Positions 1-22,805 of a DNA stretch of 22,805 nucleotides are shown here, piece after piece. The notes under the pieces were generated by a model. That model was not told the DNA's origin. It did not search any database and worked only from the letters and a program-made list of their open reading frames with translations. This DNA is from a virus. Both the position numbers and the translations under genes were made by a program. Numbering within the stretch: the stretch's first letter is position 1; each line of letters begins with the position of its first letter. Where the stretch lies: the IMG/VR virus record IMGVR_UViG_3300043448_000595, positions 1 through 22,805 of that record. One strand, given 5' to 3'.

Positions 1-36
1 AACTTTTTTTATTCTTTCTTTATTTGGTAATTTCAT
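1..36 (-). CDS. Start of a small phage gene, cut by the left edge
   Basis: Only the first 12 codons are inside the window, reading MKLPNKERIKKV. The start is supported by the purine-rich ribosome binding site GAAAGGAAAA just upstream, the same type used by most minus-strand genes here. It lies directly downstream of the gene ending at 55 and probably belongs to the same operon. No function can be assigned. Confidence 0.55.
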   Translation of the reverse strand, partial: MKLPNKERIKKV

Positions 37-54
37 TTTCTGTTCTTTTCCTTT

Positions 55-243
55 CTAACTTTTGAAACTTGGAATTTTGTAATTACTTGCAGAATAAAAA
101 CGATTTGCGTCAAATCGTGGATTATCTTTTGCGAACATCTCCGCAAAATCTATAACCATTTTAGAAAAAACTGCTGGGTGAGTTTTATCTGATACATACC
201 GCAAAATTTCTGCGGTAGCAACATAATCTTTTCGGGTCATCAT
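55..243 (-). CDS. Small conserved phage protein (NPRFD motif)
   Basis: This 62-residue protein starts MMTRKDY and carries a central DNPRFDANRF motif. From memory, a widespread family of short phage proteins has the pattern (T/S)RKxY...NPRFDxxRF, often ending ACG; here the end is different (NYKIPSFKS). The function of that family is unknown to me. The start codon overlaps the stop of the upstream gene (TAATG), so the two are probably translationally coupled. The second codon is also ATG, so the true start could be three bases later. It is probably cytoplasmic, with no membrane segment or signal peptide. Confidence 0.75.
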   Translation of the reverse strand: MMTRKDYVATAEILRYVSDKTHPAVFSKMVIDFAEMFAKDNPRFDANRFYSASNYKIPSFKS

Positions 244-449
244 TATTTTTCTACGACCCTTCTGCCTTCACGATAAAATAATTTCGTGTAGCATTTTCCG
301 CTAGGTGTGTAAAGATTTACAGTTGAGTATTCGTCAGCAAATCCCCAATCTACATAACTAGCAAAACTCTTGTGAGCCTCTAGTTCATCAGCGAATTGTT
401 GTGTGTAATGAACAGGTTGTTCATCATAAGAAACAGTTATTTTATACAT
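243..449 (-). CDS. Small phage protein, unknown function
   Basis: This is a 68-residue protein beginning MYKITVSYDEQ. It has an acidic, aromatic-rich middle and a basic end (REGRRVVEK). I do not recognise a family. The start is set by a good ribosome binding site, AGAAAGGAAAACTAA, ending next to the ATG at 449. Its stop overlaps the start of the next gene (TAATG), indicating a two-gene coupled unit. A possible internal promoter of the repeated TGTCRGTGG type lies at 518-546, inside the upstream gene, and could drive this pair independently. Confidence 0.75.
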   Translation of the reverse strand: MYKITVSYDEQPVHYTQQFADELEAHKSFASYVDWGFADEYSTVNLYTPSGKCYTKLFYREGRRVVEK

Positions 450-462
450 TTAGTTTTCCTTT

Positions 463-582
463 CTATTCTGCTTCGGGTGTTGTAAATAAAGAAACGCATT
501 GGCATTTCTGAATTGTTATTGTATCGCCTACCACCGACAAAGTGGCAAGCGTGTCGCAATTATCGCAAAAAAAGATTTCCAT
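463..582 (-). CDS. 39-residue zinc-ribbon-like protein
   Basis: The protein begins MEIFFCDNCDTLATL and has a CDNC knuckle near its start and a CQC group near residue 28, so four cysteines could bind one zinc ion. This is the usual build of very small zinc-ribbon proteins in phages; a nucleic-acid or protein-contact role is only a guess. The start ATG lies one base after the stop of the upstream gene (TAAAATG), with GGAGGA from that gene's last codons as ribosome binding site. The gene contains a TGTCGGTGG box with a TACAAT -10 seven bases later, so it may carry a promoter for the genes downstream. Confidence 0.7.
   Translation of the reverse strand: MEIFFCDNCDTLATLSVVGDTITIQKCQCVSLFTTPEAE
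518..546 (-). promoter_or_regulatory. Internal promoter candidate, TGTCRGTGG type (copy P7)
   Basis: TGTCGGTGG at 539-531 is followed after exactly 7 bases by TACAAT (523-518). The -35 position reads GCCACT, not TTGAAA. It lies within the 463-582 gene and points at the genes at 449 and 243. The constant 7-base gap matches six other copies. Confidence 0.45.
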
Positions 583-583
583 T

Positions 584-730
584 TTAGAAATCCTCCTCAA
601 CGATTAGGTGCTCAGGATTACACTCGCACCACTCAAAATCATAATCTCCGTCTGGTGATACCCACCATGAAGAAATTCCTGCGCCCTCACAAATTTGGCA
701 GGTTAGAATTTTTTCTTTTGTTGTATTCAT
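584..730 (-). CDS. 48-residue CxxCxGxG zinc-finger-like protein
   Basis: The protein begins MNTTKEKILTCQICEGAG. CQICEGAG is a DnaJ-type CxxCxGxG half finger, and a second cysteine pair (CEC) follows about 20 residues later, so a zinc-binding hairpin is likely. It is clearly related to the 39-residue protein at 2407-2526 (CNECNGAG followed by CEC), so this small gene occurs twice in the region. The start has the ribosome binding site GAAAGGAAAA and a promoter (759-787) only about 30 bases upstream. The stop is one base before the next start, so it is the first gene of a short operon. Function unknown. Confidence 0.75.
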   Translation of the reverse strand: MNTTKEKILTCQICEGAGISSWWVSPDGDYDFEWCECNPEHLIVEEDF

Positions 731-758
731 TTAGTTTTCCTTTCGTTTAGTTAGTTGT

Positions 759-787
759 ATTATAGCGGAGGGGTCTGACATTTAGTC
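759..787 (-). promoter_or_regulatory. Promoter, TGTCRGTGG-related (copy P1)
   Basis: A perfect TATAAT -10 (764-759) is preceded after 7 bases by TGTCAGACC (780-772), a divergent form of the repeated box. The -35 position reads GACTAA and overlaps the stop codon of the gene at 782. It drives the operon starting at 730. Confidence 0.65.
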
Positions 788-994
788 AGAAACCCGAACC
801 GCAACAGTTGCCCATTTATCTTGAAGCGAACCCGTAGGGCGGAAGCGAATTGAATAGGCTTCGTAGCCCTCAGATAAATAAACATCATCTCGCTTTTCCG
901 CAAAGTTGATAATTCCGCCATTGAATCGGCGAGCCAATGAAGTTGGCGCATAGTATTGGTCAATTAGTAAATCGACAATTGAATAAGAACGCAT
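782..994 (-). CDS. 70-residue small phage protein, paralogue of the 2615-2812 gene
   Basis: The start is the ATG at 994 (MRSYSIVDLLID), chosen because CTAACGAAAGGAAAACTA just upstream is the regular ribosome binding site; a longer reading frame exists but would run through the promoter. The protein shares an SIVDLLI/NIESLLI start, an EAYxIRxR centre and a TVAVxV end with the 65-residue protein at 2615-2812, so the two are diverged copies. I do not know the family. The alternating hydrophobic pattern suggests a small beta-rich cytoplasmic fold. It stands alone between its own promoter (1020-1048) and the promoter of the next unit. Confidence 0.75.
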   Translation of the reverse strand: MRSYSIVDLLIDQYYAPTSLARRFNGGIINFAEKRDDVYLSEGYEAYSIRFRPTGSLQDKWATVAVRVSD

Positions 995-1019
995 TAGTTT
1001 TCCTTTCGTTAGGGTAGCA

Positions 1020-1048
1020 ATTTTACCAAAACCCACTGACATTTTCAA
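1020..1048 (-). promoter_or_regulatory. Promoter, TGTCRGTGG type (copy P2)
   Basis: -35 TTGAAA (1048-1043) and -10 TAAAAT (1025-1020) are separated by 17 bases, with TGTCAGTGG (1041-1033) placed 7 bases before the -10. It is the obvious promoter for the gene starting at 994. Confidence 0.75.
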
Positions 1049-1088
1049 ATCCAAATCGTAATTTCTCAAATAATGAGACGGCGTGTCG

Positions 1089-1104
1089 TGTGAGAAATCT
1101 CACA
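1089..1104. repeat. Palindrome upstream of promoter P2
   Basis: TGTGAGAAATCTCACA has two perfect 7-base arms around AA. It lies about 40 bases upstream of the P2 -35 and directly next to one half of the GGCGTGTCG inverted repeat. It could be a regulator site or the end of a terminator structure. Confidence 0.4.
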
Positions 1105-1142
1105 AAATTCGGGGGTTTTTAAAATTCGGACATAAAGGACAA

Positions 1143-1194
1143 AATGCCCCCATGCTTTTGCGGGCGGCAGCCAGCTTTGTCAAGCTGACACGCC
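1143..1194 (-). terminator. GC-rich hairpins after the 1200-1744 operon
   Basis: Just after the stop at 1200 the minus strand reads GGCGTGTCAGCTTGACA, with CAGCTT-gaca-AAGCTG forming a 6-base hairpin. A second imperfect GC stem (TGCCGCCC paired with GGGGGCA) follows before 1143. There is no clean U-tract, so termination is inferred from position and structure. Confidence 0.45.
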
Positions 1195-1199
1195 GATAT

Positions 1200-1322
1200 T
1201 TATTTTATTTTTTCAATATTTATAACTTCATATTCTTCATCAATAATTAGAGTATCGCCAAAATACCAATCGCTAGGATCAGTTTCGCTTTTTACTGATA
1301 AAGTTATTAGATACTTTTCCAT
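1200..1322 (-). CDS. 40-residue small phage protein
   Basis: The protein begins MEKYLITLSVKSETDPSDWY and is acidic with alternating hydrophobic residues, suggesting a small beta fold. It starts one base after the stop of the upstream gene (TAAAATG), with GGAAGG inside that gene as ribosome binding site. It is the last gene of a four-gene unit that begins at 1744. It has no recognisable domain, and its short length makes the coding call depend on the tight packing and regular junctions. Confidence 0.6.
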   Translation of the reverse strand: MEKYLITLSVKSETDPSDWYFGDTLIIDEEYEVINIEKIK

Positions 1323-1323
1323 T

Positions 1324-1446
1324 TTATAACGCACCTTCCTGAAATAATCCGATTTCTAAATCCAATAATTCTTGAGGAGTGGCTTCGGATAAATCTACCC
1401 AGCCCGCACCCTCATCATTTATTCTAAAAATTTCAATGTATCCCAT
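1324..1446 (-). CDS. 40-residue small phage protein
   Basis: The protein begins MGYIEIFRINDEGAGWVDL and is acidic. The start at 1446 overlaps the upstream stop (TAATG) and has AGAAAGGAAAATGAG as ribosome binding site. An ATG seven bases earlier is in another frame and stops after six codons, so it is not used. The product is soluble, of unknown function, and the third gene of the 1744-1200 operon. Confidence 0.6.
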   Translation of the reverse strand: MGYIEIFRINDEGAGWVDLSEATPQELLDLEIGLFQEGAL

Positions 1447-1550
1447 TACTCATTTTCCTTTCTAATAGTAGCGGATAAAATTTCAAGCGCTTCTTTTTTA
1501 GAAGCCTCTCGCTGAGCGAGAACATAATTTCTAAATTCATCTAAATTCAT
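1446..1550 (-). CDS. 34-residue helical phage peptide
   Basis: The protein begins MNLDEFRNYVLAQREASKK and is highly charged, probably one or two helices. Both its start and its stop overlap neighbouring genes as TAATG, which is the main support that this short frame is real. A ribosome binding site is not obvious, so it probably relies on coupling to the gene before it. Function unknown. Confidence 0.55.
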   Translation of the reverse strand: MNLDEFRNYVLAQREASKKEALEILSATIRKENE

Positions 1551-1744
1551 TATGCTAACCAACTTTCATTTGTATAGGACAACCACTCACCAAGAGTCAT
1601 AAGACCCTTGTATTCATTACACTTTCCGCAGAAAGTATCTGGAGCGTAATCATCGCAGAAAACGCAGACGATTTGATTTGCTTCCTCATCAGAAACATTT
1701 ATGAGAGTAATCTCTCGGATTTCGTATTTATTTAGTGTAGTCAT
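1550..1744 (-). CDS. 64-residue zinc-ribbon protein
   Basis: The protein begins MTTLNKYEIREITLI and contains CVFC near residue 30 and CGKC about ten residues later, a clear four-cysteine zinc ribbon, followed by an aromatic tail. The ATG at 1744 is chosen over an upstream in-frame GTG at 1753 because the GTG lies inside the ribosome binding site AAAGGTGG. It is the first gene of a four-gene operon under promoter 1777-1805. Zinc ribbons of this size often bind nucleic acids or RNA polymerase, but there is no direct evidence for that here. Confidence 0.75.
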   Translation of the reverse strand: MTTLNKYEIREITLINVSDEEANQIVCVFCDDYAPDTFCGKCNEYKGLMTLGEWLSYTNESWLA

Positions 1745-1776
1745 TTTGACCACCTTTCTTTATCTTGATACCTAGT

Positions 1777-1805
1777 ATCCTAACATAGACCACTGACATT
1801 TTGAC
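1777..1805 (-). promoter_or_regulatory. Promoter, TGTCRGTGG type (copy P3)
   Basis: GTCAAA at the -35 position (1805-1800), TGTCAGTGG (1798-1790), then after 7 bases TAGGAT as -10 (1782-1777). It drives the operon starting at 1744 and lies at the edge of the DnaA-box region. Confidence 0.7.
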
Positions 1806-1815
1806 CCGTTTTTCG

Positions 1816-1949
1816 GGCGTGTCGCAAAACTATTTTTGTGATTTAGGTCATGTGGATAACTTACGCTCAAAATTCCAGGGATTTCCACAGCTGTGCATAA
1901 AGCTGTGGATAACGCCCCCAAAAGCGGGGGCCTGTCAAGTCGACACGCC
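1816..1949. other. Putative replication origin: DnaA-box cluster bounded by an inverted repeat
   Basis: TGTGGATAA, the complement of the DnaA box TTATCCACA, occurs exactly at 1851-1859 and 1904-1912. TGTGCATAA (one mismatch) is at 1892-1900, and a weaker opposite-facing ATTTCCACA is at 1881-1889. CCACAGCT (1885-1892) and AGCTGTGG (1901-1908) also form an 8-base inverted repeat around the middle box. The segment is bounded by GGCGTGTCG (1816-1824) and its exact complement CGACACGCC (1941-1949). It lies between two operons and has no gene. An origin or a DnaA-responsive control region is inferred; no initiator gene is in the window. Confidence 0.55.
1914..1931 (-). terminator. GC hairpin after the 1951-2526 operon
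   Basis: GCCCCC and GGGGGC form a 6-base GC stem around a 6-base loop, just downstream of the stop at 1951 on the minus strand. There is no U-tract. It overlaps the edge of the DnaA-box region and could also be an origin structure. Confidence 0.45.
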
Positions 1950-1950
1950 G

Positions 1951-2076
1951 CTATTTTCTAAAATCTTTTATGGTTTCGATCACATCAGCTTTTAGGTCTG
2001 CCCACATTAGGCGGAAGCAATAGACAACGGAAGCCAAGAGAAATAATTGGACAATGCTGGTTAGTAATCTATTCAT
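1951..2076 (-). CDS. 41-residue single-pass membrane peptide
   Basis: The protein begins MNRLLTSIVQLFLLASVVYC. Its first half is one membrane segment (about residues 3-25), and the second half is a charged tail ending DFRK. It starts on the stop of the upstream gene (TAATG) with GGAGAGG as ribosome binding site, so translation is probably coupled. Small membrane peptides in phage early regions can alter host envelope functions, but no family is recognised. It is the last gene before the putative origin. Confidence 0.65.
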   Translation of the reverse strand: MNRLLTSIVQLFLLASVVYCFRLMWADLKADVIETIKDFRK

Positions 2077-2249
2077 TAGAACACCTCTCCAAAGATTTCC
2101 ATTTCCTCGATTTCCATTTCTTTTTCTAGTAATTCGTCAAGAGATAAATCTCTTTCCGTTTCGTATTCGTCAAACTCTACTGAGTAATTACTCTGTATTG
2201 TTTCGTATTTGTAATCGCTGGTATTTCTTTCCCATGACATCTGATACAT
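2076..2249 (-). CDS. 57-residue acidic phage protein
   Basis: The protein begins MYQMSWERNTSDYKYE and is very acidic. Its C-terminal part has two adjacent copies of an EMEI unit encoded by a short tandem repeat. Phage proteins of this charge can act as DNA mimics or inhibitors, but that is speculation here. The start has AAAGGAATAAATAA upstream and the stop overlaps the next start. A promoter-like element (2281-2309) lies about 30 bases upstream, inside the preceding gene. Confidence 0.65.
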   Translation of the reverse strand: MYQMSWERNTSDYKYETIQSNYSVEFDEYETERDLSLDELLEKEMEIEEMEIFGEVF

Positions 2250-2261
2250 TTATTTATTCCT

Positions 2262-2405
2262 TTACTTTCGGTTCTTGTAAATCTTATACGCTACCACTGA
2301 CACGATAGCAATTCCAATTCCTAGCCATGAAGCGTAGAAATCAAACTGAGCGGTTTCAAAGGCAATTCCGTCTGAGCCTAGTTCTATTAGTAAATATCTA
2401 TCCAT
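2262..2405 (-). CDS. 47-residue membrane peptide with C-terminal anchor
   Basis: The protein begins MDRYLLIELGSDGIAF. The first half is soluble; the second half has one membrane segment (about residues 27-42) followed by the basic tail KIYKNRK, so the C-terminus is probably cytoplasmic. It starts one base past the upstream stop (TAAAATG), with GGAAGGGAG as ribosome binding site. The coding sequence contains a TGTCAGTGG box with a correctly placed -10, so it may hold the promoter for the two genes downstream. Function unknown. Confidence 0.65.
   Translation of the reverse strand: MDRYLLIELGSDGIAFETAQFDFYASWLGIGIAIVSVVAYKIYKNRK
2281..2309 (-). promoter_or_regulatory. Internal promoter candidate, TGTCRGTGG type (copy P5)
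   Basis: TGTCAGTGG (2302-2294) is followed after exactly 7 bases by TAAGAT (2286-2281), inside the gene at 2262-2405. The -35 position reads GCTATC, not TTGAAA, so activity would rest on the conserved box. It would serve the genes at 2249 and 2076. Confidence 0.45.
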
Positions 2406-2406
2406 T

Positions 2407-2526
2407 TTAGTTATACTCCCTTCCACACTCGCACATCTCTACATCGTAGTTATCTTCATCTCCCCAGAAGATAAATCCTGCGCCATTACATTCATTACAT
2501 TCAATTTTAGTTATTGCGTTTAGCAT
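2407..2526 (-). CDS. 39-residue CxxCxGxG zinc-finger-like protein
   Basis: The protein begins MLNAITKIECNECNGAG. CNECNGAG followed about 20 residues later by CEC gives four cysteines that could hold one zinc ion. It is a paralogue of the 48-residue protein at 584-730. The start at 2526 has GAAAGGAAAACTAAAA upstream, and promoter P4 lies about 35 bases further. It is the first of four genes in the 2526-1951 operon. Related half-finger peptides are common in phage early regions; their function is not known to me. Confidence 0.7.
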   Translation of the reverse strand: MLNAITKIECNECNGAGFIFWGDEDNYDVEMCECGREYN

Positions 2527-2558
2527 TTTTAGTTTTCCTTTCATTTTGTTATGCCTTT

Positions 2559-2587
2559 AGGCTATCCTATGCCACCGACATTTTCAA
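2559..2587 (-). promoter_or_regulatory. Promoter, TGTCRGTGG type (copy P4)
   Basis: -35 TTGAAA (2587-2582), TGTCGGTGG (2580-2572), then after 7 bases TAGCCT as -10 (2564-2559). An alternative TAGGAT overlaps at a shorter distance. It drives the operon starting at 2526. Confidence 0.65.
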
Positions 2588-2605
2588 GCCTAGCGGTGGC
2601 GTGTT

Positions 2606-2627
2606 GAGTGTGATTTATGCCACACTC
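2606..2627 (-). terminator. Hairpin overlapping the stop of the 2615-2812 gene
   Basis: GAGTGTG and CACACTC form a perfect 7-base stem around an 8-base loop that includes the stop codon. There is no U-tract. It marks the boundary between two transcription units. Confidence 0.4.
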
Positions 2628-2812
2628 ACCGCAACTGTGCGGTAGGTATAACCTCCGCCATTCTTACGGATACGGACTAGATAAGCCTCAGCATCGGCAT
2701 ACCATACCGCTTTAGGATGCTTTTCAGCATCTACGATTTCACCCTCTACTGAGCGAGAGCGATAGTTTTTGCCTATTAGTAGGCTTTCGATATTATATAG
2801 ATTAGCACTCAT
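2615..2812 (-). CDS. 65-residue small phage protein, paralogue of the 782-994 gene
   Basis: The protein begins MSANLYNIESLLIGKNYRS, has EAYLVRIRKNGGG in the middle and ends RTVAVSVA. These landmarks match the 70-residue protein at 782-994, so the window holds two diverged copies, each in its own single-gene unit. It is probably a small soluble beta protein of unknown role. The start at 2812 has AAAGAAGGTAGC upstream and its own promoter (2845-2873). The unit is bounded by CGACACGCC (2876-2884) and the near-complement GGCGTGTTG (2598-2606). Confidence 0.75.
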   Translation of the reverse strand: MSANLYNIESLLIGKNYRSRSVEGEIVDAEKHPKAVWYADAEAYLVRIRKNGGGYTYRTVAVSVA

Positions 2813-2844
2813 TTTGCTACCTTCTTTCTTTTAGTTATATTGGT

Positions 2845-2873
2845 ATTATTTCAGATTTATTCAATTTTTTCAA
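2845..2873 (-). promoter_or_regulatory. Promoter for the 2615-2812 gene (P8)
   Basis: -35 TTGAAA (2873-2868) and -10 AATAAT (2850-2845) have a 17-base spacer. Unlike its neighbours this spacer lacks the TGTCRGTGG box, so it may be regulated differently. Confidence 0.6.
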
Positions 2874-2882
2874 GTCGACACG

Positions 2883-2911
2883 CCGCTTAGGCGGTGTGAG
2901 TTACCTCACAC
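2883..2911 (-). terminator. Double hairpin at the end of the 2901-3053 gene
   Basis: GTGTGAG/CTCACAC (2894-2911) forms a 7-base stem whose four-base loop holds the stop codon. CCGC/GCGG (2883-2894) follows directly. No U-tract is present. The next promoter begins at once. Confidence 0.45.
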
Positions 2912-3053
2912 AACAAGAGCAATAAGTCGGGAGGCTAAAGAGATACTTTAGCAGAGCCTTACGCTCATAAGTAGTTAGTTCAGGGTGATTACCTTGAACG
3001 CCCCCGTGTTGATATTCATACACGATTTTATCTAAAGTTTTTTGAGTGAGCAT
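2901..3053 (-). CDS. 50-residue small phage protein with C-terminal cysteines
   Basis: The protein begins MLTQKTLDKIVYEYQHGG and ends in a cysteine cluster (CSCCVR). The first part is probably helical. The start has CTAACGAAAGGAGCAAAA upstream, a strong site. It is the first minus-strand gene of the left-hand cluster, transcribed from promoter 3160-3188 with a leader of about 100 bases that holds two copies of a 16-base repeat. No family is recognised. Confidence 0.7.
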   Translation of the reverse strand: MLTQKTLDKIVYEYQHGGVQGNHPELTTYERKALLKYLFSLPTYCSCCVR

Positions 3054-3084
3054 TTTTGCTCCTTTCGTTAGTAGTTATCGGGTC

Positions 3085-3125
3085 TTATTTGCTAGGCTCA
3101 CCTTTCGGATTATTTGCTAGGCTCA
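3085..3125. repeat. 16-base direct repeat in the leader of the 2901-3053 gene
   Basis: TTATTTGCTAGGCTCA occurs exactly at 3085-3100 and 3110-3125 (25-base period), between promoter and ribosome binding site on the minus strand. It may bind a regulator or be an RNA element. Confidence 0.6.
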
Positions 3126-3159
3126 TACCCTTTTATTTAGTTTTTATCTTATGTCTATA

Positions 3160-3188
3160 ACAATACACGACCCCACTGACATTTTCAA
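3160..3188 (-). promoter_or_regulatory. Promoter, TGTCRGTGG type (copy P6)
   Basis: -35 TTGAAA (3188-3183), TGTCAGTGG (3181-3173), then after 7 bases TATTGT as -10 (3165-3160). It drives the gene starting at 3053. Confidence 0.7.
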
Positions 3189-3189
3189 G

Positions 3190-3652
3190 GGGGCAATTCG
3201 GACATAGCAGACAAATTGAAAAAATACTTTGTGATATGCGCCACAATCGTGGGTCGATATGTGCGCTCTATCCTAAATGTCCGATTTCGTTTTAGGTGTG
3301 TATCATACAAAATAAAAATATATTAACATTTTAGAAAACTTGATTTTTTAGTTGATCAAAAAAAAGTTGGCGGGAACTATTGACCTAACAATTTTTCATA
3401 TGTTACCATTAAGACCTTGAAGAGTTTTGGAGATAATATCAAGGGGTCTACTTCAAGATGTGACGGGAATGGAATATTCTCAGACATAAAGCTTTAACCG
3501 ATGAAATGCGAATTTATAACTTGACATTTTCGGGGTTCCTAAAATTACTGTTTTAGGGGTATAGGGGTTATTATGTTCTGGGAATGCCAATATTAGTTAT
3601 TACTACATATTAGAGATTCTTTTATGTGGGTTTTTATTTTAAGGCGGAAGCA
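3190..3652. other. Gene-free stretch between opposed transcription units
   Basis: I see no convincing gene here. It holds a copy of AATTCGGACATA (3195-3206, also at 1123-1134) and a promoter-like TTGACC with an 18-base spacer to TACCAT (3380-3409) on the plus strand. CTTGAAG (3416-3422) pairs with CTTCAAG (3451-3457) just after it. There is also TTGACA at 3521-3526 without a good -10, and a CCTAAAA/TTTTAGG inverted repeat near 3539-3558. A leader or non-coding RNA from 3416 is possible but weakly supported. Confidence 0.4.
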
Positions 3653-3844
3653 ATGGCTAAATTCAAACATGAATCTACCAATAGGAAAGTTCTTGCAACT
3701 AAAGAATATATCCAGAATGACTGGAAGCAAATAACCTGTATATATCCAAGAAAATGTGATATTTGTTCAGCTTGGATCAATAAGCATGAAAAAGTTCTAT
3801 GGAATATACATTCCAAAAATATCATGCATATAGACTGTATATAA
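3653..3844 (+). CDS. 63-residue basic protein with a CxxC motif
   Basis: The protein begins MAKFKHESTNRKVLATKEYI. It is basic in its first half, has CDIC in the middle and ends HIDCI, so one small zinc site is possible. The ATG at 3653 is chosen because AAGGCGGAAG lies just upstream; an earlier in-frame GTG at 3626 would cover that site. It is the first plus-strand gene after the gene-free region and lies 59 bases before the HNH gene. It may be a DNA- or RNA-binding protein, but I recognise no family. Confidence 0.6.
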   Translation: MAKFKHESTNRKVLATKEYIQNDWKQITCIYPRKCDICSAWINKHEKVLWNIHSKNIMHIDCI

Positions 3845-3867
3845 TATCTTAGTCAACTAGAATAATA

Positions 3868-3895
3868 TTGTTTCACATGAAACATCTGATACAAT
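3868..3895 (+). promoter_or_regulatory. Promoter of the HNH gene containing a parS-like palindrome
   Basis: TTGTTT (3868-3873) and TACAAT (3890-3895) are 16 bases apart. The spacer is largely occupied by TGTTTCACATGAAACA (3869-3884), which differs at one central base from the ParB-binding site parS (TGTTTCACGTGAAACA). The start codon at 3904 lies 8 bases after the -10, so the mRNA is probably leaderless. Confidence 0.55.
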
Positions 3896-3903
3896 ATTTC
3901 CAT

Positions 3904-4185
3904 ATGAAGACTGAAAAGGTCTCAATTGCTAAACAGAAAGCTTATCTGTATAGATATATAAGGGAATATAAAGAAAGACATCCCTGTGCTGACTGTAAGG
4001 TACAGTATCCATATTATGTAATGGATTTTGACCATGTCAGAGGTCGGAAGCATAAAAATGTCATGGAATTAGTACCTACTCTCAGCAAAAAGAAAATTGA
4101 TGAAGAAATCGCAAAATGCGAAGTAGTTTGTTCAAATTGTCATAGATCTCGTACACATCTTAGAAAAATAAAAAAGTCGGCGTAA
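3904..4185 (+). CDS. Small HNH endonuclease
   Basis: This 93-residue protein has the usual layout of short free-standing phage HNH nucleases. C28 and C31 (CADC) form the first half of the structural zinc site, DFDH at 42-45 supplies the first catalytic histidine, and CSNCHR (76-81) gives the second cysteine pair and the final histidine. Such enzymes nick or cut double-stranded DNA with one metal ion and act in homing or in DNA packaging. This one is far from any packaging gene visible here. The ATG at 3904 is preferred over upstream starts because promoter elements occupy the sequence before it. There is no ribosome binding site, so leaderless translation is likely. Confidence 0.85.
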   Translation: MKTEKVSIAKQKAYLYRYIREYKERHPCADCKVQYPYYVMDFDHVRGRKHKNVMELVPTLSKKKIDEEIAKCEVVCSNCHRSRTHLRKIKKSA

Positions 4186-4187
4186 CA

Positions 4188-4216
4188 TTGACTATCTTAT
4201 ACAAAAATGCTAATAT
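4188..4216 (+). promoter_or_regulatory. Strong promoter giving a leaderless transcript
   Basis: TTGACT (4188-4193), 17-base spacer, TAATAT (4211-4216). The expected start of transcription falls on or next to the ATG at 4223, and no ribosome binding site exists. Confidence 0.75.
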
Positions 4217-4222
4217 CTATAT

Positions 4223-4963
4223 ATGACATACAAAAAAATTAAATTTATACCAAATAATGAATTTACTGAAAAAGTAGAATTGCCACCAACAAACGCAGGA
4301 AGATCGATACCAGATTGGTATAAAAATACTTCTCAGTTTTATATGGATGGTAAAGAGTATCACGATGTCGTAAAAGTTCATAAAGACTCTTTTAACTCAA
4401 AGCAGTCCACTGTGCATGCTTCCATGAAGCTATGTCAGCCATTCATAGATGCACTTACATCTGGATATATAGTAAGACTACCTACATCAATAATGGTCAT
4501 TAAAGATAACTACGGACAGTCTGTTTTTAAATGGCAGACAGCCATGGATTTGGTAGACTTTCAAGATAATGCAGTTCTAGGACATTTTAAAGCTCCAGAA
4601 GGGTATAATCCTCAATTTTTTAGATGGATAAATATGTGGAAAATACAGACACCTCCAGGATATAGTTCTTTGTTTACTCATCCATTTAATAGATTTGATC
4701 TTCCATTCACTACTCTTACTGGAATAGTGGATACAGACTTACATCCTAATCCAGTAATATTGCCATTTTTTATAAAAAATGATTTTGAAGGAATTATAGA
4801 AGAGGGAACTCCAATAGCTCAAATTATTCCATTTAAAAGAGATAACTGGGAATCTGAATTATTGACTTCAGATAGTTCTCAAAAGTATGGCACAGATATA
4901 ATTAGAAACTCATTTGTAAGAACTTATAAGAAGAAGTTCTGGTCTAAAAAGATATATAAATAA
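4223..4963 (+). CDS. DUF6065-like protein, unknown function
   Basis: This is a 246-residue soluble protein. Landmarks are PDWYKN near residue 30, a Cys-Gln-Pro-Phe stretch near 71 followed by GYIVRLP, then TPPGYSSLFTHPFNR (about 144-158), DLPFTTLTGIVDTD and EEGTPIAQIIPFKRD. This order matches my memory of the DUF6065 family, found in phages and in bacterial gene clusters often near 2-oxoglutarate oxygenases. I could not check this against a database. The fold and reaction are unknown to me. It has its own promoter and a leaderless start, and stands alone, ending just before a convergent small RNA. A weaker alternative is a phage structural protein. Confidence 0.65.
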   Translation: MTYKKIKFIPNNEFTEKVELPPTNAGRSIPDWYKNTSQFYMDGKEYHDVVKVHKDSFNSKQSTVHASMKLCQPFIDALTSGYIVRLPTSIMVIKDNYGQSVFKWQTAMDLVDFQDNAVLGHFKAPEGYNPQFFRWINMWKIQTPPGYSSLFTHPFNRFDLPFTTLTGIVDTDLHPNPVILPFFIKNDFEGIIEEGTPIAQIIPFKRDNWESELLTSDSSQKYGTDIIRNSFVRTYKKKFWSKKIYK

Positions 4964-4966
4964 AGC

Positions 4967-5057
4967 AAAAATCCCATTCGGAGGCGGATCCAAATGGGAC
5001 TTGCTGCATTTACATGCATCTTATGTGGGAGCAAGTGGGATGCTACAACCACATAAG
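4967..5057 (-). ncRNA. Putative phage small RNA with three hairpins
   Basis: From a consensus minus-strand promoter the RNA would start near 5057. Hairpin 1 pairs CTTATGTGG with CCACATAAG (5057-5049 with 5028-5020) and has an inner AGCA/TGCT stem. Hairpin 2 is TGCAT-GTAA-ATGCA (5018-5005), capped by a GNRA-type GUAA tetraloop. Hairpin 3 pairs TCCCATT with AATGGGA (4999-4972) and is followed by five Us, an intrinsic terminator. The 14-base loop of hairpin 3 contains UCCGCCUCC, complementary to AGGCGGA in the ribosome binding sites of the genes at 3653 and 7516. No reading frame fits. Antisense control of translation is inference. Confidence 0.7.
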
Positions 5058-5063
5058 AACTCT

Positions 5064-5092
5064 ATTGTAAAATAATACTTTTTCTATGTCAA
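5064..5092 (-). promoter_or_regulatory. Promoter of the putative small RNA
   Basis: TTGACA (5092-5087), 17-base spacer, TACAAT (5069-5064). Transcription would begin at or just before the first base of hairpin 1, near 5057. It also lies downstream of the 5098-6268 operon, so read-through from there could reach the same terminator. Confidence 0.75.
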
Positions 5093-5097
5093 GAACT

Positions 5098-5316
5098 TTA
5101 TGAGGCGGGATCTGAAGAGTCTTCTTCAGCCTTATATGAAGGCATTGGTCCTAGTATATATCCTTGATCATGATAGTTGACTAATTTGGCTACATCATCG
5201 CTGCCGACGATTTTGTTTGCTATCAGCACTAATACGTCGTATATGCGAGATAGCATAATATAGTTGACCATATCTAGGTTATCTTCGATATTCTCTTTAT
5301 TCTCGTTATTGTCCAT
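5098..5316 (-). CDS. 72-residue conserved phage protein (YDVLxxIANK type)
   Basis: The start at 5316 (MDNNENKENIEDNL) is chosen because GGGGAGGCCTG lies just upstream; a longer frame starts in a region without a site and would overlap another gene. The core LSRIYDVLVLIANKI and GYILGPMPSY resemble a short protein I recall next to lysis genes in phages of actinobacteria, but its role is unknown. The C-terminus is acidic (EEDSSDPAS). It is the last gene of the four-gene lysin operon, and its start overlaps the end of the gene before it by 11 bases. Confidence 0.75.
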   Translation of the reverse strand: MDNNENKENIEDNLDMVNYIMLSRIYDVLVLIANKIVGSDDVAKLVNYHDQGYILGPMPSYKAEEDSSDPAS

Positions 5317-5455
5317 CAGGCCTCCCCAAATCCTCCCAAAATTTTTCTCTGCCCATGGCATCAAATTCGGGTATGGGGGTGGATTCGGTTTCTATTCTCG
5401 CCGAAGCACTCAATTTTGCACTATTTTCGGCATTTGGTTCACTTTGCGAAATCAC
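5306..5455 (-). CDS. 49-residue overlapping small phage protein
   Basis: The frame reads VISQSEPNAENSAKL from a GTG start and ends LGRPDGQ. GGAG six bases before the GTG supports this start. An ATG at 5479 in the same frame would add eight residues but has a weaker site. It overlaps the neighbours at both ends (17 and 11 bases), filling a gap that otherwise would hold no gene, and this packing is the main evidence. It is soluble with an acidic, Ser/Thr/Pro-rich middle. No family recognised. Confidence 0.6.
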   Translation of the reverse strand: MISQSEPNAENSAKLSASARIETESTPIPEFDAMGREKFWEDLGRPDGQ

Positions 5456-5684
5456 TTTTACTCCAAATACGCTTTTCATACGACTCTAATGCTTTTAGTA
5501 TATCATCATAAAATTCAAGGCCTATAACCCGCTTGTAATCGCAGCTGAGGCAATATAGGTAAACATTGTCTTCTAAATCTTGGTTGCAAAACAGAAGGCC
5601 CTGGTCCATTGGACAATCTATCCTAGGAACAAGGCCCTCTGCGGAAAGATTTAGGTATCGTGATACTTTCTGTATCCGAACCAT
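5439..5684 (-). CDS. 81-residue zinc-ribbon phage protein
   Basis: The protein begins MVRIQKVSRYLNLSAEGLV. It has a four-cysteine site: DCP near residue 24, a cysteine near 33, then YCLSCDYK around 44-51. The tail is charged and probably helical. The ribosome binding site AGGAGATTAT supports the start. It sits directly after the lysin gene (gap of 8 bases) and looks like a conserved partner of it, though its function is not known to me. Confidence 0.75.
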   Translation of the reverse strand: MVRIQKVSRYLNLSAEGLVPRIDCPMDQGLLFCNQDLEDNVYLYCLSCDYKRVIGLEFYDDILKALESYEKRIWSKSDFAK

Positions 5685-5692
5685 ATAATCTC

Positions 5693-6268
5693 CTACTTCT
5701 TCTCTGTAGGGAACTCTACCACTATTTCCCTAGCTTTGCTAATCGAGTTTGGCCATGAGGACCAATCGATTCCGCCTTTAGTCATATAATACGTTATCTC
5801 TGCGTTTATTACTGGATCAAATAATAGTACATTTGATCTCAGGTCGAATTTTTCTTTACGATCAATGCCGAGATTTCCCAACATGTTAATCTGAAAAATT
5901 CCGTAGGAACTGTCTCCAGTATTCCTGTTTCCGTTATAGGCCATAGGGCGTCCATTGGATTCCGCTTTGGCCATAGCCCAAGCCGTTTTAAGGGCTTTTC
6001 CTTCGAAACCTACAGCTGCAAGTAAATCTTTCAATTCATTGTCTGTAAGCATCTCTGAAGGCTTGTACACAGTGTTGCTGAATTTTTCCAGCGTTTCTTT
6101 CTTCAGTTGTGCTTTTGTTTTTGCATCCGCTTCAGTAATTACTTCAGCTTTTGCGGGTGTAAGTTGAACTACGGGGTTCCCTGAAAACAGATATAATGTT
6201 ATCATTATAACTGCTGTCCAAGAATGAGCCACGTCGCTCAACTTGTGTTTGATATTCTCCATAGGCAT
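5693..6268 (-). CDS. Membrane-anchored lysozyme-like lytic transglycosylase
   Basis: The start at 6268 (MPMENIKHK) is set by AAAGGAGAAA. Residues 18-40 form a membrane segment that could be an uncleaved signal-anchor or a signal peptide (ends TPAKAE). A charged linker follows, then a lysozyme-like fold: AMAKAESNGRP with the likely catalytic Glu103, SYGIFQIN at 121-128 and DPVINAEITYY near 151-161, with an aromatic WSSWP end. This matches the transglycosylase SLT/lysozyme superfamily, which cuts the glycan chains of peptidoglycan. Cell-wall breakdown at lysis or entry is likely. It leads a four-gene minus-strand operon opposite in direction to the fibre genes, which may allow separate timing. 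Confidence 0.85.
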   Translation of the reverse strand: MPMENIKHKLSDVAHSWTAVIMITLYLFSGNPVVQLTPAKAEVITEADAKTKAQLKKETLEKFSNTVYKPSEMLTDNELKDLLAAVGFEGKALKTAWAMAKAESNGRPMAYNGNRNTGDSSYGIFQINMLGNLGIDRKEKFDLRSNVLLFDPVINAEITYYMTKGGIDWSSWPNSISKAREIVVEFPTEKK

Positions 6269-6295
6269 TTTCTCCTTTAGAGATAACGGACTATA

Positions 6296-6325
6296 ATAGT
6301 AGCATTGCTTGATAATAACTGTCAA
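6296..6325 (-). promoter_or_regulatory. Promoter of the lysin operon
   Basis: TTGACA (6325-6320), 18-base spacer, TACTAT (6301-6296). The inverted repeat CTGGTTGACCAG (6327-6338) touches its upstream edge in the divergent region and may be an operator shared with the glycosyltransferase gene. Confidence 0.7.
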
Positions 6326-6346
6326 GCTGGTTGACCAGAAAAATAT

Positions 6347-7432
6347 ATGAAAATATCTGTATCTACACCTACAATGAATTTAAGAAATAATGCCCATGGG
6401 TACGGTCATGCGTGTCAGAAAATGATTCAATCTTTAAATAATTTAGGTCATGAGGTAAAAATTCAGGATTCTACTGCTAAATTTCAAATTAATTTTTCTC
6501 AGCCGCCGATGTGCAAATTCCATAAAGGACAATATCAAATTGTATATGTACCTTGGGAATCTACAGAAATTCCAAATGATTGGAAAAGAAACTTAGAATT
6601 AGCTGATGAGATATGGACTACATCAGATTGGTGTAAACAAGTATTTGAAGATGCTGGATATACAAATGTAAGTGTTTATGCACATGGAATAGATCCAATA
6701 TGGAAACCTAAACGTAGAAAGCGTTCTGATGTATTAAGATTTTTACATGTTGGAGAACCATCAATAAGAAAAGGCGGACAATTAGTTACGGATGCATTTG
6801 CTTCTTTGTTTGCAAATAATCCAAAGTATCAGTTAACCTTAAAAGCGGCAGGATCAACTAATACAAGAGTTTTTGGCGGAGTTATAGATCATCCTACATT
6901 AGAACCAGAAGATATGATTGCTACTGGATTTGGATGGAGCTTTGCTGCAAGTAGAGATCCTAAACACCATATAGACATGAATGCAAAAATCTTAGGTTCT
7001 CCAGATAAGATATATAATAATATTAAAGTAATAGGTGAAACTTTATCAGAAGAAGCATTAGTAAATTTGTACTATGAACATGATGTTTTAGTTTATCCTA
7101 CTTATGGAGAAGGTTTTGGGTTCATCCCGCTCCAAGCACTTGCAACAGGTATGCCAACAATTTCTACATTTGATTGGGCACATTACAAAGATTACCTAGG
7201 TCCATTAAAGTTAAAATCTCAAATAGTGGACTCTCAATGGGATTTAGTTCATCCAGGTAAAGTTTTTGAGCCAAACTATCAACATCTACTTGAACGTATG
7301 AAAGAAGCAGATGAAAACTTTCAGGCATATTCAGGTTATTATTATGCTCAGTCAACTAAAATTCATGAAGATTATAATTGGGATCAGTTGACCAATAATG
7401 CATTTAAAAAAGTTATAGAAAAATTTTCATAG
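6347..7432 (+). CDS. Glycosyltransferase, GT-B fold, family 4-like
   Basis: This 361-residue protein would transfer a sugar from a nucleotide-sugar donor to an unknown acceptor. The N-terminal half has the Rossmann-like acceptor domain with VYVPWEST (67-73) and IWTTSDWC. The C-terminal half has FLHVGEPSIRKGG (132-144), a donor-phosphate contact region, and YPTYGEGFGFIPLQALATG (250-268). In GT4 enzymes the last segment usually holds an EX7E pair; here it is E255 and Q263. No ribosome binding site is visible before the ATG, and the start has no good alternative. Phage glycosyltransferases modify DNA bases, host surface sugars or virion proteins; with fibre genes downstream, virion or receptor glycosylation are both possible. 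Confidence 0.85.
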   Translation: MKISVSTPTMNLRNNAHGYGHACQKMIQSLNNLGHEVKIQDSTAKFQINFSQPPMCKFHKGQYQIVYVPWESTEIPNDWKRNLELADEIWTTSDWCKQVFEDAGYTNVSVYAHGIDPIWKPKRRKRSDVLRFLHVGEPSIRKGGQLVTDAFASLFANNPKYQLTLKAAGSTNTRVFGGVIDHPTLEPEDMIATGFGWSFAASRDPKHHIDMNAKILGSPDKIYNNIKVIGETLSEEALVNLYYEHDVLVYPTYGEGFGFIPLQALATGMPTISTFDWAHYKDYLGPLKLKSQIVDSQWDLVHPGKVFEPNYQHLLERMKEADENFQAYSGYYYAQSTKIHEDYNWDQLTNNAFKKVIEKFS

Positions 7433-7435
7433 GTC

Positions 7436-7464
7436 TTCACACTTTAAATAAAGTTTGATAGAAT
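7436..7464 (+). promoter_or_regulatory. Promoter of the ribonucleotide reductase gene
   Basis: TTCACA (7436-7441), 17-base spacer, TAGAAT (7459-7464) with an upstream TG (extended -10). The leader of about 45 bases ends in GGCGGAGAAAGAG, the ribosome binding site of the gene at 7516. Confidence 0.65.
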
Positions 7465-7515
7465 TAGAGTCTCACAAATTTTAAATTAACCGTTTAAGGC
7501 GGAGAAAGAGTTGTT

Positions 7516-9450
7516 ATGTTAAAAGTTATTGAAAACCCCTACGAAAATTTTATTGCCCTGTCCCGATATGCAAGATGGATTCCAGAAGAGAATCGTCGAG
7601 AGACTTGGGGTGAAACAGTAGATCGTTATTTCAATTTCATGCTTAATCATTTGGCAAAGAACTACAACTATACTCCAGATCCTAAGTTTGTAGAAGAACT
7701 TAAGAACGCTGTCTATGATAGAAACGTTATGCCATCTATGCGGTCTGTAATGACTGCAGGTGCTGCATTAGATAGAGACCATGTTGCAGGATATAACTGT
7801 TCATTTGTTCCAGTAGACAATCCACGATCATTTGATGAGACAATGTATATCTTGATGTGTGGAACTGGTGTTGGATTCTCTGTTGAGTATAAGTACGTTA
7901 ATAAACTTCCTGCCGTCCCAGAATCATTTGAGAAGTCTACAACGGTTATTGTAGTTGAAGATTCAAAGACTGGATGGGCTAAGGCTTATCGTGAACTTCT
8001 TGCAATGCTTTGGGCAGGACAAATTCCTTCTATTGATGTATCAAAGCTTCGTCCAGCAGGTGCACGTCTTAAGACAATGGGAGGCCGCTCTTCAGGACCA
8101 CAACCATTGATTAATCTTTTTGATTTTACTATTGCTAAGTTTAAAGCAGCAGCAGGTCGTCAATTGAAACCTATTGAAGCTCACGATATAATGTGTAAGA
8201 TTGGTGAAATCGTTGTTGTTGGCGGAGTTCGTCGTTCTGCTATGATTTCTTTGTCTAATATTAATGACATTGAGATGGCTGCAGCAAAATCAGGTAACTG
8301 GTGGGAAAATAATTCACAACGTGCCCTTTCAAATAATTCAGTTGCGTATTCTCGTAAACCAGAAATGGAACAGTTTATTGCAGAATGGAAAAACCTATAT
8401 GATTCTAAATCGGGAGAACGAGGCATATACAATGTGGCTGCTGCTCAAAAGCAGGCAGCAAGATGGGGACGTAGAGACCCTGAAATCCATTACGGAACCA
8501 ACCCTTGCTCAGAGATTATCCTCAGACCTTACCAATTTTGCAACCTTTCTGAAGTTGTAATTCGTGAAAAGGACACAAAGAAAGATATTGAAAGAAAAGT
8601 AGCCTTTGCTACTATTCTTGGTACTTGGCAATCAACACTAACAGACTTTAAGTATCTTCGTAAGGTATGGAAAGATAATACAGAAGAAGAGCGTTTGCTT
8701 GGTGTGTCCATCACAGGACAGTTTGGACATAAGTTTATGTCTGGACAAGAAAATATAAATGACCTTGGTAAATTCTTGAATAACCTTAGAGATATAGCTA
8801 GAGCATGGAATAAGGAAGAAGCAGAAACTCTTGGAATCAACCCTTCTGCAGCAATTACCTGCGTTAAGCCATCAGGAACTGTTTCACAGTTAACTGGCGT
8901 ATCTTCAGGAATGCATGCATGGCATTCACCATACTATATTCGCACAGTTCGTGGAGACAAGAAAGATCCTCTATCTACATTTTTAAAGGAAGTCGGAATT
9001 CCAGTAGAAGATGATTTCATGAAGCCAAACGATACCTACGTATTTTCATTCCCAGTAAAAGCACCAGAGGGTGCAATTGTTCGTGATGATCTTACGGCTA
9101 TTGATCATTTGAATACATGGCTTGTTTATCAGCGTGAATGGTGTGAGCATAAGCCATCTATTACTGTGTCTGTTAAAGAAGATGAGTGGATGGAAGTTGG
9201 TGCTTGGGTATATAAGCACTTTGATGAAGTATCAGGTATTTCATTCCTGCCCCATTCAGATCACTCATACAAGCAGGCTCCATATCAGGAAGTTACGGAA
9301 ACAGAATACCTAGAACTTCTTGCTAAGATGCCGTCTTCAATTCGCTGGGAAGATTTATCTTTCTATGAGACAGAAGATGGAACAAGCGGAACTCAAACTC
9401 TTGCCTGTACTTCAGATGGCAATTGTGAGATTGTAGACATTTCCGCATAA
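7516..9450 (+). CDS. nrdJ: Adenosylcobalamin-dependent ribonucleotide reductase (class II)
   Basis: This 644-residue enzyme reduces ribonucleotides to deoxyribonucleotides for phage DNA synthesis. C95 (GYNCSF) and C342 (QFCNLSE) correspond to the disulfide-forming pair. NPCSEI puts the radical-carrying C331 and E333 in the active site, and KPSGTVSQLTG (451-461) lies in the barrel. The tail ends in a C-x5-C pair (C631, C637) for re-reduction. The order matches the monomeric Lactobacillus-type enzyme, which as I recall has about 740 residues, so this is a compact form. No activase or radical-SAM partner is present, as expected for a B12 enzyme. The host must supply cobalamin. It has its own promoter and ribosome binding site. 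Confidence 0.95.
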   Translation: MLKVIENPYENFIALSRYARWIPEENRRETWGETVDRYFNFMLNHLAKNYNYTPDPKFVEELKNAVYDRNVMPSMRSVMTAGAALDRDHVAGYNCSFVPVDNPRSFDETMYILMCGTGVGFSVEYKYVNKLPAVPESFEKSTTVIVVEDSKTGWAKAYRELLAMLWAGQIPSIDVSKLRPAGARLKTMGGRSSGPQPLINLFDFTIAKFKAAAGRQLKPIEAHDIMCKIGEIVVVGGVRRSAMISLSNINDIEMAAAKSGNWWENNSQRALSNNSVAYSRKPEMEQFIAEWKNLYDSKSGERGIYNVAAAQKQAARWGRRDPEIHYGTNPCSEIILRPYQFCNLSEVVIREKDTKKDIERKVAFATILGTWQSTLTDFKYLRKVWKDNTEEERLLGVSITGQFGHKFMSGQENINDLGKFLNNLRDIARAWNKEEAETLGINPSAAITCVKPSGTVSQLTGVSSGMHAWHSPYYIRTVRGDKKDPLSTFLKEVGIPVEDDFMKPNDTYVFSFPVKAPEGAIVRDDLTAIDHLNTWLVYQREWCEHKPSITVSVKEDEWMEVGAWVYKHFDEVSGISFLPHSDHSYKQAPYQEVTETEYLELLAKMPSSIRWEDLSFYETEDGTSGTQTLACTSDGNCEIVDISA

Positions 9451-9462
9451 TAGGTATATAAT
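9434..9462 (+). promoter_or_regulatory. Promoter at the head of the structural gene run
   Basis: TAGACA (9434-9439), 17-base spacer, TATAAT (9457-9462), overlapping the end of the reductase gene. The leader then has a CTGGGC/GCCCAG hairpin (9489-9505) just before the ribosome binding site AGGAGG of the gene at 9521. Confidence 0.7.
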
Positions 9463-9520
9463 AAGAATTGGGGTAATTCCCAAAATTCCTGGGCACAGGG
9501 CCCAGAAAGAGGAGGTCTTT

Positions 9521-9748
9521 ATGAAAGAAGATCTTAATAATGATGGAAAGGTAACAATGCAAGAGAAAATTCTAGCAGCGTTAGCAAGCTATGGTCGCCA
9601 TTTCCTTGGTGCAGCCATTGCTCTATACATGACAGGTAATACAGACCCAGGAGATTTGATTAAGGGTGGAATTGCAGCATGTCTGCCAGTTATCCTTAAG
9701 GCTCTTAATCCAAATGAGCCATCTTTTGGATTTACAAAGAAGGCATAA
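9521..9748 (+). CDS. Small membrane protein with EF-hand loop, holin-like
   Basis: This 75-residue protein begins MKEDLNNDGKVTMQEK. Residues 4-15 fit a calcium-binding EF-hand loop exactly (D, N, D, G, V and E at positions 1, 3, 5, 6, 8 and 12). A hydrophobic stretch follows (about 26-42), then a loop with DPGD, then a second hydrophobic stretch (about 49-62), then NPNEPSFGF. Two membrane segments and small size suggest a holin. Similar ALASYxRxFLGAA...NPNDxxFG proteins occur in phages as I recall, often without proven function. AGGAGG precedes the start. A terminator-like hairpin follows. Confidence 0.7.
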   Translation: MKEDLNNDGKVTMQEKILAALASYGRHFLGAAIALYMTGNTDPGDLIKGGIAACLPVILKALNPNEPSFGFTKKA

Positions 9749-9766
9749 CTTAATAATAGTTGGAAT

Positions 9767-9797
9767 AACTCCTGTGCTAAAATAAAGCATGGGAGTT
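9767..9797 (+). terminator. Twelve-base-pair hairpin between the holin-like gene and the fibre genes
   Basis: AACTCCTGTGCT (9767-9778) pairs along its full length, two pairs being G-U, with AGCATGGGAGTT (9786-9797) around a 7-base loop. TTCC follows, so the U-tract is short. It may be a partial terminator or a processing site setting gene ratios. Confidence 0.6.
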
Positions 9798-9817
9798 TTC
9801 CTATTTTAGGGGTATAA

Positions 9818-10162
9818 ATGGCAGCGCAAAAGAATTTTGAGGTAGACCAGGGATCAACATTCACATTTGAGATTCAATATCTTGATGAAAATGGCAATCC
9901 TATACAACTTCATTATCATACTGCAAAGATGCAAGTCCGTGATACCCAAGGCGGCAAGAAATTAGCCTTTACCCTAACAGAAAACGACGGAATTACAATA
10001 AGCCCTATAGAAGGCAAACTCTCCATTGCAGTAGCAGCAGAAAGAACAAATAAGTTATTTTATCCAAAGTCAGCATACGATATTGTGTTAATTGATCCAA
10101 GTGTTAATAAAACTCGTTTACTCGAAGGATATCTAACTTTGAACAGGTCGGTAACAATCTAA
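9818..10162 (+). CDS. Small virion-associated protein, baseplate/fibre type
   Basis: This 114-residue beta-rich protein begins MAAQKNFEVDQGSTFTFEI. The pattern (QGSTF start, TAKMQVRDTQGGKK, then a GKLSIAVAAERT region and YDIVLIDP near the end) is common in short phage proteins found before fibre genes and in the N-terminal domain of some receptor-binding proteins. A connector or baseplate-associated role is likely but not proven. The ribosome binding site is AGGGG. Its stop overlaps the next start (TAATG). First gene of the fibre run. Confidence 0.6.
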   Translation: MAAQKNFEVDQGSTFTFEIQYLDENGNPIQLHYHTAKMQVRDTQGGKKLAFTLTENDGITISPIEGKLSIAVAAERTNKLFYPKSAYDIVLIDPSVNKTRLLEGYLTLNRSVTI

Positions 10163-10599
10163 TGCCAACACGTTTAATTATTAACGAGAACAACCCCCAA
10201 ATTATTGTTAGGGCTTCTGGAGCCCCTGGAAGAACAATTATTAGCGGAAATGGAGATCCCGCAAATAATCTTGGAGTACCAGGTGATTTTTATTTTGATA
10301 AAGTCACAACAAGATTCTGGGGTCCTAAAGACTCCGCAACAAACACATGGAATATAGCCCAAAGCTTTATTTTGAATAAACCACTAGCTCTATCTTATTC
10401 TTGGGAACTTGCTCAGGTCACAGGACCAGTAAATGGTGTATATTCGGTTGCTATAACTCACAATTTAGGGTTTAGCCCAAATGTAACTGTAAAGACCAGC
10501 GCAGGCGACATATTAGAAACGGGAATAGACTATAATAGTCTTAATACTTTAACACTGACAATGGCACAACCATTCTCAGGGACAGCGTATCTGTCTTAA
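10162..10599 (+). CDS. Putative tail fibre component
   Basis: This 145-residue protein begins MPTRLIINENNPQIIVRASG. The middle has GDFYFDKVTTRFWGP, of the 'dataset description' kind seen in phage fibres. The end has the module ITHNLGFSPNVTVKTSAGD followed by a SLNTLTLTM strand and SGTAYLS. The same module ends the next protein (THNLG, then VVTIGF, then SGAYKVVIVG), so the two share a C-terminal beta domain that may bind or trimerise. The start overlaps the upstream stop. Virion location is inferred from similarity and position. Confidence 0.65.
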   Translation: MPTRLIINENNPQIIVRASGAPGRTIISGNGDPANNLGVPGDFYFDKVTTRFWGPKDSATNTWNIAQSFILNKPLALSYSWELAQVTGPVNGVYSVAITHNLGFSPNVTVKTSAGDILETGIDYNSLNTLTLTMAQPFSGTAYLS

Positions 10600-10613
10600 G
10601 GGAGAAAATTTAA

Positions 10614-12044
10614 ATGGCACGTAAATTCGTAGTTAGCGTAGACCTCAACAAGAATGAGTTGCTCAACGCTAGAATCCAAAATTTAGGATCTGCACCTTCA
10701 ACGCCAGTCACAGGTCAGATTTATTATGATACATCGAATAACACGATGTACTATTACAACGGACTGGCATCACCTGATGGCCCATGGATGCCAATGTCTG
10801 GCTCCACAGAAGTTATTACAGATGTAATACTCAATTCGGTCATTGGTGGCGTAGGACTCACAGCTTTTCCAAGCGATGCAAATAATACAGTAACAATCGA
10901 TCTTGATAATACAACAGTAACAGCTGGGTCTTATGGATCTACAACTCAAATTCCAACATTTACAGTTGATGCACAAGGTCGTTTGACTGCAGCAGGAACA
11001 GTAGATGTAGCTACAACTCTTTCGATTGCAGCAGAATCTGGAACTGCAGATACAGTAAATCTATTAACAGACACACTTACATTTGCAGCAGGTGAAGGAA
11101 TTGACACAGTTGTATCTAATAATACAATTACAATTTCTGGAGAAGATGCAAGCACAACTAATAAGGGTATTGCTTCTTTCAACTCCGACGATTTTAATAC
11201 CACAGCAGGACATGTAGAACTTGAAGATACAGTCATCAAGTCTGTAACAACAGATTTTGGTGCTCTCACACCTTCTAGCCACGGAATATCAATTCTTGGT
11301 GGAGAAGGAATTGACGTAACTCACCTTGGTTCAGCGATTACGGTTGTAGGAGAAAATGCTTCTACCACTAATAAAGGTGTTGCTTCTTTCGCAGATGCAG
11401 ACTTTACCGTAACTGATGGCGCAGTTGTAATCAAGAATGTAAACCTTGGTACACAAACAACTGGTGATTATGTAGCTAATATTCAAGGCACAGCAAACGA
11501 AGTAACCGTATCACCTACATCTGGTGAAGGTACTAGCGTAACAATTGGATTGCCAGATAACGTAACAATTACCAACGACCTCTTGGTTGGCGGTAACTTG
11601 AATGTTACTGGAACAATTAATTCAGTAAATACAACAGAAGTTAATATTGTCGATAACAAGATTAACTTAAATACAAACTTTACTGGAACTCCAACCACAA
11701 GCGCTGGAATTCGTGTTGAGCGTGGAGACGCCGCAGATGTCGAAATTCTATGGAGAGAGTCTGCTGGTTCTAGCCAAGCAGCAACTACATGGGGATTGAC
11801 AAATGATGGCACAAACTATCATTCAATTGCACGTAAATTTGTTACAACAATAGGAGACGGTGCAGCAACAGCGATTGCAGTTACTCATAACCTAGGAACA
11901 AAAGATGTAACAGTTCAGGTTTATGACTCAACAACTGATCAAACAGTTGAGACAGATGTCACAAGAACATCTACTTCAGTCGTAACAATTGGTTTTGCAA
12001 CCGCACCCGCATCTGGAGCATATAAAGTAGTTATTGTAGGTTAA
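10614..12044 (+). CDS. Long tail fibre / virion structural protein
   Basis: This 476-residue protein has hallmarks of myovirus and cyanophage-like fibres: GQIYYDTSNNTMYYYNG near the start, QIPTFTVDAQGRLTAAGTV near 110-130, two copies of a repeat starting ASTTNKGxASF (about 178 and 248), and a NIVDNKINLNTNFTGTP / GIRVERGDAADVEILWRES segment near 345-380. It ends in the THNLG domain shared with the preceding protein. Low-complexity Thr/Ala/Val strands suggest a trimeric beta shaft. GGGAG lies before the start. Likely part of the adsorption apparatus. Confidence 0.8.
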   Translation: MARKFVVSVDLNKNELLNARIQNLGSAPSTPVTGQIYYDTSNNTMYYYNGLASPDGPWMPMSGSTEVITDVILNSVIGGVGLTAFPSDANNTVTIDLDNTTVTAGSYGSTTQIPTFTVDAQGRLTAAGTVDVATTLSIAAESGTADTVNLLTDTLTFAAGEGIDTVVSNNTITISGEDASTTNKGIASFNSDDFNTTAGHVELEDTVIKSVTTDFGALTPSSHGISILGGEGIDVTHLGSAITVVGENASTTNKGVASFADADFTVTDGAVVIKNVNLGTQTTGDYVANIQGTANEVTVSPTSGEGTSVTIGLPDNVTITNDLLVGGNLNVTGTINSVNTTEVNIVDNKINLNTNFTGTPTTSAGIRVERGDAADVEILWRESAGSSQAATTWGLTNDGTNYHSIARKFVTTIGDGAATAIAVTHNLGTKDVTVQVYDSTTDQTVETDVTRTSTSVVTIGFATAPASGAYKVVIVG

Positions 12045-12055
12045 GGGGGAAATAG

Positions 12056-12838
12056 GTGTCTGTAAAAAGATTAGTCTCCCTTAATACAGTCAGTTTAGCG
12101 ACTGATCCTTCAAGTCCAAGACTTGGAGATGTATACTTAAATACAACTACAAATAATTTAAGAGTATACACAGCTACTGGTTGGGTAGAGGTAGGCGCAA
12201 GTGGTGGAGCGGCAGTATCAATTGGTACTAATCCTCCAGCATCAGCATCTGAAGGTGATCTTTGGTATAACAACGTTGATCCACACTTTTATACATACGA
12301 TGGAACATATTGGGTAGAAATTTCTTTTGGTCCAGTAGGACCAGAAGGACCTGGTGTTCCAACAGGTGGAGCAACTGGTCAAATTCCTGTAAAAGCATCT
12401 TCAGCCGATTATGATTTAACTTGGGCTAATCCATATACAAGCACTAATTTCAATACAGACTTTTCTGCAAAAACTACAACAGGTTTAACAGAAGGTACAA
12501 ATTTATATTTTACAAATCAAAGAGCTTTAGACGCCGTCTCATCATATGTGGATACAGCAGTCAATAATCTCTCCAATACGTCAGACCAAACCTATGTCCC
12601 AATTTCAGATTTGGGTAACGTAGACGGCGTTGCAACATTAGATTCAAATGGGTACGTGCCAATAACCCAATTAGGAAATCTAATAAATGGTGCGCCAGCA
12701 GTTTTAGATACGCTAAACGAGCTGGCTACTGCTATTGGAAATGACGCTAATTTCACAACAAATGTCTATAATGGCATAACAAATGTTTCTAATGCTGTCC
12801 TAGACACAGAAATTGATATAATAATGGGAGTAATGTAG
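12056..12838 (+). CDS. Tail fibre shaft protein, cassette copy A
   Basis: This 260-residue protein uses a GTG start after AAGGGGGAAATAG. It has two LGDVYLNTTTNNLRVY / EGDLWYNNVDPHFYTY domains, a short collagen-like GPVGPEGPG (residues about 93-101), and a C-terminal stretch YVDTAVNNLSNTSD ... ATLDSNGYVPITQLGN ... GAPAVLDTLNELATAIGND. That stretch matches the protein at 17134-17844 closely and is a common phage-fibre repeat. It opens the first of two diverged receptor-binding cassettes. Likely forms a trimeric shaft. Confidence 0.75.
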   Translation: MSVKRLVSLNTVSLATDPSSPRLGDVYLNTTTNNLRVYTATGWVEVGASGGAAVSIGTNPPASASEGDLWYNNVDPHFYTYDGTYWVEISFGPVGPEGPGVPTGGATGQIPVKASSADYDLTWANPYTSTNFNTDFSAKTTTGLTEGTNLYFTNQRALDAVSSYVDTAVNNLSNTSDQTYVPISDLGNVDGVATLDSNGYVPITQLGNLINGAPAVLDTLNELATAIGNDANFTTNVYNGITNVSNAVLDTEIDIIMGVM

Positions 12839-12846
12839 GGAGGATC

Positions 12847-13149
12847 ATGGCTAATTTACCTAAGCAATTTGTCAGGGCATCAGCCTCTACTACCTCCGCC
12901 ACATTAGCGACGGTAGGAGCGGGTAAAACGGCTATTATCACAAGTATATCAATTACAAACCCAACAGCCTCTGCAGTAACAGCAACAGTATTATTTAATG
13001 ATGTTGAATATTTATCTGGCGTTACAGTAACGGCAAATGATACAATGATAATTGATACTAAAACTGTTTTGGCAGCGGGAGAAACAATAAAAGGTTTAGC
13101 CTCCTCCACCTCAGTTAAATTTCATATATCAGGAGTAGAAGTAGGATGA
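12847..13149 (+). CDS. Small beta-sandwich virion protein
   Basis: This 100-residue protein begins MANLPKQFVRASASTTSATL, with regular strands (AIITSISITNPTA, TVLFNDVEYLSG) and the ending FHISGVEVG. The layout resembles the 111- and 110-residue proteins at 13742 and 18247 (strands followed by an FxxxGxEVD/G end), so all three may share one fold. Ribosome binding site GGGAGG. Its last codons overlap the next start (ATGA). A virion decoration or fibre accessory role is inferred from position. Confidence 0.6.
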   Translation: MANLPKQFVRASASTTSATLATVGAGKTAIITSISITNPTASAVTATVLFNDVEYLSGVTVTANDTMIIDTKTVLAAGETIKGLASSTSVKFHISGVEVG

Positions 13150-13370
13150 GTATAAGAACAGCAAATTCTTCTACCGTGGTCTCTGCTACAGCTCCCGCAT
13201 CTTCTATACCAGTAGGAGAAATTACTGAAAGACCACAAAATCCAGCTCATGGAGACCTGTTTTTTAATACAACTCATGATACACTGGAGCAGTACACTAA
13301 GGGTGGATGGCAAAAAATGGGATACCAAATAGCCATGGCACTCAAAATGAACAAGATGGAGTTGATGTAA
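13146..13370 (+). CDS. Small fibre-associated protein, probably frameshifted near its end
   Basis: As read, this is 74 residues beginning MSIRTANSSTVVSATAPA, with a GDLFFNTTHDTLEQYTKGGW segment like those in other fibres here. After QK, at a run of six A (13312-13317), the frame turns methionine-rich with G at most third codon positions, unlike the AT-rich third positions of the neighbours. The -1 frame instead reads NGIPNSHGTQNEQDGVDV with A/T third positions and runs to 13393. Either a base is missing in the A run or a -1 ribosomal frameshift occurs. The start overlaps the upstream stop (ATGA). Confidence 0.55.
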   Translation: MSIRTANSSTVVSATAPASSIPVGEITERPQNPAHGDLFFNTTHDTLEQYTKGGWQKMGYQIAMALKMNKMELM

Positions 13371-13371
13371 A

Positions 13372-13740
13372 GTGCCAGATTACACATCGTTAGCAACAGA
13401 AATTAATGCGATTAAGTCTGAGATTGCGGCATCCGTTGCTGCAAGCACATACACAGCACAGGATCTTGTTTATCTAGCATCAGCGCTAGAAACACTTGGC
13501 GGGATGCTTGGAGTTACAGATATTGTTGGAGCAACTGCAGATAAAATTACGCAGATTAATACAACAACCACAACTTCATTGGCATCTATCGAATCTGCTA
13601 GATCTTCATCTGTAGCGGATGTAAACTTAGAACGTACAAGCGCATTAGGAGCAATTACAACTTTGAAGGACTCTGCAATGAATCAAATTGCTGGTGCTTC
13701 AGCAAATTTCAATGTATTATTTATAGGGAGTATGATGTAG
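13372..13740 (+). CDS. Coiled-coil/helical fibre protein, cassette copy A
   Basis: This 122-residue protein has a GTG start right after the preceding stop. It is almost all helical: an N-terminal NAIKSEI stretch, SALETLGGMLGVTDIVGATADKI, then heptad-like ESARSSSVADVNLERTSALG and a short hydrophobic end. It is a clear paralogue of the 120-residue protein at 17881-18243, sharing the LGxLLGVxDIVxATAxKI and ERTSALGAITT segments. A stalk or chaperone-like trimeriser in the adhesin complex is plausible. The upstream GGAG is about ten bases away. Confidence 0.7.
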   Translation: MPDYTSLATEINAIKSEIAASVAASTYTAQDLVYLASALETLGGMLGVTDIVGATADKITQINTTTTTSLASIESARSSSVADVNLERTSALGAITTLKDSAMNQIAGASANFNVLFIGSMM

Positions 13741-13741
13741 T

Positions 13742-14077
13742 ATGGCAATTAATTATAAAATTTTAGGACAGGTTGTGCCATCGGCAGTAAATACCTGGAC
13801 ACAACTTTATCCATGCCCATCAGGGAAACAAGCAGTTTGCTCATCTCTGACAGTGGCAAATCTAACAGCGGATGATATTCTATATCGTGTTCGCATTCGT
13901 AAGGCAAATGAGGCTGCTAATGATAAGCAGTACATCGTATATGACACAGCAGCAGCTGGTGGAGTTTCACAAGCACTACAACTCTCTCTAACTCTTTCGG
14001 CAGATGATCGTGTAGAAATATATGCACCATCTACATCAATTGCTTTTAATCTATTTGGTTCGGAGGTTGACGTATAA
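13742..14077 (+). CDS. Small beta protein of the adhesin cassette, copy A
   Basis: This 111-residue protein begins MAINYKILGQVVPSAVNTW and ends NLFGSEVDV. The paralogue at 18247-18579 begins MAIRYKVLGQKSPAAN and ends SVFGTEIDA, with matching strands between (SSLTVANLT / SSIVVANRD; DDRVEIYA / DDRLTVRS). It is likely a beta sandwich that connects or caps a fibre. Its stop overlaps the next start (TAATG), so it is coupled to the adhesin gene. Confidence 0.7.
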   Translation: MAINYKILGQVVPSAVNTWTQLYPCPSGKQAVCSSLTVANLTADDILYRVRIRKANEAANDKQYIVYDTAAAGGVSQALQLSLTLSADDRVEIYAPSTSIAFNLFGSEVDV

Positions 14078-15207
14078 TGCCAGGATTTAATACTATCCCA
14101 ACATCTGCAGGCGGCGGTGGATTACCAAATATGACTTTTATAGGAGCAGTTCATCTATCTACATATAATCGTTCATGGGCACAGGCAGGAACAGCTGGAA
14201 TTTATGCAATGTATTCTGCAAATCAGGAAACTGGTTACATATATTTTGTTGGAAATGGAGTAAGTACTGGACTTCCAATGAATCGTGTAGGAAATATTAC
14301 TCATGCTTTTACAAGAATAGATATTATTGGATCAACAAATGACATGGCTTGTTTATATAAAGCAAAAGTTAAAACAACAACTGTTTATAATAACCCATTT
14401 GATGCAGACCCATCGATTGGTAAAACTGCACTTGGAGCGGATGCGATTACTGCATATTTTCAATTTAATAGATCTTCTTTTGGTTTAAGACATACTGGAA
14501 ATGGTACTTTTTCATTGCCATCAACTGCAACTCCATTAATAAATTTATTAGTTGTTGGCGGTGGCGCAGGTGGTGGGCATACACACTGTGGCGCAGGCGG
14601 CGGCGGTGGTGGAATTATAAGGTTAACAGGATTTCCTGGAACTGGAAGTCCAGCAATAACTATTGGAGGAGGATCATCTCACCAAGGGCAAGGCGGCACA
14701 ACATATTTTGGTAACGTTTATGCAATAGGTGGAGGTTTTGGTGGGGACCATAGCTATAATGCTGGAAACGGCGCAAATGGTGGAGGAGCTCCTGGACATA
14801 GAGGTACATCTACTGGTGGATCTGGAACGGTACAGACATCTGGAACAGGACTTGGAACAGTAGGAACTCCAGCATATTATGGCGGTCACAACGGAGGTTC
14901 TAGTGCTGGTGCTGATACACAACAATCTGCTGGTGGCGGCGGCGGAGGCGGAGGTGCAGCAGGTGGCGCTGGTACAACTTCTACTTATGGAGTAGGAGGA
15001 ATTGGTCACGTTTCTGATATTAGTGGAAATGCAACCTATTATTCACATGGAGGAGATGGTGGTCGTGCCAATACCAATAATCCACAAAGTTTTGGAGTTA
15101 CTTATAGTCAGTATTATGGCTCTGGGGGAAGAGGTGCTGGTCATCAGGGTTCAGGATATACAAATGGTACAAATGGAGTAGTTGAAGCGAGGTACTTTAT
15201 ATCATGA
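14077..15207 (+). CDS. Glycine-rich receptor-binding adhesin, copy A
   Basis: This 376-residue protein has an N-terminal domain of about 150 residues with TYNRSWAQAGTAG and YIYFVGNG. A glycine-rich domain of about 200 residues follows, with runs such as GGGGGG near 165-175 and 285-295, interrupted by His, Asn, Ser and Tyr. It ends VVEARYFIS. Glycine-rich tip adhesins such as gp38 of T4-like phages pack as polyglycine II helices, and the loops define host range; this is an analogy, not homology I can prove. The paralogue is at 18579-19655. It starts on the preceding stop and its end overlaps the next start (ATGA). Confidence 0.75.
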   Translation: MPGFNTIPTSAGGGGLPNMTFIGAVHLSTYNRSWAQAGTAGIYAMYSANQETGYIYFVGNGVSTGLPMNRVGNITHAFTRIDIIGSTNDMACLYKAKVKTTTVYNNPFDADPSIGKTALGADAITAYFQFNRSSFGLRHTGNGTFSLPSTATPLINLLVVGGGAGGGHTHCGAGGGGGGIIRLTGFPGTGSPAITIGGGSSHQGQGGTTYFGNVYAIGGGFGGDHSYNAGNGANGGGAPGHRGTSTGGSGTVQTSGTGLGTVGTPAYYGGHNGGSSAGADTQQSAGGGGGGGGAAGGAGTTSTYGVGGIGHVSDISGNATYYSHGGDGGRANTNNPQSFGVTYSQYYGSGGRGAGHQGSGYTNGTNGVVEARYFIS

Positions 15208-15494
15208 AAAATTATGCAAAAATTATTGATAATACTGTTGTAAATATAGTTGTTGGAGAAGAATCTGAACTTAACACACAAAGTGGATTACATATTGAAA
15301 TAACAGAAGAAACAAATGTTGCAAGAATAGGCGATACATACAGTTCAGAAATAAATAAGTTTATAACACCCAAACCATATGAATCCTGGACATTAAATAA
15401 TATCAGTGGAATTTGGGAGGCTCCAACAGAAAAACCATCTGACGGTTTTTATAGCTGGAACGAAGAAGACCAAGTTTGGATTAAAGTTTCTTAA
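15204..15494 (+). CDS. Small YPSW-type fibre accessory protein, copy A
   Basis: This 96-residue protein begins MKNYAKIIDNTVVNIVVGEE. It has a beta start, an IGDTYSSEINKF region, the motif KPYESWTLN, then GIWEAP and a Trp-rich end (YSWNEEDQVW). The same order (FxxxKPYPSWxLD, P..., YxWDE...W) is found in many small phage proteins beside adhesins, and in the paralogue at 19652-19969. A tail-fibre assembly or attachment role is likely but unproven. The start overlaps the adhesin stop. Confidence 0.7.
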   Translation: MKNYAKIIDNTVVNIVVGEESELNTQSGLHIEITEETNVARIGDTYSSEINKFITPKPYESWTLNNISGIWEAPTEKPSDGFYSWNEEDQVWIKVS

Positions 15495-15507
15495 TAAGGA
15501 GATATAA

Positions 15508-16923
15508 ATGGCAGTAACATTGGATCTAGTCTCCAAAAACTCTTTGCCCGCCCTTGGCGGTAATTTGACGTTTAAGGCTCCATCAACTTCATCTGCCGTA
15601 AATCAACAAATATTTATTCTTAACGTAGGAATGCTTGTAAGTGCTGGTATTTATACACTTACATTTACTGGGACAGCCCCATCAAACGTAAAATATATTA
15701 ATTTGCTAGATGGAGATGGAGCAATTATAGATTCATCTTTTGTAGATCCCGACTTTTCTGTAAACTTTAACTTTAATCCATCTAAACCATTTGCTAAAAT
15801 AGTATTGGTTAGCGACAACCATTATATTTCATGGCCAGCAAATTCAAATGCTGTAGTTGCATCTGGTCTAATCTCAAATACTAATACCAGCCCAACCCCA
15901 ACAATCCCTACAGTTGCTGCAACAGAGCTAAAAGATGCTACAACTTGCAGAAATATTGGCGGGACAGATTATGTATGGTCTTACTCAAAGTATAATGTTT
16001 CTAACAACGTATACTATGCAGGCAAAGTTGTAAATGCTTCAAGCATGGCCTCAGTAGATTTAAACTCAAACAATTATCGTGGGGCATCATATGCTTTTGA
16101 TTATGTAAATAATAAACTTTATACAATTGGAGGTGGAGTATATAATTCAGCAGGCGGAGTACAATCACACAGCCAAACTATGTATACAACATTTGAAGAA
16201 ACAAATATGACAACATCTTCATTTACAAAGACTGCAAAGGCGGCATACCCAGATTCAATTAATACAATGAATATTCTTATGTGTGCTCCTGGAGATGGAA
16301 ATGTTTATACATTTGGTACACACTACCAAGAAGTTTCAAATGTTCCAACATCACATTACTTTGGTAATTTAGCATTTAAATGGAATGGCTCTACAAATAC
16401 ATGGTCTCCTATTGCTAAGATGACTGGATTCCCTTCAGTATCCGCCGATAAAACATTTATCTTCTCATTTGAAGGCAAGATCTATATCTCAGGCGCTAGA
16501 TATAATGCGGTGGATAAGGGCTCAGAAGTATTATTTGATTACTGGCTAGGCAAGTACGATCCAGTCACAGATACATACACAACTCTAAAGAATTTCAAGA
16601 ATACAAACCTTTCAAAGGGAGAAACATTCCATACACTTGGAAATATGAATGGTCGTATCTATACTGAAGATGCTACTCATTTATATGATCAGTTTGGTAA
16701 GAAGTATTCAAAGGCAGCATATGTGAATGCAGGTGCAAATCAAGGATTCCTTCCAACCGCTTCATACTCACCACAGTATTGGGCTCCCACACCAGTTATT
16801 TCTGTTGCATATAACCCAGGAAGCGCTACACAATATGCACACTATACACAAAACAGCAATTATTATTTAATAGCTGAAACTCAAACTCAGGTATCGGTTC
16901 CTTCATACGCAGCTAGGGTATAA
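15508..16923 (+). CDS. Kelch-like beta-propeller virion protein
   Basis: This 471-residue protein begins MAVTLDLVSKNSLPALGGN. The first ~120 residues form a beta domain that probably anchors it to the virion. The rest shows Kelch-type blades: a hydrophobic strand before a Gly-rich turn in NKLYTIGGGVY, GNVYTFGTHY, GKIYISGARY and GRIYTED, with Trp/Tyr-containing strands such as NTWSPIAKM and KYDPVTDTYTTL four residues or more before each. Kelch propellers bind proteins or sugars, so a receptor-binding or depolymerising tip is a fair guess. It has the ribosome binding site AAGGAG and sits between the two adhesin cassettes, without a second copy. Confidence 0.7.
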   Translation: MAVTLDLVSKNSLPALGGNLTFKAPSTSSAVNQQIFILNVGMLVSAGIYTLTFTGTAPSNVKYINLLDGDGAIIDSSFVDPDFSVNFNFNPSKPFAKIVLVSDNHYISWPANSNAVVASGLISNTNTSPTPTIPTVAATELKDATTCRNIGGTDYVWSYSKYNVSNNVYYAGKVVNASSMASVDLNSNNYRGASYAFDYVNNKLYTIGGGVYNSAGGVQSHSQTMYTTFEETNMTTSSFTKTAKAAYPDSINTMNILMCAPGDGNVYTFGTHYQEVSNVPTSHYFGNLAFKWNGSTNTWSPIAKMTGFPSVSADKTFIFSFEGKIYISGARYNAVDKGSEVLFDYWLGKYDPVTDTYTTLKNFKNTNLSKGETFHTLGNMNGRIYTEDATHLYDQFGKKYSKAAYVNAGANQGFLPTASYSPQYWAPTPVISVAYNPGSATQYAHYTQNSNYYLIAETQTQVSVPSYAARV

Positions 16924-16930
16924 TATCATT

Positions 16931-17137
16931 ATGACTACGATATTCCCAGCCAATCCTACACTAAACCAAACTTTTACAAGTAGTGGTATTCGTTGGAAAT
17001 GGGACGGAATAAAGTGGGCTTTATTTACAGATCCAGCAGTTGTATTTGATCATCTACATTCATACGATGGAGCAGTTGTAACAACAGGACAGGCTTCTGG
17101 AGTATCTTATGATGGAGGAGACGCAAACCCAGCATGA
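16931..17137 (+). CDS. Small fibre-associated protein
   Basis: This 68-residue protein begins MTTIFPANPTLNQTFTSSG and contains IRWKWDGIKWALFTDP, a tryptophan-rich pattern seen in short fibre N-terminal domains. It lacks a ribosome binding site. TATAAT at 16919-16924, overlapping the stop of the Kelch gene, is 6 bases before the ATG, so it could be leaderless from its own promoter, though no good -35 is visible. Its stop overlaps the next start (ATGA). It opens the second cassette. Confidence 0.6.
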   Translation: MTTIFPANPTLNQTFTSSGIRWKWDGIKWALFTDPAVVFDHLHSYDGAVVTTGQASGVSYDGGDANPA

Positions 17138-17844
17138 GTACAATGAATGTAACATTTAAACTTCGTAGAGACATCACAGCAAATTGGGATATATATAACC
17201 CTACGCTTGAAGAAGGCGAAATTGGTGTAGATACAACTTTAAATAAGTTTAAGATTGGTAAAAAAGTTGGTGGAGTTTTACAGACTTGGTCTCAATTACA
17301 ATTTGCTAACCTACTAGCAACAGATTTAACTTCTGCTATATCCACACATAATTCACAAACTACAAATGTTCATGGTATTGCTGATACCGCCGCCCTTGCA
17401 ACAAAGACTTATTCTGATACGGCAGTTTCAACACACTCTTCTGTAACCACTAATATTCATGGAATAGCCAATACAGCGTTATTGGCTACACAGGCATATG
17501 TCGATACAGCCGTAACAAATTTATCAAATACCTCAGATATAACCTATGCCTTGCAGGCAGATGTAGGAAACGCAGACGGTATTGCCACTTTGGACTCAAA
17601 CGGGCAAGTACCACTAACTCAGCTAGGAAACCTTGTTGACGGGGCCCCAACAGCCCTTAACACCCTTAACGAACTGGCGGCGGCTTTAGGGGATGACGCT
17701 AATTTTTCAGGTACAATAACAAATTCCCTAAGCACTACAAATACAAATGTTTCTAATTTAAATACCTCAGTAACCAACCTTACAAATACGGTAAATCAGT
17801 TTGATGCCCGTATCGTAAGCCTAGAATTAGGGCTGGGTATTTAA
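17134..17844 (+). CDS. Tail fibre shaft protein, cassette copy B
   Basis: This 236-residue protein starts with a phage fibre N-terminal domain (VTFKLRRDITANWDIYNPTL, EEGEIGVDTTLNKFKIG), which usually attaches a fibre to the virion. Two HSSVTTNIHGIA-like repeats follow, then the block YVDTAVTNLSNTSD ... ATLDSNGQVPLTQLGN ... GAPTALNTLNELAAALGDD, which matches the 12056-12838 protein. The tail is a coiled coil (NTNVSNLNTSVTNLTN). The start overlaps the upstream stop. Likely a trimeric shaft for the second adhesin. Confidence 0.8.
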   Translation: MSTMNVTFKLRRDITANWDIYNPTLEEGEIGVDTTLNKFKIGKKVGGVLQTWSQLQFANLLATDLTSAISTHNSQTTNVHGIADTAALATKTYSDTAVSTHSSVTTNIHGIANTALLATQAYVDTAVTNLSNTSDITYALQADVGNADGIATLDSNGQVPLTQLGNLVDGAPTALNTLNELAAALGDDANFSGTITNSLSTTNTNVSNLNTSVTNLTNTVNQFDARIVSLELGLGI

Positions 17845-17856
17845 AAAGAACTATGC

Positions 17857-17862
17857 TATACT
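17857..17862 (+). promoter_or_regulatory. Possible internal extended -10 promoter
   Basis: TATACT is preceded by TG one base upstream (extended -10) and lies in the only clear intergenic gap of the second cassette, 18 bases before the ATG at 17881. No good -35 is present. GAAGGTGATA is the ribosome binding site. It may let the adhesin genes be expressed separately from the shaft gene. Confidence 0.35.
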
Positions 17863-17880
17863 TTACGAAGGTGATAATGA

Positions 17881-18243
17881 ATGACTGCATATAACAGCTT
17901 AAACACTCAAATCGAGGCCATGAAGACCAAGATGACTACCATGGTTGCCGCAGCCACAACATCTCAAGACATGATTTACATGGCAAAGGCTTTGGGAGAA
18001 CTTGGTACTCTACTTGGAGTAGATGACATAGTTGATGCTACAGCAGCAAAGATCACAGAACTAGAAACAAAAAGAACTACATCTTTAGCAGATCTAGAAT
18101 CATCTAGATCAGCATCAGTAGCAGATGTTAACTCAGAGAGAACTTCTGCTTTAGGTGCAATCACAACAGCGAGAGATTCAGCACTTAATCAAATTTCAGG
18201 AGCGGGATCAACAATTCATCCCTTCCTATTGGCAGGAGTATAA
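17881..18243 (+). CDS. Coiled-coil/helical fibre protein, cassette copy B
   Basis: This 120-residue protein begins MTAYNSLNTQIEAMKTKM. It is all-helical, with KALGELGTLLGVDDIVDATAAKI, SSRSASVADVNSERTSALG and a hydrophobic end (HPFLLAGV). It is the second copy of the 13372-13740 gene, with the same length to within two residues and matching central segments. It may form a trimeric stalk. Its ribosome binding site is GAAGGTGATA. Confidence 0.7.
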   Translation: MTAYNSLNTQIEAMKTKMTTMVAAATTSQDMIYMAKALGELGTLLGVDDIVDATAAKITELETKRTTSLADLESSRSASVADVNSERTSALGAITTARDSALNQISGAGSTIHPFLLAGV

Positions 18244-18246
18244 AAA

Positions 18247-18579
18247 ATGGCAATTCGTTATAAGGTATTAGGACAAAAGTCCCCAGCAGCAAACACAGAA
18301 TGGGATATTTATCAAGTAAGTGGAACTAAAGATGCTGTTGTAAGCTCAATTGTAGTAGCAAATAGAGATTCAAATTCAGCAACATATAGAATTGCTGTTC
18401 GCCCAGATAATGCAACATTAACAGATGATATGTATATTGCATATGATGTACAAGTTGATTCAAATATGTCTGTTGCTTTAAATCTTGGAATAACAATGAA
18501 TACAGACGATAGATTAACTGTAAGATCTTCGTCAGGATTAGTAACATTTTCAGTATTTGGAACGGAGATTGATGCATAA
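18247..18579 (+). CDS. Small beta protein of the adhesin cassette, copy B
   Basis: This 110-residue protein begins MAIRYKVLGQKSPAANTEW and ends FSVFGTEIDA, a paralogue of the 13742-14077 protein. The alternating hydrophobic pattern suggests a beta sandwich. No strong ribosome binding site is visible (start four bases after the previous stop), so it probably relies on coupling. Its stop overlaps the adhesin start (TAATG). Confidence 0.7.
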   Translation: MAIRYKVLGQKSPAANTEWDIYQVSGTKDAVVSSIVVANRDSNSATYRIAVRPDNATLTDDMYIAYDVQVDSNMSVALNLGITMNTDDRLTVRSSSGLVTFSVFGTEIDA

Positions 18580-19655
18580 TGGGAATTCAAGCATTTGTAC
18601 CATCAGGTGGCGGAGGAACTCCAGGATTTAGTTATATAGCTTCTATTCGCATGGAAACATACAACAGATCATGGGCACAAGCAGGAGCTGCAGGAAACTA
18701 CGTAGTAACATCAAATCTTGCTAACTCAGGTTATGTATATTTTGTTGGTGCAACAACTACAGGCGGTGCTTTAAATAAAGTTGTTAATGTTGCACACTCT
18801 TTTAATACAATTAATATTATAGCCCCAGCAAATGACTATATTTCATTATTTAAAGCAGCAGTAAAATCAACAACAGTTTTTGCAAACCCATTTGCAGGCT
18901 TTGCATCTTTCCCATCTACTATTACAACATCTGGAAACTTTGTTTTGCCAACATCTGCATTACCACTAGTAGATGCATTAATTGTAGGTTGTGGAGGATC
19001 TGGTGGTGGACATCATGCTGGCGGTGGCGGCGGTGGCGGAGCAGTTATTAAGTTAAATGGATATCAGGCAGTAGGAACAACTGCAATTACAATTGGTACT
19101 GCTGGAGGCCATGACAACACCCATGGATACAACGGTGGCGCAACATATTTTGGAAATGTTTACGCAATTGGCGGAACTGGAGGCTCTGGAGGCTCTAGAT
19201 GGACTGGAGCAGACCAGGGTGCAAATGGTGGCGGATCAAATGGACACTCTAGACAAACATACTCAGACGGAATATCTTCTGGAAGCGCACATTATTCAAA
19301 AGTTACAGCAGGATTTGGAACACAATCTGGAACCGCTTCTTATGTTGGCGGACATCGTGGCGGAGGCCTTGGTGGAAGTCACGCTGGTGGAGGCGGAGGA
19401 GGAGCTGGAGCAGTAGGATCTGATGGATCAGGATCTCATGGAGGAGATGGCGGAGCTGGACATGTTTCAAATATAACTGGCTCCAATGTCACCTATGCTC
19501 CTGGAGGCGGAGGCGGAACTCATTCTCCAAATAATGGACACGGAGGTAATCCTGGTGGTTATGGATCAGGAGGTCATGGTGCACACAATGGACCATCAAA
19601 TAATGCATCTGGCGGCGGACAAGGAATAGTAGTTGTGAGGTATTATATAGCATGA
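18579..19655 (+). CDS. Glycine-rich receptor-binding adhesin, copy B
   Basis: This 358-residue protein shares its N-terminal domain with the copy at 14077 (TYNRSWAQAGAAG, YVYFVGAT, AAVKSTTVFANPF). Its own glycine-rich, His- and Asn-containing domain then ends VVVRYYIA. The glycine domain is more diverged than the N-terminal domain, as expected if the tip sets host range. The start overlaps the upstream stop and the end overlaps the next start (ATGA). Confidence 0.75.
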   Translation: MGIQAFVPSGGGGTPGFSYIASIRMETYNRSWAQAGAAGNYVVTSNLANSGYVYFVGATTTGGALNKVVNVAHSFNTINIIAPANDYISLFKAAVKSTTVFANPFAGFASFPSTITTSGNFVLPTSALPLVDALIVGCGGSGGGHHAGGGGGGGAVIKLNGYQAVGTTAITIGTAGGHDNTHGYNGGATYFGNVYAIGGTGGSGGSRWTGADQGANGGGSNGHSRQTYSDGISSGSAHYSKVTAGFGTQSGTASYVGGHRGGGLGGSHAGGGGGGAGAVGSDGSGSHGGDGGAGHVSNITGSNVTYAPGGGGGTHSPNNGHGGNPGGYGSGGHGAHNGPSNNASGGGQGIVVVRYYIA

Positions 19656-19969
19656 AAACATGGGCAGAAATTGATATTAATAATAAAGTAATTAATACTA
19701 TACTTGCATCAGATTCTTTTATTATAAGTATCCCAGGTACTTTTATTGAGTGTACTGATTCTACAGGATTAGGATCTATTGGTATGACATATAATAAGGA
19801 AAAAAATAAGTTTATACATGCAAAACCATATCCATCCTGGTCCTTGGATGAAGAATCTTTAGAGTGGGTTTCTCCAGCAGGAGACAAGCCATCTGACGGT
19901 TCAGCATATACTTGGGATGAAGATAATCAATCTTGGATTAAACTAGAATCAATAAATATAGATCTATAA
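19652..19969 (+). CDS. Small YPSW-type fibre accessory protein, copy B
   Basis: This 105-residue protein begins MKTWAEIDINNKVINTILAS and contains IGMTYNKEKNKF, AKPYPSWSLDEES and YTWDEDNQSWIKL, in the same order as its paralogue at 15204-15494. The acidic and aromatic end suggests a soluble protein that packs against a fibre. It is the last gene of the fibre run; a new promoter follows at once. Confidence 0.7.
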   Translation: MKTWAEIDINNKVINTILASDSFIISIPGTFIECTDSTGLGSIGMTYNKEKNKFIHAKPYPSWSLDEESLEWVSPAGDKPSDGSAYTWDEDNQSWIKLESINIDL

Positions 19970-19975
19970 AATATA

Positions 19976-20024
19976 TTGACAAAATGTCTCTATAAATAGT
20001 ATAATTATTAAATAAAGACATTTT
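19976..20024 (+). promoter_or_regulatory. Promoter and operator-like repeat of the oxygenase/halogenase operon
   Basis: TTGACA (19976-19981), 18-base spacer, TATAAT (20000-20005), the most consensus-like plus-strand promoter in the window. AAAATGTCT (19981-19989) and its exact complement AGACATTTT (20016-20024) flank the -10, as an operator would. A 10-base hairpin (20027-20036 with 20042-20051) follows in the leader. Confidence 0.75.
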
Positions 20025-20063
20025 AATTTTAATAGTAAAATACTGTTAAAACTAGCAGAATAG

Positions 20064-20657
20064 ATGGTTATGAATAATTTAAAAGAAGGAAAATATGTAG
20101 CGCCTGGCATATGTGTCTACGAAAATGTATTAGAAAATCCTCAAAAATACATAGACCTAGCTTTAAAAAATTGTGAATGGCGAGATGCAAAAGTACACGA
20201 TTCTGGAAATCCAGAAGACGTTAAATTAAAGTCTGATGTAAGAAATAATCGTGTTGCACAACTAAATGTAGGTTTCGAACATCCTTTAGAATGGTTTGAA
20301 ATTGGTTCTTTAATATTTAAATATATGAATCAATATGCAAAAGAAAACGAATTTGCATTCGGCGGCCTAGAACCTATTGGAATGCTTCATTATAAAGCGG
20401 GAGAAGGATTTTATATTCCACATGTAGATCATAACGATCTTTCTCCAAGAGTTGCTGCAGCCCTACTTTATCTTAATGATGTAGAAGAAGGCGGAGAAAC
20501 TCATTTTGTAAATTTTGATATTTCAGTAAAACCAAAAGCTGGCACACTAGTTTTATTTCCAGGAAATTATCCATACTTACACGGAGCAAAAACTCCAGTT
20601 AGTAATGATAAATTTGTAATTGTTACATGGTTCCCACCCTCTCAGATAGGTAGATAA
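20064..20657 (+). CDS. 2-oxoglutarate/Fe(II)-dependent oxygenase
   Basis: This 197-residue enzyme couples 2-oxoglutarate decarboxylation to hydroxylation of an unknown substrate. The iron site is HVD (H120, D122) and H173 (YLHGAKTP); the basic residue that holds 2-oxoglutarate is probably K183 (NDKFVIVTWF). GGETHF (143-148) and the double-stranded beta-helix strands match the prolyl-4-hydroxylase-like family common in phages. There is no clear ribosome binding site. A second ATG two codons on could be used. Its stop overlaps the halogenase start (TAATG), so the pair is coupled and likely acts in one pathway. Confidence 0.9.
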   Translation: MVMNNLKEGKYVAPGICVYENVLENPQKYIDLALKNCEWRDAKVHDSGNPEDVKLKSDVRNNRVAQLNVGFEHPLEWFEIGSLIFKYMNQYAKENEFAFGGLEPIGMLHYKAGEGFYIPHVDHNDLSPRVAAALLYLNDVEEGGETHFVNFDISVKPKAGTLVLFPGNYPYLHGAKTPVSNDKFVIVTWFPPSQIGR

Positions 20658-22249
20658 TGATTAATTTAAATAAGATAGTCATCGTTGGCGGAGGCTCCGC
20701 TGGATGGATGTCAGCAGCATCTATGATTAGAGCATTTCCAGATAAGGAAATTGTGGTTATTGAATCCCCCGATTATCCGATCATTGGCGTTGGAGAATCA
20801 ACGCTTGGAGGAATTACGGGATGGGCAAACTGGATTGGCATTGACGAAAAAGATTTTATGCCAGCAACAGATGCCGTATATAAAATGTCTATTAAGTTTA
20901 CAGATTTTTATAAAAAGGATGCAGGCGGATTCCATTATCCATTTGGCAAAGTATTTTTAGACGGAACAGTTAATGGTCTTAATGATTGGTATGTAAAGAA
21001 AGCTAAATTCCCAGAATTAGATGTAGCAGATTATGCTCGTACATTTTTCCCCGCTCTTACATTAGCGGAACAGAATAAGCTATCTTGGAATGAATCAGGT
21101 AAACTAGGTAACTTTAACTTCAAGCAAGATGTTGCTTATCACTTTGATGCTACTAAGTTTGGTCAATGGCTAAAGAATAACTATTGCATTCCTCGTGGAG
21201 TTACAGTAATTCCTTCAACCGTAACAGATGTTACTACAAATGAGGCGGGAATTGAAAGCGTAACAATATCTGACGGCACTAAGATTACAGCAGATCTATT
21301 TATTGATTGTACAGGATTTAAATCAATGCTCCTTGAAGGCGCTCTAGGAGAGCAATGGGATGATTTCTCTCATATGCTTCCAAATAATAGCGCATGGGCT
21401 ACACGTATCCCGTATACAGATATTGAGAAAGAAATGGAGCCATACACCAATTGCACCGCTATCGGTCATGGTTGGGTATGGAATATTCCTTCATGGGAAC
21501 GTATTGGAACAGGGTATGTATTTAGCGACAAGTATATAACACCAGAAGAAGCCTTGCAGGAATTTAAAGATCACCTGCGCTCAGATAAAATGACTGTTCA
21601 TGATCCAAATCGTGATGTTGATTCTTATGAGTATAAGCATATTAAATTCCGTGTCGGAATTCATAAGCGCACATTTGTTAAGAATGTTGTTGCTATTGGA
21701 TTTGCTGCTGGATTCATCGAACCTTTAGAATCTAATGGGCTATTCACAGTTCATGAGTTCTTGGATAAGCTTGTAAAGACATTAAGCCGTGGAACGGTAA
21801 CACAAACAGACCGTGATGTTTATAATATGACTACACGTCGTCAATATCTAGGATTTAAAGAATTTGTTGCCCAACACTATGCTCTTTCAAATAGAACAGA
21901 CACGAAGTATTGGCAAGATATTACAGACAAGGTATTCCAGCCAGATCTTCCAGATCTAAATCCATCTATGGTTGTTGGCTTTAATGATATGGCAGATATT
22001 CATATTAATCGTCAAAGATATGATGGGGTTGGCGGAATCCACTGTATTGCAACAGGACTTAATTATTTCCCAGTAACAGCAGAAACTGTAGATAGATGGA
22101 AGCATTATGATAGAGTGGATTATTACGATTATTGCAAGAATACTTGGTCAACATGGGAGATATTCCGTAAACTTTGGCAGGAAGAAGCAGATGCTTCACC
22201 TACAATGTATCAATGGCTAAAAGAAAATATCCATAATGATAAAGCCTAA
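20657..22249 (+). CDS. Flavin-dependent tryptophan-type halogenase
   Basis: This 530-residue enzyme would use reduced FAD, oxygen and halide to halogenate an aromatic substrate. GGGSAGW (11-17) binds FAD. GVGEST (44-49) and VYKMSIKF (74-81) match the region with the catalytic lysine (K76, equal to K79 of PrnA/RebH). WVWNIP (273-278) is the family's WxWxIP signature, and PLESNG (356-361) matches the segment with the active-site glutamate (E358). Length is typical. Such enzymes need a flavin reductase, not seen here, so the host must supply it. Relatives occur in cyanophages, one of which was shown to act as a halogenase. The substrate is unknown. Confidence 0.92.
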   Translation: MINLNKIVIVGGGSAGWMSAASMIRAFPDKEIVVIESPDYPIIGVGESTLGGITGWANWIGIDEKDFMPATDAVYKMSIKFTDFYKKDAGGFHYPFGKVFLDGTVNGLNDWYVKKAKFPELDVADYARTFFPALTLAEQNKLSWNESGKLGNFNFKQDVAYHFDATKFGQWLKNNYCIPRGVTVIPSTVTDVTTNEAGIESVTISDGTKITADLFIDCTGFKSMLLEGALGEQWDDFSHMLPNNSAWATRIPYTDIEKEMEPYTNCTAIGHGWVWNIPSWERIGTGYVFSDKYITPEEALQEFKDHLRSDKMTVHDPNRDVDSYEYKHIKFRVGIHKRTFVKNVVAIGFAAGFIEPLESNGLFTVHEFLDKLVKTLSRGTVTQTDRDVYNMTTRRQYLGFKEFVAQHYALSNRTDTKYWQDITDKVFQPDLPDLNPSMVVGFNDMADIHINRQRYDGVGGIHCIATGLNYFPVTAETVDRWKHYDRVDYYDYCKNTWSTWEIFRKLWQEEADASPTMYQWLKENIHNDKA

Positions 22250-22520
22250 AGAGATAGTAGAAGTAACTAAGCAATTAGGCAAGCGAGAATACTGGAATAA
22301 AACTAATATTATAGAGTTCTGGGCATTTTCTACAAAGCTCGTAATTATATTTCCAGGCCTATTGTTTGGAGTTCAATTTTGGTGGCTATACATATTTGCG
22401 CTGGCTTCAAGTTTAACTCTTGTGCTTACTTCAACTATTAAGACATTGCCTACTATTATTTACTTTAATGTCGGTTGGTCAATTCTGGCCACCGCCGCTT
22501 TAGTCAAACACTTTGTATAA
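22236..22520 (+). CDS. Small membrane protein following the halogenase
   Basis: This 94-residue protein begins MIKPKEIVEVTKQLGKREY and overlaps the halogenase end by 14 bases. After a soluble, basic first third it has two or three membrane segments (about 33-49, 50-66 and 76-94). No conserved motif is visible. It is in the same operon and could be a membrane partner for the enzymes or an unrelated gene. Ribosome binding is weak, so coupling is likely. Confidence 0.65.
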   Translation: MIKPKEIVEVTKQLGKREYWNKTNIIEFWAFSTKLVIIFPGLLFGVQFWWLYIFALASSLTLVLTSTIKTLPTIIYFNVGWSILATAALVKHFV

Positions 22521-22741
22521 TGTCAGATCAAATACTTCCACCACCATTTGGAATTAATGATATAATTTTAGGTGCTGCTTTATCTATCGAAGGTCCACTC
22601 TCAGATTTCCTAAAAGATTTGGCGGAAGATATAAAGATACTTCAAAGTCTAGATCCTAAACCTGACTTAAAGTTCTATAAATCCGCCCTCATTTTGGCCA
22701 ACGAGATACTCAAAGAAGCAAATAACTCAGAAATCGAATAG
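22520..22741 (+). CDS. 73-residue acidic helical protein
   Basis: The start is the ATG at 22520 (MSDQILPPPFGIND), overlapping the upstream stop (TAATG); an earlier in-frame start would run through the membrane-protein gene. After a Pro-rich N-terminus it is helical (LSDFLKDLAEDIKIL, YKSALILANEILKEA). It is soluble and of unknown function. Ends just before the next gene's ribosome binding site. Confidence 0.65.
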   Translation: MSDQILPPPFGINDIILGAALSIEGPLSDFLKDLAEDIKILQSLDPKPDLKFYKSALILANEILKEANNSEIE

Positions 22742-22759
22742 CGGTATAATAGGAGGGAT

Positions 22760-22805
22760 ATGGCTACCAATTATCCTAACTCCCTGGATAGCTTGACTAA
22801 TCCAG
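22760..22805 (+). CDS. Start of a phage structural gene, cut by the right edge
   Basis: It reads MATNYPNSLDSLTNP, a start typical of phage fibre-like proteins (MATxYPxSLDxxTNP). AGGAGGG is the ribosome binding site. TATAAT at 22745-22750 overlaps the approach and may be a promoter, though transcription from it would start inside the ribosome binding site. Confidence 0.7.
   Translation, partial: MATNYPNSLDSLTNP

Follow-up and report, generated by a model that had tools for sequence, protein, structure and literature searches.

The DNA analysed here, hereafter the window, is a stretch of 22,805 nucleotides from a virus (positions 1 to 22,805 of IMG/VR record IMGVR_UViG_3300043448_000595). At its left lies an arm of small, functionally uncharacterised genes (55..3053), which are read leftward from the minus strand and run up to the left end of the contig. 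Further right, the flank (5693..9450) carries a lysozyme-like gene on the minus strand, followed by a glycosyltransferase gene and a class II RNR gene on the plus strand. This gene order is that of Streptomyces phage Yaboi and gives the kinship of the virus; the RNR is 66% identical to those of Streptomyces phages, and one arm gene is about 50% identical.

The arm is predicted to be transcribed from a family of minus-strand promoters. The original prediction had listed seven -10 sites preceded by TGTCRGTGG or a close form and a gap of exactly 7 bases, and this description held, with six exact boxes and a seventh site (759) that retains the core only. As had also been stated, four of the sites carry a -35. 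Promoter 1 (3160..3188) combines TTGAAA (3183-3188), the box TGTCAGTGG (3173-3181) and the -10 TATTGT (3160-3165), and points toward ORF 2901-3053. Promoter 2 (2559..2587) has TTGAAA, TGTCGGTGG (2572-2580) and TAGCCT, directed toward ORF 2407-2544. Promoter 5 (1020..1048), with TTGAAA (1043-1048), TGTCAGTGG (1033-1041) and TAAAAT, faces ORF 782-994, and promoter 4 (1777..1805), with GTCAAA (1800-1805), TGTCAGTGG (1790-1798) and TAGGAT, faces ORF 1550-1744. Promoter 4 is situated immediately downstream of a cluster of DnaA boxes. Two further sites lie within small ORFs and lack a -35, again as described: promoter 3 (2281..2302; box TGTCAGTGG at 2294-2302, -10 TAAGAT) is inside ORF 2262-2408 and directed toward ORF 2076-2249, and promoter 7 (518..539; box TGTCGGTGG at 531-539, -10 TACAAT) is inside ORF 463-582 and directed toward ORF 243-449. 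Promoter 6 (759..780) reads TGTCAGACC, with the core TGTCAG (775-780) in a form ending in ACC and the -10 TATAAT (759-764); several relatives have TGTCGGTGG ahead of a near-identical CTTCCGCTATAAT stretch. Finally, a candidate sigma-A promoter on the minus strand before ORF 2615-2812 (2845..2873) had been singled out as lacking the box. Reading the site confirmed this (TTGAAA-17-AATAAT), and neither the strict-box nor the loose-core search found a core of the type discussed below.

The association of box and -10 is very strict. In a motif search of the window TGTCRGTGG turned up exactly six times, always on the minus strand, and each copy is followed after exactly 7 bases by TAnnnT, a sequence with a chance probability of 0.020 at any one position of that strand. 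The reversed pattern was absent from the window. In 300 dinucleotide-preserving shuffles of the window the box occurred on average 0.15 times (maximum 2), and the box with its spaced -10 never. The looser core TGTC[AG]G-N10-TAnnnT gave exactly seven matches, all on the minus strand and coinciding with the seven listed -10 positions, such that the core and the 10-nt gap are present at 7/7 sites and the full box at 6/7. When the core was permuted at random 500 times, seven matches were reached twice, by our own estimate roughly as often as a permutation should happen to recreate the original word. The exact matches, the fixed spacing, the shuffles and the permutations together rule out chance or base composition as the origin of the boxes.

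The original prediction had also proposed a motif search in relatives. Across 52 related viral loci the box was present, with a -10 at exactly +7 for 144 of 148 copies, and no reversed box was found in these loci. A control in which the -10 was written T...AT overlaps real -10s (120 matches) and was left out of the evidence. TAnnnT followed TGTCRG words at +10 in 392 of 581 cases, as against 1 of 183 for reversed words; the full pattern occurred in 30 of 33 records and its reverse in none of the 33. Loose-core sites in 13 viral records, some of them near copies of one another, numbered 196 versus 10 reversed. A record can hold up to 20 sites, mostly within one arm, and boxes are spread along the whole small-gene arm of the relatives. 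This agrees with the proposed control of an entire region, the term 'early' being inferred from gene layout only. A start codon with a ribosome-binding-like motif lies no more than 38 nt from the -10 at 87 of 109 distinct sites. The three bases after TGTCRG are mostly TGG, with ACC as a second form. A -35 is a minority feature in the relatives: of 64 clustered sites, 14 share four or more of the six TTGACA bases at 17-base spacing, and 50 do not. A scan of -35 offsets gave a count of 36/64 at one offset, which stems from the first bases of the box itself and was disregarded.

The box had been suggested to be itself under selection, and ORF 2262-2408 bears this out. Box, spacing and -10 are intact in all 22 distinct homologues of this ORF that have Ser-Val-Val encoded at the site; judged from this conservation, the box is under selection at the DNA level inside the gene. 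Boxes inside unrelated genes would have fixed one short peptide, [V/L]-S-V-[V/A].

The motif and its spacing equal those of promoters controlled by PafBC, a heterodimeric WYL-domain activator known as the central switch of the damage response in mycobacteria. The accessible part of PMC5656591 gives the consensus of PafBC-dependent promoters as tTGTCRgtg-8 nt-TAnnnT, and that of PMC8151990 gives TGTCGG/TGTCAG-10N-TA-3N-T, with directionality essential. The window sites have the TGTCRG element and the 10-nt gap, a consensus -35 is missing from most clusters in the relatives, as suits promoters that need none, and all seven window sites share the strand of their downstream genes and point toward them; the consensus comes from mycobacteria, and the host here is probably an actinobacterium. 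According to the available sections of PMC11804915, mycobacterial PafB reads the -26 element through its helix-turn-helix and that of PafC contacts domain 4 of sigma-A, which enables RNAP-sigma-A to initiate at promoters that it fails to recognise unaided (sigma adaptation); PafBC is activated by single-stranded DNA (ssDNA). From the motif, its fixed spacing and orientation, its repetition over one arm in many related viral genomes, the selection on boxes inside genes, the actinobacterial markers and the negative WYL search in 20 viral records described below, we consider it likely that the sites are PafBC-type (RecA-NDp) promoters and that the phage has an actinobacterial host, whose predicted PafBC it uses. 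The absence of recognisable DNA-repair genes from the arm counts against this reading, as does the rarity of the box in cultured actinophages, the nearest named relatives included.

The assignment of the host agrees with the viral gene content. WhiB was found in 17 of 29 records and, among the control genomes, only in Corynebacterium glutamicum, which indicates actinobacterial hosts. The -35-plus-box pattern had three matches in cellular genomes; since all lie outside Actinobacteria and their number is about that expected by chance (our own estimate), they are uninformative about hosts.

The sites had been attributed to a phage-specific activator or an altered RNA polymerase. Their activator-type character stood, but the motif and spacing are those recognised by the actinobacterial activator PafBC, a host protein. 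Additionally, searching 20 viral records yielded no WYL protein, with a control that was positive in 7 of 14 genomes, including C. glutamicum, and matches to sigma-70 region 4 exceeded the Pfam cut-off in none of 29 records, which leaves a phage-specific activator unsupported. A search of the records for a T7-type RNAP gave no match, its control being likewise silent. A phage-encoded activator or RNAP-modifying protein, either convergent on the PafBC sequence or a diverged copy of PafBC, could still hide among the arm proteins of unknown function or outside the window, which is probably a fragment, and eight of the 29 records do have weak Sigma70_r4-like matches below the cut-off. However, with a motif identical to that of a host activator, we regard this as improbable.

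Asymmetric sites are also known as operators, the 'stoperators' of cluster A mycobacteriophages being one comparison. The box is a repeated asymmetric site within the promoter spacer, and the 14 clusters with a fair -35 could fire without an activator, as would suit an operator of a phage or host repressor. An operator would tolerate other positions, however, so the fixed spacing of the 144 boxes speaks against it, as do the orientation that follows the genes and the lack of a -35 at most sites; we judge this reading very unlikely. Equally slight is the likelihood that the box is read by some other host regulator that shares the P1/RecA-NDp motif, for example ClgR or a WYL protein other than PafBC. 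WYL regulators are numerous and an action of ClgR on the P1 motif is discussed in the accessible part of PMC5656591, but the same part reports that P1 induction is blocked without pafBC, and the structure described in the available text of PMC11804915 has the -26 element engaged by the PafB helix-turn-helix. A LexA-controlled SOS promoter was rejected, since the palindrome CGAAC-N4-GTTCG is absent from the window (it was found in 2 of 52 relatives).

With PafBC as the regulator, the host's ssDNA-activated protein would drive the small-gene arm by sigma adaptation, retuning RNAP without any activator made by the phage. The ssDNA might come from entering or replicating phage DNA or from damaged host DNA; once made during infection it would switch PafBC on and raise arm expression. 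The minority of promoters with a -35 would additionally fire at a basal level without PafBC. The signal in the phage is the one through which actinobacteria turn on their DNA-damage genes, an indication that the virus taps the damage alarm of the cell for part of its own programme. More tentatively, and with chances we put a little short of even, a lineage of large actinophages may have wired its entire arm, through 10-20 promoters, to the ssDNA-sensing damage activator of the host. Expression would then track cellular ssDNA, as a clock for phage replication or for breakdown of host DNA; alternatively, it might serve as an alarm when the cell attacks phage DNA.

Among cultured phages the pattern is rare. 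Strict matches were found in 3 of 17 actinophages in one set and 1 of 7 in another, most having no box, and the loose core was at chance level in the 17 (11 sites versus 10 reversed). In the M. smegmatis phages Clarkson and Marvin, TGTCAGTGGAGGTCGATACAAT directly precedes an exonuclease gene, which is followed by an ssDNA-binding/annealing gene; no box was seen before the exonuclease homologue in six other phages. A Nicole72 site (42179) precedes a DUF932 gene. Another in the same phage (27489) lies within a minor tail protein gene and is probably due to chance, and a ClearAsMud site (32853) was set aside because a better -10 lies closer to the gene. INPHARED and PLSDB, searched with a 35-base consensus probe, gave only weak matches.

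If correct, this model would make the damage response part of the actinophage infection programme. Phage growth should then change in PafBC mutants, a prediction that Marvin-type phages of M. smegmatis already make testable, and the hundreds of natural -26 element variants in viral genomes would help to define what PafBC tolerates. It would also provide a first regulatory handle on the arm's small genes and make it possible to spot phages with PafBC-using hosts. We found no published description of arm-wide phage control by a PafBC-type motif, and a literature search for the literal box returned only unrelated papers among the 20 listed of 713 matches.

The system can be compared with several known ones. 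The left arm of Yaboi (Stanwilliamsviridae) likewise has leftward small genes, a promoter-like gap before most of them, a DUF932-type gene and the same flank order, but its promoter-like sites look like the -35/-10 type without the box. Indeed, the nearest named relatives, Streptomyces phages Yaboi, MindFlayer and Belfort, contain no strict site, and the PafBC motif seems not to be conserved in S. venezuelae, according to the available part of PMC9380542. The Marvinvirus exonuclease promoter has the full box, the exact spacing and a -10 (TACAAT); unlike those of the window it occurs only once, ahead of recombination genes, and a GTG start codon lies 7 bases beyond the -10, an arrangement that may give a leaderless mRNA. 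In phages and prophages under LexA/SOS control, phage genes are also tied to host DNA damage, but by repression, whereas the window would rely on activation and has no SOS-box-like palindrome. The closest likeness is to the PafBC-dependent (RecA-NDp, recA P1) promoters of mycobacteria, which share the asymmetric TGTCRG(TG), its distance from TAnnnT and a dispensable -35. In the phage, TGTCRG is followed by TGG or ACC, a TTGAAA -35 is added at some sites, and the copies, as many as 20 per record, sit for the most part in a single arm, ahead of uncharacterised small genes. The class of motif is already known; what would be new is its proposed arm-wide use in a phage.

The window holds six exact copies of TGTCRGTGG, all six on the minus strand and all six followed after 7 bases by TAnnnT, an arrangement that never arose in 300 shuffles of the window. 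The original prediction had listed seven sites with this box or a close form; six indeed carry it in full, while the site at 759 shows only the core TGTCAG. When relaxed to TGTC[AG]G-N10-TAnnnT, the pattern matches exactly seven times, always on the minus strand and precisely at the seven predicted -10 boxes (518, 759, 1020, 1777, 2281, 2559 and 3160). The accompanying details also held: four sites have a -35-like hexamer 17 bases before the -10, two sit inside small ORFs, close to the 3' end, and are directed at the next gene, and the promoter at 2845 is without the box.

The box recurs in related viruses. Using the 65-aa protein (2615-2812) from the arm of small leftward genes (55-3053, minus strand) as query, we collected 52 viral loci (443 kb). 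TGTCRGTGG occurs 148 times in these loci, 144 with TAnnnT at +7, and the reversed box is absent; many of the loci are close copies of one another, and the distinct sites number 109 for the full box (window included) and 249 for the core. Of the 52 loci, 42 contain one or more full sites. The word TGTCRG occurs 581 times, 392 with TAnnnT at +10, compared with 183 occurrences of its reverse, of which one is so placed. Across whole records, the full pattern was found in 30 of 33 and the reversed pattern in none, and a core search of 13 records, three of them near copies of one another, gave 196 sites against 10 reversed. Sites in long records are mostly limited to one arm (e.g. 65.7-75.0 kb of the 119.8-kb related record G001), with small operons downstream whose start codon lies mostly about 45-60 bases past the first base of the box; recognisable arm genes of relatives encode DUF932, GP88 and an Api92-like protein. 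Upstream, only 14 of 64 clustered sites have a hexamer that agrees with TTGACA at 4 of 6 positions and is set off by a 17-base spacer.

The three bases 3' of the core, over the 249 distinct sites, are most often TGG (98), ACC (43), TCC (29) and TGC (26). Judged by this distribution, site 759 belongs to a recurring second form and is not simply a decayed box. The second form, TGTCAGACC, occurs alongside TGTCRGTGG in the related loci (L081-L132), and provides a natural test of the activator's tolerance beyond TGTCRG.

Selection on the box itself, also proposed originally, is supported by ORF 2262-2408, in which the box lies in frame and encodes Val-Ser-Val-Val. We compared 32 distinct full-length sequences, window included, drawn from 47 homologous loci. 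Ser-Val-Val is encoded in 22, and in every one of these the box, its spacing and the -10 are intact; the remaining ten are box-less and have another peptide at that place. Among the 22, Ser is TCA or TCG, both Val codons are invariant, and the preceding codon is GTG or TTG, each with a TG ending. Codons for four-fold residues elsewhere in the same sequences vary (Gly14, Ala16, Ala20, Gly30 and Gly32); that for Ser27 is nearly constant (TCA in 21 of 22). This codon pattern is as predicted for a DNA site embedded in genes. Same-frame boxes in other small genes give the peptides LSVVGDT and LSVASAT. Different small genes in three loci (L190, L191 and L192) have in common the peptide [V/L]-S-V-[V/A], apparently due to a promoter box embedded in frame.

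Two further elements are repeated in the arm. Three DnaA-type boxes, two copies of TTATCCACA and one of TTATGCACA, lie within 62 bases (1851-1912, minus strand) directly upstream of promoter 1777. TTATCCACA is present in 121 copies in 47 of the 52 related loci, against about 5 by naive expectation, and the cluster is possibly a replication origin using host DnaA inside the box-controlled arm. The repeat GGCGTGTC[AG][AG]CTTGA (1180-1194, 1935-1949 and 2870-2884, minus strand) is found at gene ends, close to terminator-like stems, and in 25 copies in 18 of the 52 loci.

The window (22,805 bases, G+C 38%) is the complete IMG/VR record, itself probably a fragment, and has no near match in INPHARED. 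Its host is very probably an actinobacterium, because the window's RNR shares 66% identity with the enzyme of Streptomyces phages including Yaboi and LilMartin; its gene order is that of Yaboi (Stanwilliamsviridae), with small leftward genes, a lysozyme-like gene (minus strand), a glycosyltransferase and RNR (both plus strand); one related record carries a 336-aa DUF932 arm gene with about 50% identity to a Streptomyces phage arm gene; and WhiB, treated as an actinophage mark (PMC10202952), occurs in 17 of 29 viral records that are related or carry the box and, among 14 control genomes, in Corynebacterium glutamicum only. After the tail genes lies unusual phage cargo, a 2OG-Fe(II) oxygenase adjoining a tryptophan halogenase family protein with a Pfam E of 1e-102 (the pair at 20064-22249, plus strand).

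The promoter class itself is already known. In the accessible text of the sources, mycobacterial RecA-independent damage promoters have the consensus tTGTCRgtg-8 nt-TAnnnT (PMC5656591), a class that a review (PMC8223512) names RecA-NDp and describes as extending beyond mycobacteria to other Actinobacteria; the M. tuberculosis PafBC motif is TGTCGG-10N-TA-3N-T, with TGTCAG allowed and direction mattering (PMC8151990); and PafBC is switched on by ssDNA at its WYL domains, PafB contacting the -26 element and PafC domain 4 of sigma-A (PMC11804915). The phage-specific activator originally envisaged is disfavoured, since the box equals the PafBC motif and a WYL-domain search that was positive in 7 of 14 control genomes gave no hit in 20 viral records. 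On the latter result a host activator is the simplest reader of the box. Among the papers listed, judged mostly from titles and abstract openings and with subscription papers mostly outside, we found no description of phage promoters read by PafBC.

Among 17 cultured actinobacterial phages (Yaboi and 16 picked via the DUF932 gene), three carry the strict pattern, with 4 sites in total against 1 in the reversed control, and the loose core is at chance (11 sites versus 10 reversed); of seven picked via an exonuclease, only Marvin has the strict pattern. The pattern is absent from the window's Streptomyces phage relatives. In S. venezuelae, PafBC homologues exist and the motif is seemingly not conserved, as far as the accessible text goes (PMC9380542), which agrees with the box-less Streptomyces phages but is no proof. 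Among cultured phages the strongest case is a perfect box before the exonuclease gene of Mycobacterium phages Clarkson (L209:856-886) and Marvin (L218), TGTCAGTGG-7-TACAAT, with the GTG start 7 bases on. The surrounding 151-base stretch occurs in 19 Mycobacterium phage records at at least 97% identity, some phages being listed twice; the box itself was read in Clarkson and Marvin. For an M. smegmatis phage this is a candidate recombination operon that would be leaderless and driven by damage. M. smegmatis is one of the hosts in which PafBC has been studied, which makes this the first place for testing the idea.

What is observed directly is a repeated and conserved motif; the PafBC mechanism is established elsewhere. 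We suggest that infection would generate ssDNA and so activate host PafBC, which would then enable RNAP-sigma-A at the -35-less arm promoters, with the arm expressed in proportion to ssDNA; promoters bearing TTGAAA may additionally give a basal level. Its resemblance to Yaboi's left arm suggests that the arm would be 'early'. In sequence, spacing, direction and -35 independence, the window sites equal the mycobacterial PafBC/RecA-NDp motif.

Follow-up and report, generated by a model that had tools for sequence, protein, structure and literature searches.

A conserved phage small RNA predicted to pair with the leaders of DNA-synthesis genes

The window, i.e., the whole 22,805-nt stretch of phage DNA analyzed here (IMG/VR record IMGVR_UViG_3300043448_000595, positions 1 to 22,805), carries on its minus strand a small RNA (sRNA) of about 92 nt whose existence and structure are near certain, in the absence of expression data. 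Judged from sequence comparison, it is a real RNA family, apparently previously undescribed. With a probability of roughly two in three, and without expression or binding data, we hypothesize that it acts in trans as an antisense RNA, repressing the translation of DNA-synthesis genes encoded by the same phage. Computational analysis established the family and its structure, an invariant loop, conserved sites complementary to that loop and the co-occurrence of these sites with the RNA.

Structure, extent and genomic position of the RNA

The element is located in the window as follows:

5064–5092, minus strand: sigma-70-type promoter (TTGACA at 5092–5087, 17-nt spacer, TACAAT at 5069–5064), 11 of 12 positions matching
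4965–5057, minus strand: predicted sRNA of about 92 nt, supported by its fold, a covariance model hit of 82.1 bits and covariation
5020–5057, minus strand: hairpin 1, a 9-bp stem, then GG-UUGU-AGC / GCU-C-CC with a bulged UU, and the loop AUCCCACUU
5005–5018, minus strand: hairpin 2, a 5-bp stem with a GUAA (GNRA) tetraloop
4965–5004, minus strand: hairpin 3, an intrinsic terminator of about 15 bp with a five-U run, found by terminator scan
4981–4990, minus strand: terminator-loop segment GAUCCGCCUC, identical in 47 of 47 homologues

The promoter, the coincidence of its expected start with a 9-bp hairpin and the second hairpin with its GUAA loop had been described in the initial annotation and were all recovered. 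The 5' end at about 5057, which is inferred from the promoter position rather than from a mapped start, is the first base of the 9-bp stem (5057–5049 with 5028–5020). The terminator and its U-run were likewise correctly recognized, but the stem, described as 7 bp long, extends to about 15 bp, with a GCAAG base and a GGA/UCC top. A total of 45 promoter-like hits were found in 12 kb, and the sRNA promoter is among the four that match at 11 of 12 positions. The predicted fold has a minimum free energy of -41.4 kcal/mol (z = -6.9), equalled by none of 200 shuffles, and in the window RNA all six bases of the seed UCCGCC (4988–4983) are predicted to be unpaired with a probability of 1.0. The noncoding assignment is upheld, as indels in the loops of homologues are not multiples of three, which rules out coding. 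Pairing of ACUUGC in hairpin 1 with GCAAGU, which would form a pseudoknot, was considered and discounted, as relatives such as L002 do not keep it.

The number of IMG/VR contigs with relatives of the sRNA is well above 100. When viral contigs were scanned with the terminator sequence, some positions being left open, 9 and later 116 stretches were found, and a scan with hairpin 1 only, leaving the terminator free, yielded 113. In the latter, 69 of 71 distinct sequences retain GGATCCGCCTC; the two exceptions, CGAATCCGCCTTTG and CCGATCCGCCTTGG, keep AUCCGCCU with re-paired flanks. One ATCCGCCT hit, in L043, was discarded as tRNA-like, by inspection only. The hairpin was found in 39 of the 40 loci selected by nrdJ that have at least 4 kb of upstream sequence, and each of 22 large records contains exactly one copy, weak second hits lying on the reverse strand at the same place. 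Absence of the RNA from fragments G024–G032, G034, G038 and G040–G042, which have no nrdJ region, was disregarded as uninformative; in G036 the contig end is too close to nrdJ.

In a first alignment of 21 sequences, 98.8% of cells were paired and double changes were detected at 13 pairs. The analysis was extended to 47 rows, consisting of loci selected by the nrdJ protein in which the RNA was located by the model, four loci selected by dnaE and the window; here 97.1% of cells were paired, compensatory double changes affected 25 of 31 pairs, and covariation reached 0.578 compared with at most 0.085 for slid partners. Alignments built with a model are biased towards the structure of that model, which the slid control and the effect size make unimportant here. 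Double changes were observed at 10 of 11 pairs of hairpin 1 (98% of cells paired in 46 distinct homologues), at all five pairs of hairpin 2 and at 10 of 15 pairs of hairpin 3. The tetraloops of hairpin 2 vary between GNRA types (GUAA, GCAA, GAAA) and UUCG or UUAG, on 5-bp stems that differ each time. The terminator loop GATCCGCCTC does not vary among the 47 homologues, while the stems diverge. Because of this covariation, chance can be excluded as an explanation for the structure. A lack of compensatory changes in relatives had been named in the initial annotation as grounds for refutation; such changes are present in all three hairpins.

The proposal that the RNA is undescribed was also supported by the suggested search of Rfam, which returned nothing credible: no family passed the gathering threshold in the window and eight relatives, and only three unrelated chance hits to the sRNA region were obtained at E values up to 10. 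A blastn search of the sRNA against 50,697 phage records gave merely short chance matches, and no description of this sRNA was found in the open-access literature, most subscription papers being outside the scope of the search. The terminator-loop pattern had no hits in 84,980 bacterial and archaeal genomes; thus, an origin from a host gene or a common prophage is not supported.

The sRNA is always situated 3' of a small conserved operon encoding an SLT lysozyme-like protein, small proteins and a PHROG 12271 protein, which runs divergently from the glycosyltransferase gene and nrdJ. At the corresponding position, 37 of 47 homologues have a TTGA-type promoter with 16–18 nt spacing; together with the intrinsic terminator, this independent promoter satisfies one criterion for a trans-acting sRNA. 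In about nine to ten of the 47 the promoter is absent or unclear; several of these copies lie directly 3' of a stop codon and are therefore probably 3'-UTR RNAs. The gene adjacent to the sRNA in the window (4223–4963) encodes a 246-aa protein of PHROG 7084 with a weak DUF6065 match; haloarchaeal tailed viruses and a small number of cyanophages encode related proteins of about 33% identity.

The nearest isolated phages are Streptomyces phages of the Stanwilliamsviridae (LilMartin, BillNye and Mandalore; DnaE 57%, RNR 66%), and WhiB was detected above the Pfam cut-off in 7 of 21 records, with Corynebacterium the only positive among 14 control genomes. On both grounds, the hosts are likely actinobacterial. 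IMG sample numbers and a low G+C content suggest, without verification, that the phages come from freshwater. LilMartin shares the glycosyltransferase–RNR gene order with the window but differs in its divergent small genes. Unlike the window phages, LilMartin and Mandalore gave no significant hit with the sRNA model (best E 0.18), and GGCGGA is absent from those of their leaders that were read.

Complementary sites in the leaders of DNA-synthesis genes

Sites complementary to the seed, and a predicted target, are located in the window as follows:

3642–3648, plus strand: AGGCGGA directly before a 63-aa ORF at 3653, a possible further target, on sequence alone
7497–7503, plus strand: AGGCGGA in the leader of nrdJ, whose start codon is at 7516; complementary to the seed
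7516–9450, plus strand: nrdJ, class II ribonucleotide reductase, predicted target (PHROG 367, E 1.5e-187)

Both AGGCGGA sites had been pointed out earlier, for the genes at 3653 and 7516, as had the complementarity of the terminator loop to this motif. The functional part of the loop, however, is UCCGCC within GAUCCGCCUC and not CCUCC, as the subsequent UCC pairs with GGA. A third suggested target, GGAGGC before the start at 5316, is not tenable: the bases it would require are paired in the sRNA and variable among relatives.

The motif is widely conserved. AGGCGGA or GGGCGGA was found in the nrdJ leaders of all 22 sRNA-bearing records, and [AG]GGCGGA in 69 of 80 nrdJ loci chosen by protein; here GGCGGA lies just upstream of the Shine-Dalgarno (SD) position, and upstream of a second SD-like run. 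For dnaE, encoding DNA polymerase III alpha, the motif is in the SD position in 9 of 9 records, and GGCGGA holds this position in 69 of 78 leaders chosen by protein, which are otherwise diverse and none of which contains AGGAG or GGAGG. A small gene, designated X, has the site at the SD position in 7 of 7 cases, among proteins as little as 39% identical. Neither dnaE nor gene X has another SD in the vicinity of the site. In part of the relatives, dnaB is also preceded by this site, exactly or nearly so. The seed is thus conserved and accessible, and the target sites that it complements are conserved as well, which satisfies a second criterion for a trans-acting sRNA. In predicted leader folds AGGCGGA is only 0.3–0.6 unpaired, and its genome-wide enrichment in leaders is moderate (20 sites, 4.3 expected). 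In some dnaE leaders GGCGGA is also read as Gly-Gly by an overlapping gene upstream, and in five of the nine dnaE leaders without the motif the difference appears to be a synonymous change of Gly-Gly codons.

A small hairpin directly before the nrdJ SD (window 7482–7516) is kept across loci with differing sequences (CCGC..GCGG, CGACUAAGUCG, CUGCCAGAGGGCAG), and a hairpin likewise precedes the nrdJ SD of LilMartin. It may have a regulatory function in its own right; because it persists with other sequences, part of the nrdJ GGCGGA conservation may be structural in origin.

When 79 gene families were ranked by the energy of their duplex with the loop, dnaE came first (mean -14.5 kcal/mol) and nrdJ second (-13.2). 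Among permuted loops, the best value was matched in 3 of 299, the second in 1 of 299 and the joint value in 9 of 2000. The energy ranking was used in place of a strict count of conserved hexamers over the 79 families, which placed GGCGGA in just one family at the strict window and alone is not strong evidence. The hairpin-1 loops, tried as seeds, gave best families that were unrelated and weaker. Duplexes of AGGCGGA with the sRNA loop reach -13 to -16 kcal/mol compared with about -7 for the standard 16S tail, and canonical sites of the AAGGAG type show the reverse order.

The contrasting case is a sister clade of 11 loci, whose nrdJ is 84–90% identical to that of contig C31, itself 78% identical to the nrdJ of the window. 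GGCGGA is found in none of the 11 nrdJ leaders, which mostly carry AGGAG, and no sRNA was detected in the nine loci searched; contig C31 has neither the sRNA nor the nrdJ-leader motif. It had been cautioned that loop matches of this kind would be common by chance, a doubt that is weakened by the invariant loop, the complements conserved in the dnaE and nrdJ leaders and the absence of the nrdJ-leader complement from the sister clade that lacks the RNA. As one clade is compared with one clade, the contrast may represent a single evolutionary event. G023:C31 (L339, L376–L378) is a 110-kb contig in a GTDB MAG labelled as an uncultured cyanobacterium; its dnaE and nrdJ are of phage type, and it probably represents a phage genome that was binned wrongly.

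Proposed mode of action and alternative explanations

Under the antisense hypothesis, most relatives would express the sRNA of about 92 nt from a dedicated host-type promoter, a minority would carry it as the 3' terminus of the operon before it, and two structured hairpins would stabilize it. The rigid terminator hairpin would expose the invariant 6-nt loop UCCGCC within GAUCCGCCUC, which could form 7–9 bp with AGGCGGA, a non-canonical SD-type element in the phage's own leaders. The predicted target set comprises dnaE, nrdJ, small gene X and, in some relatives, dnaB. Pairing would cover or crowd the ribosome-binding site and repress translation, so that, at one stage of infection, DNA-replication enzymes would be kept low or turned off. 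Transcription, loop–leader pairing in the cell, repression and timing are inferences. Pairing in trans with the dnaE and nrdJ leaders is likely, in the absence of binding data, and translation control through the terminator loop, raised in the initial annotation, gains comparative support from the invariant loop and the complements kept in both leaders.

An extension of this hypothesis, which we entertain only tentatively, is a private, nearly orthogonal ribosome-binding code: AGGCGGA is a poor match for the standard 16S tail and a perfect one for the sRNA, and a single RNA would switch the whole DNA-synthesis module on or off. The sRNA loop GGAUCCGCCUC would then resemble an altered copy of the 16S 3' end (GGAUCACCUCC), a likeness that remains speculative.

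Host RNAs, either mRNAs or an rRNA element with GGCGGA, could instead be the true targets, the matches to phage genes being secondary. The sRNA is retained with its loop intact in L316, L329 and L295–L297, where the nrdJ leaders have changed and lost the complement; this fits a host target, since constancy of the loop would be expected if its target lay outside the phage. The host genome is unknown, but the position of dnaE and nrdJ as the two best of 79 phage families and the joint absence of motif and RNA from the sister clade make this explanation unlikely.

The direction of the effect could also be opposite, the sRNA opening the nrdJ hairpin or shielding the mRNA 5' end so that replication genes are turned up. 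Such a role would suit the nrdJ site, which is the 3' arm of the small leader hairpin and lies upstream of another SD-like run, and PreS of phage lambda is described as targeting host dnaN and making conditions optimal for replication of the phage (PMC12197685). The dnaE and gene X sites, however, themselves occupy the SD position with no other SD close by, and covering them should block initiation; activation is thus rather improbable, and repression is the most probable, as yet unproven, direction.

Finally, the constant location at the 3' end of a small operon and the roughly 10 of 47 homologues without a clear promoter, several directly after a stop codon, would be compatible with a structured terminator or 3'-end stabilizer of that operon, with no trans target and a loop kept constant for protein binding or folding, which we consider very improbable since a terminator requires no invariant loop, promoter or two extra conserved hairpins and an unrelated role would not predict complementary dnaE and nrdJ sites.

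Relation to known regulators and further features of the phages

A hallmark of the Rfam family 6C is a pair of hairpin loops that both contain at least six consecutive C. This is not met here, as the loops AUCCCAC... and UCCGCC contain no six-C run, and the 6C covariance model had no match at the gathering threshold in the window or eight relatives. In Mycobacterium, exposed C-rich loops of the actinobacterial 6C/B11 sRNA pair with ribosome-binding sites and repress translation (PMC10470900). The proposed mechanism is similar in that a small structured RNA would direct a loop against ribosome-binding sites. However, 6C/B11 is host-encoded and uses two C-run loops against G tracts, whereas the window sRNA is phage-encoded, carries one mixed loop, UCCGCC, in its terminator, has no Rfam hit and has a specific heptamer partner in replication genes.

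In phage T4, RegA and RegB shut down translation of early mRNAs at initiation regions, RegA acting on about 30 mRNAs and RegB cutting GGAG SD sequences (PMC3014915). The purpose would be comparable, but these regulators are proteins, while the window would rely on RNA base-pairing with a variant SD-type sequence. PreS, a Hfq-dependent trans-acting sRNA of phage lambda, targets host dnaN (reviewed in PMC12197685). It resembles the window sRNA in being phage-encoded and linked to DNA replication and differs in that the latter appears to target the phage's own genes; no sequence relation between the two is known, and the phage sRNA cases covered by that review differ from the present one. The probable actinobacterial hosts are not known to encode Hfq.

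For only a few lytic-phage sRNAs are predicted targets available in addition to a conserved structure with good support. The present one occurs in phages that are abundant in metagenomes inferred to be from freshwater and that probably infect actinobacteria, and it points at two central enzymes of phage DNA synthesis; it would represent an RNA counterpart of T4 RegA and a phage counterpart of mycobacterial 6C/B11.

Several other features of these genomes were recorded. The sequence GGTATAAT is strongly enriched just upstream of genes, mostly without a -35 element (window example at 22743), and may be a late promoter of these phages. Window positions 20064–22249 encode a 2OG-Fe(II) oxygenase and, after it, a member of the tryptophan-halogenase family (PF04820, E 1e-102). 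Two similar gene runs, at 13372–15494 and 17881–19969, contain two small proteins, a glycine-rich tail protein and a short protein in the same order; they look like a duplicated tail-fibre module, and both include many GGCGGA Gly-Gly codons.
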